The notes under the pieces were generated by a model. That model was not told the DNA's origin. It made no database searches and saw nothing but the letters and a program-made list of their open reading frames with translations. Of a DNA stretch of 64,000 bases, positions 1 through 64,000 are shown in pieces. The stretch is from Candidatus Planktophila sp. GTDB lineage: Bacteria > Actinomycetota > Actinomycetes > Nanopelagicales > Nanopelagicaceae. The stretch's first letter is position 1. Every line of letters begins with the position of its first letter. The position numbers and the translations under genes were made by a program. The stretch spans positions 1-64,000 of the forward strand of contig JAIOWZ010000003.1 in assembly GCA_021741905.1 (NCBI GenBank). The letters are read 5' to 3'.

Positions 1-480
1 GATGCAGGAAGTAAAGAGGGCGCCACAGTTGTTGTTGATGGTCGCACACTAGAAATTGCTGGCGATGGCTTCTGGCTGGGCCCAACCTTGTTTGACCATG
101 TGACCCCTGAAATGTCTATTTATAAAGATGAAATCTTTGGTCCGGTATTAAGCATTATTCGTGTTAAGTCATATGACGAAGCGTTAAATCTTGTTAACTC
201 ACATCAATACGGAAACGGCACGGCGATTTTTACAAATGATGGCGGCGCAGCTCGCAGATTCCAGAATGAAGTCGAAGTTGGAATGGTGGGCATCAATGTT
301 CCTATTCCAGTTCCAATGGCGTATTACTCATTTGGTGGATGGAAAAACTCATTATTTGGTGATTCTCATGCGCATGGCACCGAAGGTGTTCACTTCTTTA
401 CTCGTGGCAAAGTTGTTACAAGCCGATGGTTAGATCCAAGCCATGGTGGAATCAACTTAGGTTTCCCACAAAACGATTAA
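1..480 (+). CDS. mmsA: Methylmalonate-semialdehyde dehydrogenase, C-terminal part (truncated by window edge)
   Basis: The reading frame is open from base 1 and ends in TAA; only about 159 C-terminal residues are present, so the catalytic Cys lies outside the window. The tail carries the family motifs [23 protein letters not shown] and [12 protein letters not shown], which match CoA-acylating methylmalonate-semialdehyde dehydrogenase better than generic ALDH. Members convert (methyl)malonate semialdehyde to propionyl- or acetyl-CoA in valine, thymine or inositol breakdown. The track start at 88 is only an internal Met. Exact substrate cannot be judged from this fragment. Confidence 0.85.
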
Positions 481-525
481 TCACCACACTAAACAGAAAT
501 CTGGCACGCCTAAAGCTGTAACGAT

Positions 526-554
526 TTCGCCTTATCTTGAGCAAAAGGTAGAAT
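526..554 (+). promoter_or_regulatory. Candidate typA promoter
   Basis: TAGAAT at 549-554 matches the -10 consensus in five of six positions. A weak -35-like TTCGCC lies 17 bp upstream. It sits in the 171-bp gap between mmsA and typA, about 97 bp before the typA start, so the typA mRNA would have a real leader. Confidence 0.35.
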
Positions 555-651
555 AACCACGTGCGGCCGATGGAATTGGCCTCTGTAATACCAAATCGTT
601 GATAGAGGCAAGGCCTTATACAGGGCTGGCTTCCTAAGGAAAGTAGTTTTC

Positions 652-2553
652 GTGGCCAAGATTCAAGAGCACCTCAAAGACCTGCCAGTAAAAAAGCGCG
701 ACAACCTACGTAACGTTGCGATCATCGCTCACGTTGACCACGGTAAAACAACATTGGTTGATGCGATGTTGTGGCAGTCCGGTGCATTTGCTGCACACAA
801 GGTTCAGGGCGAAGGCCAAGACCGCATGATGGATTCAATGGATCTAGAACGCGAAAAGGGAATTACGATTCTTGCCAAGAACACTGCTGTTAAGCGCGGC
901 GACACAATCGTTAACATCATTGATACTCCAGGCCACGCAGATTTTGGTGGCGAAGTAGAGCGCGGACTTGAAATGGTTGACGGCGTTATCTTGTTGGTTG
1001 ATGCTTCAGAGGGTCCACTGCCACAAACACGTTTTGTTTTGCGTAAAGCACTGGAAAAGAATTTGCCAGTTATCTTGTTGATCAACAAGGTTGACCGTCC
1101 AGATTCACGTATCGCTGAAGTTGTTGACGAAGCCTACGAACTATTCCTTGATCTTGGCGCGAATGAAGAGCAGATCGAATTTCCGGTTGTGTATGCATCA
1201 GCAAAAGCTGGCCGTGCATCATTGACACGTCCATCAGATGGTGGAATGCCAGAAGAAACAAATCTTGATGTTTTGTTCGACACTATTTTCTCTGCAATTC
1301 CAGCTCCTGAATATCACGAAGGTGCACCATTGCAAGCACACGTTACAAACCTTGACTCATCTCCATTCCTTGGACGTTTGGCTTTGTGCCGCGTGCGCGA
1401 AGGTGTTATCAAAAAGGGTCAGAATGTCACCTGGATTAAGACAGATGGCACAACAGAGCGCGTAAAGATTTCAGAGCTTTTGATTACAGAAGCACTAGAG
1501 CGAGTACCAACCCTTGAAGCCCATCCTGGCGACATCATCGCCGTGGCAGGTATCGAGACAATTACATTGGGCGAGACACTGGCTGATAATGAAAATCCAC
1601 ACGCACTTCCATTAATCATCGTTGATGAACCATCTATTTCGATGACAATCGGTATTAATACATCTCCTCTGGCTGGCAAGAGCGGCAAGCTGCTTACTGC
1701 GCGCCAAGTAAAGGGACGTTTGGATGCAGAGCTAGTCGGTAACGTTTCCTTGCGTGTGCTCAACACTGATCGTCCAGACACCTGGGAAGTACAGGGTCGC
1801 GGCGAGCTACAGCTAGCTGTGCTTGTTGAAATTATGAAGCGCGAAGGTTTCGAACTAACTGTTGGTAAGCCACAGGTAGTTATTAAGAAGATTGATGGCA
1901 AGATTCACGAACCGATGGAGCGTTTAACAATTGATGCACCAGAAGAGTACTTAGGTGTTCTTACTCAGTTGATGGCGCTTCGCAAGGGTCGCATGGAGCA
2001 AATGGTTAATCACGGAACCGGTTGGATCCGTCTTGATTACAAGGTTCCATCGCGCGGACTTATTGGTTTTAGAACTGAGTTCTTAACTGAAACTCGTGGA
2101 ACTGGTTTGCTCCACCACGTATTTGATGGTTACGAGCCTTGGTTCGGAGATATTCGTACCCGTGCAACTGGATCACTTGTTTCAGACCGTATGGGAACCG
2201 TTACTTCATACGCGCTCTATGGCACACAAGATCGCGGAACTATTTTCGTAGAGCCAGGCGATGAAGTGTATGAAGGTATGGTTATTGGCGAGAACTCTCG
2301 TAACGATGACATGGACGTTAACTGTGTTCGTGAAAAGAAGCTAACTAACATGCGTGCTTCAGGCACAGATGAATCAGAGCGTTTGATTCCGCCCAAGAAG
2401 CTCAACATGGAAGGTGCTCTTGAATTCTGTCGCGAAGATGAGTGCGTGGAGGTAACACCTGCCGTTGTTCGTATCCGTAAGGTTGTTCTCAACGGTGATG
2501 AGCGCGCTCGTGCGACTTCACGTCAAAAGAAGGCAAACCTGAACGTTAATTAA
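652..2553 (+). CDS. typA: Translational GTPase TypA/BipA
   Basis: A ribosome-binding elongation-factor-like GTPase involved in stress adaptation and late ribosome assembly. The 633-residue length is normal. G-domain motifs are clear: AHVDHGKTTL (near residue 25), DTPGHADFGGE (near 90) and NKVDRPD (near 145). The domain II, EF-G-like and TypA-specific C-terminal regions follow, including VPSRGLIGFRTEFLT. The start is GTG at 652, with a CTAAGGAAAG ribosome-binding site upstream. An intrinsic terminator follows the stop, so it is probably monocistronic. Confidence 0.97.
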   Translation: MAKIQEHLKDLPVKKRDNLRNVAIIAHVDHGKTTLVDAMLWQSGAFAAHKVQGEGQDRMMDSMDLEREKGITILAKNTAVKRGDTIVNIIDTPGHADFGGEVERGLEMVDGVILLVDASEGPLPQTRFVLRKALEKNLPVILLINKVDRPDSRIAEVVDEAYELFLDLGANEEQIEFPVVYASAKAGRASLTRPSDGGMPEETNLDVLFDTIFSAIPAPEYHEGAPLQAHVTNLDSSPFLGRLALCRVREGVIKKGQNVTWIKTDGTTERVKISELLITEALERVPTLEAHPGDIIAVAGIETITLGETLADNENPHALPLIIVDEPSISMTIGINTSPLAGKSGKLLTARQVKGRLDAELVGNVSLRVLNTDRPDTWEVQGRGELQLAVLVEIMKREGFELTVGKPQVVIKKIDGKIHEPMERLTIDAPEEYLGVLTQLMALRKGRMEQMVNHGTGWIRLDYKVPSRGLIGFRTEFLTETRGTGLLHHVFDGYEPWFGDIRTRATGSLVSDRMGTVTSYALYGTQDRGTIFVEPGDEVYEGMVIGENSRNDDMDVNCVREKKLTNMRASGTDESERLIPPKKLNMEGALEFCREDECVEVTPAVVRIRKVVLNGDERARATSRQKKANLNVN

Positions 2554-2566
2554 TTTGAATGAAATC

Positions 2567-2600
2567 GGCCCGTGTTAATCACCTAACGCGGGCCTTTTCC
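2567..2600 (+). terminator. Intrinsic terminator after typA
   Basis: An 11-bp stem (GGCCCGTGTTA with TAACGCGGGCC, one G-U pair) closes a 6-nt loop and is followed by TTTTCC. It lies 13 bp after the typA stop and separates it from adnA. Confidence 0.85.
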
Positions 2601-2636
2601 ATGTTCTGCCTCAATTTGTCACCTCTCTGAGGCAAG

Positions 2637-5600
2637 ATGCTCACTGTGAGTAAGCAGCCCTTCAACCTTGTGCGACAGGTACTCCACCCTGCTCCTACGG
2701 TTTTGGATGCATTTCAAGTCTCAGTTGTTTCTCACCGTGGTTGCCCCATTGTTGTGCAAGGCGGACCCGGCACAGGCAAGACGACTGTTTTAATCGAAGC
2801 AGCACTTGCCCGAATTCAAGAAGGACAAAATCCAGACTCGATACTGCTGCTGACCTATGGTCGCGAGCGAGCATCTGAACTTCGTGATTCGATTGCACTG
2901 CGCACGACAAAGACAATGTTTGAACCATTGGCAAGAACTTTCCATTCATTAGCATTTTCGGTTTTAAAGATGAAGGCAAAGGGAGACCCCGATCCGATTT
3001 TGCTCAGTGGCCCAGAACAAGAAAGCTATATCCGCGAATTGCTGAAAGGTGATATCGAAGATGGTTTTAAAGAATGGCCCGAAGAATTACATAAAGCGTT
3101 AATTACAAATGGGTTTGCTCGCGAACTTCGCGATTTAATTCTGCGTGCATCAGAGCGCGGCATAGACGCCAATGAGTTAGCAATACTCGGTAAGCAAGAG
3201 GGTGAAAAGTATTGGGAAGCAGCCGCTGCCTTCTGGAAGAGATACACCAATTCGATGGTCATGCGCGAGTTCAGCGCGCAAGATGCAAAGCTGCGCATTG
3301 ATCCTTCAGAATTAGTCTCACGGGCATCGATTCATCTGCGTAACAATTCAGATTTGCTGGATCAACTGCGCCTGAGATTTACAACAATTATGGTGGATGA
3401 GTTTCAGGAAAGTGATCCTGCACAACGCGAACTACTCTCACTGCTTGCAGATAGAGATGTAATCATCTGTGCTGATGCAGATAGCGCCGTTGGTCGCTTC
3501 CGTGGAGCAGATCCTGATGGGTTGTCAGCAGCGCTAGATCCATATCGGGCAGAGGAAGTTGTGTTGGGTCATGTCTATCGCAATGCAAAGGCAATCTTTG
3601 ACGTTGGTCATAAATACGTGCAGAAATTTCCTGGATCTCCGGTAACCAGGAAACGCTCTGCGGTAAATGAAAATCAAGGTTTTGTGGGGGTTTATCGCTT
3701 TAGATCTGGCGCGGAAGAGGCAGCCTTTATTGCTCATCAATTCCGAAGTGCTCACTTGCGACAAGGGATTTCCTATAGTGACATGGCTGTGGTTCTGCGC
3801 ACACCAGGTGTTCAAGCATCAGCTTTGCGGCGAGCGTTTTCACAGGTAGGTATTCCTGTTGCATCTGAGCTTCAAGCGTTAGCTGGAAATCCCGCAATTA
3901 CTCCATTTTTATTATTGGCACGTGTTGCAATCGGTGCGCAACCACTTAATTTAGATACTGCAGAGCGCTTACTGCTCTCTGAATTTGGTGGCGCGGACTC
4001 TATTTCTTTGCGTCGCATTCGCCGAGCGATGATTACAGCGCGTCCTGAAGGTGATGATCGTTCAGGAACGCAGTTGTTGCTAGATGCAATTAGTGATGGG
4101 CAATTATTCATTGAAGGTGCAGACAGCGTGCTGCGCGTTCATGCCTTGTTAAAGGGCGCAAAGGCAATAGCGCGAAATAAGACCGCGCTAGCCGATGATC
4201 TGTTGTGGTTTATTTGGGACAACGCTGTAACAAGTGACGGACAGAAGCTGTCCAATGCATGGCGCAATCAAGCATTGCGTCCAGGAATCCGTGGAGCAGC
4301 AGCTGATCGTGATCTAGATGCGGTGATGCAGTTGTTTGAATCGGCTGCTCGTTATTCTGAACGTTTTCCGCTATCAGGTCCTGCTGCTTTTGTTAATGAA
4401 ATCGCAACTGAAGATATTGCTGGCGATGTTATTACAGCCAAGGGAGTACGCCCAGATTTTGTGGAGATCCTTACCGTGCACAGTGCAAAGGGTCGCCAGT
4501 GGGATTTGGTTGCAATCGCAGGTCTGCAAGAAGGAACCTGGCCTAATTTGAAGCAGCGTTCTTCACTCCTAGGTGCTGAACGATTAGTGGAACGCAAGCG
4601 AAATCCAGAAACTCCAAGAGATCAGCTAGATGTCATTGCAGCCAATGGACTGATGCAGGATGAACAGCGCTTGTTCCATGTGGCTTTAACGCGCGCCAAA
4701 CAATCACTTTTAATCACTGCGGTGCAGCGTGAGGATGAAGAGCCATCACAATTCTTTGAAGAAATCGAAGTCATGTTTACAACAGCTAAGGGTGAGGAGC
4801 CCGTCCTTACTGATGTTCCTCACCCAATCACAGCACCTGCATTAGTGGCAGAACTTCGTGCGCAGTTAGCTGGGCCAAAGGCACAAGAAGCCGCAGCGCT
4901 CTTGAAGGCGATGAGTACTGAGGGAATACATCTTGCAAATCCGACGAGTTGGATTGGTTCTGTTCCATTGAGTACTGATGCGTCAGTTATTGATGCAGAC
5001 CAAGAGGTAATCGTTTCACCATCAGGTGCTGAGTCATTTCTTGAATGCGGTGTGAAATGGTTCTTGCAAAATAACGGTGGTTCAGATGGTGATAGCACTG
5101 CGCAGGTTTTGGGTTCTGCGATTCACGCCTTTGCAGCCAAAATGGTGCAAGAACCTGACATTAGTCGTGAACAGCTAATTGAATCCTTGGAAAAATCGTG
5201 GAAATTAATTGATCCTGAAAGTGGCTGGGTCAGTGCATCCCATCTTGAATCAGCGGTCATCATGCTTGAAAAGTTTGTGGAATATCACAAGGAAACTAAG
5301 CGCGAAGTAAAGGGCGCTGAACTACGCTTTGATGTGAAATTAGGTCGTGCACGAATTATTGGAACTGTAGACCGCCTTGAAGTAGAAGCCGATGGTTCGC
5401 TATTTATTATTGACTTTAAAACCGGAAACACCGCAATTAGCAAAGAAGATGCAAAGAAGAATTTGCAGCTTGCTAGTTATCAGTTAGGTGTTGCCGAAGG
5501 TGGATTTGCTGACGGCAATAAGTCGGCAGGTGCCGAACTTGTGTATTTGGGCACAAGTAGTGCTGGGGCTGCAATCCGCCAACAATATGCAATAGATCTT

Positions 5601-5747
5601 GAAGAAACAAAGGCAACGATCGAAACGATCGGTGAGGGGATGGGTGCTGCGACCTTCTTCGCTACCATCAATAAGCGCTGTAAAGGCTGCCCAGTAAGGA
5701 AATCCTGCCCTGTTCAAAGTGATGGGCGGGCGGTGAACGAGTCATGA
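2637..5747 (+). CDS. adnA: AdnA-type helicase-nuclease subunit (UvrD-like motor plus RecB-like nuclease with Fe-S staple)
   Basis: One subunit of the actinobacterial AdnAB motor-nuclease, which resects DNA double-strand breaks. The SF1 Walker A GGPGTGKTT is at about 42-50, and Walker B VDEFQES at about 253. The C-terminal nuclease shows GSAIHAF, GTVDRLEV and IIDFKTG (Asp near 926). Cysteines in FLECGVKW and RCKGCPVRKSC fit an AddB-type 4Fe-4S staple. The length of 1036 aa is close to mycobacterial AdnA. GTG at 2646 is an alternative start; GAGG at about 2629-2632 gives 4-nt spacing to the ATG. Its stop overlaps the adnB start (ATGA). Assignment as AdnA rather than AdnB rests on the cysteines and gene order. 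Confidence 0.88.
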   Translation: MLTVSKQPFNLVRQVLHPAPTVLDAFQVSVVSHRGCPIVVQGGPGTGKTTVLIEAALARIQEGQNPDSILLLTYGRERASELRDSIALRTTKTMFEPLARTFHSLAFSVLKMKAKGDPDPILLSGPEQESYIRELLKGDIEDGFKEWPEELHKALITNGFARELRDLILRASERGIDANELAILGKQEGEKYWEAAAAFWKRYTNSMVMREFSAQDAKLRIDPSELVSRASIHLRNNSDLLDQLRLRFTTIMVDEFQESDPAQRELLSLLADRDVIICADADSAVGRFRGADPDGLSAALDPYRAEEVVLGHVYRNAKAIFDVGHKYVQKFPGSPVTRKRSAVNENQGFVGVYRFRSGAEEAAFIAHQFRSAHLRQGISYSDMAVVLRTPGVQASALRRAFSQVGIPVASELQALAGNPAITPFLLLARVAIGAQPLNLDTAERLLLSEFGGADSISLRRIRRAMITARPEGDDRSGTQLLLDAISDGQLFIEGADSVLRVHALLKGAKAIARNKTALADDLLWFIWDNAVTSDGQKLSNAWRNQALRPGIRGAAADRDLDAVMQLFESAARYSERFPLSGPAAFVNEIATEDIAGDVITAKGVRPDFVEILTVHSAKGRQWDLVAIAGLQEGTWPNLKQRSSLLGAERLVERKRNPETPRDQLDVIAANGLMQDEQRLFHVALTRAKQSLLITAVQREDEEPSQFFEEIEVMFTTAKGEEPVLTDVPHPITAPALVAELRAQLAGPKAQEAAALLKAMSTEGIHLANPTSWIGSVPLSTDASVIDADQEVIVSPSGAESFLECGVKWFLQNNGGSDGDSTAQVLGSAIHAFAAKMVQEPDISREQLIESLEKSWKLIDPESGWVSASHLESAVIMLEKFVEYHKETKREVKGAELRFDVKLGRARIIGTVDRLEVEADGSLFIIDFKTGNTAISKEDAKKNLQLASYQLGVAEGGFADGNKSAGAELVYLGTSSAGAAIRQQYAIDLEETKATIETIGEGMGAATFFATINKRCKGCPVRKSCPVQSDGRAVNES

Positions 5748-8700
5748 CAAAAGCCCAGTACACACCTGAAGACATCATCAAAAAGTTGCAGGCACATCCA
5801 AAGTTTGGTTCAGAGATTAAACCAATTACCAAACACCAATCAGCGATCATTAGTAGTGGGCTAGAACCCGCTGTTGTTATTGCAGGTGCCGGCTCTGGCA
5901 AGACCGAGACAATGAGCAACCGCGTTTTGTATTTAGTTGCAAACGGTTTTGCCACACCTGATCAAATCTTGGGTCTGACCTTTACTCGTAAGGCTGCCGG
6001 TGAACTATCTGTTCGTATTCGCAAGCGTCTGCGCCAACTCTCACAATTAAAAGAGTTTGAGCACATCACATCTTCAAACACTTCTGTTACTACCTACCAT
6101 TCTTATGCTGGCAAGTTACTCAGCGAGCATGCGATTCGTTATGGGATAGATGCAGATGCTGATCCATTAGGCGAGGCAGCCATTTGGCAGATCGCATCTG
6201 ATGTTGTGCGTAACTGGTCTGATGATTCTTATCGCAATGACAGCGCCGTAAGCACTGTAATTAAAGATTTGTTGGGACTTTCTAAATTTATGTTAGAGCA
6301 CCAAGTCAAGGCTGCAGATATTGAAGCGATCGGCAACGAAATGCTGGGCAAGTTAGAACTACTTGCAGGCAGCACTAATGAAGATACCCGCGCAGTTGCG
6401 CGTGCAATGCGCCAACGTAATTCGCTCTTGCCGATGGTTGATGCATTTATGGAACGTCGCAAAGCATCAGGTGAGCTTTCATTTGATGATCAGATGTCGT
6501 TGGCTGCAGATATTTCACAGAACTTTGCAGATGTAGGCGCATTAGAGCGTGGCAAGTACACAGTGGTTTTGCTGGATGAGTATCAAGACACATCACAGTC
6601 GCAGGTGCGCATGTTGTCGTCTCTCTATGGGGCAGGACATCCAGTAATGGCTGTGGGAGACCCATCGCAGGCTATTTACACCTGGCGTGGGGCATCTGCC
6701 GGGACTATGGCCTCATTCGACAAGTACTTTCCAAAGGCGCAAGGGCAAACCGGAACTGAGCAATTCTCACTTCCTACAACTTTCCGCAATGACGCAATCA
6801 TTCTCGCTGCGGCCAACAGCATCAGCGCACAGATCAAGGCTGATGGTGGACAACAAGTTGTCGAACTAGAAGCGCGTGATGATGCAGGACCAGGTGAACT
6901 TGCCTATGGGATCTATGAAACTGTTGAAACAGAGTCACAAGCAATCGCTGAATACTTCAAAGCGCTTTGGAATCCAGAAGATAAGAAATCTTTTGCTGTC
7001 TTAGTCCGAAAACGTAGTCAAATACCTTCAATCGAAGGTGCTTTGCGCGAACAAGGCCTACCTGTTGAGGTAATCGGTATTGGTGGCTTGATTCATATTC
7101 CAGAGGTGGCAGATGTTGTGACCTTAATGAAGATTATCACTGACCCTGATGCAGGTTCATCATTGATGCGCCACTTAACTGGGCCACGAATTAATTTAGG
7201 TCCTCGTGATATTGCAGCACTCGGTGGATTTAGCCGAGAGCGCGCTAAAGCTATGCATGCAGATTCAAAGAGTTTCATCAAAAAGATTGCTGCCGGAAAT
7301 CCTGATCAACTAGAAGCAGATGATCAATTCTCTGGATCCATTATTGATGCACTTGATGAAATCACTTCGGCGAAGAAGAGTGGGTTTAGCGAGCTTGGTT
7401 ATCAACGTCTAGTCACCTTCGCACAAGATCTTCGTCGTTTGCGCTCACGTGCCGGCGGACAAATCACGGATTTAGTAACAGAGATTGAGAACTACCTAAC
7501 ACTTGAATCTGAAATTACTTTGCGTGAAGGAACACAGACAGGTCGCAGGCACCTAGATCGATTCCTAGATGAGGCTTCAAAGTTTGAACGAAGCGGTGGC
7601 TCTGTTTCAGCCTTCCTAGATTGGCTAGATATTGCATCTGATGAAGAAGGTGGCTTAAAGGTTGGAGCCCCTGAAGTACGCACAGATGTAGTGCAAATCC
7701 TTACGGTTCACATGGCAAAGGGTGCTGAGTGGGATGTTGTTGCTGTGCCTGGTTTATCGGAAGGAACATTCCCTGGGGTTAATCGCTCTGACCCGGATAA
7801 CTGGCTAAAAAATGAAAAGCATGTGCCATTTGCCCTGCGCGGAGATGCACACGAGCTGCCACGGTTTACATTAGATGGAATCACAAAAAACAGCGATGCG
7901 GCAAAGGCAATTAAAGAGTTTGCTCGTCAATGTGTTGATCACATCAAGATGCGCGAAGAAATGCGCCTTGCCTATGTTGCTGTGACCCGTGCTCGCACCC
8001 ACTTAATCTGCACAGCCTCATGGTGGCGAGATGGCGCAAACTCGGTATCTCCATCAAACTTCTTTACTCTGATTGCAGGTGCGGCAAGTGCCAACGGTGG
8101 TCGATTGATTTCAGATGTTGCCGCACCTGAAGATGGTGCTGAAAACCCAACACTTGAGAATCCACAAACAGCTGTGTGGCCACGAGATTATCTGGGGGAT
8201 AAACGGGCACAGTTTGATGCAGCTATCGAATTAGTTAATGCTTCAAGTGTTCATCCATTGATCGATTCACAGGATCCTGAAGTGAACTCTTGGATTATGG
8301 ATGCTCATAGTTTGATTACCGAACAACGAAAGCGCGCTATAGATGTGGTTAAAGTCGCATTACCAACTCGTCTTTCAACTTCCACTTTGGTTGCTTTGCA
8401 TGAAAACCCACAAGAGCTTGCACTGAACATTCGTCGTCCAATGCCACGTGGCCAAGATCAATACTCTCGTCGCGGTACGGCATTTCACTTATGGGTAGAA
8501 CGTCAATTCACAGATGCCGCTACCTTATTTGGTGATGAGTATCTAGATTACTTAGATCCACTAGATGATGATTCAAAGTTGGAGGATCTAAAGGCTGCCT
8601 GGTTAAAGAGTGCTTACGCAAATCGCACACCTGCCCGGGTGGAAGTTCCTTTTGAAACAACTATTGCAGGGGTGTTAATCCGTGGTCGAATTGATGCTAT

Positions 8701-8944
8701 TTATGCTGATGGAGATGGCTTCCAGGTGGTTGATTGGAAGACAGGTTCAAAGCAGTTAGGAAAGTCGGCGCAGGTGCAATTGGCAATGTATCGCTTGGCC
8801 TGGGCAAAGTTATCTGGCTGCGATATTTCAAAGGTTTCTGCGGCGTTCTACTATGTGCCATCAGGTGTTACAGATCAGCCAGCAGACCTTTTGGATGAGG
8901 CAGCACTAATAGCTCTGATTTCCTCTGTTGACCCAGCGTCCTAG
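5744..8944 (+). CDS. adnB: AdnB-type helicase-nuclease subunit (UvrD-like motor plus RecB-like nuclease)
   Basis: Partner of AdnA in break resection. The SF1A motor has GAGSGKTET (about 48-56), LDEYQDTSQSQ (about 277), GDPSQAIYTWRGA and LTVHMAKGAEWD. The C-terminal nuclease has RRGTAFHLWVE, IRGRIDAIY and VVDWKTGSK (Asp near 997). The Fe-S cysteines of the partner are absent, as expected for AdnB. The length of 1066 aa is normal. The 4-bp ATGA overlap with adnA argues for coupled translation and equal stoichiometry. It ends 19 bp before the convergent EEP gene, with no visible terminator. Confidence 0.9.
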   Translation: MTKAQYTPEDIIKKLQAHPKFGSEIKPITKHQSAIISSGLEPAVVIAGAGSGKTETMSNRVLYLVANGFATPDQILGLTFTRKAAGELSVRIRKRLRQLSQLKEFEHITSSNTSVTTYHSYAGKLLSEHAIRYGIDADADPLGEAAIWQIASDVVRNWSDDSYRNDSAVSTVIKDLLGLSKFMLEHQVKAADIEAIGNEMLGKLELLAGSTNEDTRAVARAMRQRNSLLPMVDAFMERRKASGELSFDDQMSLAADISQNFADVGALERGKYTVVLLDEYQDTSQSQVRMLSSLYGAGHPVMAVGDPSQAIYTWRGASAGTMASFDKYFPKAQGQTGTEQFSLPTTFRNDAIILAAANSISAQIKADGGQQVVELEARDDAGPGELAYGIYETVETESQAIAEYFKALWNPEDKKSFAVLVRKRSQIPSIEGALREQGLPVEVIGIGGLIHIPEVADVVTLMKIITDPDAGSSLMRHLTGPRINLGPRDIAALGGFSRERAKAMHADSKSFIKKIAAGNPDQLEADDQFSGSIIDALDEITSAKKSGFSELGYQRLVTFAQDLRRLRSRAGGQITDLVTEIENYLTLESEITLREGTQTGRRHLDRFLDEASKFERSGGSVSAFLDWLDIASDEEGGLKVGAPEVRTDVVQILTVHMAKGAEWDVVAVPGLSEGTFPGVNRSDPDNWLKNEKHVPFALRGDAHELPRFTLDGITKNSDAAKAIKEFARQCVDHIKMREEMRLAYVAVTRARTHLICTASWWRDGANSVSPSNFFTLIAGAASANGGRLISDVAAPEDGAENPTLENPQTAVWPRDYLGDKRAQFDAAIELVNASSVHPLIDSQDPEVNSWIMDAHSLITEQRKRAIDVVKVALPTRLSTSTLVALHENPQELALNIRRPMPRGQDQYSRRGTAFHLWVERQFTDAATLFGDEYLDYLDPLDDDSKLEDLKAAWLKSAYANRTPARVEVPFETTIAGVLIRGRIDAIYADGDGFQVVDWKTGSKQLGKSAQVQLAMYRLAWAKLSGCDISKVSAAFYYVPSGVTDQPADLLDEAALIALISSVDPAS

Positions 8945-8963
8945 CTCAAAGTTCTAAGCTGAA

Positions 8964-9770
8964 TTAATCTGTTGGGATCTCTATCTGCAAGGGCAGATGA
9001 TCGCTCATTCCTTTATGTGAATAGATAATCTGCTTAACATCGCTAGCTGTAAGAGTTGGCGATAACATAAAGTCAATTTGAACTTTTGGAAGCCAGCTTG
9101 GGAATGTGTTACCACTTCCAAGTGAGTGCCACTTTATTCCTGCCACAACTCTGGTAAATGGAATATTCATGTCTCCCATGATGATTGTTTTGTGTGGCTC
9201 ACTGCCTAATTTGTGAGCCCAACGCTTAATCAAGACTAATTGCTTGTAATTGTAAAAAGGCACGAAAGAAAGATGGGTATTAATGATCAACCAACCGTTT
9301 TCTAGATGTGCAGCAAGAGCACTTCTTGGATGATCGCGCACATAGAAACGTTTCAACTTTCCGTCAACAGGAAACATCATGAAAACGCCAAATGGTGCGC
9401 CCTTTAAATCTAAGCGATGCCAGGATTTAACTGGCAACTGTGAAACCATTCCGATTCCATAGCCCGCTTCACCTTCTTGGCTTTTGTTTGTCACTATCTT
9501 TAAATCTGTTGTTTCAGGTTTACGCCACTTTTCATCTGGATTACCAAACAGTGATGGCGCAAAAGCCCAATCAGCAGCCCCCATGGCAGTTGCAATATTT
9601 CCAACTTGGTTGTGATTGCCTGAACGTTCCAGGAAGTAATCAACTTCTTGGACACCAATAACATCGCTCTTTAAATTCAGTATTTCTGCCTCTAACAGGG
9701 CCAAAGCATCAACGGACGGGTCTGGTGGAATGGCCATTCCGTGCAGCAAATTCCATGAGGTTACGCGCAT
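8964..9770 (-). CDS. Endonuclease/exonuclease/phosphatase (EEP) family protein
   Basis: The metal-dependent phosphoesterase fold is recognisable from NLLHG near the N-terminus, GVQEVDY (catalytic Glu), INTHLSF, GDMNIPF (Asp/Asn) and SDHLPLQIE (terminal Asp-His pair). The length is 268 aa, with no signal peptide. The family covers DNA repair nucleases, sphingomyelinases and phosphoinositide phosphatases, and I cannot pick the substrate. Its position inside the DNA-repair block, on the opposite strand, is suggestive only. No Shine-Dalgarno is seen; TAGCCT lies exactly 6 nt before the ATG, which suggests a leaderless transcript. Confidence 0.85.
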   Translation of the reverse strand: MRVTSWNLLHGMAIPPDPSVDALALLEAEILNLKSDVIGVQEVDYFLERSGNHNQVGNIATAMGAADWAFAPSLFGNPDEKWRKPETTDLKIVTNKSQEGEAGYGIGMVSQLPVKSWHRLDLKGAPFGVFMMFPVDGKLKRFYVRDHPRSALAAHLENGWLIINTHLSFVPFYNYKQLVLIKRWAHKLGSEPHKTIIMGDMNIPFTRVVAGIKWHSLGSGNTFPSWLPKVQIDFMLSPTLTASDVKQIIYSHKGMSDHLPLQIEIPTD

Positions 9771-9797
9771 TGCCCAAGGCTAGTAGCGTTCACCCCT
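9771..9797. promoter_or_regulatory. 27-bp divergent promoter region (EEP gene / nudC)
   Basis: On the minus strand TAGCCT (9777-9782) is followed by 6 nt and the EEP ATG. On the plus strand TAGCGT (9784-9789) is followed by 8 nt and the nudC ATG. Neither gene has a Shine-Dalgarno. Any -35 elements would have to lie inside the opposing gene. Confidence 0.5.
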
Positions 9798-10754
9798 ATG
9801 AGCGCATTGTCACCAATAAATCGCGAGAGCGAGCTGCGCGCTGATGCCACAAAATTGGCCGAGCTCTGGAAGACGGCACAAATAATTCATCTAGTTGATG
9901 CTCGCTTGAGCGCGGGAGATGATTCACTGACCTTTATTGATGCGGCTGCTGTGGCTGCGGCTCAGGAAGTATTTGAAGAAGGTGATCGTTTTTTCTTAGG
10001 CGTGGGCCGAGATGATAACCAGGCTTACTTTGCTTGGCGCACAACCTGGATTAATCCTCCTGAAGATGATGGAACTGAACAGTTTGAACAGTGTAAGTAT
10101 GAAGGATTTAAGAGTTTGCGCCAAGTTGGTGGGCATTTAGATACTGATGAATTAGCGCTAGCCATGCACGCGGTTGGTTTAGCTAACTGGCATTGGACCC
10201 ACACACATTGTTCAAAGTGTGGAGCAAAGACAGTTAGCGATCTTGGTGGAAGTGTTCGTGTGTGTCCTGAAGATGCCACGCAACATCACCCACGGACAGA
10301 TCCGGCGGTAATTGTTTTGGTAAAAGATAAGGATGACCGCATTCTCTTGGGACATCAACCCGTATGGCCAGACAAGCGCTTTTCTACATTTGCAGGATTT
10401 GTGGAAACTGGCGAATCTTTTGAAGAGTGCGTTTCACGGGAAGTATTTGAAGAAGCTGGTGTTTATGCATCAGAGATCAAGTATTTAACTTCACAACCTT
10501 GGCCATTTCCTGCCTCGATCATGATTGCATTTGAGGCGATTACCCATCGTCCAGAAGAGGCTCGTCCTGATGGCACAGAGATAACTGAAGTACGCTGGTT
10601 TTCGCGTGATGAAATGAAGGCTGCTGTTGCCACCCAAGATATTTTGTTGCCACCAAAAATTTCAGTTGCTCGTCGCATGATCGAAGCTTGGTACACACGG
10701 GTTGATGGATATACACGAGATCAGTTGCGCGGTGGTGAATCGTGGAGACCGTAG
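9798..10754 (+). CDS. nudC: NAD+ diphosphatase NudC (Nudix hydrolase)
   Basis: Cleaves NAD(H) to NMN(H) and AMP; family members also remove NAD caps from RNA. The full Nudix box GX5EX7REUXEEXGU is present (GFVETGESFEECVSREVFEE followed by AGV), and the NudC signature SQPWPFPAS follows it. The zinc-ribbon region has CSKCG and a third Cys, but the usual fourth Cys is Asp in VCPED. The length is 318 aa. Its last 13 bp overlap the GTG start of the UvrD2-like helicase, as in the conserved actinobacterial nudC-uvrD2 neighbourhood. Confidence 0.93.
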   Translation: MSALSPINRESELRADATKLAELWKTAQIIHLVDARLSAGDDSLTFIDAAAVAAAQEVFEEGDRFFLGVGRDDNQAYFAWRTTWINPPEDDGTEQFEQCKYEGFKSLRQVGGHLDTDELALAMHAVGLANWHWTHTHCSKCGAKTVSDLGGSVRVCPEDATQHHPRTDPAVIVLVKDKDDRILLGHQPVWPDKRFSTFAGFVETGESFEECVSREVFEEAGVYASEIKYLTSQPWPFPASIMIAFEAITHRPEEARPDGTEITEVRWFSRDEMKAAVATQDILLPPKISVARRMIEAWYTRVDGYTRDQLRGGESWRP

Positions 10755-12421
10755 GAAACTTACGCGCAGAAGAGATTCTTGAAGCGCTAGATAATGAACA
10801 ACGCGCAGTTGCACTTGCTACACGTGGACCAGTTTGTGTAATTGCAGGGGCCGGAACTGGAAAAACCCGCGCAATTACACACCGCATCGCATACGCCGCA
10901 GCTATTGGCACCATGGATCCCCACAAAGTTTTAGCTCTTACATTTACGGCCCGTGCAGCCGGTGAAATGCGCACCCGACTTCGCTCACTTGGTGTTCCAT
11001 CTGTAGCTGCTCGAACAATCCACGCAGCAGCACTCAAGCAGTTAACCTTCTTTTGGCCACAGGTATTTGGTGGCCGCACACCTGATTTGCTCACTACCAA
11101 GAGTGGATTTTTAACTGAAGCGATCAAGCGCGCACAACTACAAGGCGAACTCTCCATCACATCCCGTGATTTACTGCGTGATATTGCAACAGAGATTGAG
11201 TGGGCCAAGGTTTCACAAATCGCACCTTCTAACTACTTAAGCGAATCCTTAAAGCGCACGGTCAAGCCGCGGATTAATCCTGAACAACTTGCCAAGATCT
11301 ATACGGCATATGAAAGCGTGAAGCACCAGGAGCGAGCAATTGATTTTGAGGATGTATTACTGCTAACTACTGCAATGATCGAAGAAGAGCGCGAAGTCCG
11401 AGAGCGTGTGCAAGATCAGTACCGATTCTTTACGGTTGATGAGTATCAGGATATTTCACCGCTGCAGCAGCGTTTAATTAATGCCTGGCTTGGATCACGA
11501 CAAGAGCTATGTGTTGTTGGTGATCCTGCACAAACAATTTACTCATTTGCCGGTGCCACACCGGTGTTTCTCAATTCATTCACACAACGTTTTCCAGAAG
11601 CTGAGATTGTGCGCCTAACAACTGGCTATCGATCTACACCTGAAATTATTTTTACCGCTAACAGCATTTTGCGAAAAGGTGCGATGGGCAATGAGTTAGT
11701 TGCAATCAATGATCACGGAAGCAAGCCAACCATTACTGCCTATAACGATGAGTCTGCAGAGATTGCAGGAATCGTTCGTGACATCACTCAGCTAATCTCC
11801 GAAGGAACACCTGCCCAAGAGATTGCAGTTCTTGCCCGTACTAATAGCCAATTAAATGGTTTAGAAAAAGCTATGAATTCTGCGAACCTGCCATACCAAG
11901 TTAGAAATACCGAGCGTTTCTTTGAACGTAAAGAGGTTCGTGATTTCTTAAAGCAGGTTCGGACAGCTTCGGTCATTCCTACCGAAGGTGTTGTTTGGTT
12001 AGATGAACTTCGGACTTTAGCTCAGCCATTTTTGACTGGGGGAGCAATTGATGGCATCGCAGCACTCATGCATCTTGCACGCGAATTAGATGGTGACTCT
12101 GGATTTACGCCAAAGAATCTGCGCGCATACCTACGCGAAGTTGAAGATCGCGTTCAGCAAAACAATCCACCAACTATGCCTGTCACAACTCTTGCCACTC
12201 TGCATGCAGCTAAAGGACTTGAATGGGATCGAGTATTTCTCATGGGTGTTAGCGATGGAATTTTGCCCCTTGAAAACAACAGCACTACTGGGGATCAAGC
12301 ATCAATTGATGAAGAACGCCGTTTGTTCTATGTTGGAATTACACGGGCTAAATCAGATCTACGATTGAGTTATCGAGGCAAGGCCTCACGATTCTTGGCC
12401 GAAGCGGGCCTTACTAACTAG
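10742..12421 (+). CDS. uvrD2: UvrD2-like SF1A DNA helicase, short form
   Basis: An ATP-dependent DNA helicase with GAGTGKTRAI, VDEYQDISPLQ, GDPAQTIYSFAGA, LTTGYRSTPEI, TLHAAKGLEWD and ERRLFYVGITRAK in order. At 559 aa it ends just after motif VI. Mycobacterial UvrD2 (about 700 aa) continues with a cysteine-rich segment and an HRDC domain, and both are missing here. The GTG start at 10742 lies within the nudC 3' end, so translation is likely coupled. Gene order adnA-adnB-nudC-uvrD2-whiB7 supports orthology despite the short C-terminus. Confidence 0.88.
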   Translation: METVGNLRAEEILEALDNEQRAVALATRGPVCVIAGAGTGKTRAITHRIAYAAAIGTMDPHKVLALTFTARAAGEMRTRLRSLGVPSVAARTIHAAALKQLTFFWPQVFGGRTPDLLTTKSGFLTEAIKRAQLQGELSITSRDLLRDIATEIEWAKVSQIAPSNYLSESLKRTVKPRINPEQLAKIYTAYESVKHQERAIDFEDVLLLTTAMIEEEREVRERVQDQYRFFTVDEYQDISPLQQRLINAWLGSRQELCVVGDPAQTIYSFAGATPVFLNSFTQRFPEAEIVRLTTGYRSTPEIIFTANSILRKGAMGNELVAINDHGSKPTITAYNDESAEIAGIVRDITQLISEGTPAQEIAVLARTNSQLNGLEKAMNSANLPYQVRNTERFFERKEVRDFLKQVRTASVIPTEGVVWLDELRTLAQPFLTGGAIDGIAALMHLARELDGDSGFTPKNLRAYLREVEDRVQQNNPPTMPVTTLATLHAAKGLEWDRVFLMGVSDGILPLENNSTTGDQASIDEERRLFYVGITRAKSDLRLSYRGKASRFLAEAGLTN

Positions 12422-12457
12422 TCGATTCACGCTCATTTATGCGAGGAATTAATTGCC

Positions 12458-12487
12458 TTGCCAGTACCTCAACCCATGGTTTATCCT
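12458..12487 (+). promoter_or_regulatory. Candidate promoter for the whiB7 leader
   Basis: TTGCCA (12458-12463), an 18-bp spacer and TATCCT (12482-12487) are the best -35/-10 pair before the upstream ORF. An AT-rich patch (GGAATTAA) lies just upstream of the -35, where WhiB7 is known to help sigma-A in other actinobacteria. Neither hexamer is a strong match. Confidence 0.3.
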
Positions 12488-12536
12488 TATGACTGCATTC
12501 CCATGGCGGGTATGAAAATGAATGGAAGGAACGAAT

Positions 12537-12695
12537 ATGTCTAATGCATCATTCGTATCAGCAAACGCAATGCGTTCTGCTGTGATTCCTTCTGCTCATA
12601 CAACCAATAAGCCTTCTACTTGGCATGCGACGAAGCCAGCGTTTTACGCAGCTTTTTATGCCGGATACGAGGCCAATGGTGGTTCGATCGAATAA
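12537..12695 (+). CDS. whiB7 leader upstream ORF (52 codons)
   Basis: A short ORF too small for the ORF track. It has a good Shine-Dalgarno (GGAAGGA, 7-nt spacing) and an ATG start; it begins MSNASFVSANAMRS and ends YEANGGSIE. It resembles no protein I recognise, and its role is probably to sense translation. Codons Tyr-Glu-Ala near its end (within 12663-12674) form one side of an antiterminator. A terminator hairpin starts 21 nt after its stop, and whiB7 begins 145 nt after it. The same arrangement (uORF, terminator, whiB7) is known for mycobacterial and streptomycete whiB7. A stand-alone peptide function cannot be excluded. Confidence 0.75.
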   Translation: MSNASFVSANAMRSAVIPSAHTTNKPSTWHATKPAFYAAFYAGYEANGGSIE

Positions 12696-12731
12696 CTCGA
12701 TTTAGAACTAAAAGCCAAGGGCCTCGAATCC
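12663..12731 (+). promoter_or_regulatory. Antiterminator pairing in the whiB7 leader
   Basis: GGATACGAGGCC (12663-12674, inside the upstream ORF) can pair with GGCCTCGAATCC (12720-12731), giving 11 of 12 Watson-Crick pairs with one A-A mismatch. The second segment is the 5' arm of the terminator, so the two hairpins are mutually exclusive. A ribosome translating smoothly would cover the first segment and favour termination. A ribosome stalled earlier would leave it free and favour read-through. Confidence 0.7.
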
Positions 12732-12757
12732 AAAAGGATTCGGAGCCCTTTTTGTTT
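12717..12757 (+). terminator. Intrinsic terminator (attenuator) in the whiB7 leader
   Basis: The stem pairs AAGGGCCTCGAATCC (12717-12731) with GGATTCGGAGCCCTT (12736-12750): 14 of 15 pairs counting one G-U, one C-A mismatch and an AAAA loop. It is followed by TTTGTTTTT. It sits between the upstream ORF and whiB7, 84 nt before the whiB7 start, so it can only act as a leader attenuator. Confidence 0.88.
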
Positions 12758-12840
12758 TTCCAAAACAAACTTCACTCCAGAAAACCAACGACAACCACAA
12801 GAGACCGAAGCAAGATCTAACAGAAAGAAGAGGTGAGGAC

Positions 12841-13239
12841 ATGAGCGTTCTCTTCAGTGAACTACTGGTACCAGGCTGGGCAGATGAGAAGATCGGCTTG
12901 GATGCCGTAACAGGCACGTATTCAGATGGATCATCATTTAATTTGCCATGCCACACTGCAGATCCTGAGCTCTACTTTTCTGAGGATGAGATGCAAGTGC
13001 AAGAGGCCAAGTCACTCTGTGGCGGATGTCCTGTGCGTGCACAGTGTTTAGAAGGTGCGTTATCGCGCCAAGAGCCAGCAGGTGTATGGGGCGGTGAACT
13101 ATTTGAAGAAGGTCGCATCATTGCCAAGAAACGCAAAGCTGGACGACCAACTTTGAAAGAAATCGCTGCACGTAATGCAGAAGGCGAACTGATTGAACTC
13201 AACGTTAAAGGTGATGAGCGTGAGGAGAGTGCTGCATAA
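12841..13239 (+). CDS. whiB7: WhiB7-type transcriptional regulator
   Basis: A Wbl-family 4Fe-4S protein that works with the principal sigma factor; WhiB7 drives intrinsic antibiotic-resistance genes in mycobacteria and streptomycetes. Cluster ligands are Cys37, Cys60, Cys63 and Cys69 (C-x22-CxxC-x5-C). GVWGGELFEEG is the Wbl turn, and the C-terminal KAGRP is the AT-hook-like GRP core that separates WhiB7 from other Wbl proteins. At 132 aa it is longer than M. tuberculosis WhiB7, with extra residues at both ends. It follows uvrD2 as in mycobacteria and carries an attenuator leader. Confidence 0.9.
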   Translation: MSVLFSELLVPGWADEKIGLDAVTGTYSDGSSFNLPCHTADPELYFSEDEMQVQEAKSLCGGCPVRAQCLEGALSRQEPAGVWGGELFEEGRIIAKKRKAGRPTLKEIAARNAEGELIELNVKGDEREESAA

Positions 13240-13254
13240 GGTGAAGATTTGAGT

Positions 13255-13260
13255 TAATCT
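13255..13260 (+). promoter_or_regulatory. Leaderless-type -10 for the small membrane protein
   Basis: TAATCT ends 7 nt before the ATG at 13268, and no Shine-Dalgarno is present. Confidence 0.4.
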
Positions 13261-13267
13261 CACGCTC

Positions 13268-13651
13268 ATGAAGCAAGATCCAGCCAAGGCTCGCGCACTA
13301 GTGGCATCCCTACTCTTTGTTGAGGCAGGCGTTGTGCTCGCCATTGCTGGTTGGTTAATGGTGCTTACAGTCACGGCTGACTCTTTTGAATTTCTTCCAT
13401 TGCTAGGCGTGCTGCTATTCGCATTGCTAGGCGGCGGTGGGCTACTCCTGTGCGGGTTGTTCTATAAGAGTGGCGCTTACTATGGTCGCGCACCTGCAGT
13501 GTTAGCTAACTTAATTGCCTTGGGAGTTGTCTCTTATCAAATAGAAGCGCACTTGTGGTTTGTTGCAATTCCATTGGCTGCATTAGCTGGAACAACTCTA
13601 ATCGCGGTGTTGCGCGCTATTCCAACTGATTCAACTGGAACAGTTATTTAA
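13268..13651 (+). CDS. Small integral membrane protein, function unknown
   Basis: A 127-residue protein dominated by four hydrophobic stretches (about 10-35, 43-66, 75-92 and 95-115), consistent with four transmembrane helices. A glycine-rich turn (GGGG) lies in the second. I recognise no catalytic motif; size and topology fit actinobacterial uncharacterised membrane proteins found near whiB genes. It starts 28 bp after whiB7, but a TANNNT box just before its ATG suggests its own transcript. It ends 10 bp from the convergent SDR gene. Confidence 0.7.
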   Translation: MKQDPAKARALVASLLFVEAGVVLAIAGWLMVLTVTADSFEFLPLLGVLLFALLGGGGLLLCGLFYKSGAYYGRAPAVLANLIALGVVSYQIEAHLWFVAIPLAALAGTTLIAVLRAIPTDSTGTVI

Positions 13652-13661
13652 AAAAAAAGAC

Positions 13662-14381
13662 TTACCACTGAACAATCTGATTGTCTTCCCACAAGACTCC
13701 TGTGGCATCACCAGCATTAAACTCTCTTGTTGCTAACCACAGAGCACACGCTGCTCCTTCTTCTGCACTTCGTGGCGCATCGGCTCCGCCCATATCTGTT
13801 CGTGAGTGATTAGGACAGACAGCATCAACTAAAACTCCGCGAGCACCCAAACCAGTTTCATGAGCAAGATTTCGAACAAGTGCATTAACACCAGCTTTAC
13901 TAATTCGATATGGCGCAAGACCGCCGACATTGCCAGGCCCTGACATTCTTCCTAAACACGCTGAGTAAATAATAATGCGGCCACTGCGAGCTTCAACCAT
14001 TGCTGGTGCTAAGCCATTAACAATTGTGAAGACAGAATCTAGATTGATTGCCATAACACGGCGCCACTCTTCATCGTTGGTTTTTAAAGTCTTAGACATT
14101 TTATCGCTCATGACACCGTGAGCCAGAATCAGTAATTCCGGCGCAGAATGTTGCTGCGAGATCATTGCAACAGCGATGCGTGTTGCTTGCATATCTTCAA
14201 GATCAACTACATATGGGGTGAATTGTTGACTAGGGTGACTTTGCTGCAAAGATTTCTGAGCCTGTGACAAGCGGTTCGAATCTTTGGCAATAATCACAAT
14301 GTCATAGCCAAGAGCTGCCAAGGATTTGGCATTTTCAAACCCCAAGCCTCTGCTTGCTCCGGTGACCACTGCTAAAACCAT
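13662..14381 (-). CDS. Short-chain dehydrogenase/reductase (SDR)
   Basis: A classical SDR of 239 aa. The nucleotide-binding motif TGASRGLG is at residues 8-15, and an NAG-like ILAHG segment follows in mid-chain. The catalytic Ser lies in IYSACLGRM, and Tyr/Lys in YRISKAG. Substrate is not predictable, and cofactor preference is unclear. No Shine-Dalgarno is obvious, and CAGGCT lies 6 nt before the ATG (one mismatch to TANNNT). It diverges from kgd. Confidence 0.88.
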   Translation of the reverse strand: MVLAVVTGASRGLGFENAKSLAALGYDIVIIAKDSNRLSQAQKSLQQSHPSQQFTPYVVDLEDMQATRIAVAMISQQHSAPELLILAHGVMSDKMSKTLKTNDEEWRRVMAINLDSVFTIVNGLAPAMVEARSGRIIIYSACLGRMSGPGNVGGLAPYRISKAGVNALVRNLAHETGLGARGVLVDAVCPNHSRTDMGGADAPRSAEEGAACALWLATREFNAGDATGVLWEDNQIVQW

Positions 14382-14525
14382 GGGTAAAGCCTGCCCCAGA
14401 TAACCTCGAAATGGAGACTGAAATCAATGTGGCCAATCTCGCCTTATGAGCGCCAAATCGTGCTTATGAAGGCCAGATTCTGCCGATAGGCTTAGGGATG
14501 TAATCAATGCAGAAGGAGCTTGCCA

Positions 14526-17500
14526 GTGTCGGCACAGGATTTTGGCGCAAATGATTGGCTCGTAGATGAGATGTACGAGCAGTATTTAGCGAATCCTTCT
14601 TCCGTAGACCCAACATGGGTTGAGTATTTCAAAACAAATAAGCCAGGAGCACCAGCAACAACTGCTGCACCAAGCAAAGGTGTTCCGCCCGTCCCTAAAG
14701 CACAACAAAAAGCCGCACAACCTGCACCTGTTGTTTCACAACCCGCACCGGCAGCTGCGCCAACACCCGCACCTGTTGCGCCAACACCCGCACCTGTTGC
14801 GCCAACACCACAACAACCAATTCTTCGAGAGACTGCGGCAGCACAACCAACTCCTGCAGATCCAGTTGTTAAACCAGTTCCAGTTTTGATTACTCCTGCT
14901 GCATCTTCACTTGAACCAATTCGCGGAGTTTCAGCTCGGGTCGTTCAAGCAATGGAAGGATCACTTTCTGTTCCGACTGCAACATCTGTCCGTGCAATTC
15001 CTGCGAAGTTGATGATCGATAACCGCATCGTGATCAATAATCACTTGAAGCGCGGTCGTGGTGGAAAAGTTTCATTCACTCACCTCATCGCATTTGCAAT
15101 GATCAAGGCGGTTCGTGCGATGCCAGAGATGAACGCATTCTTTGGTGAAATTGATGGCAAGCCAGCAATAGGAAAACCAGAACACATCAACCTTGGTGTT
15201 GCAATCGATTTGGCGAAAGAAGATGGATCTCGTCAGTTACTCGTTCCATCAATTAAGGGATGTGAAGAATTAGATTTTGGACAATTCTGGAGCGCATACG
15301 AAGCTGTTATTAAGAAAGCGCGCGGTGGTTCATTAACTGTTGAAGATTTTGCTGGAACAACAATGTCTATTACAAACCCAGGAACTATCGGAACAGTTCA
15401 CTCTGTTCCTCGCTTAGTTCAGGGCCAAGGCCTCATTCTTGGCGTCGGAGCAATGGATTATCCAGCCGAGTTCCAGGGCGCTAGTGAGCAAACACTGATT
15501 GAGATGGCTGTAAGCAAGGTAATTACCCTTACAAGTACATACGACCACCGAATAATTCAAGGTGCACAATCTGGCGATTTCTTGCGCCACATGCACCAAT
15601 ACTTGTTGGGCGCAGATGGTTTTTATGATGAAATCTTTAGTTCACTACGCATTCCATATGAGCCAATTCGCTGGGCTACAGATTTTGCTTTCTCACGCGA
15701 TGAGGAAATCAGCAAGACCGCCCGTGTTCAGCAGTTAATTCAGTCTTACCGCACATTTGGTCACTTGATGGCAGATGTTGATCCGCTTGAATATATGCAA
15801 CGATCACACCCTGATCTAGATGTTGTCACACATGGTTTAACACTTTGGGATCTTGATCGCGAATTTGCAACAGGTGGCTTTGGTGGCGAACGCTTTATGA
15901 CACTTCGTAAAATTCTTGGAATCCTGCGTGATGCATACTGCCGTTCTGTAGGTGTTGAATTTATGTATATCCAAAACCGCGCTGAACGTGAGTGGATTCA
16001 AAATCGAGTTGAAGTTGGATATGCAAAACTTCCTCGTGATGAGCAGTTGCGCGTACTACGCAAATTAAATAGTGCTGAATCATTTGAGTCATTCCTGCAC
16101 ACAAAGTTTGTTGGCCAAAAGCGATTCTCGCTGGAAGGTGGAGAATCAGTAATTCCACTTCTTGATGCCGTTATTTCATCTGCAGCAGAAACTGGACTAG
16201 ATGAAGTGTGTATTGGAATGCCACACCGAGGTCGCTTAAATGTTCTTGCAAACGTTGCTGGAAAATCAGCTGGCCAAATCTTCCAAGAGTTCCAGGGCCA
16301 TTACACAGAAAACCAGGTCCAAGGTTCTGGCGACGTGAAGTATCACCTAGGAACTTCAGGGGTCTTCACAGCAGATTCGGGTGCAACAACAAATGTTTAT
16401 CTGGCTGCAAATCCATCTCACCTCGAAGCTGTAAACCCAGTACTAGAAGGCATTGTTCGTGCAAAGCAAGACCGCATGAATGTGAAGAATGCTTATTCTG
16501 TAATGCCTATTCTTATGCACGGAGATGCATCATTTGCCGGTCAAGGTGTTAATGCTGAAGTTCTGCAGCTGGCTGGTCTTCCTGGCTACCGTACTGGTGG
16601 AACAATTCATATTGTTATTAATAACCAAGTTGGATTTACGACATCTCCACATGCTGCACGCACTTCTGTCTACTCAACGGATTTTGCAAAGATCACACAA
16701 GCGCCGGTATTCCATGTTAATGGGGATGATCCAGAGGCATGTGTTCGCGTTGCACGTTTGGCATTTGAGTACCGTCAAGAATTTAACAAAGATGTCGTCA
16801 TCGACATGATTTGCTACCGGCGCCGGGGTCACAATGAAGGTGATGAGCCAAGCTTTACTCAGCCTTTGATGTACAAGATGATCGATGCAAAGCGATCAAC
16901 TCGTACCTTGTATACCGAAGCACTTGTTGGCCGTGGAGACTTAACGCCACAAGAAGCAGAGGAAATTGCAAACGATTATCAAGTACAACTCGAGTCAATG
17001 TTTGCTGCAGTTAATAACATCGAGCCTGATCACGATGCGAATTTCAAGGCACCTGTTGCTCCGGAACCAGAATTAATCACAACTGCAATCGCTGAAAGCC
17101 TGGCACGCGAAATTACTGCAACTCAATTAGCCGTTCCTGAAGGCTTTAGCGTTCATCCTAAGTTAACTCCGCAGCTAGCAAAGCGAGTCGAGTCTCTCAA
17201 TGATGGAACTATTGATTGGTCTACTGGCGAAATGCTGGCCTTTGGTTCTCTTCTAAAAGATGGTCACCCAATTCGTCTTGCTGGACAAGATGCGCGCCGA
17301 GGAACTTTCTCAAACCGTCATGCGGTAATCGTTGATAAAGAAAATGGCAACGAGTGGACACCGCTTCGCGGACTCATTAGCGATGAAAATCAGTTCTTTG
17401 TCATCGACTCATTGCTCAGCGAATACGCTGCTATGGGCTTTGAATACGGTTATAGCCTAGAAAGAGAAGAAGCCTTAGTTCTTTGGGAAGGCCAGTTTGG

Positions 17501-18239
17501 AGATTTCGCCAACGGTGCTCAAACAATTATTGATGAATTCGTTTCCTCAGCATTGCAAAAGTGGGGCGAGCGTTCTTCCGTTGTACTACTTCTTCCACAT
17601 GGCTATGAAGGACAAGGACCAGATCACTCTTCAGCACGTATTGAGCGATTCCTACAACTTTGTGCAGAGCAGAACATGACCGTTGCACAACCTGCAAGCC
17701 CAGCAAATTACTTCCACCTACTTCGTTGGCACGCAAAGAATCCTGCACGCCGTCCACTAATTGTCTTCACGCCAAAATCAATGCTTCGTCTCAAGGCTGC
17801 TGCATCAAAGCTTAGTGATTTCACTTCAGGTCACTTCCAAGAAGTCATTGGTGATGATTTAGTGCAAAACGCTTCTCGCGTTATTTTCTGTTCAGGAAAG
17901 ATTTATCACGATCTAGTAGCAGAGAGAGCAAAACTGGGTGAGACAGGAACAGCAATTGTTCGAGTTGAGCTCTTGTATCCACTTCCTGTTGATGAAATGG
18001 TTGCAGAAGCCAACAAGCATCCAAATGCAAACTTGCTATGGGTTCAAGATGAACCTGCAAACCAAGGCCCATGGTCACACATTGCACTCCGCACATCCGA
18101 AGCACATGGCGGGCATGGATTTGGTAACCGAACACTGCGCCGCATCTCTCGCCGCGCAACTGCATCTCCTGCAACTGGTAGCCATCATTTGCATGAGGAT
18201 GAGCAAAAAGCATTGTTGCTCGAAGCATTCACGCGTTAA
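14526..18239 (+). CDS. kgd: Multifunctional 2-oxoglutarate decarboxylase/dehydrogenase (fused E2-E1, Kgd/OdhA type)
   Basis: TCA-cycle enzyme of the actinobacterial form, in which a lipoyl-less succinyltransferase-like domain is fused in front of the thiamine-diphosphate E1. The N-terminal helix (DFGANDWLVDEMYEQYL) is followed by a Pro/Ala-rich linker and the E2 core with TYDHRIIQGA (His near 341). E1 follows, with MPHRGRLNVLAN, GDASFAGQGVNAE (near 666) and HNEGDEPSFTQP. I prefer GTG 14526 over the track TTG 14520, because AAGGAG (14513-14518) is spaced 7 nt from the GTG but only 1 nt from the TTG. That gives 1237 aa. Confidence 0.96.
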   Translation: MSAQDFGANDWLVDEMYEQYLANPSSVDPTWVEYFKTNKPGAPATTAAPSKGVPPVPKAQQKAAQPAPVVSQPAPAAAPTPAPVAPTPAPVAPTPQQPILRETAAAQPTPADPVVKPVPVLITPAASSLEPIRGVSARVVQAMEGSLSVPTATSVRAIPAKLMIDNRIVINNHLKRGRGGKVSFTHLIAFAMIKAVRAMPEMNAFFGEIDGKPAIGKPEHINLGVAIDLAKEDGSRQLLVPSIKGCEELDFGQFWSAYEAVIKKARGGSLTVEDFAGTTMSITNPGTIGTVHSVPRLVQGQGLILGVGAMDYPAEFQGASEQTLIEMAVSKVITLTSTYDHRIIQGAQSGDFLRHMHQYLLGADGFYDEIFSSLRIPYEPIRWATDFAFSRDEEISKTARVQQLIQSYRTFGHLMADVDPLEYMQRSHPDLDVVTHGLTLWDLDREFATGGFGGERFMTLRKILGILRDAYCRSVGVEFMYIQNRAEREWIQNRVEVGYAKLPRDEQLRVLRKLNSAESFESFLHTKFVGQKRFSLEGGESVIPLLDAVISSAAETGLDEVCIGMPHRGRLNVLANVAGKSAGQIFQEFQGHYTENQVQGSGDVKYHLGTSGVFTADSGATTNVYLAANPSHLEAVNPVLEGIVRAKQDRMNVKNAYSVMPILMHGDASFAGQGVNAEVLQLAGLPGYRTGGTIHIVINNQVGFTTSPHAARTSVYSTDFAKITQAPVFHVNGDDPEACVRVARLAFEYRQEFNKDVVIDMICYRRRGHNEGDEPSFTQPLMYKMIDAKRSTRTLYTEALVGRGDLTPQEAEEIANDYQVQLESMFAAVNNIEPDHDANFKAPVAPEPELITTAIAESLAREITATQLAVPEGFSVHPKLTPQLAKRVESLNDGTIDWSTGEMLAFGSLLKDGHPIRLAGQDARRGTFSNRHAVIVDKENGNEWTPLRGLISDENQFFVIDSLLSEYAAMGFEYGYSLEREEALVLWEGQFGDFANGAQTIIDEFVSSALQKWGERSSVVLLLPHGYEGQGPDHSSARIERFLQLCAEQNMTVAQPASPANYFHLLRWHAKNPARRPLIVFTPKSMLRLKAAASKLSDFTSGHFQEVIGDDLVQNASRVIFCSGKIYHDLVAERAKLGETGTAIVRVELLYPLPVDEMVAEANKHPNANLLWVQDEPANQGPWSHIALRTSEAHGGHGFGNRTLRRISRRATASPATGSHHLHEDEQKALLLEAFTR
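14757..14810 (+). repeat. 21-bp tandem repeat in the kgd linker
   Basis: Two perfect copies of a 21-bp unit beginning GCGCCAACACCCGCACC, plus a 12-bp partial third. They encode repeated APTPAPV in the flexible linker. The repeat is in frame and likely varies in copy number without effect on the fold. Confidence 0.85.
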
Positions 18240-18265
18240 ATAGTTATTAAGGGAGGTAGATCCCA

Positions 18266-18583
18266 GTGTCAAACATTTCAATTATCGGGGATGAAGGTAA
18301 ACCAGTTCTATACGCTTCAATGACTTCAGAGGGCAAACTATTTTTCGAATTTGAGCTTTACGGCCGTAATGAAAACGAGGGTGATTACGAGTTTAACCAC
18401 ACCGTTGAGCCTGAAGAGTTTCCTGGAATCGCTAACAGATTTGGACTAAATCCCGAAGAACCAATTTTGACAGTAATTCAACAGATAACGGATATGGGTA
18501 AAGGTCAAGAGTTAGAGCGGGCGCTAACCAAGCAGGAGATCAAAAATGAACTCTGGACTTGGCTCAGCACTCCTTGGAACTAG
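18266..18583 (+). CDS. Hypothetical protein (105 aa)
   Basis: GTG start with a strong GGGAGG ribosome-binding site 9 nt upstream. The product is acidic and soluble, with alternating hydrophobic stretches (KLFFEFELYG) and a C-terminal WTWLSTPWN. I recognise no family. It lies 26 bp after kgd, but the gene that follows looks foreign, so it may belong to the same accessory patch. Confidence 0.6.
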   Translation: MSNISIIGDEGKPVLYASMTSEGKLFFEFELYGRNENEGDYEFNHTVEPEEFPGIANRFGLNPEEPILTVIQQITDMGKGQELERALTKQEIKNELWTWLSTPWN

Positions 18584-18652
18584 TTGCTTCATGGCTAAAT
18601 TTATGACTGGATAGTTGTGTACTGGGCACTTAGAAATTTCTTCTAAATCGAA

Positions 18653-18658
18653 TAAGGT
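18653..18658 (+). promoter_or_regulatory. Leaderless-type -10 for the exported repeat-protein pseudogene
   Basis: TAAGGT ends exactly 6 nt before the ATG at 18665, and no Shine-Dalgarno is present. Confidence 0.4.
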
Positions 18659-18664
18659 ATTGAG

Positions 18665-20188
18665 ATGCAAAAGTTGAAAAGAGTTGGAATTTCCTTCATA
18701 TTGCTCCTTTCTGGACTTTGGCCCACCGTCCCTGCTCAAGCCGGCGACCTGGGGCCGTGGACTCTAGATCCATATTTCCCATCTAATTTTGTAGCAATTC
18801 TGATCGAAATGACTAGAGAGGATGTTCTATTTGCAGTCGGAGGGATCCTTCTGCCCAATGATGAAGTGTCTTCATGTTCTATCTATCGTAAAAATAGTTT
18901 TGCCGACCAATGGAATTTAGTTGCTTCAACCCCAATTTGCTTTAATAACTTAACTTCCTCATCCGATGGAATGAGATTAGTAGCCGCAGCTTGGGGTAGT
19001 GACATATACACATCAAGTGATGGTGGAAAGAATTGGGTAAATCGCAATAAGCCTGATTGGTGGTTTGGATTTTCAAGTTCGAGTAGTGGGCAAACCGTTA
19101 TTGGCACAACAGAGAAAAGAACCTTCTGGATTTCCCACGACTATGGCGTGAGCTGGAATGCTCCTTTTGCCGAGGCACCCTCGAGTAATAGTTTCACAAA
19201 TTCAGCTATTTCTGCAGACGGCAATAAGATGATTATCGGCGATTACTTTGGATACTTATATGTTTCAACCGATGGAGGTAAAACTTGGCGGACCTCAGGT
19301 AATCTCAAGGGTTGGTCTGGGGTCGCGATCTCATGAAACGGATCTAGGATGTTCGCAACGGCACCCAATGAAGAAGATACACCTGGTGGAATTCTTCTTA
19401 GTTTGGACGACGGAAATTCTTGGACACAAATCGGGGCCGATAACTCGTGGTATCTAGCTGGGATAACTCCAAACGGAAATCACGCGTACGCGCTAACCAT
19501 AACTGCTGACGAAATGTATAATCTTTTTGTTTCAAATGACTTTGGAAAATCGTGGCAGGCCATTTCTGTTCAGTTTTCAGCCGGCAGCGTGGCAATTTAC
19601 AACAGTGGGCAATATGTTTTTGCACTTCTCAACTCATCGGTTGGAGATTGGCCATACCAGTTGTATTTTGCAGAGTACAAATGTGGTGTCGGTGGAGTAG
19701 ATACCTGCGCAGAAGCAGCAGCTGCTGCCAAACGTGAGGCTGAGAAAAAGTTAGCTCGTGATGAAATTTCGAACAAGTTCAAGAACTCTTTGAAGGTAAC
19801 CATTGAAACCTTCAAGCGGGCTGAGATAATTGGAATTACTTCAGAGAATATTGATGCAGTGCAGGCAGAGATTCTCGCGCTCCCTGAAGGTTCACGATCA
19901 GACATTGTTCAAATTCTTAAAGTCGCTCGAAAGTATGAAGTAATTGGAAAAGTAGCCTCAGATCAGGTCAATTCAATACAGTCAAATGAATACATTGAAA
20001 TTGGACTTATTTCTAGCACCAATAAAAATAAAATCGCTTTAGTCTCTGCAATACGCAAATTACCTGCAATAGATCGAGATAGTTACGCAGAGGTTAAATC
20101 GGCAATAGATACTGAGATGGCAACGATTCAAGCAAGAAAAGATCGCACTGCTGCAATTAAGAATCGCATTTCTTCTCGCGCTAAATAA
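18665..20188 (+). pseudogene. Exported BNR/Ycf48-like beta-propeller protein interrupted by an in-frame TGA
   Basis: Two track ORFs (18665-19336 and 19349-20188) share one frame and are separated by TGA at 19334-19336 and four sense codons; read through, they give about 506 aa. The N-terminus is a signal peptide (MQKLKRVGISFILLLSG, with an AQA cleavage site). The body repeats blades such as IYTSSDGGKNW, LYVSTDGGKTW and LSLDDGNSW, and the TGA falls inside one of these (VAIS*NGSRMF). After two Cys (CGVGGVDTC) the C-terminal 170 residues are helical and Lys/Ala-rich, possibly wall-associated. No frameshift is seen. It is either a recent nonsense mutation, a sequencing error, or read-through. Confidence 0.75.
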
Positions 20189-20256
20189 GGATTGGTTAAA
20201 GCCGGGCTTCTCGCGCGGCTTAGCAATCAGAACTCAGGCACACTCACGCACCTAAG

Positions 20257-20295
20257 TGGCTGGTGAGGGACTCGAACCCCCGTTGATTAAGAGTT
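20257..20295 (-). tRNA. tRNA-Lys(CUU) 3'-half remnant
   Basis: Read on the minus strand, the segment holds a Lys anticodon loop (CTCTTAA), then TCAAC, GGGGGTTCGAGTCCCTC (T arm) and ACCAGCCA (acceptor 3' strand with discriminator). The 5' half is missing: no GGCTGGT or D arm lies upstream on that strand. The variable loop is also shortened, so it cannot be a working tRNA. Such 3' fragments typically mark an old integration site. Confidence 0.6.
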
Positions 20296-20323
20296 AAAGA
20301 ACCGTGACCATACCTAGAGCATT

Positions 20324-20361
20324 AAAAAACCCGCGATGGCCATTGGCTACCGCGGGTTTTT
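20324..20361 (-). terminator. Intrinsic terminator of the MsmX/UgpC-type ATPase gene
   Basis: AAAAACCCGCG pairs perfectly with CGCGGGTTTTT, and the inner TGGCC/GGCTA bases extend the stem. The hairpin has U-runs in both orientations, so it can stop transcription from both sides. It lies 11 bp after the minus-strand stop. Confidence 0.88.
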
Positions 20362-20372
20362 AAGTAATCTAA

Positions 20373-21452
20373 TTAAACACGCTCACCCGTTGCTGGATCG
20401 AACAAGTGAACAGAACTCTTAATTGCCTCGACAGTAATTGTGTCACCTGGCTTTGGAGGATTCTTTGGATCCCAGCGAACAATTACTTGAGCACCTTCAT
20501 CAGATGCGTTAGCAAACTTCACAGTTGCATCAGCTGGCTTTCCGTATACGAATGCATCTGAACCAAGCTCTTCCACAACTTCTACCAGAACATGGAAACC
20601 CTTTGATGATGGTGTGAAGCCTTCTGGACGAACACCAACTGTTACGGATGATCCTGCACTTGCTGGAACATCTATCGCTAGATCTCCAAGCATCGCCTTT
20701 CCACCGACAACAGGTGCGATAAGCAGGTTCATAGCAGGAGATCCAATAAAACCTGCAACGAATGCATTTGCTGGGTTGTCATAAAGATTACGTGGTGTAT
20801 CAACTTGCTGTAGCAAGCCATCCTTAAGAACTGCAACGCGATCACCCATAGTCATAGCTTCAACCTGGTCGTGTGTTACATAAACAGTCGTGATTCCTAG
20901 ACGACGCTGCAATGCAGCGATCTGTGTACGAGTTGCAACACGCAACTTCGCATCAAGGTTTGATAGTGGTTCATCCATTAGGAAAACCTGTGGCTCGCGA
21001 ACAATTGCACGTCCCATTGCAACGCGCTGACGTTGTCCACCTGAAAGAGCTTTTGGCTTGCGCTCTAGGTATGGCTCAAGGTCAAGCAACTTTGCTGCTT
21101 CTAGAACACGACGTTCGCGCTCTTCCTTTGGAGTTCCTGCAATCTTTAACGCAAATCCCATGTTCTCTGCAACTGTCATGTGTGGATACAGTGCATAAGA
21201 CTGGAACACCATCGCGATGTCGCGATCTTTTGGTGCAACATTTGTTACGTCGCGATCGCCAATTAAAATACGGCCGCCATCGATCTCTTCAAGTCCGGCC
21301 AACATGCGAAGTGATGTTGATTTACCGCAACCTGATGGACCAACAAGAACTAAAAACTCTCCATCATTAACGGTGAGACTTAGCTTGTCGACTGCAGGTG
21401 CTGTTGTTCCTGGGTAGATACGTGATGCGCCATCAAAAACTACTGATGCCAT
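20373..21452 (-). CDS. Sugar ABC transporter ATP-binding protein (MsmX/UgpC/MalK type)
   Basis: Energises carbohydrate or glycerol-phosphate importers at the membrane. Features are GPSGCGKST (Walker A), LSGGQRQRVAMGRAI (signature), MDEPLSNLDAKLR (Walker B) and a C-terminal TOBE-like region (VGVRPEGF). I place the start at ATG 21452 (MASVVFDGASR, 359 aa) with a GGAGA site upstream, since the 42 extra track residues are Pro/Arg-rich and unlike the family. No permease or binding protein is nearby, so it is probably a shared ATPase serving importers elsewhere. Confidence 0.92.
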   Translation of the reverse strand: MASVVFDGASRIYPGTTAPAVDKLSLTVNDGEFLVLVGPSGCGKSTSLRMLAGLEEIDGGRILIGDRDVTNVAPKDRDIAMVFQSYALYPHMTVAENMGFALKIAGTPKEERERRVLEAAKLLDLEPYLERKPKALSGGQRQRVAMGRAIVREPQVFLMDEPLSNLDAKLRVATRTQIAALQRRLGITTVYVTHDQVEAMTMGDRVAVLKDGLLQQVDTPRNLYDNPANAFVAGFIGSPAMNLLIAPVVGGKAMLGDLAIDVPASAGSSVTVGVRPEGFTPSSKGFHVLVEVVEELGSDAFVYGKPADATVKFANASDEGAQVIVRWDPKNPPKPGDTITVEAIKSSVHLFDPATGERV

Positions 21453-21608
21453 GAGATTTCTCTCCTTCTCCGGGCAGGTACGTGCCCGACGGTCCGAGGA
21501 TGAAGGTGATGGCCGGTTGGCCAACGGCGCTAGGTTACGCACAAAAGGGGGTATTGGGAAGATCTGGCTCGGCGCCACAACCTGCTTCTAGTCACATCTG
21601 GAAGATCG

Positions 21609-21614
21609 TATACT
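21609..21614 (+). promoter_or_regulatory. -10 box for the CorC/HlyC-type gene
   Basis: TATACT lies 9 nt before the ATG at 21624, in the 171-bp divergent gap. There is no Shine-Dalgarno, so the leader is absent or only 2-3 nt long. Confidence 0.45.
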
Positions 21615-21623
21615 TCTCACATA

Positions 21624-22919
21624 ATGGAACCCCCCTCGTTGGCTTCACTATTTATTGATCTAGCAACTATCGCTGGGCTAATTGTCCTGGCCTCATTCTT
21701 TGTTGCTGCAGAAATCGCCCTGATCTCGCTTCGAGATAGCCAAGTCCGCCAAATCGCATCTCGTGGAAAACGAGGCGCTCGCGTTGCAGCCCTTGCCGAA
21801 CACCCCAACCGCTTGTTGGCCGCTGTTCAAATTGGGGTAACTGTCAGTGGATTTCTCTCTGCAGCACTTGGTGCTGATCAACTAGGTGATTATGTAATTC
21901 CATGGCTTGAATCCCTTGGGATTTCAACGGGCTGGAGCACGACAATTTCACTCATTGGCGTCACCTTGGTGATCGCATACTTCTCATTAGTCTTTGGTGA
22001 ACTAGTTCCAAAGCGGGTTGCACTCTTTAGAGCTGAAGAAATTGCCCTGAAAACTGCTGGAACCATCAATATTGTTGCAAATATCTTCCGGCCGATTATT
22101 TGGCTGCTCTCAAAGTCAACAGATTTTGTTGTGCGTGCATTTGGTGTTGATCCCAAAGAACAACGCAGCCAGATGTCTGAAGAAGAACTACTTGATTTAG
22201 TCGTTGGCCACGCTGCATTAACAGATGAAGAACGTGACATTGTTGAAGAAGTGTTCAATGCCTCAGAGCGTCAGGTCCATGAGGTTATGGTGCCGCGCAC
22301 TGAAGTTGATTTCATGGATGCTTCTTTAACCGTTGGAAAAGCAATTGAATTGGCCGTGGACAAAGCACATTCACGATACCCGGTTGTTCGTGGATCATCT
22401 GATGAAGTTGTGGGCTTTATCCATGTGCGCGATTTGCTGGATACTTCACTTGCTAGCAAGAACACCAAGATCGTTGAACTGGTGCGAAACATTATGTATT
22501 TACCTGGAACGAAAGGTATTTTGCCTGCTCTGACTGAGATGCGTATCCAAGGTCAACACCTAGCAATCGTTTTAGATGAGTATGGCGGCACCGACGGAAT
22601 AGTCACTCTTGAAGACTTGGTTGAAGTACTCATCGGAGATATTCGGGATGAATATGACGATCACCAGGATGAGATTTCACAAGAAGAGCGCACAGGAGAT
22701 TTCGAAGTAGATGGCCTTATTTCTATTGAAGATTTGATAGAGCAGACCAAGTTAGATATCCCTGAAGGCCCGTATGAGACTGCAAGTGGCTTTGTCATGC
22801 ACTTCTTAGGCCGAATCCCACATGAGCATGATGTTGTTAAGGTCAATGGCATCCGAATCACGGTGCTGACTATGGAAGGCAAACGCGCGGGTCAGCTATT
22901 GATCTCGCGATCTGCTTAA
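21624..22919 (+). CDS. CNNM/CorC-HlyC family membrane protein with CBS pair
   Basis: An integral membrane protein of 431 aa. Three to four hydrophobic helices form the DUF21/CNNM domain (about 10-140, including [12 protein letters not shown]). Two CBS domains follow (about 210-330, with [12 protein letters not shown] and [20 protein letters not shown]), then a CorC_HlyC domain (about 350-428). Relatives are annotated as hemolysins, but characterised ones are Mg2+/Co2+ or Na+-linked transporters. Cation transport is therefore the likelier role. trpS follows after 19 bp, probably co-transcribed. Confidence 0.9.
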
Positions 22920-22938
22920 CTGTGAAAGAATTGTGTCC

Positions 22939-23937
22939 ATGACACAGAAGCGAGTTCTATCAGGCATTCAGCCAACAAGTGACTCCTTCCACCTAGGCAA
23001 TTACTTAGGTGCTCTCAAGCAATGGGTCGAACTCCAAGAAGGCAATGATGCTTTTTACTGCATTGTTGATTTACATGCACTTACTGGTGAAATTGAGCCG
23101 GCGCTATTTAGAAAGCGCACCTTGTCATCTGCGGCCCAATTAATTGCACTAGGTATCTCACCTGAAAAATCAACATTATTTGTTCAGTCCCATGTTGCAG
23201 AACATAATCAATTGGGATGGATCATGGAATGTCTTGCAGGTTTTGGTGAGGCCAGCCGTATGACTCAGTTCAAGGATAAATCCGCGAAGGGCGGAGCAGA
23301 TACTGCTCGCGTTGGACTATTTACATATCCAATGTTGCAAGCAGCAGATATTCTTTTGTATCAAGCTCATTATGTGCCGGTCGGCGAGGACCAACGCCAA
23401 CACATTGAATTAACTCGTGATTTAGCTACCCGTTTTAATTCACGTTTTGGTGAAACCTTTAGATTACCAGAGGGCTACATTCTTAAAGCGGGTGCAAAGA
23501 TTTATGATCTGCAAGAGCCAACCTCAAAGATGAGCAAATCATCTGGCTCTGCAGCAGGAGTTCTAGAACTTATGGACACATCAGAGGCAAATACAAAGAA
23601 AATTAAAAGCGCAGCAACAGATGCAGGCCGCGAAGTTACATTTGATGAAAAAGAAAAACCAGGTATTAGCAATTTACTAACAATCCATTCATCACTTTCG
23701 GGGACTTCCATTGCTGATCTCGAAAATCAGTTTGCAGGAAAGGGCTATGGCGATTTTAAGACTGCTGTGGCCGAAGTTGTGGTCGAGTACTTCCGCCCAA
23801 TTCGAGCTAAGGCCATGGAACTTTTAGAGGATGAAAAGCACCTGATTGATCTTCTGCACGAGGGTGCTGAAAAAGCACGCGCTGTGGCCTCTGTGACCCT
23901 CCAAGACGCCTATAAAAACTTAGGGTTAGTGAAGTAA
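22939..23937 (+). CDS. trpS: Tryptophanyl-tRNA synthetase
   Basis: Class I aminoacyl-tRNA synthetase charging tRNA-Trp. The HIGH-like motif is FHLGNY near residue 20, KMSKS is intact (SKMSKSSGS), and the [15 protein letters not shown] tract is characteristic. The length is 332 aa. GTG at 22933 (two residues longer) is an alternative start; the ribosome-binding site is weak for both. A small hairpin follows the stop. Confidence 0.96.
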
Positions 23938-23948
23938 TTAAGCCATTA

Positions 23949-23973
23949 TCTCAACCCCTAGTTGAGAGTTTCC
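23949..23973 (+). terminator. Possible terminator after trpS
   Basis: A 7-bp perfect stem (TCTCAAC/GTTGAGA) with a CCCTA loop, followed only by GTTTCCC. The poor U-run makes it a weak candidate. Confidence 0.4.
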
Positions 23974-24014
23974 CAAAAACGTTACACCGCTGATACCAAA
24001 ATAATGGCTGGCGC

Positions 24015-24036
24015 CTTGAGTTTAATCACGCTCAAG
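24015..24036. promoter_or_regulatory. Inverted repeat upstream of the nucleoside importer genes
   Basis: CTTGAG-N10-CTCAAG lies about 84 bp before the substrate-binding protein start. A -10-like TAATAG overlaps its right edge. Position and symmetry fit a dimeric repressor operator, but no matching regulator gene is in the window. Confidence 0.35.
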
Positions 24037-24119
24037 TAATAGGCTCCCAATTACACAAAGCTTCACTATGTGCCCTGAAAAGCAGGTATTGAAGATCCCC
24101 TTGAATCCTTGGAGGAAAA

Positions 24120-25172
24120 TTGAAGAAAGTATTTCGTCTTGTAGCAGTTGTTGCTGCAGCTGTCTTGGTAGCGACAACATTTGTTGCTCCATCAGCGACA
24201 GCAGCATCAAAGGTAAAAGTTGGCCTTGCTTATGACATCGGTGGACGTGGCGATAAGTCATTCAACGATTCAGCAGCAGCTGGTCTTGATGCAGCAAAGA
24301 AGAAGTTTGGCGTTACAGCTAAGGAAGTAACAGTTACACAGGGAACAGACTCAGAGCGCGAAGACAAGCTTCGTTTGCTAGCTAAGGCTGGTTACAACCC
24401 AATCATCGCTGTTGGTTTCCTCTATGCAGGACCAATCAAGGCAGTTGCATCAGATTATCCAAACACACAGTTTGCGATCATCGATGATGCTTCAGTTGAT
24501 CTACTCAACGTTGCTGGTCTAATTTTTGCTGAAGAGCAGGGTTCATACCTTGCAGGTGTAGCAGCAGCTCTTGCTTCAAAGTCAGGCAAGGTTGGTTACA
24601 TTGGTGGAGTTCGTATTCCTCTACTACAGAAGTTTGAAGCTGGATTCGTTGCTGGTGTTAAGGCAACAAAGAAGTCAGTGACAGTAGATGTTAAGTATGT
24701 AACTGAGTTCCCTGATTTCTCTGGCTTCAATGACCCAGCTAAGGCAAAGGTTATTGCTAAGGGAATGATCGATAAGGGTGTAGATGTTATTTACTCAGCA
24801 GCAGGTGGATCAGGTGCGGGTAACTTCGCAGCTGCAACAGATGCTGCAAAGGCTGGCAAGAAGGTTTGGACTATCGGAGTTGACTCTGATCAGATCCTTA
24901 CAGCTTCAGCTGCTGAGAAGAAGAACATGCTTACATCAATGATTAAGCGTGTAGACACAGCTGTTTACGATGTTATTGCAACAGCAGTTGCAGGATCATC
25001 TGTTAACGACATCATCGACGAGTCAGGTATCTACGGTCGTCGTTACGACCTAGCACTTGGTGGCGTTGGCGTTTCATACACAGGTGGATACATCAACAAG
25101 TACAAGGCGCAGATCGATAAGGCTGCTGCTGCAATCAAGTCAGGCAAGATCAAGGTTCCAACAAAGCCATAA
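24120..25172 (+). CDS. BMP-family nucleoside ABC transporter substrate-binding protein
   Basis: Extracytoplasmic receptor of the BMP/Med family, which binds purine or pyrimidine nucleosides. The signal peptide (MKKVFRLVAVVAAAVLVATT) ends near SATA-A and has no lipobox Cys, unlike many BMP lipoproteins. Typical motifs are YDIGGRGDKSFND, GTDSEREDKLR and VIYSAAGGSGAG. The start is TTG at 24120 with GGAGG 4 nt upstream. Lys/Ala-rich codons and an intrinsic terminator directly after the gene suggest it is expressed well above the downstream transporter genes. Confidence 0.93.
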   Translation: MKKVFRLVAVVAAAVLVATTFVAPSATAASKVKVGLAYDIGGRGDKSFNDSAAAGLDAAKKKFGVTAKEVTVTQGTDSEREDKLRLLAKAGYNPIIAVGFLYAGPIKAVASDYPNTQFAIIDDASVDLLNVAGLIFAEEQGSYLAGVAAALASKSGKVGYIGGVRIPLLQKFEAGFVAGVKATKKSVTVDVKYVTEFPDFSGFNDPAKAKVIAKGMIDKGVDVIYSAAGGSGAGNFAAATDAAKAGKKVWTIGVDSDQILTASAAEKKNMLTSMIKRVDTAVYDVIATAVAGSSVNDIIDESGIYGRRYDLALGGVGVSYTGGYINKYKAQIDKAAAAIKSGKIKVPTKP

Positions 25173-25192
25173 TCTCGCTTACGTAAGTGGCG

Positions 25193-25240
25193 TTTGGCCC
25201 AGCAATGGAGTTAAATCTCCTTGTTGGGCCAAATGTTTTT
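25193..25240 (+). terminator. Terminator/attenuator between the binding protein and its ATPase
   Basis: A long stem (TTTGGCCCAGCAATGGAG with CTCCTTGTTGGGCCAAA, one G-U pair and one bulge) with a 6-nt loop, followed by TGTTTTT. Being inside the operon, it should act as a partial terminator that lowers downstream expression. Confidence 0.85.
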
Positions 25241-25271
25241 CCCTAGAAAATTGAGTCAAAGGAGAGTTTAA

Positions 25272-26777
25272 GTGTCAGTAGCAGTTGAACTGCGACACAT
25301 TACTAAGCGCTTTCCAGGCGTAGTAGCTAATAAAGATGTTTCGATGAAGGTTGAGACAGGCACGGTCCACGCTCTTGTTGGCGAAAATGGCGCTGGTAAA
25401 TCTACTGTGATGAAGATTCTCTACGGAATGCAGCATCCCGATAGTGGCGAGATCTTAATTAACGGCAAAACTGTTAACTTGAAGAACCCCAACGATGCGA
25501 TTGAACTAGGAATTGGCATGGTGCATCAGCACTTTATGTTGGCTGATAATTTTACAGTTCTTGAAAATATTATTCTTGGCGCAGAGCCACAACACGGAGT
25601 GACAATTGATTTTAAATCCGCCAGTGCCAAGGTTGCTGAAATGTCGAAGGCATATGGCCTTGATGTGGACCCAGATGTTTTGGTTGAAGAACTTGGTGTT
25701 GGGCAACGTCAGCGAGTAGAAATTTTGAAGGTGCTATATCGCGGTGCGAACATTTTGATTTTTGACGAGCCAACCGCAGTTCTTGTGCCGCAAGAAGTTG
25801 ATGATCTTTTCGGAGCCCTTGAAGGCCTTCGAGCGATGGGTATGGCAGTTATTTTCATCTCACACAAACTTGATGAAGTATTGCGTGTGGCAGATGATGT
25901 AACTGTTGTGCGTGCGGGTGAAACAGTCGCTGAGGTTAAAGCTAAAGATGTAACAGCGCGTCAATTGGCAGAACTCATGGTGGGTAGTGAACTGCCCCAA
26001 CCAACAACACATGGAGACACTCGTCGAACTGAAGTTACTTTGGCGCTCAAAGATGTCTCGATCCCAACTTCAACGGGCAGTCGTGATTTGATTTCACACA
26101 TCAGTTTCAATCTGCGCGCAGGTGAGGTTGTTGGAATCGCTGGCGTTGAAGGAAATGGGCAGGCTGAACTTGTTGAAGCGATCATGGGGCTGCGCAAATA
26201 CACCGGTTCCATTGATTTTCGAGGCTCATCCATTGATGACATGAGCGTTGCACACCGTCACGACCTAGGTATTGGTTTGATTCCAGAGGATCGTCAACGC
26301 CAGGCATTAATGATGGATTCACCATTGTGGGAGAACCGCATTTTGGGTCACCAACGTGGCAAGCCTGTAATGCGCGGTTTTATTCTTGATAAGAAAGCAA
26401 CAATCGAGGATACAAAGCGCATCATGGAAGAGTTTGATGTTCGTGCGCCAGGGCCGATGACTGCTGCAGCTGCACTATCTGGTGGAAATCAACAGAAATT
26501 TATCGTTGGTCGTGAAATGAGTAAAGCTCCTGCACTCCTTGTTGCATCGCATCCGACACGAGGTGTTGATGTTGGGGCGCAAGGTGCCATTTGGGAAGTA
26601 CTTCGTGAAGCACGCACTCAAGGCATGGCAATTGTGTTGATCTCGGCTGACCTTGAAGAGCTCATCGGAATGTCAGATAGATTGTTAGTGATGTTGCGCG
26701 GTGTAATCACGGCAGAACTTGATCCGCAGAAAACTACCCCCGAGCAACTTGGCTCAGCGATGACAGGTGCAGCATGA
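25272..26777 (+). CDS. Nucleoside ABC transporter ATP-binding protein (two tandem ATPase domains)
   Basis: Duplicated ABC ATPase of the BMP/NupA (RbsA-like) class, 501 aa. Domain 1 has VGENGAGKST, LGVGQRQRVEIL and FDEPTAVL. Domain 2 has the degenerate Walker A GVEGNGQAEL, an intact signature LSGGNQQKFIVG, and ASHPTRGVDVGAQ in place of a canonical Walker B, as usual for the second half in this family. GTG start with AGGAGAG upstream. It overlaps the next permease gene by 4 bp (ATGA). Confidence 0.95.
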   Translation: MSVAVELRHITKRFPGVVANKDVSMKVETGTVHALVGENGAGKSTVMKILYGMQHPDSGEILINGKTVNLKNPNDAIELGIGMVHQHFMLADNFTVLENIILGAEPQHGVTIDFKSASAKVAEMSKAYGLDVDPDVLVEELGVGQRQRVEILKVLYRGANILIFDEPTAVLVPQEVDDLFGALEGLRAMGMAVIFISHKLDEVLRVADDVTVVRAGETVAEVKAKDVTARQLAELMVGSELPQPTTHGDTRRTEVTLALKDVSIPTSTGSRDLISHISFNLRAGEVVGIAGVEGNGQAELVEAIMGLRKYTGSIDFRGSSIDDMSVAHRHDLGIGLIPEDRQRQALMMDSPLWENRILGHQRGKPVMRGFILDKKATIEDTKRIMEEFDVRAPGPMTAAAALSGGNQQKFIVGREMSKAPALLVASHPTRGVDVGAQGAIWEVLREARTQGMAIVLISADLEELIGMSDRLLVMLRGVITAELDPQKTTPEQLGSAMTGAA

Positions 26778-27877
26778 AGCAATTGTCGCCTCAGAAGATT
26801 GCACTCGCAGTTGCCGCACCTCTTGCAGCTGCAGTAGTTTCAATTGTTGTGTCAAGCCTTGCAGTATTGGCTTCGAATAAATCACCGATGTTGGCCTATA
26901 AGACTATGTGGGAGTTTGGAACCGAGGGCGGCTCACTTATGGAGATGCTTAATCAAGCAACTCCATATTACATCGCAGCAATTGCGATCGCTGTTACTTT
27001 CCGCGCTGGTTTATTTAACATCGGCGTGGAAGGACAGCTTCGTCTAGGTGCATTATTTAGCGCCTACATCGGTGCCATGTTTACTTTGCCACCAGTGCTT
27101 CATGTTCTTGCTGTATTTATTGTTGCGATGACTATTGGTGGGATTTGGGCATCAATCGCGGCATATCTAAAGGTCAAGCGTGGTGTTAATGAGGTTATTT
27201 CAACAATCATGTTGAACAGTTTGGCTGTTGGTCTGACCTCATTCTTGTTCTCTAAGTATTTTGCAGTTATTACTGAGGGGTCAAATAACCTATCAACTAA
27301 AGAGCTTCCTGAATCAGCATGGTTCCCTGATTTGGTGCCCCTGCTAACAAAATTAGGAGTACCTGAACAACCCGGTGGAAGCGTCAATGGAATGCTCCTG
27401 GTCGCCATTGCCCTGGGATTTATTTTCTGGTTTGTCGTTAATCGCACACGGTTTGGTTTCGAACTTCGTGCCTCTGGTGCTAACCCAATTGCGGCGCGAG
27501 TAAGCGGTGTAAATTCAAAGAAGATGATTGTGATCGCATTAGTAATTTCTGGTGCAATAGCTGGGTTATCCGGATTACCAGCAGTGCTTGGCGAAACTCA
27601 TGCATACAACATGGGGTTCCGATCAGGTATTGGTTTCTCTGCAATCGCTGTTGCACTTCTTGGTCGAAATTCAGCAGGAGGTATGGCAATTAGCGCTTTG
27701 CTATTTGGCTTCCTCGAAGTGAGCTCACGCGCACTGGAACTGATTGATATTGCCCCAGAAACTTACGTCATTATGCAAGGCTCTATTTTGCTTAGCTCTG
27801 TGATTGCCTATGAAGTGGTGCGTAGACTCAAATTGACTTTACAAAGTAAAGAGCTTGCAAAGGTGGTCGCAGCGTGA
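26774..27877 (+). CDS. Nucleoside ABC transporter permease 1
   Basis: Membrane subunit of 367 aa with about eight to ten hydrophobic helices. Family motifs are FNIGVEGQLRLGA, KRGVNEVISTIMLN and FGFELRASGANPIAARVSG, typical of BmpB/NupP-like permeases. It overlaps both neighbours by 4 bp, so the ATPase and the two permeases are translationally chained. Confidence 0.93.
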   Translation: MKQLSPQKIALAVAAPLAAAVVSIVVSSLAVLASNKSPMLAYKTMWEFGTEGGSLMEMLNQATPYYIAAIAIAVTFRAGLFNIGVEGQLRLGALFSAYIGAMFTLPPVLHVLAVFIVAMTIGGIWASIAAYLKVKRGVNEVISTIMLNSLAVGLTSFLFSKYFAVITEGSNNLSTKELPESAWFPDLVPLLTKLGVPEQPGGSVNGMLLVAIALGFIFWFVVNRTRFGFELRASGANPIAARVSGVNSKKMIVIALVISGAIAGLSGLPAVLGETHAYNMGFRSGIGFSAIAVALLGRNSAGGMAISALLFGFLEVSSRALELIDIAPETYVIMQGSILLSSVIAYEVVRRLKLTLQSKELAKVVAA

Positions 27878-29109
27878 AAAATAAAGCCACCAAGCTGCTT
27901 CTAAATGCGACATATTTATTGTTGCTTATTTCAATTATTCGACTCATTACAGGTGCAACAGATTTAACAAGTATCGGCACGGCATCGGCTGCCTTATTAC
28001 TTTCGGTACCAATTATTTTGGCAGGACTTGGCGGTCTGTTCTCAGAACGTGCAGGAGTTGTCAATATTGGACTAGAAGGAATGATGATTTTAGGTGCTTG
28101 GGCTGGTGGTTTTGTAGGCTCAGTACACGGTCCATGGTTTGGATTAATCGCAGCGGTTATTTTTGGAGCTGTTGGTGCCCTGTTACATGCAATTGCAACT
28201 ATTTCATTTGGTGTTGACCACGTTGTATCAGGTGTTGCAATCAACATCATGGCAGCGGGCCTTGTTCGCTACCTTTCAACAATTTTGTATCAAGGTGGAT
28301 CATGGCCAGGGCCTTCACAATCTCCAGATGTAGACCCAATCTCAAGTAACGGCTTACCAATTCTTTCTGGTGGCCGCTTCTTTGGCTGGCAAAGCCCAGA
28401 TATTTTGACTCCTATCGCTGAAAAACAATGGTTTTTGATCTCAGATTTTGTAGGAATTCTCCGAGGCGTAACTGGTGATCTTTCTTACGTGACCCTTATT
28501 GCTGTTCTGTTCATTCCACTGTCCTTCTTTGTTTTGTGGAAGACCTCTTTCGGTTTGCGTCTTCGTAGTGCTGGTGAGGCACCGATTGCAGCTGAATCTC
28601 TTGGTGTAAATGTCTATGCCATGAAGTATGCGGGTGTATTGATCTCAGGTGGTCTTGCAGGTCTTGGTGGTGGCTTCCTAGCTATCGTTGCAGCTAATCA
28701 CTATCAAGAAAATCAAGTAGCTGGCCGTGGATACATTGGTCTTGCCGCTTTGTTATTTGGTAACTATCGACCAGGGGGCATATTGGCAGGTGCGGCCTTA
28801 TTTGGTTTTGCAGATGCGTTACAGCTTCGTGATTCAGAATCAATCCACGCTCTTATCTTGTTAGTTGCAGCAATTCTTGGCTTCCTTGTGTATAAAAATA
28901 TCAAGCGAGGCAAGATTTTGAGTGCGGCGATAAGTGGTGTTATGGCAGCAGGATTCGTATGGTTCTACTTTGCTGTCGATGAATTACCTGGGCAACTAGT
29001 GACGATGACTCCATATATTGCAACACTACTTGTTATGTCTCTTGCCTCGCAGCGATTACGAATGCCGGCGGCAGATGGCATGCCATATCGTCGGGGTGGT
29101 TTGCGATGA
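27874..29109 (+). CDS. Nucleoside ABC transporter permease 2
   Basis: Second membrane subunit, 411 aa. VNIGLEGMMILGAW, VDHVVSGVAINIMA and FGLRLRSAGEAPIAAESLG place it in the NupQ-like partner family. The C-terminus carries two extra hydrophobic segments (about 325-395). GTG start overlapping the previous stop by 4 bp; its own stop overlaps the cytidine deaminase start in the same way. Confidence 0.93.
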   Translation: MKNKATKLLLNATYLLLLISIIRLITGATDLTSIGTASAALLLSVPIILAGLGGLFSERAGVVNIGLEGMMILGAWAGGFVGSVHGPWFGLIAAVIFGAVGALLHAIATISFGVDHVVSGVAINIMAAGLVRYLSTILYQGGSWPGPSQSPDVDPISSNGLPILSGGRFFGWQSPDILTPIAEKQWFLISDFVGILRGVTGDLSYVTLIAVLFIPLSFFVLWKTSFGLRLRSAGEAPIAAESLGVNVYAMKYAGVLISGGLAGLGGGFLAIVAANHYQENQVAGRGYIGLAALLFGNYRPGGILAGAALFGFADALQLRDSESIHALILLVAAILGFLVYKNIKRGKILSAAISGVMAAGFVWFYFAVDELPGQLVTMTPYIATLLVMSLASQRLRMPAADGMPYRRGGLR

Positions 29110-29507
29110 CCCAGATCAACTGGGATCAGATTCACCAAGCAGCAATTGGCGCGATGAAGAACGCCTACGCTCCGTACTCAAAATTTCCAGTTGGTGTTGC
29201 AGCCCTTGTGAGTGATGGGCGGATTGCAACTGGATGTAATGTTGAAAACGCAAGCTATGGAGTGGGATTATGCGCAGAGTGCGGATTAGTTTCTAATCTG
29301 ATTTCTACCGGTGGTGGACGATTAATAGCGGTTGTTTGCGTTGATGGACAAGGAAACTATTTAGCCCCATGTGGTCGTTGTCGCCAATTGTTATTTGAAC
29401 ATGGTGGCCCTGAAGCACTATTGATGACAGATGATGGACCACAAAAAATGTCTGCGATGTTGCCGTGGGCCTTTGGCCCAGATGATTTAGACCGCAACGA
29501 GCGCTAA
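29106..29507 (+). CDS. cdd: Cytidine deaminase
   Basis: Zinc enzyme converting (deoxy)cytidine to (deoxy)uridine. The zinc site reads CNVENASYGVGLCAECG (catalytic Glu and first Cys region) and PCGRCRQ (two Cys ligands). At 133 aa it fits the homotetrameric class. ATGA overlap with the permease gene and adjacency to deoA tie it to use of imported nucleosides. Confidence 0.95.
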   Translation: MTQINWDQIHQAAIGAMKNAYAPYSKFPVGVAALVSDGRIATGCNVENASYGVGLCAECGLVSNLISTGGGRLIAVVCVDGQGNYLAPCGRCRQLLFEHGGPEALLMTDDGPQKMSAMLPWAFGPDDLDRNER

Positions 29508-29510
29508 GTG

Positions 29511-30803
29511 ATGGAAGCCTTCTCAGCCGCTGAAATAATTGCGGCAAAGCGTGATCACCATTCATTAACCGATCCACAAATAGATTGGGTTGTTGACGCC
29601 TATACGCGCGGTGCTGTGGCAGATGAGCAGATGTCTGCGTTGCTGATGGCCATCCTGCTTAATGGAATGGAAAATCGAGAAATATCGCGATGGACCGATG
29701 CCATGATCAATAGTGGCGAGCGCATGAATTGGTCTGCGCTTTCTCGCCCAACTGTTGACAAGCATTCAACAGGAGGAGTCGGTGACAAAATTACTTTGCC
29801 ACTAGCACCACTGGTTGCTGCATGTGGGGCTGCAATTCCACAACTATCTGGTCGCGGACTTGGTCACACGGGTGGAACTTTAGATAAGTTGGAATCTATC
29901 CCGGGATGGCGAGCATCACTATCAAATGCCGAAATGCTCAAAGTTTTACAGGATTGCGGAGCGGTAATTTGCGCAGCAGGTGCGGGGTTGGCTCCAGCAG
30001 ATAAAAAACTGTATGCGCTGCGCGATGTGACTGCAACGGTTGAAGCAATTCCACTCATCGCATCTTCGATTATGAGTAAGAAAATCGCTGAAGGAACAAG
30101 TGCACTTGTCTTAGATGTTAAAACAGGTGGCGGTGCATTCATGAGCGATCCAGAAAAAGCAAAAGAACTTGCCCATGTCATGGTTGGTTTGGGAAAGCGC
30201 GCTGGCGTTAAGACTGTTGCACTTGTGACAGCCATGGATGTTCCATTGGGCCTAACTGCAGGTAATGCACTTGAAGTTCGGGAGTCGGTAGAAGTTTTGG
30301 CCGGCGGGGGACCATCAGACATTATTGAGCTAACTGTTTTATTGGCACAAGAAATGTTGGAACTTGTTGGAATTAAGGATGCAGATCCTGCGGCAGCATT
30401 AAAAAATGGAAAAGCGATGGATGTGTGGCGTCACATGATTTCAGCCCAAGGTGGAGATCCAGATGCAAAGCTTCCAGTAGCCAAGGAAAATACTGTTGTC
30501 ACTGCAGATCGTGATGGAACTATTCTGTCTATGGATGCGATGAAGGTCGGAATGGCTGCCTGGCGCTTAGGCGCAGGTCGTTCTCGCCAGGGGGAGAGCG
30601 TCCAAGCTGGTGCCGGAATTGAGATCCACGCCAAACCAGGAGAGAGTATTGAGGCAGGATCGCCCCTTTACACGCTCCATACAGACACTCCAGCCGCCTT
30701 TGCCAGGGCTTTGGAGTCGCTTGAGAACTCTGTAACCATAGGGGCAGTACCTGCTGGCGGTATTGATCGCCTGCCGTTAGTTATTGAACGCATCGTTGAT
30801 TAA
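29511..30803 (+). CDS. deoA: Thymidine/pyrimidine-nucleoside phosphorylase
   Basis: Phosphorolyses (deoxy)uridine or thymidine to base and (deoxy)ribose-1-phosphate. The phosphate-binding signature KHSTGGVGDK is present, as are SGRGLGHTGGTLDKLESIPG and DVKTGGGAFM; the length is 430 aa. The start is ATG 29511, or GTG 29508 abutting the cdd stop. Whether it prefers thymidine or accepts uridine as well cannot be told from sequence alone. Confidence 0.95.
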   Translation: MEAFSAAEIIAAKRDHHSLTDPQIDWVVDAYTRGAVADEQMSALLMAILLNGMENREISRWTDAMINSGERMNWSALSRPTVDKHSTGGVGDKITLPLAPLVAACGAAIPQLSGRGLGHTGGTLDKLESIPGWRASLSNAEMLKVLQDCGAVICAAGAGLAPADKKLYALRDVTATVEAIPLIASSIMSKKIAEGTSALVLDVKTGGGAFMSDPEKAKELAHVMVGLGKRAGVKTVALVTAMDVPLGLTAGNALEVRESVEVLAGGGPSDIIELTVLLAQEMLELVGIKDADPAAALKNGKAMDVWRHMISAQGGDPDAKLPVAKENTVVTADRDGTILSMDAMKVGMAAWRLGAGRSRQGESVQAGAGIEIHAKPGESIEAGSPLYTLHTDTPAAFARALESLENSVTIGAVPAGGIDRLPLVIERIVD

Positions 30804-30812
30804 GGGGCAAAA

Positions 30813-31910
30813 ATGTCAATGAACAGTATTCCTACTAAGGATCAGATCAAATTGGTACCCAAGGTCTTATTACATGACCACCTTGATGGTGGGCTCCGAC
30901 CACAAACAATTATTGATATTGCTCAAGAGATCGGTTACACCGCCCTTCCTACTCATGATGCAACAGAGCTTGCGACATGGTTTCGCGAAAGCTGTGATTC
31001 AGGTTCATTAGTTCGCTACCTTGAAACCTTTGATCACACGATTGCAGTGATGCAGCGCCGTGAAGACATCATTCGTGTTGCCCGTGAATGCGCACTTGAC
31101 CTTGCACGAGATGGTGTTGTGTACGCCGAAGTTCGCGGCGCACCTGAGCTGTTTACAGGACAAGGTCTATCTATGTCTGATGTTGTTGACGCAACAATTG
31201 AAGGATATGAAATTGGAATGAAAGAGGCAGCAGCCGAAGGACATCCAATAGTTATGCGTTCTTTATTGTGTGGAATGCGTCAAAACAAAAACTCACAAGA
31301 AGTTGCCGAGTTAGTAGTTAAATACCGAGACAAGGGAGTTGTTGGATTTGATATCGCTGGCCCTGAAGATGGTTTTCCGCCATCTGATCAAAAAGATACT
31401 TTTGATTATCTTCGTAAAGAAGATGCCCATTTTACTATCCATGCTGGTGAAGCGTATGGAATCCCCTCCATCTGGGAAGCCATCCAACTCTGCGGAGCCG
31501 AAAGGCTAGGTCATGGTGTTCGAATCATCGATGACATCGATTTTTCTGGCCCTGAACCAAAGCTAGGTCGACTTGCATCATATGTTCGCGATCGTCGTAT
31601 TCCACTAGAGCTGTGCCCAACATCAAATCTGCAAACAGGTGCTGCGGCAAGTTATGCCGAACATCCAATAGGTGCTTTGGCAAAGCTTCGTTTTCGCGTA
31701 ACTTTAAATACTGATAACCGATTGATGAGCCAAACCTCTATGTCTTTTGAGATGGAAGAGGCTGTTAAGGCATTTAATTGGGATTTTGCAGAGCTCCAAA
31801 GACTCACTATTAACGCTATGAAAAGCGCGTTTATCCCATATCCAGAGCGCTTAAAGATAATTGAGCAGATCATCAAGCCAGGGTATGCAAAGGTTTCATC
31901 TGCTTCATGA
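30813..31910 (+). CDS. add: Adenosine deaminase
   Basis: Converts (deoxy)adenosine to (deoxy)inosine. Metal ligands are in LLHDHLDGGL; the catalytic Glu is in HAGEAYG, and GHGVRI and NTDNRLMSQTS complete the site in the form usual for actinobacterial Add. The length is 365 aa. Preceded by AGGGG 9 bp after deoA. Its stop overlaps the P450 start (ATGA). Confidence 0.95.
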   Translation: MSMNSIPTKDQIKLVPKVLLHDHLDGGLRPQTIIDIAQEIGYTALPTHDATELATWFRESCDSGSLVRYLETFDHTIAVMQRREDIIRVARECALDLARDGVVYAEVRGAPELFTGQGLSMSDVVDATIEGYEIGMKEAAAEGHPIVMRSLLCGMRQNKNSQEVAELVVKYRDKGVVGFDIAGPEDGFPPSDQKDTFDYLRKEDAHFTIHAGEAYGIPSIWEAIQLCGAERLGHGVRIIDDIDFSGPEPKLGRLASYVRDRRIPLELCPTSNLQTGAAASYAEHPIGALAKLRFRVTLNTDNRLMSQTSMSFEMEEAVKAFNWDFAELQRLTINAMKSAFIPYPERLKIIEQIIKPGYAKVSSAS

Positions 31911-33094
31911 TTGATTTCGACGATCCAGCCTTTGTATCTAACCCATACCCAGCGCTGAAAGAACTTCGTGCGGCGGGCCAACCTGTGTGGCACGAGGGAA
32001 TGCAGATGTTTCTGGCCGCACGCCATGTCGACGCTAATGATGTTTTTCGCAACAAATCACTAGGAAGAATATTTACAGAAAAAACACCAGAGTTTGAATG
32101 GGAAATCTTTAACTGGCTACATGCCGATTCCATCCTAGACAGTGAACCACCTAAGCACACCCGTCTTCGTTCACTTGTCGCAAAAGCATTCAACCGTCAA
32201 AAGATTGAAGGTATGCGACCTGCTGTCGAGCGAATTACCGAGCAATTACTTATTGCCATTGATGACAAAGTCAAGTCAGGTCAAACATTTGATTTGATTG
32301 CAGATTACGCCGAACCTTTACCAGTTAAAATCATTGCCGACCTATTGGGTTTCCCAGAATCTGAAGAGCACTTACTTCGCCCATGGTCACAAGCAATTGT
32401 GAAGATGTATGAAGTTAATCCAAGCGTGCAATACCAAAATGAGGCAAAGGTAGCTGCGCAAGAGTTTGCAGATTATGTTCGTGATTTAGCTGAGAGCCGC
32501 AAGAAGTCCCCAGGAGCAGATCTAATTTCAGATCTTGCAGCTGTGGAGGAAAATGGCGAGAAATTGAACATGCACGAACTGGTTGCTACATGCGTGCTAT
32601 TACTTAACGCTGGTCACGAGGCAAGTGTGAATGCTTTTGGAAATGGAATGGTTGCAGCCCTGCAACGTCCAGATCAAGCTGTTTTACTTCGGACTAATCC
32701 TCGCGACATTACTAATACCGCCCTTGAAGAGTTCATGCGCTTTGATGCGCCGCTGCATATGTTCGAACGTACCGCTACAGCAGATACTGAAATTGGTGGA
32801 GTAGTGATCAAAGAGGGGCAAAAGATTGCAGCCCTCATAGGCTCTGCAAACCGTGATGAAACAGTGTTTTCAAGCCCAGAGTCGATGGATTTAACTCGTG
32901 ATCCAAATCCCCACATTGGTTTTGGCGCAGGCATTCACTTCTGCATAGGCGCTCCATTGGCTCGACTTGAGATGAGTGTTTCCTTGCCTGCGTTGTGGGA
33001 AAAATACCCAGACATGCAATTAGCAGGAGATGCGATTCGTCGCCCAACCTTCGTTTTACGTGGTTATGAAAGCGTGGCAATACGCGCTAACTAA
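31907..33094 (+). CDS. Cytochrome P450
   Basis: Soluble bacterial P450 of 395 aa. The heme-thiolate loop is FGAGIHFCIGAPLARLEM (Cys near 346). The I-helix reads NAGHEASVN, with Ser where the oxygen-activating Thr is usual. EEFMRFD is the ExxR-like K-helix. It is translationally coupled to add and ends the nucleoside operon; no ferredoxin or reductase is adjacent. Substrate unknown: a nucleoside-derived or modified-base compound is a guess from context only. It shares 4 bp with the stop of the convergent ALDH gene. Confidence 0.92.
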   Translation: MIDFDDPAFVSNPYPALKELRAAGQPVWHEGMQMFLAARHVDANDVFRNKSLGRIFTEKTPEFEWEIFNWLHADSILDSEPPKHTRLRSLVAKAFNRQKIEGMRPAVERITEQLLIAIDDKVKSGQTFDLIADYAEPLPVKIIADLLGFPESEEHLLRPWSQAIVKMYEVNPSVQYQNEAKVAAQEFADYVRDLAESRKKSPGADLISDLAAVEENGEKLNMHELVATCVLLLNAGHEASVNAFGNGMVAALQRPDQAVLLRTNPRDITNTALEEFMRFDAPLHMFERTATADTEIGGVVIKEGQKIAALIGSANRDETVFSSPESMDLTRDPNPHIGFGAGIHFCIGAPLARLEMSVSLPALWEKYPDMQLAGDAIRRPTFVLRGYESVAIRAN

Positions 33095-33933
33095 AGACCT
33101 ATTGGGTGCCAAACAGTTTTGGCTTCCATAAAGGCAATGATGCGCCCAGGGTCTGCCGACTTAAAGGAATGAATTCGCTTCAAGTTTTCAGCTCCAGCCA
33201 CCTTGATTTCAGCATGTTTCTTAGCTGGCAGCCCTGAAATATCTAAGGCATCTATATCCATATGTGATGCCATCCATGGCGCGATTTCATCTTTCTTGCC
33301 TGTCAAGATATTGATTACACCTGCAGGTAGATCACTTGTCGCTAAAACTTCAGCAAATGTCATTGCAGACAATGGTGCCTTAGTGCTTGCTAGAACAACA
33401 ACCGTGTTTCCTGATGTAATGATCGGTGCGATGACATCAATCAATCCAAGCAGTGATGGCGTTTCAGGTGCAATTGCCGCTACAACTCCCATACTTTCAG
33501 GAATCGTGAAGTTATAGAATGGTCCAGCAACAGGATTTGTGGAACCTGCAAGAGATGCGATTTTATCGGTCCACCCTGCATACCAAACAAGGCGATCAAT
33601 AGAGTCAGTAACTTCTTTGTCTGCTTTTACTTTTGATACGCCAGTAACATTAACAATCTCTTCTACAAATTGTCCACGGCGACCTTCTAGCATTTCGGCG
33701 ATACGATACAAAATCTGTCCACGGTTATAAGCAGTTACCTTGTTCCATCCAGCATGTGCCGCGCGCGCTGCGACAACTGCATCACGCAAATCTTTACGAG
33801 ATGCAAGGCAAGGATTAGCAACAAATACACCCTTGGCATTTTTTACTTCATAGGTGCGACCTGATTCACTGCGAGGGAATGCGCCATTGATATATAGCTT
33901 GTATGTTTTCTTCACATCGATGCGATTACTCAT
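33091..33933 (-). CDS. Non-catalytic aldehyde dehydrogenase-like subunit (no catalytic Cys domain)
   Basis: Aligns with the NAD-binding part of ALDH (LYINGAFPRSESGR, AYNRGQILYRIAEML, LPAGVINILTG) but stops at 280 aa, so the domain holding the catalytic Cys is absent. The ELGG/Glu motif is replaced by DALDISGLPA. The intact start, operon position and undamaged frame argue against a pseudogene. It overlaps the catalytic ALDH gene by 8 bp. The pair resembles ALDH16, which has a catalytic ALDH domain followed by a truncated non-catalytic one, here on separate genes. A structural or heteromeric role is inferred. Confidence 0.8.
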   Translation of the reverse strand: MSNRIDVKKTYKLYINGAFPRSESGRTYEVKNAKGVFVANPCLASRKDLRDAVVAARAAHAGWNKVTAYNRGQILYRIAEMLEGRRGQFVEEIVNVTGVSKVKADKEVTDSIDRLVWYAGWTDKIASLAGSTNPVAGPFYNFTIPESMGVVAAIAPETPSLLGLIDVIAPIITSGNTVVVLASTKAPLSAMTFAEVLATSDLPAGVINILTGKKDEIAPWMASHMDIDALDISGLPAKKHAEIKVAGAENLKRIHSFKSADPGRIIAFMEAKTVWHPIGL

Positions 33934-35365
33934 GGCTAACTCCCTTCAGATATGCGGCCAGGCCGTGGCGTCCGCCTTCGCGACCCCACCCCGATTCCTT
34001 ATATCCACCAAATGGTGATGTCGGATCAAATTTATTAAATGTATTAGCCCAGATAACACCTGCGCGAAGCTGTTGTGATGCCCACAATGTGCGGCTTCCC
34101 TTTTCACTCCAGATTCCTGCTGATAAGCCAAAGGGAGTGTTATTGGCCTTTTCTATCGCCTCTTGAGGAGTTCTAAAGGTTAGGACAGATAGAACTGGAC
34201 CAAAGATTTCTTCGCGTGCAATGCGATGTGCCTGCGTAACACCAGTAAAGATTGTTGGTGCAAACCAGAATCCCTTGCTTGGCAGATTACACGCCGGACT
34301 CCAGCGTTCGGCTCCTTCGGCATCGCCCACTGCAACAAGTTCAATAATTTTTGCAAGTTGTTCTTTGCTATTAATCGCACCAACATCGGTGTTCTTATCC
34401 ATCGGATCGCCCACACGAATTTTTTCCATACGATTCTTTAGCTTATGCAGGACTTCCTCAGCAACATTTTCTTGCAGGAGTAGACGAGAGCCAGCGCAAC
34501 AGACATGCCCTTGATTAAAGAAAATACCATTAACAATTCCTTCAACAGTTTCATCAATTGGGGCATCATCAAAAACGATATTGGCAGCCTTGCCACCGAG
34601 CTCTAAAGTCACACTCTTGTTAGTTGGTGCCACGGCTCGAGCAATAATCTTTCCAACTTCAGTTGAACCAGTAAATGCAATCTTGTCGATTCCTGGATGA
34701 TTCACAATCAAGGCTCCCGTTGATCCATCACCAGTCACAATATTGACCACACCTGCTGGAAGTTCCGCCTGCTGGCACACTTCTGCAAATAGCAATGCAG
34801 TAAGAGGAGTGGACTCGGCTGGTTTAAGTACGACTGTATTTCCTGCAGCAAGTGCCGGTGCGACCTTCCATGCCAACATCAATAATGGAAAGTTCCAAGG
34901 AATAATCTGTCCTGCAACACCTAGTGGCTTGGGAGATGTGCCAAGACCTGCGTATTCAAGCTTGTCTGCCCATCCTGCATGATAGAAGAAGTGAGCAGCA
35001 GCCAATGGAATATCTGTGTCTCGTGATTCACGAATTGGTTTACCGTTATCGAGAGTCTCTAGTACTGCAAATTCACGTGCACGCTCTTGCATGATGCGAG
35101 CGATTCGATATAAATACTTTCCGCGCTCTTTGCCAGACATTTTTGACCACGTGGTCGTATATGCCTTACGTGCTGCTTTCACCGCCGCATCAACATCTGC
35201 TTTTCCAGCAAGCGCGATCTGACTTAGTACCTCTTCAGTTGCTGGATTGATTGTTGGAAAGTGCTTGCTACATGCAACAAATTTTCCACCGATGAAGTGC
35301 CCATACTTAGGCTTGATCGTGACAATCGCGCGCGATTCAGGCGCTGGGGCGTATTCGAAGGTCAT
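33926..35365 (-). CDS. NAD-dependent aldehyde dehydrogenase, catalytic subunit
   Basis: Full-length ALDH (479 aa) with WNFPLLMLAWK, FTGSTEVG, LELGGKAANIVF (Glu), FFNQGHVCCAGSR (catalytic Cys near 287), EEIFGPVLS and a FGGYKESGWGREGG C-terminal motif. The CCAGSR and GREGG forms resemble ALDH16 N-terminal domains. It sits downstream of deoC, whose product acetaldehyde is a plausible substrate. An AAGGGAG ribosome-binding site precedes the ATG. Confidence 0.9.
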   Translation of the reverse strand: MTFEYAPAPESRAIVTIKPKYGHFIGGKFVACSKHFPTINPATEEVLSQIALAGKADVDAAVKAARKAYTTTWSKMSGKERGKYLYRIARIMQERAREFAVLETLDNGKPIRESRDTDIPLAAAHFFYHAGWADKLEYAGLGTSPKPLGVAGQIIPWNFPLLMLAWKVAPALAAGNTVVLKPAESTPLTALLFAEVCQQAELPAGVVNIVTGDGSTGALIVNHPGIDKIAFTGSTEVGKIIARAVAPTNKSVTLELGGKAANIVFDDAPIDETVEGIVNGIFFNQGHVCCAGSRLLLQENVAEEVLHKLKNRMEKIRVGDPMDKNTDVGAINSKEQLAKIIELVAVGDAEGAERWSPACNLPSKGFWFAPTIFTGVTQAHRIAREEIFGPVLSVLTFRTPQEAIEKANNTPFGLSAGIWSEKGSRTLWASQQLRAGVIWANTFNKFDPTSPFGGYKESGWGREGGRHGLAAYLKGVSHE

Positions 35366-35376
35366 AGTCGTCTCCC

Positions 35377-36324
35377 TTAATCCATCGTCACATACTGAGG
35401 GCTAGTGTAATAACCATCATCCATCTTCATGCGTTGCATCAAAAGGTCATTGAGCAATGCACTGGCACCAATTCGAAAGAGTTTCGGATTAAGCCAATCT
35501 GGTCCAACAGTTTCATTGACCAAAACTAATTGCTTGATTGCATCTTTAGTATTACGGATTCCGCCGGCAGGTTTAACCCCAATGCGCACTTGGGTCATCT
35601 CATAGAAGTCGCGTACGGCTTCCAGCATCACCAACACAACTGGGGGAGTTGCAGCTGGTGCAACCTTTCCCGTAGATGTCTTTATAAAGTCGGCACCTGC
35701 TGCCATTGCCAAGAATGATGCTTTGCGAACATTGTCATATGTAACTAATTCGCCAGTTTCGAAGATAACCTTTAAGTGCGCCTTATCGCCACATACTTCG
35801 CGGATTTGTACGATCTCATTGAAAACATCGATGTAGCGACCTGCCAGAAAAGCGCCACGATCAATCACCATATCGATTTCTGCAGCACCTGCATCAATGG
35901 CATCTTGAGTATCTTGAATCTTGACCGGCATTGACGCGCGACCAGAAGGAAAAGCAGTTGAAACCGCTGCTACTGGGACATGTTGGCCACCAATTAAATC
36001 AAGATGCGTGCGAGCAACTGCAACCATGTCGTTGTAGACGCACACGGCGCCGACGCTAGGAACCGTTGAATCAGTTGGGTCTGGTCTAACAGCTTTTGTA
36101 CACAAAGCCTTTACTTTCCCAGGAGTATCTGCGCCTTCAAGAGTTGTTAAGTCCACCATGGTAATTGCAGTATCAATCGCCCAGCGCTTTGAAGTTGTTT
36201 TGATGCTTCTAGTTGCAAGCATGGCTGCTCGGGCTTCAGCACCCACTTGGTCTACACCAGAGAGATTGCCAAGGTAGCTCTTTAGTGAGGCATCAGAGCC
36301 ATCAACTAGACCATAAAAACTCAC
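35377..36324 (-). CDS. deoC: Deoxyribose-phosphate aldolase
   Basis: Cleaves 2-deoxyribose-5-phosphate to acetaldehyde and glyceraldehyde-3-phosphate. The Schiff-base Lys lies in ADFIKTSTGK, and the second Lys in GVKPAGGI. At 315 aa it is the long form, with an N-terminal extension before AIDTAITMVDLTTLEG, as in many actinobacteria. The start overlaps the phosphomutase stop by 4 bp, giving the order mutase-deoC-ALDH-ALDH. Confidence 0.95.
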   Translation of the reverse strand: MSFYGLVDGSDASLKSYLGNLSGVDQVGAEARAAMLATRSIKTTSKRWAIDTAITMVDLTTLEGADTPGKVKALCTKAVRPDPTDSTVPSVGAVCVYNDMVAVARTHLDLIGGQHVPVAAVSTAFPSGRASMPVKIQDTQDAIDAGAAEIDMVIDRGAFLAGRYIDVFNEIVQIREVCGDKAHLKVIFETGELVTYDNVRKASFLAMAAGADFIKTSTGKVAPAATPPVVLVMLEAVRDFYEMTQVRIGVKPAGGIRNTKDAIKQLVLVNETVGPDWLNPKLFRIGASALLNDLLMQRMKMDDGYYTSPQYVTMD

Positions 36325-37937
36325 GATAACAATTCCTTAAGCGGTGGACGTAGTTGATCCAAAACAACTTGCGCAGTTTTCGAATCCTTTTCAATAACCT
36401 CAATGTAACACTTCATCTTTGCTTCAGTACCGCTGGGACGAATAATAATCCGAACACCACCATCTAGCCAGATTCTCAATCCATCTGTCGGTGGCAACCC
36501 ATCGGTAGGGGTAGCCAAATCATCAATTGATGTAACTACCCGACCTGCAATATTTTGTGGTGGGTTAGCACGAAGTCCACCGAGTATGACATCTACTTTG
36601 GATAAATCACTTAAGCGGATAGAAATCTGTTCAGTCGCGTGAAATCCATGGCGGGACCAAATTTCATCCAATAAATCAAGAAGAGTCTTTCCATCTGCTG
36701 CAAGATCTGTTGCAATTTGTGCCACAGTAATTGCTGCCGAAATTCCATCTTTGTCATTTACAGTTTTTGCATCAACAGCGTAACCAAGTGCTTCTTCATA
36801 GCCGAAGGTCAGATTCTTGACTTTTGCTAGCCACTTGAATCCAGTCAGAGTTTCCTTGAATTCAATGTTGTAGTGTCCAGCAATTTTTTTCAGGATTGAA
36901 GAGGAAACAATGGAGTTAGCAAAAATACCGTCGCTACTCTTTCGAGCAATAGATTCGCCCAATATCGCGCCTAATTCATCGCCACGAAGCATGCGCCAGC
37001 CTGTTACCGGGTCTTTAACCGCAGTAGCACATCGGTCTGCATCTGGATCATTTGCAATAACTAGATCTGCATCAAATGTCTTGGCTGTTTCAAGTGCTAA
37101 ATCAATTGCACCTGGTTCTTCTGGATTAGGAAATGCAACTGTAGGAAAATCCGGATTTGGTGCGGCTTGTGCAGCTACCAGGATTGGCGATGGATAACCT
37201 GCTTTATGGAAAACCCGTTGAAGGGTTTCGGTGCCAACGCCATGCATCGCTGTATAAACAATTTTCAGTGTTCCTGGAGTTGTGGCAAGAGATGCTGTGC
37301 ACTCGATGTACTTTTCAATTAACTCTTCACCAAGGACTGTCCAAACTTTTCCGCGAGGTAGTTCTTTTAGGGATGTAATGGCATCAATTTTGTGTGCAAT
37401 TGAAACATCGGTGGGCGAGACAATTTGAGATCCACGGTATTCGATCCCATCTACACTTCCACCAAGGTAGACCTTGTAACCATTATCTTGAGGAGGGTTA
37501 TGACTTGCCGTAACCATGATTCCTACATCGCAACCCAATTCATTAGTTGCAAATGCTAAAACTGGAGTTGGTAGCGGACGTGGCAAGACAAAAACCTTCA
37601 TTCCGGCACCGCTCATGATCTCAGCAGTTTCAAATGTGTAATCTTCAGATCCATAGCGGGCATCGCGACCAATTACGACCGAAGTTAAGTTGTGTTCGCG
37701 CATGTATACGACTATTCCAGCTGCGGTGCGACCAACAACTGCGCGATTCATTCCAGATGGACCGGGGCGGTTAGGACCGCGCAGCCCTGCTGTTCCAAAT
37801 TGCAAAAAGCCATTAAAGGATGTGCGAAGTTCGCTTTCATTATTTGTATCAAGCCATTGCTGTAATTGAGAAGCTGTAATGGGATCTGGATCATCAGCAA
37901 TCCAAGCTTGAACTTCGCCCACTAACGATTGATCCAT
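36321..37937 (-). CDS. Phosphohexomutase-family enzyme, probable phosphopentomutase
   Basis: Alpha-D-phosphohexomutase superfamily (PGM2-like, 538 aa from the start chosen). The phosphoserine loop is TASHNPPQDNGYKVY (Ser near 147), the metal loop is DPDADR, and RPSGTEAKMKCYIE binds phosphate. Context (before deoC, facing deoA) makes conversion of (deoxy)ribose-1-phosphate to the 5-phosphate the likely job, although generic annotation would be phosphomannomutase. I choose ATG 37937 over the track TTG 37961, because TACTCT lies exactly 6 nt before that ATG, as for other leaderless genes here. Confidence 0.85.
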   Translation of the reverse strand: MDQSLVGEVQAWIADDPDPITASQLQQWLDTNNESELRTSFNGFLQFGTAGLRGPNRPGPSGMNRAVVGRTAAGIVVYMREHNLTSVVIGRDARYGSEDYTFETAEIMSGAGMKVFVLPRPLPTPVLAFATNELGCDVGIMVTASHNPPQDNGYKVYLGGSVDGIEYRGSQIVSPTDVSIAHKIDAITSLKELPRGKVWTVLGEELIEKYIECTASLATTPGTLKIVYTAMHGVGTETLQRVFHKAGYPSPILVAAQAAPNPDFPTVAFPNPEEPGAIDLALETAKTFDADLVIANDPDADRCATAVKDPVTGWRMLRGDELGAILGESIARKSSDGIFANSIVSSSILKKIAGHYNIEFKETLTGFKWLAKVKNLTFGYEEALGYAVDAKTVNDKDGISAAITVAQIATDLAADGKTLLDLLDEIWSRHGFHATEQISIRLSDLSKVDVILGGLRANPPQNIAGRVVTSIDDLATPTDGLPPTDGLRIWLDGGVRIIIRPSGTEAKMKCYIEVIEKDSKTAQVVLDQLRPPLKELLS

Positions 37938-37943
37938 GTGCTT

Positions 37944-37949
37944 AGAGTA
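37944..37949 (-). promoter_or_regulatory. Leaderless-type -10 for the phosphomutase-deoC-ALDH operon
   Basis: TACTCT on the minus strand, 6 nt (AAGCAC) before ATG 37937. It lies in the 41-bp gap after the carboxylase alpha gene, so the deo operon has its own promoter. Confidence 0.5.
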
Positions 37950-37978
37950 ACTTCGGGGCAACCCTTTGAGAAGTCGGA

Positions 37979-39697
37979 CTATTTATCGATAATGTCACAG
38001 AGATTAGTTCCACTTGAAACAGTGGTTCCAATAACGGCTGTGAGATTGGAGATTACGCCCGCCTTGTGAGCAGTTAAGGGCTGCTCCATTTTCATCGCTT
38101 CAAGAACAAAGATCAGGTCGCCAACCTCAACAGATGCACCTTCTTCTACTGCAATCTTAACAACGGTGCCTTGCATTGGACTTGTAAGTCCTGAACCGCT
38201 TGATCCACCAGCCATAGTTTGCTTTGCACGGTGCCGTTTTATAACTGGCTTTGGTGCGTGAACAAGAACTTCAAATCGCTTTCCATTTACTTCCGTAACA
38301 AGATATTCAGGTGCCATGTGAGTTTCAAGAGGCGGTTCACTGAAAGTGAAAGCTGGAATTTGATTGTTGAATTCATTTTCGATGTAACTTGTATAAACCG
38401 TGAAATTCTTTGTGTACGCAGGATCTTCAAGAATTGCACGATGGAATGGAATTGCAGTTGCTAATCCGCCCACTTTGAATTCAGAAAGTGCTCGTCGAGC
38501 GCGTTCAATAGCTTGCTCGCGCGTTGCACCGGTAACAATTAACTTTGCAAGAAGTGAATCAAAGTTGCCGCCGATTGTGTCGCCACCTTGGAAGCCTGCA
38601 TCAACTCGAACTCCAGGACCTGTTGGGATTTCCCATTCAGTTATACGACCTGGTGCAGGCAAGAATGAACGACCAGGATCTTCTCCATTGATTCTAAATT
38701 CTATGGAATGTCCACGAATTACAGGATCATCAAATCCAAGTGCTTCACCATCTGCAATTCTGAACTGTTCACGCACAAGATCAAGACCTGTCACTTCTTC
38801 ACTGACGGGGTGTTCAACTTGTAAACGTGTATTTACCTCAAGAAATGAAATGGTTCCATCGGTGCCTACTAAGAACTCACATGTTCCAGCACCGATGTAG
38901 CCTGCTTCCTTCATGATCGCTTTACTTGAACGATAGAGCTCATCATTTTGTGCTTGGGTCAAAAATGGAGCAGGTGCTTCTTCAACTAGTTTTTGGTGAC
39001 GGCGTTGCAATGAGCAGTCACGGGTACTAACAACAACTGCGTGGCCATGCTTATCAACCAAGACTTGAGTTTCAACATGTCGGGGCTTGTCTAAGTAGCG
39101 CTCCACGAAGCACTCTCCGCGACCAAAACCAGAAATTGCTTCACGCGCCGCTGATGCAAATAGCTCTGGAATCTCTTCCATAGTGCGCGCAACTTTAAGT
39201 CCGCGTCCACCACCGCCGTGTGCAGCCTTTATGGCAACCGGCAAACCATGTTCCTTTGCAAATGCAGTTACCTCTTCATGGCCAGCAACCGGATCTTTTG
39301 TTCCGGCAACCAGTGGGGCACCTGCTTTTGCTGCGATCTTACGTGCAGAAACCTTGTCACCTAATGCGCGAATTGCTTCTGGTGGTGGTCCAATCCAGGT
39401 GAGGCCCGCATCAATTACTGCTTGCGCAAAGTTCGCATTCTCTGAAAGGAATCCATAACCAGGGTGGACAGCATCTGCGCCAGATTCTTTTGCAACAGCA
39501 ATTAGTTTTTCAATATCTAAATATGTTTGTGTGGCCGTTGTGCCATGGAGTGAATAGGCGGTATCTGCCATTTGGGCATGAAGTGATGTGCGATCTTCAT
39601 CTGAATACACTGCAACACTTTCGATGCCGTGATCCTTGCAGGCACGGATAACGCGAACGGCAATTTCACCACGATTAGCAATCAGCACACGTTTCAT
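37979..39697 (-). CDS. Acyl-CoA carboxylase alpha subunit (biotin carboxylase plus BCCP)
   Basis: Carboxylates its own biotin in acetyl/propionyl-CoA carboxylation. The biotin carboxylase domain begins [13 protein letters not shown] and contains [10 protein letters not shown] and [15 protein letters not shown]. The biotinyl domain ends with [11 protein letters not shown] (biotin Lys in AMKM). The length is 572 aa from ATG 39697, which overlaps the maf stop as ATGA with a GAAGG site upstream. The track start at 39721 adds eight unconserved residues. Beta, epsilon and Maf genes precede it, a typical actinobacterial order. Confidence 0.94.
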
Positions 39698-40296
39698 TTC
39701 ATTGCCTTCACTTGTGGCCATGTATATCCAAGTTGAGTAAATGCCTTACGCACAAATGGCATTGAAATACCAACGACATTTGTATAGTCACCTTCTATTG
39801 AGGGAATAAATGGTGAACTAAACCCATCTAGGGTAAAGCCGCCAGCAACATGTAGTGGCTCCTCAGTAGCAACGTAATCTGCAACTTCTTCATCACTCAT
39901 GTGATCAAAAGTAACCCGAGTTGTTACACGATCTGAAATTTCAAGATCTTTGACGGTATCAATTATGCAGTGACCGGTATGAAGCAGGCCAGAGTTTCCT
40001 CGGACTCGCATAGCGCGTTCTGTTGCGATTTCTGGAGTACCTGGCTTACCAAGTGAAACTCCATCAAATTCAAAGGTCGAGTCACACCCAATAATAATTG
40101 CCGGGAAATCAATTTGTTCACGAACTGTATGAGCTTTCGTGATTGCCAAAGCAATGACCAAATCTGCAGGCTGCATGGCATTGAAAAAATCTGTTTCTTC
40201 ATCAACATTGCTGATCATGATCTTGGGGGACAAGCCAGCAGACTCCAATAAGCGACGTCGGCTAGTGGATTGTGATGCTAAAACAATTGTCGGCAT
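39694..40296 (-). CDS. maf: Maf family nucleoside triphosphate pyrophosphatase
   Basis: Hydrolyses non-canonical or modified nucleoside triphosphates to monophosphates, acting in house-cleaning and septum-linked functions. N-terminal [16 protein letters not shown] is the family signature. [10 protein letters not shown] holds the catalytic Asp, although most Maf proteins read ADTVV there. The C-terminal [13 protein letters not shown] and [11 protein letters not shown] are typical. At 200 aa it is normal. It is embedded between carboxylase epsilon and alpha genes, as in other actinobacteria. Confidence 0.9.
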
Positions 40297-40298
40297 TG

Positions 40299-40481
40299 TT
40301 ATCCAAACCTTCTTGCACCGAATGTCATCTGATGCGGAAGTGGCTGACGCAACTGTGGCAATCCGTAAAGACTGCGGCGAATCACAGGCGTGAGCTCTTC
40401 ACGTTTGTGTTGGGCCATGACAGCCTCAATCACAGCCAACTCTTCAGAAGTTGGATTCCCAGAGGTAATTTCAAATTGCAT
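40299..40481 (-). CDS. accE: Acyl-CoA carboxylase epsilon subunit
   Basis: A 60-residue protein matching the ACC_epsilon pattern: GNPTSEELAVIEAVMAQ, then a basic segment. It stabilises the alpha-beta carboxylase complex in actinobacteria. The ATG overlaps the last base of the beta-subunit stop (TAATG), and maf follows 2 bp later. Its small size makes it easy to miss, but motif and position agree. Confidence 0.85.
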   Translation of the reverse strand: MQFEITSGNPTSEELAVIEAVMAQHKREELTPVIRRSLYGLPQLRQPLPHQMTFGARRFG

Positions 40482-42052
40482 TACAGAGGAATGTTTCCGT
40501 GTTTGCGAGCCGGCAAGATATCGCGCTTTGTCTTTAGGGTTCTAAATGCTTTGGTGATGTATGCCCGAGATTGGCTAGGTTCAATAACTGTGTCAATTGT
40601 TCCGCGCTCTGCAGCCAAATAAGGATTTGCAAGTGATTCGTTGTAATCCTTTACCAACTCAGCACGCTTTGCTTCAGGATCTTTAGCATCTGCTAAATCC
40701 TTACGATACAAAATGTTTACCGCACCTTGCGCACCCATGACAGCGATTTCAGCACTTGGCCATGCGAAGTTAATGTCACTGCCGAGGTATTTAGATCCCA
40801 TGACAATGAAGGCTCCACCATAGGCTTTGCGAGTAATAAGAGTTACTAACGGAACAGAAGCTTCAGCATATGCATACAGCAATTTAGCTCCACGGCGGAT
40901 GATTCCATCCCACTCTTGTTCCGTACCAGGCAAGAAACCCGGAACATCTACAAGAGTAAGAATTGGAATATTAAAGGCATCGCAGAAACGCAGGAAGCGT
41001 GCTGCTTTTTCACTGGAATTGATATCAAGGGTTCCTGCTAATTGATTGGGCTGGTTAGCAATGATTCCAATTGATTCACCTTCAATACGCGCAAAACCAA
41101 CGACGATGTTTGGTGCATAGAGCGCATGAACCTCTAAGAATTCGCCTTCATCTACTAACGCCTGAATTAAAACCTTCATGTCATATGGCTGGTTAGGACT
41201 ATCAGGAATCAAAGTATCAAGTGCAATATCTGAAGCCTTCTTTTCCAAAGTTTCAGTAGGTGGCAAATGAGGTGTGGCATCCATATTGTTTGATGGAAGA
41301 TAGGAAAGAAGTGCTTTTACATAATCAATGGCATCATCTTCATTTTCGGCTAAGTAATGAGAGTTACCGGTGCGAGTGTTATGTGTTCGTGCGCCACCAA
41401 GCTCTTCCATTCCAACTTCTTCACCGGTCACGGTCTTGATGACATCAGGACCGGTAATAAACATGTGCGATGTTTCATTGACCATCACCGTGAAATCTGT
41501 AAGTGCCGGTGAGTAAGCAGAGCCACCAGCACATGGACCAAGAATCAGTGAGATCTGGGGGATGACACCAGAAGATCGTGTGTTGAGGCGGAAGATTTTG
41601 CCGTAGCCATTAAGAGATGCAACGCCTTCCTGAATACGAGCTCCACCCGAATCATTAATTCCAATAAGTGGAATTCCGGATTTAAGTGCGAACTCGGCGA
41701 TCTTTACAATCTTCTCTGCGTGAACTTCTCCCAAGGAGCCACCCATTACGGTGAAATCCTGTGAATACAAAGCTATTGGTCGACCATCAACAGTTGCTGT
41801 TCCGATCACAACACCATCACCGTAAGGACGATTTTTTTCCATTCCAAATTGCGTAGAACGGTGACGGGCAAACTCATCGATTTCGGTAAATGAATCAGCA
41901 TCAACCAGCAATGCAATTCTTTCGCGAGCAGATTTCTTACCCTTTGAGTGCTGCTTTTCAACGGCACGCTCGGATCCACCATGGATGGCTTCCTCAACAC
42001 GATCGCGAAGATCTTCTATTTTCCCGGCAGTTGTATGCAGATCACGGCTCAT
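40481..42052 (-). CDS. Acyl-CoA carboxylase beta subunit (carboxyltransferase, AccD/PccB type)
   Basis: Transfers carboxyl from biotin to acetyl-/propionyl-CoA. The length is 523 aa, with two crotonase-like halves. Motifs include [62 protein letters not shown] and [15 protein letters not shown], all close to PccB/AccD5. Whether acetyl- or propionyl-CoA is preferred is not decided by inspection. TACCGT lies 6 nt before the ATG; birA diverges after an 18-bp gap. Confidence 0.94.
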
Positions 42053-42070
42053 GGGCGTACGGTACTAGGC
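42053..42070. promoter_or_regulatory. 18-bp divergent promoter core (carboxylase beta / birA)
   Basis: The minus-strand TACCGT (42059-42064) sits 6 nt before the beta-subunit ATG, and the plus-strand TACGGT (42058-42063) sits 7 nt before the birA GTG. The two boxes overlap by five bases. Both genes lack a Shine-Dalgarno. Biotin carboxylase and biotin ligase genes would therefore compete for, or share, one polymerase site. Confidence 0.5.
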
Positions 42071-42829
42071 GTGGGCAAAGAATTGTTAAGTGCAGCGCTT
42101 GATCCGGCAGAGATCGATAGATTAATTACGCCTTACTGGCGAGTAAGCGTGGTTGAACTCACGAGCTCTACGCAAGGGGATTTAGTACAACGAGTTCGCG
42201 ATGGAAATGCGCATGTCGGGGATGTAATTGCTGCAGAGTTTCAAAGTGCTGGCCGAGGACGATTAGATCGGACCTTTGAAGCACCCAAAGGAACTGCATT
42301 GTTATTTTCTTTTTACATCGAACCACAACGCAATCGTGATGACTGGGGATGGATCCCGTTAATTGCTGGTTACAGTGTTGCAAAGACACTGCATGCCTTT
42401 CATGCAACACTTAAATGGCCCAACGATATTTTAATTAAAAACAAAAAAGTTTCTGGTCTAATTGCAGAAGTTGTTGGCAACGGGGTAGTAATTGGAATCG
42501 GCATTAACGTTGGCATGAGTGAAGATCAACTACCTGTAGAGACAGCAACATCCTTGCTAGTTGAAGGCGGAGTTGATTTAACACGAGATGAAATCTTATG
42601 CGAAGTATTGGAAGAGTTTGAGGATCATTTTCTCCAATGGGATCAAGGCATTGACGAGGTTCAGGCGCTCTACGTGCATCTATGTGGCACGTTAGGCAAG
42701 GAGGTTCGAGTTGAATACCCTGGCGGGGCTACACACTTGGCTATAGCTGAATCAATTTCAGATATTGGCGCGCTCATCTTGGATGATGGGACTCATGTTC
42801 AATCTGCCGATGTAATTCATCTACGATAA
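42071..42829 (+). CDS. birA: Biotin--[biotin carboxyl-carrier protein] ligase
   Basis: Activates biotin as biotinyl-AMP and attaches it to the BCCP Lys of the carboxylase encoded next door. SAGRGRLDRTFEAPKG is the adenylate-binding loop, LKWPNDILI the catalytic segment, and GIGINVG is also diagnostic. The start is GTG 42071 (252 aa); the track start at 41948 runs back over the beta-subunit gene. There is no N-terminal helix-turn-helix, so it is a ligase only and not a repressor. Confidence 0.93.
   Translation: MGKELLSAALDPAEIDRLITPYWRVSVVELTSSTQGDLVQRVRDGNAHVGDVIAAEFQSAGRGRLDRTFEAPKGTALLFSFYIEPQRNRDDWGWIPLIAGYSVAKTLHAFHATLKWPNDILIKNKKVSGLIAEVVGNGVVIGIGINVGMSEDQLPVETATSLLVEGGVDLTRDEILCEVLEEFEDHFLQWDQGIDEVQALYVHLCGTLGKEVRVEYPGGATHLAIAESISDIGALILDDGTHVQSADVIHLR
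42822..42827 (+). promoter_or_regulatory. Possible leaderless-type -10 for purK
   Basis: TACGAT ends 6 nt before the purK GTG, overlapping the end of birA. Because purK could also be transcribed from birA, this may be chance. Confidence 0.3.
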
Positions 42830-42833
42830 GCCG

Positions 42834-43946
42834 GTGAGCAAAGCCTTTCCAACAGTCGGAGTCATCGGCGCTGGACAACTTGCTCGAATGAGCATCGCAC
42901 CTGCAACCGCCTTGGGTGTTGATTTATTCTTACTTGCAGCTGATTCCAAAGATTCTGCTGCTCAAATTGCCAAGCATGTTGTTGGTGATTACACCGATCT
43001 CAAAACAGTTCGAGATTTTGCAGCACAATGCGATGTCGTTACCTTTGAACATGAATTGATTCCACTAAGCATTGTGAGAGCACTTGAGGCCGACGGAGTA
43101 GTTGTTCGTCCATCTTCAGCAGCATTTGAATTTTCGCAAGATAAAGCTGCAACGCGCCAAAAGTTGCAGGAATTTCCTTCGCCAAAATTCCAAATTGTGA
43201 CTGCAGTAGATCAGGTGATTGAGTTTCCGGTGATCGCTAAAGCAATCTCAGGTGGGTATGACGGCCGTGGTGTTTGGAAAGTTAATTCAGCAAAAGAACT
43301 AGGTGATCTCTTGCAGCAGATACCGAAGCTACTAGTTGAAGAGTTAATTGAATTTGATTATGAGATCGCTGTGATGGTCGCGCGTTCTCCTCATGGACAA
43401 GCGACAACTTGGGCCCCTACGCAAACAGTTCAAAAAGATGGAATCTGTGTAATGACGATTTCTCCTGCACCGCTGCTTTCACCAGCATTAAGTGAAAAGG
43501 CACAAAAACTTGCCTTAGATGTTGCGGCTAAAGTTGCGGTAGTTGGCGTAATGGCAGTTGAAATGTTCGTAAAAGACGACAACTTATTCATTAATGAGTT
43601 GGCGATGCGTCCACATAACTCTGGACACTGGACCATTGAAGGTTCACATACAAGTCAGTTCGAACAACATTTGCGGGCAGTCTTAGATCTGCCACTAGGT
43701 GACCCATCAATGACAGCACCCATAGCGGTCATGGGAAATATTTTAGGTGGAAGTAAGTCAGATATGTATCGTCCGTATCTTCACCTAATGGCACGCACGC
43801 CTGCCCTTCACTTCCATCAATACAAGAAGGATGTGCGACCAGGTAGAAAGATTGGCCATGTAACTTTGTTAGGTAAAGACCTCGTAGAATTAACCCACGA
43901 AGTCCAACATGCTGTGGACTACATGAGCGGAGAAATCGATGAGTGA
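42834..43946 (+). CDS. purK: N5-carboxyaminoimidazole ribonucleotide synthase
   Basis: ATP-grasp enzyme making N5-CAIR from AIR and bicarbonate in purine synthesis. It starts [13 protein letters not shown] and contains [29 protein letters not shown] and [18 protein letters not shown]. The length is 370 aa. GTG start 4 bp after birA. It overlaps purE by 8 bp. Confidence 0.95.
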
Positions 43947-44445
43947 TGTAGCAATCATCATGGGGTCAGATTCAGACTGGCCAACGATGGAAGATGCCGG
44001 AAAGATCTTGGATGATCTTGGAATTTCGTATTCAGTAGATGTCGTTTCGGCACATCGCATGCCACTTGAGATGGTTGAGTTTGCACGAACAGCTCAATCA
44101 AAGGGTTATAAAGTAATTATTGCCGGCGCGGGCGGTGCTGCACATTTACCTGGAATGGTGGCTTCATTAACAACGCTTCCCGTCATTGGTGTTCCAATTG
44201 CACTGAAAAATCTTGATGGAATGGATTCCTTGCTCTCAATTGTCCAAATGCCGGCAGGTGTTCCGGTGGCAACAGTGGGAGTCGGTAATGCAAAGAATGC
44301 GGCGTTACTTGCAGCAAGAATTTTAGGCGCATCTGATGCAGCAATTTCAGCAAAGGTCGCAGATGGCTTAAAGGAAATCAACAAGATTGCAAAGGAAAAG
44401 GGCGAGAACCTAAACTCTCGTCGCAATCACAAAACAGGTTTTTAA
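43939..44445 (+). CDS. purE: N5-CAIR mutase (class I PurE)
   Basis: Converts N5-CAIR to CAIR, the step after PurK. Motifs are [21 protein letters not shown] and [14 protein letters not shown] (class I). The length is 168 aa. The TAA stop shares the palindrome TTAA (44442-44445) with the stop of the opposing CoA-binding gene. Confidence 0.96.
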
Positions 44446-44915
44446 GCTCTAGCCCGATATTCAATCGCGGGGCAACGATCCATTACCGTTAGCAATCCAG
44501 CGGCTTGCGCGCGTGCAATTGCTTCATGATCAATCACATCTAATTGCAACCAAACAGCCTTTGCGCCGATGGCAATAGCTTCATCTACAACTTTGCCAAC
44601 AAGTGTTGAATTAACAAAGCAATCAACGACATCTACAGATTCTGGAATCTCAGACAAGGTTTTGTAACCAGTTTCACTATGAACAATTTCGGCACGAGGG
44701 TATACCGGAATAATTCGGTGTCCTTTGTCTTGTAGAAGTTTTGCGACTCCAAAGGCAGCACGCTCAGGATTATTGCCAAGTCCAACTACTGCCCATGTCT
44801 TTAGTGCAAGGACAGCATCAATTGTTTCCTTGGTATTAATCAGTACGCCCCAATGCGTGGAACTTCCACCCAGCGTTGCGCCATAAGGTGCGATCGAGCA
44901 TGTTGCGCCCATCAA
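44442..44915 (-). CDS. CoA-binding domain protein (YccU-like)
   Basis: A single Rossmann CoA-binding domain: [50 protein letters not shown] and [13 protein letters not shown]. Function is not established for the family. The start is uncertain: the only in-frame ATGs (44915, 44912) lie about 75 bp inside ugd, while homology begins near [10 protein letters not shown] non-ATG start (for example CTG near 44843) is possible. Confidence 0.8.
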
Positions 44916-46146
44916 TAATGATTTTGCTCTTAACTAATGAAGAGATAGCGGCAGGATCAATCTGGCGATACTCCTTCCATTCAGTCAAGTGCAGAATCAA
45001 ATCTGCATCTTTGATTGCATCCTCAATTACTTCTGCGTATTTAAGGTTTGGAAAGCGCTTACGTGCAGGCTCAATTCCCTGAGGATCATGAACTACAACC
45101 TTTGCGCCCGCTGCATGTAATTGAACAGAGATATCTAATGCAGGGGAATCGCGCACATCATCGCTATCGGGCTTAAAGGTTGCACCTAAGACCGCGATTT
45201 TGTATTGAGTAAGATCTTGAGAAAGTTCTCCACGAACAACATCGATAACACGTTGGCGTGCTCGTAAGTTGATTGCATCAATTTCTCGCAGGAATTCAAG
45301 TGCTTGTTTAGCACCTAGCTCTTCGGCGCGAGCCATAAATGCGCGAATATCTTTTGGAAGACAGCCTCCACCAAAGCCAATACCTGCTTGCAAAAATCGG
45401 CTACCGATGCGTGGGTCATAACCAATAGCCTTGGCAAGCACCGTTACATCTCCACCAGCTGCTTCACATACTTCAGCCATTGCATTAATAAAAGAAATCT
45501 TCGTCGCAAGAAATGAGTTAGCCGCCACCTTTACGAGTTCAGATGTTGGTAAATCTGCTCGGACCCATGGAGTCCCTAAAGCAATTACTGGTTCATATAC
45601 CTCTTTCAGAATTTCTTCTGCACGATCATTTGCAACGCCAATTACTAATCGATTTGGCGTCAAAGTATCTTCAACTGCAAAACCTTCACGAAGGAACTCA
45701 GGATTCCAAGCAAGATCTGCTTGCGGTGCGATTTTTGCAAGTTCGGCACGCAGCGCTTGGGCTGTGCCAACTGGAACTGTTGATTTACCAACGACGAGTG
45801 ATCCATCTTTTAGATAAGGAGCGATCCCAGCAACAGCAGACTTTACATATGTTAGATCTGCGGCTAATCCATCTTTGACTTGCGGCGTGCCAACACAAAC
45901 AAAGTGAACATCAGCATCTTTAACCGCCGAAAAATCAGTTGTAAATGAGAGCCGACCCGTCTTCATCTCTTGCTCAAGAAGTGTGTCTAGTCCTGGTTCG
46001 TAAAATGGAAGCTTGCCGCTTTGCAGCAGCGCTACTTTTTCTGGATCTGTATCTACGCCAATTACTGTGAAACCTAGTGAGGACATACAAGCAGCATGGG
46101 TGGCTCCAAGATAACCGCAGCCAACAACCGAGAGAGTTAAAGTCAT
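44836..46146 (-). CDS. ugd: UDP-glucose 6-dehydrogenase
   Basis: Oxidises UDP-glucose to UDP-glucuronate, a surface-glycan precursor, using two NAD. The N-terminal Rossmann motif is VVGCGYLGATHA, FVCVGTPQ follows, and the catalytic Cys is in GFGGGCLPKDIRA (near 260). The C-terminal UDP-binding part has GATFKPDSDDVRDSPAL. The length is 436 aa. TAAACT, which contains the stop of the upstream LCP gene, lies 7 nt before the ATG. Confidence 0.94.
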   Translation of the reverse strand: MTLTLSVVGCGYLGATHAACMSSLGFTVIGVDTDPEKVALLQSGKLPFYEPGLDTLLEQEMKTGRLSFTTDFSAVKDADVHFVCVGTPQVKDGLAADLTYVKSAVAGIAPYLKDGSLVVGKSTVPVGTAQALRAELAKIAPQADLAWNPEFLREGFAVEDTLTPNRLVIGVANDRAEEILKEVYEPVIALGTPWVRADLPTSELVKVAANSFLATKISFINAMAEVCEAAGGDVTVLAKAIGYDPRIGSRFLQAGIGFGGGCLPKDIRAFMARAEELGAKQALEFLREIDAINLRARQRVIDVVRGELSQDLTQYKIAVLGATFKPDSDDVRDSPALDISVQLHAAGAKVVVHDPQGIEPARKRFPNLKYAEVIEDAIKDADLILHLTEWKEYRQIDPAAISSLVKSKIIIDGRNMLDRTLWRNAGWKFHALGRTD

Positions 46147-46153
46147 GTGGGGG

Positions 46154-46159
46154 AGTTTA
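46154..46159 (-). promoter_or_regulatory. Leaderless-type -10 for ugd
   Basis: TAAACT on the minus strand, 7 nt before ATG 46146, formed partly by the LCP stop codon. No Shine-Dalgarno is present. Confidence 0.4.
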
Positions 46160-47272
46160 CTTCAGAGCCCCGCAAGGATTTTCATCAGCGGTACGAGTCT
46201 TGAATTTATCGATCACAGTCGGTTTTGCCTTTGCTGTAGAAGCAGAGGATGGAGATGGGGTTACTTCATCTATAAGTGGCAAATCTTCTCGTAATCGATT
46301 GAAAAGTTCAGGAGCTAAGACTGGATCCCATATAACAACTGCGCCCACTCCTGGGACACGAGCATTGGTATCACTCAGTGGAATCGTCAAGGTGCGAACT
46401 TTACTGGGCGAAAGATTTTTCATCTGTTTTGCAAGAGTCAATAGGTCACTCTTATTGAGTTCAGAATCTGTTGTAACAGTTGCAATCGCTGCGTTAAAGA
46501 AACTAACTAGTTTGATTGGATTGAGAAGAACACCAGTGCTGGTAACTTTTCTGAGCAATGCCCCCATGAATTCTTGCTGACGTTGCATGCGTCCAAGATC
46601 TCCCATGCCATCGAAGTCACGGGTGCGAACATATTTGAGTGATTCAACGCCATTGAGTGTGTGAACACCAGCAGGTAAAACTAAGTGGCTGCCTGGATCA
46701 TCAATATCTCTCTTGGTGCATATTTCAATTCCACCAAGTGCATCTACCATTCCGGCAAATCCGGCAAAACCAATTTCGATGTAGTGATCAATGCGTACGC
46801 CAGTTTCGTTTTCAATAGTTTCAATCAGAAGTGAGGGACCACCAAAGGCAAAGGCGGCATTAATTTTTCCTTGAGCAGCTGGAATAATCCTAGTTTTGTC
46901 TAGAGAAGACACATGCTCAGGAATTGTCACTAATGAATCACGAGGAATCGAAATTAGTGTTGCCTTGTCGCGCCCCTTAGAGATATGAACAAGCAGCATG
47001 GTGTCAGAACGAGAGCCTGCGGCCGTCGCAGTTGATCCAACTCGAAGTAATTTCCGCTGCTCTTTTGTTAATCCTTCACGAGTATCTGATCCAACAAGAA
47101 GGTAGTTAAGGGCCTTGTTTGGTTTATCGGGACGAGTGTCCAGAGCGCCGAAAACATCGATTCGATCAATGGCTCCACTTATCTGCCCTAGGCCTAACCA
47201 AGAAAATGCGGAGATAAGGACAACACCCAGCGAGAGTGAGGTAATAATCCGAATTGCCCGCGTTGATTTCAC
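46157..47272 (-). CDS. LytR-CpsA-Psr (LCP) family glycopolymer transferase
   Basis: Attaches undecaprenyl-linked glycopolymers to peptidoglycan outside the membrane. One N-terminal transmembrane helix (about 8-28) is followed by the LCP domain: LLVGSDTREG, SRSDTMLLVHI, SIPRDSLVTIP, KINAAFAFGG, DALGGIEIC and YVRTRDFDGMGDLGRMQRQQ. A short Ser/Pro/Lys-rich tail follows. The length is 371 aa. GTG start with TACTCT exactly 6 nt upstream. It diverges from the glycosyltransferase-exporter genes, consistent with one surface-polymer pathway. Confidence 0.93.
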   Translation of the reverse strand: MKSTRAIRIITSLSLGVVLISAFSWLGLGQISGAIDRIDVFGALDTRPDKPNKALNYLLVGSDTREGLTKEQRKLLRVGSTATAAGSRSDTMLLVHISKGRDKATLISIPRDSLVTIPEHVSSLDKTRIIPAAQGKINAAFAFGGPSLLIETIENETGVRIDHYIEIGFAGFAGMVDALGGIEICTKRDIDDPGSHLVLPAGVHTLNGVESLKYVRTRDFDGMGDLGRMQRQQEFMGALLRKVTSTGVLLNPIKLVSFFNAAIATVTTDSELNKSDLLTLAKQMKNLSPSKVRTLTIPLSDTNARVPGVGAVVIWDPVLAPELFNRLREDLPLIDEVTPSPSSASTAKAKPTVIDKFKTRTADENPCGALK

Positions 47273-47308
47273 TGTCCGAGAGTACTTGAGCGATAGCGTG
47301 TACGCGTT
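47273..47308. promoter_or_regulatory. 36-bp divergent promoter region (LCP gene / glycosyltransferase)
   Basis: TACTCT (minus strand, 47279-47284) lies 6 nt before the LCP GTG. On the plus strand TAGCGT (47294-47299) lies 9 nt before the glycosyltransferase ATG. Confidence 0.45.
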
Positions 47309-48319
47309 ATGCCGACATCAGCTAATGCGTTATATGGCTCACCGAAGCGAGAGATTTCGGTGATTCTGCCTGTCTTGAATGAGGAGAAGTATTTAGAGGA
47401 TGCTGTGAATGCGATCCTGGCCCAACAATATGATGGGAAGATTGAAGTTATTCTGGCGATTGGGCCATCACAGGACAAAACCCTAGAAATAGCACAGCGA
47501 CTACACATAAATGATTCTCGAGTAGTTATTGTTGAAAATCCAACAGGTCGAACAGCAGCGGGCCTAAATCGAGCAATAGCCTCATCTCAATACTCAATTA
47601 TTGTTCGCGTTGATGGCCATGCAAATATCCCAAATAATTATTGTCAATTAGTGTCAGAGATTTTAGAAAGTACAGGCGCGGTAAATGTTGGTGGCGTAAT
47701 GGCAGCTGAAGGCCAATCTCTTTTTGAGCGATCTGTGGCCCGTGCGATGCGCAGCCCACTTGGGGTAGGTGCTTCTCGATTCCATACCGGTGGTGGTGCC
47801 GGAGAAGTTGACACTGTTTATCTGGGTGCTTTTAGAAAAGAGGCTCTACTTGCAGTCGGTGGTTTTGATGAGCGATTTACTCGCGCCCAAGATTGGGAAC
47901 TGAACTTTAGATTGCGCCAAGCAGGTGGAATTGTTTACTTCGATCCACGATTAGTTGTGACATATCGACCACGATCAACTGTTAAAGCACTAGCAAAACA
48001 GTACTTTGAATATGGGCGCTGGCGACGCGTAGTATCTCGTCGGCATCAGGGCACAATTAATTATCGATACCTAGCGCCACCATTTACAGTTGTAGCAACA
48101 ATGCTTTCTTTGATTTTAGGTTGGTTGGTTTCACCAGTTCTATTCATTCCAGCCCTTGTTTATGCTGTGTTTATCCTGATTGCATCTACCGTTATTGGAA
48201 AAAGCATGGGTGAGATTCTGTGCTTACCCACAATCTTGCTAACAATGCATATTTCATGGGGGTTTGGATTTCTTACTTCGCCTAAGTCTCTTGCCCCTGC
48301 TGTAACCTTGCATCCGTGA
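47309..48319 (+). CDS. Family 2 glycosyltransferase
   Basis: GT-A fold enzyme with ISVILPVLNEEKYLEDAV at the N-terminus, RVDGHANIP as the DXD-like site, and ERFTRAQDWELNFRLRQAG near the acceptor site. It resembles succinoglycan ExoA-like transferases. The C-terminus has two to three hydrophobic segments (about 255-330), so it is membrane-bound on the cytoplasmic face. The length is 336 aa. It overlaps the ABC permease gene by 4 bp, which suggests it builds a glycan exported by that transporter. Confidence 0.9.
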   Translation: MPTSANALYGSPKREISVILPVLNEEKYLEDAVNAILAQQYDGKIEVILAIGPSQDKTLEIAQRLHINDSRVVIVENPTGRTAAGLNRAIASSQYSIIVRVDGHANIPNNYCQLVSEILESTGAVNVGGVMAAEGQSLFERSVARAMRSPLGVGASRFHTGGGAGEVDTVYLGAFRKEALLAVGGFDERFTRAQDWELNFRLRQAGGIVYFDPRLVVTYRPRSTVKALAKQYFEYGRWRRVVSRRHQGTINYRYLAPPFTVVATMLSLILGWLVSPVLFIPALVYAVFILIASTVIGKSMGEILCLPTILLTMHISWGFGFLTSPKSLAPAVTLHP

Positions 48320-49143
48320 GCACGCCACTGCAGGTATATGAGCCATTTAAAGCTGGCCTGCCTAAATTAGGTCGTTACTGGAAATCCTTATGGTCCAGGC
48401 GTACCTTCATCAAGGAATACTCCAAATCTGAACTTCGGGAGCAACATTTTGACTCGGTTTTTGGACAATTGTGGCTGGTTATAAATCCACTATTGCTCTC
48501 AGCCGTTTACTTCATTTTAATTATCATTATTGGTGGCGCTACAGATAGTGCGCGGTATGCACATTTAACTGCAAGCTTATTTTTATTTTATTTGGTTGCA
48601 AACAGTCTTACCGGCGGCGTGAAGTCAGTGACCGCTGGCCAGCGGCTAATTCTCAACACTGCTTTTCCGCGGATCATGCTTCCAATTTCAGCACTCGTGA
48701 TCGCAATTTTTAAGTTCCTTCCGACACTCATTGTTTTTATAGTAATTAAAGCAATTGTTGGATCACCTTTTACAATCGAGATGCTATGGGCTATTCCAGT
48801 GTTATTGATTACGATTTTTCTAGCCCTCGGACTGGCAATTACAATTTCTTGTATTAATGTTTATTTCAGAGACATTGCAAGTTTTTTGCCTTACCTAACC
48901 CGAACACTTTTGTACTTATCACCGATTCTTTATGCAGCATCTGACTTAAAGCCAAGTCTTCGAGTTATCGAAGTGGTTAACCCACTTTTCCCAATATTGG
49001 ATTCATGGTCTCAAGCAATGGTTCAAGGAGAGGCTCCTGAACTTTCAAGCATGCTTCAAGGCCTGGCTTGGGCAACGGGCATCTTCTTTATTGGTACCTA
49101 TTTCTTTTTATCGAGGGAGCGTGAGTTCGCTGTCCGTCTCTAA
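48316..49143 (+). CDS. ABC-2 type polysaccharide export permease (Wzm/TagG-like)
   Basis: Membrane subunit of 275 aa with six hydrophobic segments. REQHFDSVFGQLWLVINPLL, INVYFRDIASFLPYLTRTLL and SPILYA are characteristic of ABC-2 glycan or teichoic acid exporters. GTG start coupled to the glycosyltransferase; its end overlaps the ATPase start by 23 bp. Confidence 0.92.
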   Translation: MSTPLQVYEPFKAGLPKLGRYWKSLWSRRTFIKEYSKSELREQHFDSVFGQLWLVINPLLLSAVYFILIIIIGGATDSARYAHLTASLFLFYLVANSLTGGVKSVTAGQRLILNTAFPRIMLPISALVIAIFKFLPTLIVFIVIKAIVGSPFTIEMLWAIPVLLITIFLALGLAITISCINVYFRDIASFLPYLTRTLLYLSPILYAASDLKPSLRVIEVVNPLFPILDSWSQAMVQGEAPELSSMLQGLAWATGIFFIGTYFFLSREREFAVRL

Positions 49144-49924
49144 TGCACACCTCACAAATGAACTCGCGGTTTCAATCCGTGGAGTGGGTCTTACTTACAC
49201 AACTTCAATTGATAAGAAGCCAACCCTTAAAGCTCGCGCAAAATCTTTAGGCCGTGGCAAAAAACAGACCCGCGTTGTTCGTGCTCTCGATGATATTAAT
49301 TTAGATATTCAATATGGTCATGTACTAGGTGTTATTGGAACTAACGGTGCTGGTAAATCTTCATTGATGCGCTGTGTCGCGGGTATTTTGCCTCCATCAC
49401 AGGGCCGTATCGAGGTGTATGGATCTGTGAGCACATTGCTCGCACTCGGCGTAGGTTTTAATCCATCAATGTCAGGCCGCGACAATGTATTCCTAGGTGG
49501 ATTAGCTGCCGGAATGTCCCGCGAGGAGATCGCCGGCAATTTTGATGAGATCGCCGAGTTTTCAGAACTAGGCGATGCAATCGATGCTCCTATGCGCACA
49601 TACTCATCAGGAATGTATGCACGATTGGCGTTCTCTGTCGCAGCTGTTGTCCGTCCAGATATTTTAATTATTGATGAGGCCCTTAGTACCGGAGATGCCA
49701 AGTTTAAGGAAAAGAGCCTTAATCGGGTTAAAGAACTTCGTAGCGACGATCGGGCTTTAATTTTAGTGAGCCACGCAATGCAAACACTTCGTGAAACTTG
49801 CAATGATGTTGCCTGGCTGCACAAGGGACAACTTGTACAACGCGGCGAGCCAAATGTAGTTATTGATGCCTATCAAGAGTTCTTACACCTTGGAAAGAGC
49901 GCAGCAATTGATGAGGATGTTTAA
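49121..49924 (+). CDS. ABC-type polysaccharide export ATPase (Wzt/TagH-like)
   Basis: Drives glycan export with the preceding permease. GTNGAGKSS (Walker A), YSSGMYARLAFSVA (signature variant of the Wzt/TagH class) and LIIDEALSTGD (Walker B). There is no C-terminal carbohydrate-binding domain. I use GTG 49121 (267 aa, GAGGGAG just upstream) rather than the track start 49091. The gene end overlaps the SpoIID-like gene by 14 bp. Confidence 0.92.
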   Translation: MSSLSVSNAHLTNELAVSIRGVGLTYTTSIDKKPTLKARAKSLGRGKKQTRVVRALDDINLDIQYGHVLGVIGTNGAGKSSLMRCVAGILPPSQGRIEVYGSVSTLLALGVGFNPSMSGRDNVFLGGLAAGMSREEIAGNFDEIAEFSELGDAIDAPMRTYSSGMYARLAFSVAAVVRPDILIIDEALSTGDAKFKEKSLNRVKELRSDDRALILVSHAMQTLRETCNDVAWLHKGQLVQRGEPNVVIDAYQEFLHLGKSAAIDEDV

Positions 49925-51188
49925 ACCTTTATTTCTGGCACTATCTATCGCCATAGTTATTCCGACACAATCTACAGCGGTTGAAATTCCTGTAACCTTT
50001 CAAGTGCAAGGTGCTGGCTATGGTCATGGTGTTGGCATGAGTCAAATTGGCGCTAGAGCAAAAGCTTTAGCTGGCGAGACTGCCACTGCAATACTTTCTT
50101 ATTATTACAAAGATGTGGTAATCGAACCACTAGATGATACAAAAATATTACGGGTCAACGTTGGTCACTTGTTAACTTCTGCGAAAATGGCATCTGGAAC
50201 GCAAGATGCCACGATGCAAATCTTCGGTGGTGATATTGGTGATGCACAAGACGTTGTTCCGATAGCAGTAGTACCCATCAAGAGTTCTTTGAACTTTACT
50301 ATTTTAGGCTCAACTGTCGTGCCAAGTGTTGTAACTGGAAAGAAAACTGTCAGCATTCCCCGCGATCGAATCTTTACAGTTCGCTGGAGTGGGACTCGTT
50401 ACTTACCTGGTGTTGATGGTGTGATTTCCTTAACCCACAACAGCACCACAAAAAAGTATCGCTATGGGCAGATGCAATTTAAAGCCGTAAAGACAGCAAC
50501 GCTTGGGTACCGTTTAGAAATTACAAATTCTGTGCGCTTAGCTGATGAATATTTGTGGGGCGTGAGTGAAGTGCCATCATCATGGCCAGAGGCAGCCCTT
50601 CAGGCTCAAGCAATTGCATCTAGAACATTTGCGATGAGTAAAGCTGGAATTTATCGAGCGTCCTGTGATTGTGATCTTTATGGTGAGATATCTGATCAAT
50701 CATTCTTAGGGTATGCAAAGGAAACAGAAAAAGGTTGGGGTCAATTATGGAAAGCAGCGGTAACAAATACCGCTGGACTAACGCTCACACAAGCGGGTAA
50801 ACCAATTGCGGCTTACTTCTCTAGTTCAAGTGGTGGACTGACAGAAACCGCTGGCAATGCTTGGGGATCTCAACGTAGTTACACGCAATCAGTTCCAGAT
50901 CTTGCAAGTCTAGATCCAGCCATTAATCCGCGCTTTTTTCAATGGGATCGAACAATTACCCAAGCATCTGTTGCAGTTGCCTTTGTGCTGCCTGATGTTG
51001 TGAATCTAGAAATTATTATGAAAAATACGAGCGGCACAGTCGCAACGATAAAGGCAACATCAAGTGCAGGAATTCAAAAGAGTTTAAGTGGAGAAACATT
51101 TAGAAGCCGAACCAAAATTCCATCTGCCTATTTTAATTTAGTTGGCGTGCAGAATGCTGTTGAGCCCACCCCAAGTCCCAGTCCGTAA
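49911..51188 (+). CDS. SpoIID/LytB-domain exported protein
   Basis: Probable cell-wall-acting protein; SpoIID members cleave denuded glycan strands. The signal peptide ([20 protein letters not shown]) is followed by [20 protein letters not shown], and the SpoIID core has [21 protein letters not shown] (catalytic Glu candidate), ASRTFAMSK and AYFSSSSGG. The C-terminus ends in a short Pro/Ser repeat. ATG 49911 (425 aa) is preferred over the track start, which lacks a signal peptide. The last 51 bp overlap dapD on the other strand. Confidence 0.9.
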
Positions 51189-52055
51189 TACAACCTCTAA
51201 AGAGCCATCAAGTGAGTTGCGTCGGAACAAAAGATCACTTGCACCAGACAGTGTCCCTGCTTTGACTATTTCACCATCAGGAAGTCTCACCTTTGCTGCA
51301 GCTGTTATATAAGTTCCAGCTTCGATAACACAATTATTACCCAGTGAAATTCCAAGGCCTGAGTTTGCGCCAAGTAAACACTTCTCTCCGATTGAGATTA
51401 CTTCTTTTCCACCGCCACTGAGAGTTCCCATAATTGATGCGCCACCACCAACATCAGTGCCATCACCGACTACAACACCTGAAGAGATGCGACCTTCGAC
51501 CATTGAAGTTCCCAAAGTTCCAGCATTGAAGTTAACAAAACCTTCGTGCATGACAGTTGTTCCAGTGGCAAGGTGTGCTCCTAAGCGAACCCGATCTGCA
51601 TCTGCAATTCGTACTCCACTTGGAACTACGTAATCAACCATTCGAGGGAACTTATCAACACCATAAACACTGACATGTCCATGTGCTGCCCTTAAGCGAG
51701 CACGAGTGATTTCAAAACCATCAACAGCGCATGGGCCAACTGATGTCCACACCACATTACTCAATAATCCGAAGATGCCATCAAGTGCTACTCCGCGGGG
51801 CTTTACAAGTCGGTGTGATAGCAAATGTAAACGAAGGTAAGCATCTGCTGCGTTAGTGGGTGCCTTTGTAATATCAATCTCGATACTAATTACTTCCCGT
51901 GTAACCCCGCGTGCTGCATCGGCACCAGCTAATGCAGTCAACTCTGTTGGGACAGAAGCAGAAAGCGGGGTCAAAGATGGAGACGGGAACCAGACATCCA
52001 AAGTAGTTCCATTGGAGATGGTTGCGATTCCATGGCCAGATGCGATAGTCGTCAT
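51138..52055 (-). CDS. dapD: 2,3,4,5-tetrahydropyridine-2,6-dicarboxylate N-succinyltransferase
   Basis: Lysine/diaminopimelate pathway acyltransferase with a left-handed beta-helix. Hexapeptide-like turns run through [40 protein letters not shown] and [20 protein letters not shown]. The C-terminal [13 protein letters not shown] is typical of actinobacterial DapD. The length is 305 aa. TAGGCT lies exactly 6 nt before the ATG. Its 3' end is antisense to the SpoIID-like gene for 51 bp. Confidence 0.94.
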
Positions 52056-52085
52056 GTCCTAAGCCTAGCCTCTATTGTTAGCAGT
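52056..52085. promoter_or_regulatory. 30-bp divergent promoter region (dapD / LOG gene)
   Basis: TAGGCT (minus strand, 52062-52067) lies 6 nt before the dapD ATG. TATTGT (plus strand, 52073-52078) lies 7 nt before the LOG ATG. Neither gene has a Shine-Dalgarno. Confidence 0.5.
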
Positions 52086-52619
52086 ATGCGTATTGCCGTC
52101 TTCTGTTCATCATCCCCAACGATTGATAACAAGTATGTAGAGCTTGCCTATGAACTTGGGCAGGGAATCGCAGCAACATCTAACGAATTAGTTACTGGCG
52201 GCGGTCACATTTCCATGATGGGCGCGGTTTCGCGGGGCGCTCGTGACAAGGGCGGAAAGACTATTGGCGTTATCCCGCAGGCACTTGTAGACATTGAATT
52301 TGCAGATCACGACAACGATGAACTCCATGTAGTTGAAACCATGGGTCAGCGTAAGCACATGATTACAGATATTTCAGATGCATTTATAACATTACCTGGC
52401 GGAGCCGGAACCCTTGAAGAGTTCTTTGAAATCTGGGTTGGTCACTATTTAAAGTTTCACACCAAGCCGGTTGTCATCTTGGATCCATTTGAAGTGTATG
52501 CACCGCTGCACGAATTAATTGTTCATCTTGAAGAGGAAAAATTCATAAAGCCTGGAATGCGCGAAATAATTCGATGGACTACAAATGTTCAAGAAGCCTT
52601 GAAAGCATGTGGTGTATGA
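52086..52619 (+). CDS. LOG family protein (TIGR00730 type)
   Basis: A Rossmann-fold phosphoribohydrolase-like protein. MRIAVFCSSSPTID, LVTGGGHISMMGAVSRGA and LPGGAGTLEEFFEIW are the LOG signatures (PGGxGTxxE). Family members release base from nucleoside monophosphates, including cytokinin precursors; the bacterial role is usually unknown. ATG 52086 gives 177 aa; the track start at 52032 enters the divergent dapD gene. Its stop overlaps the next start by 4 bp. Confidence 0.92.
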   Translation: MRIAVFCSSSPTIDNKYVELAYELGQGIAATSNELVTGGGHISMMGAVSRGARDKGGKTIGVIPQALVDIEFADHDNDELHVVETMGQRKHMITDISDAFITLPGGAGTLEEFFEIWVGHYLKFHTKPVVILDPFEVYAPLHELIVHLEEEKFIKPGMREIIRWTTNVQEALKACGV

Positions 52620-53050
52620 GAAGTAATCACATCGCAATGAGCCTTGTAATTAATGCGCCAATTGAAAGAGTGTGGGCAGCTCTTGCAGATTGGGAGTCCC
52701 AAGGTGATTGGATGTTGCAAACCAGAGTCGAAGTCACATCACAGATTCGTGACGGCGTTGGAACATCTATTTCTGCCTTCACGGGGATCGGTAAACTCGG
52801 AGTAATGGACCATATGGTTGTTACTTCGTGGCAACCACCACACATCTGCGATGTATTGCATACAGGGAAAATCATCAAGGGAACCGGGCGATTTGAATTA
52901 GTTGCAATCAATGCAGATGCAACGCGATTTGATTGGTCAGAAGAGATTCTGGCTCCACGAGTCATATTCCTACTTATTGCACCTGGCCTATACGCTGGCG
53001 TGCGTATTTCACTGATGAAGCTTGGCCGCCATTTGCGTCATAGAAAGTAA
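52616..53050 (+). CDS. SRPBCC (START/polyketide-cyclase-like) family protein
   Basis: A small helix-grip protein of 144 aa: SLVINAPIERVWAALADWESQGDWM opens the fold, with DHMVVTSWQPPHICDVLHTG in the middle. The C-terminal helix contains a hydrophobic run (IFLLIAPGLYAGVRI). Such proteins bind hydrophobic ligands; no substrate can be assigned. ATG 52616 overlaps the LOG stop (ATGA), so the two are probably co-expressed. Confidence 0.8.
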   Translation: MRSNHIAMSLVINAPIERVWAALADWESQGDWMLQTRVEVTSQIRDGVGTSISAFTGIGKLGVMDHMVVTSWQPPHICDVLHTGKIIKGTGRFELVAINADATRFDWSEEILAPRVIFLLIAPGLYAGVRISLMKLGRHLRHRK

Positions 53051-53061
53051 GTTAAACGAAG

Positions 53062-53067
53062 TAAACT
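53062..53067 (+). promoter_or_regulatory. Leaderless-type -10 for the orphan sigma region-4 gene
   Basis: TAAACT ends exactly 6 nt (AAGCCA) before ATG 53074. No Shine-Dalgarno is present. Confidence 0.45.
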
Positions 53068-53073
53068 AAGCCA

Positions 53074-53268
53074 ATGGGCAAGCAATCGCAGACTCTGGCA
53101 GATGCGCTTGCCTCCTTGCCCGATGAAGAGCGCATCATCTTGACGATGCACTATCTCAGATCAATGTCGGCAGCCGAGATAGCATCGATGCTAGGGGTGC
53201 CAGAGCGCTCTGCAGAAGCAATCATCAAGCAAGGCAAGGCCAGATTGAGCGCAATTTTGGGTATTTAA
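53074..53268 (+). CDS. Orphan sigma-70 region 4-like helix-turn-helix protein (64 aa)
   Basis: The whole protein corresponds to sigma factor region 4: LADALASLPDEERIILTMHY, then LRSMSAAEIASMLGVPERSA (helix-turn-helix) and AIIKQGKARLSAIL. Regions 1-3 are absent, and no other sigma fragment lies upstream in any frame (the SRPBCC gene ends 23 bp before), so it is not a frameshifted sigma factor. It could bind -35-like DNA or the RNA polymerase beta flap. It has its own TANNNT box. Confidence 0.75.
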   Translation: MGKQSQTLADALASLPDEERIILTMHYLRSMSAAEIASMLGVPERSAEAIIKQGKARLSAILGI

Positions 53269-53362
53269 GGCCAATATTCGATTTCGCACAACGGTGCATA
53301 GTGCGAGATACTTACCCCCTTGCTTTAAAAAGAGTTTTTCAACCGATTAGAGGAGTCCCCAT

Positions 53363-53542
53363 ATGGCAGCCATGAAACCCCGCACTGGTGATGGTCCAAT
53401 GGAGGTCACAAAAGAAGCTCGCTCTTTGGTTATGCGAATCCCTCTAGAAGGTGGCGGCCGCTTAGTCGTTGAAATGAACGCCGAAGAAGCCAACAACCTC
53501 AGTGCCGCCTTACACGCCGCAGTCGCACTAGTTAAGAAGTAA
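53363..53542 (+). CDS. DUF3117 family protein (59 aa)
   Basis: Too short for the ORF track. It starts MAAMKPRTGDGPMEVTKEAR and continues VMRIPLEGGGRLVVEMN, nearly identical in pattern to actinobacterial DUF3117 proteins. Function is unknown. An AGGAG site lies 8 nt before the ATG. The track ORF 53347-53571 on the minus strand is its shadow. pepA follows after 31 bp. Confidence 0.93.
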   Translation: MAAMKPRTGDGPMEVTKEARSLVMRIPLEGGGRLVVEMNAEEANNLSAALHAAVALVKK

Positions 53543-53559
53543 TTCCTTTTCCAAGGCAC

Positions 53560-53565
53560 TAGCCT
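53560..53565 (+). promoter_or_regulatory. Leaderless-type -10 for pepA
   Basis: TAGCCT ends 8 nt before the pepA ATG, and no Shine-Dalgarno is present. Confidence 0.35.
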
Positions 53566-53573
53566 TACCAATC

Positions 53574-55052
53574 ATGTCAGCATTACCAATCGCCGCTCCG
53601 CTAGAAATAAAAGCGGCTTCATCGGCTAACTCAATTGCAGTCGGGTTTACTAAAAATCCTGATGATTCATTTGCATTCGTGGGACCGCTAATTGCAGATA
53701 TTGAAAAAGTTTTCGGGTTAAACCTTGTAGACGAACTAACATTTTTTGGTCCAACAGCAAAAGCTGGTGAAATTTTCGAGATTCCAGTCAGCGCAACTGA
53801 ATCCCCAACTGATCGAATCTTCCTAGTTGGAGTTGGAGATCAAAGTGGTTCTGCCCTTCGAGCCGCTGGTGCATCTGTTGGGCGCAAAGTACGGGGAAAG
53901 AATCTGACTGTCTATTCTGCTTGTGCAGTGAAAGAAGTCAAAGCACATGCGATTTCAATGTCGCTAGGTGCTTGGGTATGGAACTTAAAGACAGATAAGA
54001 AAAAAGAAGTGCCGCAGTTGTTAATTGGAAGCAAAGATAAGAAGGAAGTAGAAGATGCAGCAGCAATTGCACAGGCAATGTGCCGCGCTCGCGATTTAGT
54101 CCACACACCGGCAAACATCAAAACTCCTGCGTGGATGGGAAAGCAAGCTGAGTCATTCGCAAAGGGAACTAGCCTTAAAGTTAAAGTTTATGCAGGTGCT
54201 GAACTCAAAGAGTTTGGTGGATTGAAGGCTGTTGGTGGATCATCGCCAAAGCCTGGCCCACGCATGATTGAGGTCTCATACCAACCAAAATCAAGTAAGA
54301 AGTCAATGAAGGCATTGCCCCATATTGTGTTAGTTGGCAAAGGCATCACCTTTGATACAGGCGGCATTTCACTAAAGCGCCCATATGACACGATGATGGC
54401 GATGAAAAGTGACATGGCTGGATCTGCTGCAATTCTTGCGACATTGACCGCGCTGGAACAATTACAACCAAATGTTCGAGTAACTGCATTGATGATGATG
54501 GCTGAAAACGCCATTTCTGGCACCGCACAACGCCCAAGTGATGTCATTAAACATTACGGTGGAACAACGGTAGAGGTAATCAATACAGACGCAGAAGGTC
54601 GTTTAGTATTGGCAGACGGTCTTGCATTTGCAGATTTAAATTTAGATCCTGATTACTTAGTAGATATTGCAACACTTACAGGTGCGGCAACTCTTGGACT
54701 TGGTCGTCAATATGCTGCGATGTATACCCGCGATAAGGTTCTAGCTGCGCAGCTATCAAAGGCTGGCGAAGCATCTGGTGATCGCGTTTGGCATATGCCA
54801 CTTGTTGATGATTATAAAGATTCCCTAGGTAGTGATATTGCAGATTTCAATCACAACGCTAGCAAGCGAAAGTACTCTGCAGGCTCTGTGACCGCAGCAT
54901 TGTTCCTCGAAAACTTTGTAGGAACTCGTCGTTGGGTTCATTTAGATATTGCAGGAACTGCGCGCAGCGAGGTTGATGCCGGGGAGAATTCAAAAGGTGG
55001 GACAGGATTTGGTGTTCGCTTGCTGACCGAATGGATCACTTCACTGTCATGA
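53574..55052 (+). CDS. pepA: Leucyl aminopeptidase (M17)
   Basis: Cytosolic two-metal aminopeptidase that trims N-terminal residues from peptides. The catalytic C-terminal domain has VLVGKGITFDTGGISLKRP, MKSDMAGSAA and NTDAEGRLVLADGLA (metal ligands and bicarbonate Arg). The N-terminal macro-like domain spans about 1-170. The length is 492 aa, usual for M17. Its TGA overlaps the methyltransferase start by 4 bp. Confidence 0.95.
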   Translation: MSALPIAAPLEIKAASSANSIAVGFTKNPDDSFAFVGPLIADIEKVFGLNLVDELTFFGPTAKAGEIFEIPVSATESPTDRIFLVGVGDQSGSALRAAGASVGRKVRGKNLTVYSACAVKEVKAHAISMSLGAWVWNLKTDKKKEVPQLLIGSKDKKEVEDAAAIAQAMCRARDLVHTPANIKTPAWMGKQAESFAKGTSLKVKVYAGAELKEFGGLKAVGGSSPKPGPRMIEVSYQPKSSKKSMKALPHIVLVGKGITFDTGGISLKRPYDTMMAMKSDMAGSAAILATLTALEQLQPNVRVTALMMMAENAISGTAQRPSDVIKHYGGTTVEVINTDAEGRLVLADGLAFADLNLDPDYLVDIATLTGAATLGLGRQYAAMYTRDKVLAAQLSKAGEASGDRVWHMPLVDDYKDSLGSDIADFNHNASKRKYSAGSVTAALFLENFVGTRRWVHLDIAGTARSEVDAGENSKGGTGFGVRLLTEWITSLS

Positions 55053-55675
55053 AAATAGATCCACATACTTTTGCTGAGGGATTTATTCCCGAAGATTTCT
55101 TTAAATCTCAGGCTCGCGCCCGTGGTGTTGAGCTTGGAACTACTGACACAACTTCTGGCTCTGGTGCTTTTCTGCGATACTTGGCATTTACCTTAAAAGC
55201 ACAATCAGTCGTTGAAGTAGGAACAGGTTCAGGAGTTGGATCTTTGTGGTTGCTCGATGGAATGTTAGAAAGTGGAACTCTCACCTCAATTGATGACGAG
55301 ATGGAACATACTCAAATTGCAAAGTTGGCATTTTCTGAGGCTGACATTGCACAAGCACGTTATCGCTTAATCACCAACACAGTCGTGGATGTGATTTCAA
55401 AGTTAACTGATCGTGCTTATGACTTAGTTGTATTGCGACATAACCCTGAGGATCTCAGCTATGTAATTGGCGAGGCCCACCGCATTTTGCGAAGTGGCGG
55501 AGCGCTAGTGATTGATAATTACTATGGCGCAGGCAAAGTCAGCGATGCAGCGCAAAGGGACCCAAAAACTGTCGCATTGCGCGATGCTGGGAAGATTATT
55601 AAGAATGACTCTGAGCATTGGGTGAGCTCATTGATTCCAATAGGTGATGGCTTACTTATAGCCACCAAGGTGTGA
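55049..55675 (+). CDS. O-methyltransferase family 3 (class I SAM-dependent)
   Basis: A small SAM methyltransferase of 208 aa. Motif I is VVEVGTGSGVGSLWLLDG, the acidic loop SIDDEMEH follows, and DLVVLRHNPEDLSYVI replaces the usual metal-ligand DADK of catechol-type enzymes. GGALVIDNYYGAG is motif III. The substrate is unknown, and the changed metal motif weakens the catechol-OMT assignment. ATG 55049 overlaps the pepA stop (ATGA). The track start at 55031 is less likely. Confidence 0.88.
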   Translation: MKIDPHTFAEGFIPEDFFKSQARARGVELGTTDTTSGSGAFLRYLAFTLKAQSVVEVGTGSGVGSLWLLDGMLESGTLTSIDDEMEHTQIAKLAFSEADIAQARYRLITNTVVDVISKLTDRAYDLVVLRHNPEDLSYVIGEAHRILRSGGALVIDNYYGAGKVSDAAQRDPKTVALRDAGKIIKNDSEHWVSSLIPIGDGLLIATKV

Positions 55676-55685
55676 AGATACTGAC

Positions 55686-56810
55686 ATGATATTTCCGCGA
55701 GTTAAGAATCCTAACCCTGCATCCGGTGCATGGTGGCAGGCTCCAGCACCTTCAAAGAGTGCAAAAGGAAATCTTGTTTTAATTGCACTACTTGCCGGAT
55801 CTCTTGGTGGCTTCTTAGGTGTCAATGCCGCTGGAGGTTCGTTATTTCGCGAAGTTAACTTGGTGTCATCGACTAGCACTATTGAGCGTGCGCCTGATTC
55901 CGTGGCCGGAATTGCACAAAGAGTGTTGCCTTCAGTAGTTTCAATAAATACACGCACACTTAATAGTGGTGGATCCGGATCCGGCTTTGTCATTGACAGC
56001 AATGGATACATCCTGACAAATAACCATGTGATTAGTGATGCGGTAATAAGTGGTGGCAAAATTCAAGTTACTCTCAATGATGGCACTACCTACACTGGCA
56101 AAGTAATCGGCCGCGATGCATCATTTGATTTGGCTGTTCTAAAAATTGATGCAATTGGTTTAAAGGCTTTGCAATTTGGTGATAGTGACAAAATCGCGGT
56201 GGGAGATGCAGTTATAGCGATCGGATCTCCACTTGGACTATCTGGCACTGTTACTACAGGAATTATTAGTGCAAAAGATCGAGCAGTAACCACAGGAGAC
56301 TCGAGAACTGAAAGCTCATTCATTAATGCACTTCAGACTGACGCGGCAATTAATCCAGGCAACTCGGGGGGCCCATTAGTTGATTCGACTGGCGCAGTAA
56401 TTGGAATTAACTCTGCAATCGCTTCACTCGGCACAACTTCGCAAGCAGGTTCAATTGGATTAGGTTTTGCAATCCCAATTAATCAGGGCCGCAAGATTGC
56501 CGATCAGTTAATTAAGTACGGGGTTGCAACATATCCAGTTGTGGGAATCTCGTTGGATGTGAATTACATGGGCGTTGGTGCTCAGATTTCTACATCCGGC
56601 ACCGGGATTTTGCCCGGGAGTCCAGCACAAAAGGCCGGCCTCAAAGCCGGCGATGTCATTATCGAGTTTGATGGTAAGAAGATTAATTCTCCAGAAGAGT
56701 TGATAGTTTCAGTTCGATCCAAGAATGTAGGGGATCGCGTAACCCTTGTTTTTGTGCGTGATGGAGTAGAGAAATCAGTTACTTTGAATCTGATCGCAGC
56801 TAAGAAGTAA
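55686..56810 (+). CDS. HtrA/DegP-like membrane-anchored serine protease with PDZ domain
   Basis: Envelope quality-control protease. A single membrane anchor lies at about 35-55 (LVLIALLAGSLGGFLG). The trypsin-like domain has NNHVISDA (His near 114), FDLAVLKID (Asp near 148) and GNSGGPLVD (Ser near 227). One PDZ domain follows (about 280-370, GSPAQKAGLKAGDVI). The length is 374 aa. It is followed by tatB and mrp, the order also found in mycobacteria around htrA-tatB. Confidence 0.94.
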   Translation: MIFPRVKNPNPASGAWWQAPAPSKSAKGNLVLIALLAGSLGGFLGVNAAGGSLFREVNLVSSTSTIERAPDSVAGIAQRVLPSVVSINTRTLNSGGSGSGFVIDSNGYILTNNHVISDAVISGGKIQVTLNDGTTYTGKVIGRDASFDLAVLKIDAIGLKALQFGDSDKIAVGDAVIAIGSPLGLSGTVTTGIISAKDRAVTTGDSRTESSFINALQTDAAINPGNSGGPLVDSTGAVIGINSAIASLGTTSQAGSIGLGFAIPINQGRKIADQLIKYGVATYPVVGISLDVNYMGVGAQISTSGTGILPGSPAQKAGLKAGDVIIEFDGKKINSPEELIVSVRSKNVGDRVTLVFVRDGVEKSVTLNLIAAKK

Positions 56811-56816
56811 GTGGCG

Positions 56817-56822
56817 TAGGCT
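56817..56822 (+). promoter_or_regulatory. Leaderless-type -10 for tatB
   Basis: TAGGCT ends exactly 6 nt (AACGAC) before ATG 56829, in the 18-bp gap after htrA. No Shine-Dalgarno is present. Confidence 0.45.
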
Positions 56823-56828
56823 AACGAC

Positions 56829-57137
56829 ATGCCCTTTGACTTCGGTGCCGGCGAAATTTTTGGCCTTGCAATTTTGGCCATGCTGTTAGTTGGCCCTGAA
56901 CGTTTGCCGAAATTAGCTGTTGAGGCCGCACAATTGGTAAAGAAAATGCGTGGATTAGCCACTACGGCCACCGCCGAACTTCGCGAAAACTTAGGACCTG
57001 GCTTTGAAGATTTGCAGCCCAAAGATTTAAATCCAAAGACTTTTCTAAAAAAGCAGGTTTCAGATTTACTCGATGAGGAAAAACCCAAACCTAAGGTGAA
57101 TCGCCCAGTAGCGATGATAGATCCAGATCTCCTATGA
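56829..57137 (+). CDS. tatB: Sec-independent translocase subunit TatB
   Basis: A one-helix membrane protein of the twin-arginine translocase. The short periplasmic start and helix (FGLAILAMLLVGPERLPKLA) are followed by an amphipathic helix (AAQLVKKMRGLATTATAELR) and an acidic tail with KDLNPKTFLKKQ. The length of 102 aa suits TatB better than TatA, and gene order after htrA supports this. It overlaps mrp by 4 bp. Confidence 0.9.
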   Translation: MPFDFGAGEIFGLAILAMLLVGPERLPKLAVEAAQLVKKMRGLATTATAELRENLGPGFEDLQPKDLNPKTFLKKQVSDLLDEEKPKPKVNRPVAMIDPDLL

Positions 57138-58255
57138 ACTTAATCGAACAGATTACGGATGCTTTAAGTAAGGTTCAAGATCCTGAACTTCGTCATCCCA
57201 TCACTGATTTAGGAATGGTTGAAGCGCTGCAGGAAAATAGCGGTGCTGTAACTGTCACTATTTTGCTTACTATTTCTGCTTGTCCGATGCAAGATCGATT
57301 GCGCACAGATGTTACTACTGCAATTACTTCGATAGAAGGCGTTACTTCAGTTGACTTAACTTTTGGGGTAATGACAGAAGAACAACGAAACAATGTAAAA
57401 AAGATTGTTCGTGGAGGACGCGAGAAATTTATTCCATTTGCACAACCCGATTCATTGACTCGCGTTATCGGAATTGCTTCTGGAAAAGGCGGAGTTGGAA
57501 AATCTTCGGTCACAGCAAACCTTGCAGTTGCGGCAGCCAAAAGAGGTTTGAATGTTGGAATTTTAGATGCTGATGTTTACGGTCACTCGATTCCTCGGTT
57601 AATGGGTTTGATGGGACAGCGCCCAACTGCAATTGATCAAATGTTTATCCCGCTTGAGTCCTACGGTGTAAAGACCGTTTCTATGGAGATGTTCAAGCCT
57701 GAACGATCTGATCCTGTCGCATACCGCGGGCCATTGCTCCACCGCGTCCTGGAACAACTGTTATCTGATGCCTACTGGGGCGATCTTGATCTTTTATTGA
57801 TCGATCTTCCACCAGGAACTGGAGATTTAGCTATTTCACTGGGTCAGTTAATTCCAAACTCTGAGATTGTTGTCGTCACTACTCCACAAATTGCTGCAGC
57901 CGAAGTTGCTGAGCGCGCAGGACGTATCGCCCATCAAATTCATCAACATGTTATTGGTGTCATTGAAAACATGTCTCAATTTCCTTGCCCATCGTGCGGT
58001 GAACCAATGTCACTCTTTGGCGAAGGCGGAGGAGAGGAAACATCTCGTCGCCTTTCTCAGTTAGTAGGCAGTGATGTTCCGTTACTGGGAAAGATTCCAT
58101 TTAGCCCAGCATTGCGAACTGGAGGAGATGAGGGAGCGCCGGTAGTCGAGGCCGATCCAACTTCTGTAGCGGCTCTTGCGCTCTTTGATGTAGCAGAAAA
58201 GATTATGAAACGAAGTAAATCTTTACTCGGAGTCCGATTGGGTATCTCTACGTAA
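57134..58255 (+). CDS. mrp: Mrp/NBP35-type Fe-S cluster carrier P-loop ATPase
   Basis: Assembles or carries 4Fe-4S clusters. The N-terminal DUF59/MIP18 domain (about 1-90, SACPMQDRLR) precedes the deviant Walker A GKGGVGKSS (about 115), DADVYGHSIPRL and LLIDLPPGTGD. The bridging cysteines are in FPCPSCGEPM, and LGKIPFSPALRTGGDEG follows. The length is 373 aa. Its last 33 bp are antisense to the DUF1003 gene. Confidence 0.94.
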   Translation: MNLIEQITDALSKVQDPELRHPITDLGMVEALQENSGAVTVTILLTISACPMQDRLRTDVTTAITSIEGVTSVDLTFGVMTEEQRNNVKKIVRGGREKFIPFAQPDSLTRVIGIASGKGGVGKSSVTANLAVAAAKRGLNVGILDADVYGHSIPRLMGLMGQRPTAIDQMFIPLESYGVKTVSMEMFKPERSDPVAYRGPLLHRVLEQLLSDAYWGDLDLLLIDLPPGTGDLAISLGQLIPNSEIVVVTTPQIAAAEVAERAGRIAHQIHQHVIGVIENMSQFPCPSCGEPMSLFGEGGGEETSRRLSQLVGSDVPLLGKIPFSPALRTGGDEGAPVVEADPTSVAALALFDVAEKIMKRSKSLLGVRLGIST

Positions 58256-58720
58256 CTCTTTTGCAAGTTCATCCACTAAATCCGCAAGTTCACTGCGCAT
58301 AAAGTCGCGAGTGGCAACCTCACCTAAAGAGTTGCGCAGCGCTGCTAGTTCACGAGTTAGATACTCGGTATCAGCGATCGAACGTTCGTTCTGGTCGCGA
58401 TCTTGATTAAGTTGAATACGATCTCGATCGGCCTGGCGATTTTGGGCTAGAAGAATTAGTGGTGCAGCATAGGAAGCTTGCAATGAAAGGATCAATGTTA
58501 AGAAAATGAATGGGTAATCATCAAAACGAAGATCAACTGGTGCGACAAAGTTCCACACAACCCAAAACAGAACAAAGAATGTCATGTATACGAGAAAGCG
58601 TGCCGTACCTAAAAAGCGCGCAAAACGCTCTGACAAGCGACCAAAAGCTTCTGGATCGAAATTAGGGCGTAGCGAACGACGAGTCTCACGTGGAGTATCT
58701 AGTCCATTTGTCCGTGCCAT
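58223..58720 (-). CDS. DUF1003 family membrane protein
   Basis: A 165-residue protein with two transmembrane helices (LVYMTFFVLFWVVWNFV and FIFLTLILSLQASYAAPLIL), then QNRQADRDRIQLNQDRDQNE, the diagnostic DUF1003 helix. The C-terminal part is an acidic coiled coil. Function is unknown. A very strong AAGGAGG site precedes the ATG. It lies 12 bp after the MgtE_N/CBS gene, the same pairing as in mycobacteria. Confidence 0.92.
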   Translation of the reverse strand: MARTNGLDTPRETRRSLRPNFDPEAFGRLSERFARFLGTARFLVYMTFFVLFWVVWNFVAPVDLRFDDYPFIFLTLILSLQASYAAPLILLAQNRQADRDRIQLNQDRDQNERSIADTEYLTRELAALRNSLGEVATRDFMRSELADLVDELAKELRRDTQSDSE

Positions 58721-58732
58721 TTTTTGACCTCC

Positions 58733-60010
58733 TTACAATGTTTCTGACTTGAAAGTTACTGGTGACTTTTCTCTGTGATCATGTCGCCAATTTTCAGGTA
58801 ATAAGTGATCGAGCACGTCATCAACTGTGACCGCCCCAAGTAAACGCTCATTGACATCTACTACTGGCAAGGAAAGCATGTTGTAACTAGCCAAATACGA
58901 GGAAACTTCATGCAAAGTTGAATCTGGGTTAACGCCCTTTGCATCGTTATCAACGATTGAACCTAACAATGTTGCAGGCGGTTCGCGTAGCAAACGCTGG
59001 TAATGAACAACTCCAATAAAGCGGCCGGTAGGCGTTTCAACAGGTTGACGACAAATATAGATTTGCGAAGCAAGAGCAGGTGAAATTTCTTTTTGGCGGA
59101 CCGCAGCTAATGCATCTGCAACTGTTGAATCGGCGGTTAGAACAATTGGTTCAGTCGTCATCATTCCACCTGCTGAATAATCTTCGTAGTTCATCAAACG
59201 CAAAACATCTTCTGCATCCTCAGGCTCCATTAATTCTAGAAGCGCATTGGCTCGCTCTTCGCCTATCTCTCGAAGTAAGTCGGCAGCATCATCTGGATCC
59301 ATTTCACCCAGTACATCTGCAGCGCGTTCACCTTCAAGTTCGGCTAACAGGGCAACTCGATCTGTCTCATCCATCTCTTCAAGCACATCGGCAAGGCGTT
59401 CATCATCAAGTGCGATTGCAACTTCGACACGACGTTTAGGTGCAAGGTCTTGCAATACAGCTGCAAGGTCAGCAGCGCGTAGGTTGGCAAGTGTTGTCAT
59501 CAGATTTGCGACACCTTGATTTTGTTCGGTCGTTGCAAAACCTGTGACTTCTTCCCAGGCAACAGTCGATGTGGCACCTTTGCGGCGTAAGCCTCGACCA
59601 CGACGCATGATATGAACGCGGTTGATGAACCAATCACCTGTTCGCGTTTCTTCCATCCCCATGTCTTCGACAACAACGGCTTCACCAGATTCAATTAATG
59701 TAATTGAACGATCTAGCATTTCTCCAAGAACCAGCACTTCACCTGGACGTGTATCGAAACGGCGCATGTTGAGTAATCCAGTGATTACAACCGCACCACT
59801 TTCAATAGAAGTTACTCGGGTAATCGGCACAAAGACTCGACGGCGCAATGGCACTTCAACAACTAGTCCAAGAATTCTCGGTGGTTGATTAGTCGAACGA
59901 AGGGTCGCGACAGCATCTCGCACCTTTCCTACGGGATCACCATTTGGGTCAAAGACCGCGGTACCTGCAAGACGGGCGAGAAATACTCGGTTTAAGAGAT
60001 TGCCGCTCAT
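58733..60010 (-). CDS. MgtE N-terminal domain and CBS-pair protein without membrane part
   Basis: A soluble 425-aa protein. An N-terminal PRC-barrel-like region (about 5-100, VFDPNGDPVGKVRDAV) is followed by superhelical MgtE_N repeats with acidic turns (LADVLEEMDETDRVALLAEL, AADVLGEMDPDDAADLL). Two CBS domains follow (about 270-405). It lacks the MgtE membrane channel, so it cannot be a transporter alone and is probably a Mg2+- or nucleotide-responsive regulator. ATG 60010 is used, since TACCCT lies 6 nt upstream. The track start at 60040 is in the next gene's 5' end. Confidence 0.9.
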   Translation of the reverse strand: MSGNLLNRVFLARLAGTAVFDPNGDPVGKVRDAVATLRSTNQPPRILGLVVEVPLRRRVFVPITRVTSIESGAVVITGLLNMRRFDTRPGEVLVLGEMLDRSITLIESGEAVVVEDMGMEETRTGDWFINRVHIMRRGRGLRRKGATSTVAWEEVTGFATTEQNQGVANLMTTLANLRAADLAAVLQDLAPKRRVEVAIALDDERLADVLEEMDETDRVALLAELEGERAADVLGEMDPDDAADLLREIGEERANALLELMEPEDAEDVLRLMNYEDYSAGGMMTTEPIVLTADSTVADALAAVRQKEISPALASQIYICRQPVETPTGRFIGVVHYQRLLREPPATLLGSIVDNDAKGVNPDSTLHEVSSYLASYNMLSLPVVDVNERLLGAVTVDDVLDHLLPENWRHDHREKSPVTFKSETL

Positions 60011-60032
60011 GGGATAAGGGTACCTTTCTCTT
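60011..60032. promoter_or_regulatory. 22-bp symmetric divergent promoter core (MgtE_N/CBS gene / EamA gene)
   Basis: Plus strand: TACCTT (60021-60026) then 6 nt and the EamA ATG. Minus strand: TACCCT (60017-60022) then 6 nt and the MgtE_N/CBS ATG. The two -10 boxes share the palindrome GGTACC, so one DNA site can point polymerase either way. Neither gene has a Shine-Dalgarno. Confidence 0.55.
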
Positions 60033-60932
60033 ATGAGCACTGGCGAATCATTAAATATTGATCAACACACAGCCATGCCTGCACGACCAGATTTGATTCG
60101 TTTAGGAATCGGAATCATTGGAATTGGAACATCTGGTCCATTAATCGCGATGAGCACGATGCCTGTACTGACATTGATCTTTTGGAGAAATCTTGGCGGA
60201 TCACTACTGACTTTGCCCTTTGCATTGCGCCATTCCCGTGACAAAGCTGGCATGAAGTGGGCAGTAATTGCCGGAGTCGTATTAGCACTTCACTTTGTTG
60301 GATTCTTCTTAGCAATGAGAATGACAACAGTTGCGGCCGGAACTGCCTTAGTTGCGCTGCAACCTATTTTTGCTGCTCTGTTTGTAAAGCTTTCAGGTGG
60401 TCATATTCCATCAACGGCCTGGCTTGGAATGATTGTTAGTTTTGTTGGTGTTGTGCTTGTTTCAGGTGTGGATCTTCAAATTTCAGTCAAGTCATTTTTA
60501 GGAGACCTTGCTGCTCTTATTTCTGCAGCACTTGCAGCTGCATACATAATTGCGGGTTCAAAAGCGCAAAGAACTCTTGAAACCACAACCTATACAACTA
60601 TTTGCTATTTCGTGTGTTCGATAACTGCACTGCCGATGGCATTGATTGCAGGAAATCAGATATTTTCTTTTAGTGCAAAGGAGTGGTGGATTCTTTTGGG
60701 TCTCATTCTCGGAGCACAACTGCTAGGCCATTCAATGTTTAATTCAGTTTTAAAGCGAGTTTCTCCAGCAATTGTTTCCCTCATTGTTTTCTTTGAAGTT
60801 CCAGTCAGCGCTATCCTTGCAGCATGGTGGCTAGATCAACGACCTCCACTCGGAATCATTCCAGGCATAGTGTTGATCTTGGCAGGTTGCATATTGTTGG
60901 TAACACGCACGCGAGGATCTTCCAATGATTGA
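60033..60932 (+). CDS. EamA/DMT-family transporter
   Basis: Integral membrane protein of 299 aa with ten predicted helices in two EamA repeats (about 20-145 and 160-290). Typical features are the FWRNLGG segment near the end of helix 2, VAAGTALVALQPIFAALFV, and SPAIVSLIVFFEVPVSAILA in the second half. Members export metabolites or amino acids; the substrate is unknown. Its end overlaps the PHP gene by 8 bp. Confidence 0.9.
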   Translation: MSTGESLNIDQHTAMPARPDLIRLGIGIIGIGTSGPLIAMSTMPVLTLIFWRNLGGSLLTLPFALRHSRDKAGMKWAVIAGVVLALHFVGFFLAMRMTTVAAGTALVALQPIFAALFVKLSGGHIPSTAWLGMIVSFVGVVLVSGVDLQISVKSFLGDLAALISAALAAAYIIAGSKAQRTLETTTYTTICYFVCSITALPMALIAGNQIFSFSAKEWWILLGLILGAQLLGHSMFNSVLKRVSPAIVSLIVFFEVPVSAILAAWWLDQRPPLGIIPGIVLILAGCILLVTRTRGSSND

Positions 60933-61770
60933 TCTGCACACACATACAACTTGTAGTGACGGCACTGACTCGCCCCGCGAACTTGTAAACAAGGCAATTG
61001 TTCAAGGCTTAGAGGTATTAGGAATTTCAGATCATGACACGACATCGGGCTGGGAAGAGGCAACGCACTCTTTGCGAGGTTCTCTGCAGTTGGCATTAGG
61101 TGCAGAAATTTCCTGTCTAACCAATGATGGAATAAGTGTTCACATGTTGGGTTTGCTCTTTGATCCCCTGCATGAAGAGATGCAGCAAGTACTTGAGGAA
61201 ACCAGAGATGGCAGGCTACCTCGCATGCGAAAAATGATTGAAAAAATGCGAGCAGAAGGCATGGATATTTCAATAGAGGATGTTGAAAAAGTAATGCCAA
61301 GTGGCGCAACAATGGGCAGACCACACTTGGCAGATGCACTGGTCTCAAAGAAGATTGTGAAGTCACGAGATGAAGCATTTATAGATTTACTTCACAATGA
61401 TTCACGTTTTTATGTTTCACACGCTGCACCGACGCCTGTAGAAGCTATAGCCCTTATCCGTAGGGCAGGGGGAGTTTCGGTGATTGCACATCCGTTTGCC
61501 TCACACAGAGGACAGATATTGAAGCCAGAGGATTTTTCAGATTTAGTCTCTGCTGGACTAAATGGGATAGAAGTAGATCACCGAGACCAAAACCCTGATG
61601 AACGTGCAATGTTGCGCGTGATTGCACTCGAACTAGATCTCGTTATGACTGGAAGCAGTGATTACCACGGTACTGGAAAGCTCAATTCATTAGCAGAAAA
61701 CCACACAAGTAGGGAACAATGGCAAAAGTTAGAAGCACAAGCAGATGCACGAAGGGTGGTTAACGCATGA
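60925..61770 (+). CDS. PHP-domain phosphoesterase (YciV/RNase AM-like)
   Basis: A metal-dependent phosphoesterase of 281 aa. MIDLHTHTTCSDGTDSP and ISDHDTTSGWEEA give the HxH and D-H-D metal ligands. GAEISCL, PHLADALV, VIAHPF and TGSSDYHG complete the trinuclear PHP site. Related enzymes act as 5'-3' exonucleases on short RNA or on 3',5'-bisnucleotides. It overlaps the EamA and MarC genes. Confidence 0.92.
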   Translation: MIDLHTHTTCSDGTDSPRELVNKAIVQGLEVLGISDHDTTSGWEEATHSLRGSLQLALGAEISCLTNDGISVHMLGLLFDPLHEEMQQVLEETRDGRLPRMRKMIEKMRAEGMDISIEDVEKVMPSGATMGRPHLADALVSKKIVKSRDEAFIDLLHNDSRFYVSHAAPTPVEAIALIRRAGGVSVIAHPFASHRGQILKPEDFSDLVSAGLNGIEVDHRDQNPDERAMLRVIALELDLVMTGSSDYHGTGKLNSLAENHTSREQWQKLEAQADARRVVNA

Positions 61771-62378
61771 GAAATATCAGCGCAGTTACTTTTGCGGTCC
61801 AATCTTTTGTCACACTATTTGTGATCATGGATCCTCCCGGTGCAACCCCTATTTTCTTAAGTTTAGTTGCCGACAAATCCGCTCGCGTTCGACGAATCCT
61901 GGCCATACAAGCAGCGGGTGTTTCACTTCTTGTGATCTCAATTTTTGCTCTCTTTGGCCGTGCAATTTTGAATTATCTAAATATTTCAATGGAGGCTTTG
62001 CAAGCAGCAGGAGCACTTTTGCTATTGCTGGTCGCGTTAGAACTCTTGACTGGAAATGCAAAAAAGCATGGCGATGATGGTGATTCCAATGTTGCATTAG
62101 TGCCCCTAGGAACACCGCTTTTGGCTGGGCCTGGTGCAATAGTTGCCACGATGATCTTCGTTCAGCAGGTAGACACAACTAGCATGGCTCTTGGTTTAGT
62201 AGCAGCGGTGCTTGCAGTTCATGTAGCAATTGCCCTGGTCTTGATGGCATCAACAACAATTTTAAATGTCATCAAAGAATCTGGTGTCACCTTAGTTGCT
62301 CGTATAGCTGGCTTATTACTTGCAGCTATTGCAGTTCAAATGCTTGTAGATGCAATACGCGTATTTGTTGCTGCTTAA
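61767..62378 (+). CDS. MarC family integral membrane protein
   Basis: A 203-residue protein with six hydrophobic helices. FVIMDPPGATPIFLSL, LALVPLGTPLLAGPGAI-like segments (VPLGTPLLAGPGAIVATM) and RIAGLLLAAIAVQMLVDAI are family hallmarks. Despite the name, a role in drug resistance is not supported for the family. ATGA overlap with the PHP gene; its TAA shares the TTAA palindrome with the opposing helicase stop. Confidence 0.93.
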   Translation: MRNISAVTFAVQSFVTLFVIMDPPGATPIFLSLVADKSARVRRILAIQAAGVSLLVISIFALFGRAILNYLNISMEALQAAGALLLLLVALELLTGNAKKHGDDGDSNVALVPLGTPLLAGPGAIVATMIFVQQVDTTSMALGLVAAVLAVHVAIALVLMASTTILNVIKESGVTLVARIAGLLLAAIAVQMLVDAIRVFVAA

Positions 62379-63712
62379 CTATCTTTAAACTTTTTGGTAC
62401 GGGTGCGTGTGCGCTCTGCACGAACTGGTGCGGCCTCTTGCTTGGCGCGAGGGGCTCGAGATTCTTTGCTTTCAACTTTTGCTACAGGCTTTGCTTTAAC
62501 AAGTCGTCCTGTTGAGCCGGCTGGAATATCGAGGGTCTCATACAAATGTTCTGAGGATGAATAAGTCTCTTCAGGTTCTGCAAGACCAAGTTCTAGAACT
62601 TGATTAATCATCTTCCAGCGAGCAAGCTCGTCCCAATCAACAAAAGTTACGGCAATACCGTGAGCACCTGCGCGAGCTGTGCGACCGATACGGTGCACAT
62701 ATGTCTTTTCATCTTCAGGACATTGGTAGTTGATTACGTGTGTAATGCCATCAATATCAATACCGCGGGCGGCAACATCTGTTGCAACTAGCACATCTGA
62801 CTTTCCTGCTTTGAAATCGCCTAATGCTTTTTCGCGTGCGCTTTGGCCAAGATCACCATGAATTGGCGCAGCCTTAAAGCCACGTTCGATCAAATCTTCA
62901 GCTGTCTTTTGTGCTGTGCGCTTTGTGCGACAGAAAACCATTGTTGGCCCACGACCATTGGCCTGCAAAATACGTGCAAGCATTTCAATTTTATCCATTG
63001 CATGTGCACGCAATACATGTTGCTTAATTCGAGTAACTACCGCTCCTTCATCCTCGCTGTCCTGTGTGCGAATGTGAATTGGCTGGTTCATGAAGCGACG
63101 GGCCAGAGCAATGATGTCTCCTGGCATAGTCGCTGAAAACAACATAGTTTGGGTGCGATTAGGCGTGCTCGAAAGAATCTTTTCGACATCAGGCAAGAAA
63201 CCAAGATCTAACATTTCATCTGCCTCATCCAGAACTAACCGTGAAACCTCTTTGAGTTTTAACTGTCCTTGGCGAGATAAATCTAGAAGTCGGCCTGGAG
63301 TGCCCACGACGATTTCAACGCCAGCGTGCAGAGCCTCGATCTGTGGTTCAAATGCGCGCCCACCATAAACGGCAAGTGTGCGAATACCACGGTTAGAGGC
63401 CAGCTCTTCAATATCTCGTGTTACCTGAGTACATAGTTCGCGAGTAGGAACCACAATTAAAACCTGTGGCATTCCTTTGTTCGCAAAATCGGCCCACTCA
63501 GCATCGTCCGGTGCGATGACTCGTTCAATGACGGGAATACCAAATGCAAGAGTCTTACCTGTACCAGTCTTTGCTTGTCCGATTACATCGCCATCTGCGA
63601 GAGCAATTGGCAAAACCATTTCTTGAATGGCAAAGGGAGCTAAGAAGCCATGTGCGTGAAGTGCTTCAATTGTTTGGCTGCGCAGGGGCAGTTCGGCAAA
63701 TGTTGGTGACAT
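62375..63712 (-). CDS. DEAD-box RNA helicase (RhlE/CsdA-like)
   Basis: ATP-dependent RNA helicase. Motifs in order: Q motif (PFAIQEMVLPIAL), AKTGTGKT, PTRELCTQV, TPGRLLDL, DEADEML, SAT, VFCRTKRTA, TDVAARGID and HRIGRTARAG. The C-terminal 60 residues form a basic Arg/Lys tail (KAKPVAKVESKESRAPRAKQ), a likely RNA-binding tail. The length is 445 aa. An AGGAA site lies 8-9 nt before the ATG. Role in cold adaptation or ribosome maturation is inferred from the family. Confidence 0.95.
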   Translation of the reverse strand: MSPTFAELPLRSQTIEALHAHGFLAPFAIQEMVLPIALADGDVIGQAKTGTGKTLAFGIPVIERVIAPDDAEWADFANKGMPQVLIVVPTRELCTQVTRDIEELASNRGIRTLAVYGGRAFEPQIEALHAGVEIVVGTPGRLLDLSRQGQLKLKEVSRLVLDEADEMLDLGFLPDVEKILSSTPNRTQTMLFSATMPGDIIALARRFMNQPIHIRTQDSEDEGAVVTRIKQHVLRAHAMDKIEMLARILQANGRGPTMVFCRTKRTAQKTAEDLIERGFKAAPIHGDLGQSAREKALGDFKAGKSDVLVATDVAARGIDIDGITHVINYQCPEDEKTYVHRIGRTARAGAHGIAVTFVDWDELARWKMINQVLELGLAEPEETYSSSEHLYETLDIPAGSTGRLVKAKPVAKVESKESRAPRAKQEAAPVRAERTRTRTKKFKDS

Positions 63713-63733
63713 ATAAATTTGTTCCTATCGGGA

Positions 63734-64000
63734 TTAATTGCGCGGAAAACCTGAAATGCCTCGCCACATTAGGTTGTGAACTAGTTCCACAGCCTCTTGT
63801 CGACTCAACTTGCTATCTCGTTCGAGCCAGTGACGAGCAGTTACTTGCGCATAACCAATCATTCCAACACCCAAAAGCATTGATGCCTCTTTTGGTAGGC
63901 CAGTATCAATTGCAATTACAGCACTTGCTGCAGCTGCACAGTCGTAAGTCATTCTGTTAAGACGTTGACGAACTTGGGGCTCAACACTCATGTCACTTTC
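63734..64000 (-). CDS. TetR-family regulator, C-terminal part (cut by window edge)
   Basis: The frame is open through base 64000, so the track Met at 63991 is internal. What remains is helical ligand-binding domain: SAVIAIDTGLPKEASMLLGV, IGYAQVTARHWLE and SRQEAVELVHNLMWRGISGF, a pattern common at the end of actinobacterial TetR proteins. The DNA-binding domain is outside the window. The gene ends 21 bp before the DEAD-box helicase start, same strand, so co-transcription is possible. Confidence 0.75.
   Translation of the reverse strand, partial: ESDMSVEPQVRQRLNRMTYDCAAAASAVIAIDTGLPKEASMLLGVGMIGYAQVTARHWLERDSKLSRQEAVELVHNLMWRGISGFPRN

Follow-up and report, generated by a model that had tools for sequence, protein, structure and literature searches.

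Divergent transcription from overlapping -10 elements is established in E. coli and has been described for all prokaryotes (PMC12825309, PMC10268837). The divergent transcription start sites of the bidirectional promoters of Warman et al. lie 7-25 bp apart and the preferred distances are 18, 10 and 23 bp (PMC12825309). The word 'leaderless' does not occur in PMC12825309 or PMC10268837. Leaderless genes of M. tuberculosis have a TANNNT hexamer without a conserved -35 element and are transcribed from the start codon, and a divergent leaderless pair, prpD/Rv1129c, is reported along with 'closely juxtaposed divergent promoters' (PMC3898074). Shared -10 boxes are not described in the available part of that source.

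The site described here appears to combine both known kinds, as a bidirectional promoter of the 23-bp class for two predicted leaderless genes. It resembles the promoters of Warman et al. (PMC12825309, PMC10268837) in its opposed -10 elements which share bases, in the 23-bp separation of start sites implied by its ATG positions, and in being a short symmetric sequence potentially able to drive both directions. Unlike those promoters, it is predicted to give leaderless mRNAs in both directions, each from a conserved gene, and its core fills the whole gap between the start codons. The predicted TANNNT leaderless geometry is that of the M. tuberculosis genes, but the two boxes here physically share a TA, an arrangement not found in the available part of PMC3898074. 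A literature search which covered few subscription journals returned no paper on a bidirectional promoter combined with two leaderless genes, and none on leaderless genes in Nanopelagicales.

The 22-bp gap and its flanking genes

The window, the whole stretch of DNA that was analysed, is 64,000 nucleotides long and belongs to an actinobacterium with a small genome (1.25 Mb, 44 contigs). The nearest loci are from freshwater actinobacterial MAGs and genomes, several of which are labelled Planktophila or Nanopelagicaceae. The gap has the sequence GGGATAAGGGTACCTTTCTCTT and is bounded by two divergent start codons, a minus-strand ATG at 60010-60008 and a plus-strand ATG at 60033-60035. The features are as follows.

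58733 to 60010, minus strand: gene for a PRC-barrel, MgtE_N and CBS protein (425 aa), predicted leaderless; followed by a DUF1003 gene
60011 to 60032, no strand: whole intergenic region between the two divergent genes, 22 bp, length kept in 21 of 21 clade members
60011 to 60016, minus strand: 6-nt spacer on the MgtE_N/CBS side, sequence variable and length fixed in the clade comparison
60017 to 60022, minus strand: TACCCT, putative -10 hexamer of the MgtE_N/CBS gene, 6 nt before the ATG at 60010, invariant in 21 genomes
60017 to 60027, no strand: invariant core AGGGTACCTTT, zero changes in 21 genomes
60021 to 60022, no strand: TA step common to both hexamers, positions -12 and -11 of each, from geometry and invariance
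60021 to 60026, plus strand: TACCTT, putative -10 hexamer of the EamA gene, 6 nt before the ATG at 60033, invariant in 21 genomes and matching a genome-wide TANNNT spike at spacing 6
60027 to 60032, plus strand: 6-nt spacer on the EamA side, most positions variable and length fixed in the clade comparison
60033 to 60932, plus strand: EamA-family transporter gene (299 aa), predicted leaderless; followed with a small overlap by a PHP-domain gene

This gap is very probably a bidirectional promoter reduced to its core, with both mRNAs leaderless and predicted start sites 23 bp apart. TACCTT and TACCCT, the latter read from 60022 down to 60017, both fit TANNNT. The preliminary description placed each hexamer exactly 6 nt from its own ATG, and the coordinates bear this out on both strands. 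It also had the hexamers overlapping on GGTACC; the overlap does fall inside GGTACC, but only the TA at 60021-60022 is shared. Opposed -10 elements of bidirectional promoters overlap at key positions and this TA is such an overlap. The description of the gap as almost perfectly symmetric was overstated. Over the whole gap 7 of 11 base pairs are symmetric, for which the binomial P in a random 22-mer is about 0.008; the central 12 bp have 5 of 6, and GGTACC itself is perfect.

No usable Shine-Dalgarno sequence was found at normal spacing before either ATG. AAGGG and AAAGG occur at symmetric positions about 12 nt before each ATG. Upstream EamA starts are excluded by in-frame stops within the gap in 18 of the 21 clade genomes, and upstream MgtE-type starts in 10 of them. 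Lack of a usable ribosome site and a fixed start codon are features of leaderless genes.

Leaderless signature and recurrence of the geometry

Genes were called in 1.2 Mb of the closed chromosome of a relative, G051, and in about 0.37 Mb of the window's own genome. Starts were picked only by codon usage and start-codon type. TANNNT was found 6 nt before the ATG in 29% (G051) and 39% (own genome) of divergent ATG genes, with a smaller peak at 7 nt and about 0-4% at most other spacings. Leaderless genes with TANNNT at 6 nt are ordinary in these genomes, as the genome-wide spike at that spacing demonstrates. Both genes at the gap have a TANNNT within the leaderless range of about 6-7 nt before the start, where the motif stands above background. 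An SD-like motif was present in 18-38% of genes in G051 and the own genome.

The exactly centred pattern ANNNTANNNT occurs in 0.095% of random genomic 22-mers. It was present in all five divergent gaps of exactly 22 bp (two in G051, three in the own genome), each with -10 boxes at spacings 6/6. The five gaps represent three independent gene pairs, and two of the gaps were preselected, namely the window itself and L134, which was chosen for its pattern match; the other three were not. A peak in gap length at exactly 22 bp was not demonstrable with the few divergent pairs of G051 and the own genome. The centred pattern between CAT and ATG had matches in 63 of 101 family genomes. TA-centred and AT-centred matches were classified rather than counted raw because most AT-centred matches lie inside genes. 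Long coding-like divergent ORFs flanked 21 of 40 TA-centred hits by reading of the scores (13 of 40 by the strict label), compared to at most 1 of 20 AT-centred control hits (strict, 0 of 20). A stricter pattern, which misses the window itself (TACCTTT, not TANNCTT), had matches in 9 of 151 genomes compared to one genome for the reversed pattern.

The same geometry was found at unrelated gene pairs. These were aldehyde dehydrogenase/hydrolase in three genera, MFS transporter/tRNA-editing protein, DUF554/unknown, FAD oxidoreductase/choline kinase-like, SpoU methylase/unknown and glgA-like/glgC-like. The last pair lies head to head with 22-bp shared -10 geometry in L187 and L189. A metF/polyprenyl synthetase pair with GTG/GTG starts has a 22-bp gap with a GGTACC centre (L126:14726-14749; G051:C1:889485-889508). 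The other head-to-head pairs of the family are like the window in having a 22-bp gap with centred ANNNTANNNT, but differ from it in their genes and, apart from the pattern, mostly in core sequence.

Near-perfect 28-bp palindromes which include both start codons (e.g., CATGGGTGAAGGCTAACCTTCACCCATG) were seen at G079:C1:421249-421276 and G010:C38:20657-20684. The minus-strand ORF at the G079 palindrome is just 56 aa and not coding-like, and this palindrome is possibly an operator or a one-way site.

At G051:C1:737839-737856 an identical CATGGGATAAGGGTACCTTT promoter stands before a single leaderless gene, and on the other side no gene starts at the corresponding position. The identical AAGGGTACCTTT thus serves one gene only in G051 (G051:737850), so a palindrome alone proves nothing. 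The shared-promoter reading appears to be carried by geometry and conservation, not by the palindrome.

Conservation and origin of the shared core

The gap was 22 bp in 21 of 21 clade genomes (20 loci and the window). Positions 60017-60027, the union of both hexamers and one T, had 0 changes in the 21 genomes, whereas 140 four-fold sites in the adjoining gene changed 6.1 times on average. The EamA-private bases 60023-60027 were among those unchanged. Bases that belong to only one of the hexamers are as frozen on the one side as on the other, and this is the chief evidence for a role of both directions. The check named in advance, whether relatives conserve the core and both 6-nt spacings, came out positive for every one of the 21 genomes of one clade. 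Together with the genome-wide TANNNT at 6 nt this conservation supports the original suggestion that one -10 site may serve two leaderless genes.

Invariance extends to the N positions of both hexamers, beyond what TANNNT alone requires, and a bound protein, for example, may impose a further constraint. On these grounds the invariant imperfect palindrome of 11-12 bp could be mainly an operator for a regulator dimer, with the -10 overlap incidental; all core bases are frozen, N positions included, and 5 of 6 pairs are symmetric, as an operator would have it. This is unlikely. The invariant stretch matches the combined extent of the two hexamers, TAC[CT]CT persists before the MgtE-type gene in sister loci that have no such palindrome, and no regulator gene was found next to the gap. 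An operator would be expected to recur at regulated promoters independently of the -10 position. Several close copies of the core lie near gene starts at the place of a -10 element, with the centre 10-12 bp away from the start, most of the others are inside genes, and two lie elsewhere upstream of genes.

The shared core was compared with its wider family. An EamA homolog is divergent to the MgtE-type gene at 74 of 78 family loci, and in nearly all of the 74 it has a TANNNT 6-7 nt before a start codon. Family gaps other than 22 bp are mostly 29-74 bp with two separate -10 boxes. TAC[CT]CT is kept 6 nt before the MgtE-type gene in many sister loci. Class-wide, 23 of 24 MgtE-type homologs have a TANNNT 6-8 nt before a possible start, and EamA, where the locus has it, aligns at a distance of 600-1000 bp, so leaderless expression of the MgtE-type gene looks older.

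A promoter in the MgtE direction alone, with EamA driven from inside the MgtE-type gene and its hexamer a by-product of symmetry, would agree with the class-wide retention of that leaderless -10 element and with the single gene served by the same core at G051:737850. It would leave the frozen EamA-private bases unaccounted for, however, and EamA retains a TANNNT of its own at 6-7 nt in loci with separated promoters, and its start is fixed by the in-frame gap stop. This makes a one-way promoter very improbable.

The tree of the MgtE-type protein gave the 22-bp state a single origin with support of 99. The shared core arose once, as other family members have the same divergent genes with separate -10 boxes. 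Three loci have 29-bp gaps, with the sequence GGGGTAAGGGTATCGGCTAGGTTTGTCTC (L033) or similar. Removal of the 7 bp between the two TAs of these gaps gives a 22-bp gap with both spacings intact. Two separate leaderless promoters may therefore have merged, for example by loss of the 7 bp between the TA steps. The tree and the 29-bp-gap relatives suggest that the direction of change was from two promoters to a shared core.

In a clade with 47-bp gaps (L019, L023, L024, L031, L051, L052 and L053) the old leaderless start of the MgtE-type gene opens a 6-codon mini-ORF. This encodes MKGGQK, MKGGRK or MKGGPK before its stop and contains an AGGGAGG ribosome site, and its TGA overlaps the ATG of the MgtE-type gene. 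The gene in this clade has apparently turned from leaderless to coupled and SD-led.

The proposal that AAGGG and AAAGG are ribosome sites and that transcripts begin inside the opposing genes has in its favor the symmetric placing of these motifs and the share of SD-like motifs in these genomes, but it is scarcely credible given that a spacing of about 12 nt is at the edge of the workable range, that in a clade with 41-bp gaps no purine run precedes the start of the MgtE-type gene and TACTCT alone is retained, that the invariance of TACC and CTT is left unexplained, and that the clade which did become SD-led has a proper AGGGAGG and a moved start.

Synonymous sites in the first ~11 codons of the MgtE-type gene (59980-60010 in the window) were strongly constrained in both leaderless clades tested (1.0 compared to 5.2 changes and 0.6 compared to 3.8). 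No such constraint was seen in the SD-led gap-47 clade (1.8 compared to 1.9). The constraint does not count as evidence of a -35 element in these codons, since it is also present in the gap-41 clade, where the EamA promoter is further away.

Proposed mechanism and significance

The geometry, the genome-wide leaderless signature, the conservation and the single origin were computed directly. In the mechanism proposed for the shared promoter, RNA polymerase, presumably with the housekeeping sigma factor, would bind in either of two opposite orientations, by way of TACCTT or TACCCT. The hexamers overlap by the central TA, and the -12T of one promoter would be paired with the -11A of the other. 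Transcription would start at or beside the A of each ATG, at sites 23 bp apart. With both mRNAs leaderless, no 5' UTR or extra intergenic DNA would be needed and the promoter core would be the whole intergenic region. Any -35 or upstream contacts would lie within the first codons of the opposing gene. The two orientations probably exclude each other sterically, although the genes would not necessarily be coupled by this when firing is infrequent.

If this reading is true, a natural intergenic region between two divergent genes could hardly be smaller than this gap. The gap would also provide evolutionary evidence that a symmetric promoter works and is under selection in both orientations, and its relatives display the two-promoter arrangement. 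As both genes would be leaderless, start sites could be read from the sequence, and comparative genomics could then test how bidirectional promoters evolve and how general they are in organisms that are difficult to culture. It seems reasonably likely that streamlined leaderless actinobacteria have repeatedly fused two promoters into a 22-bp shared core. Gene pairs, several of them conserved across species, would then depend on one TA step, their spacing would read out the geometry of the bidirectional promoter, and selection would act on both directions at once.
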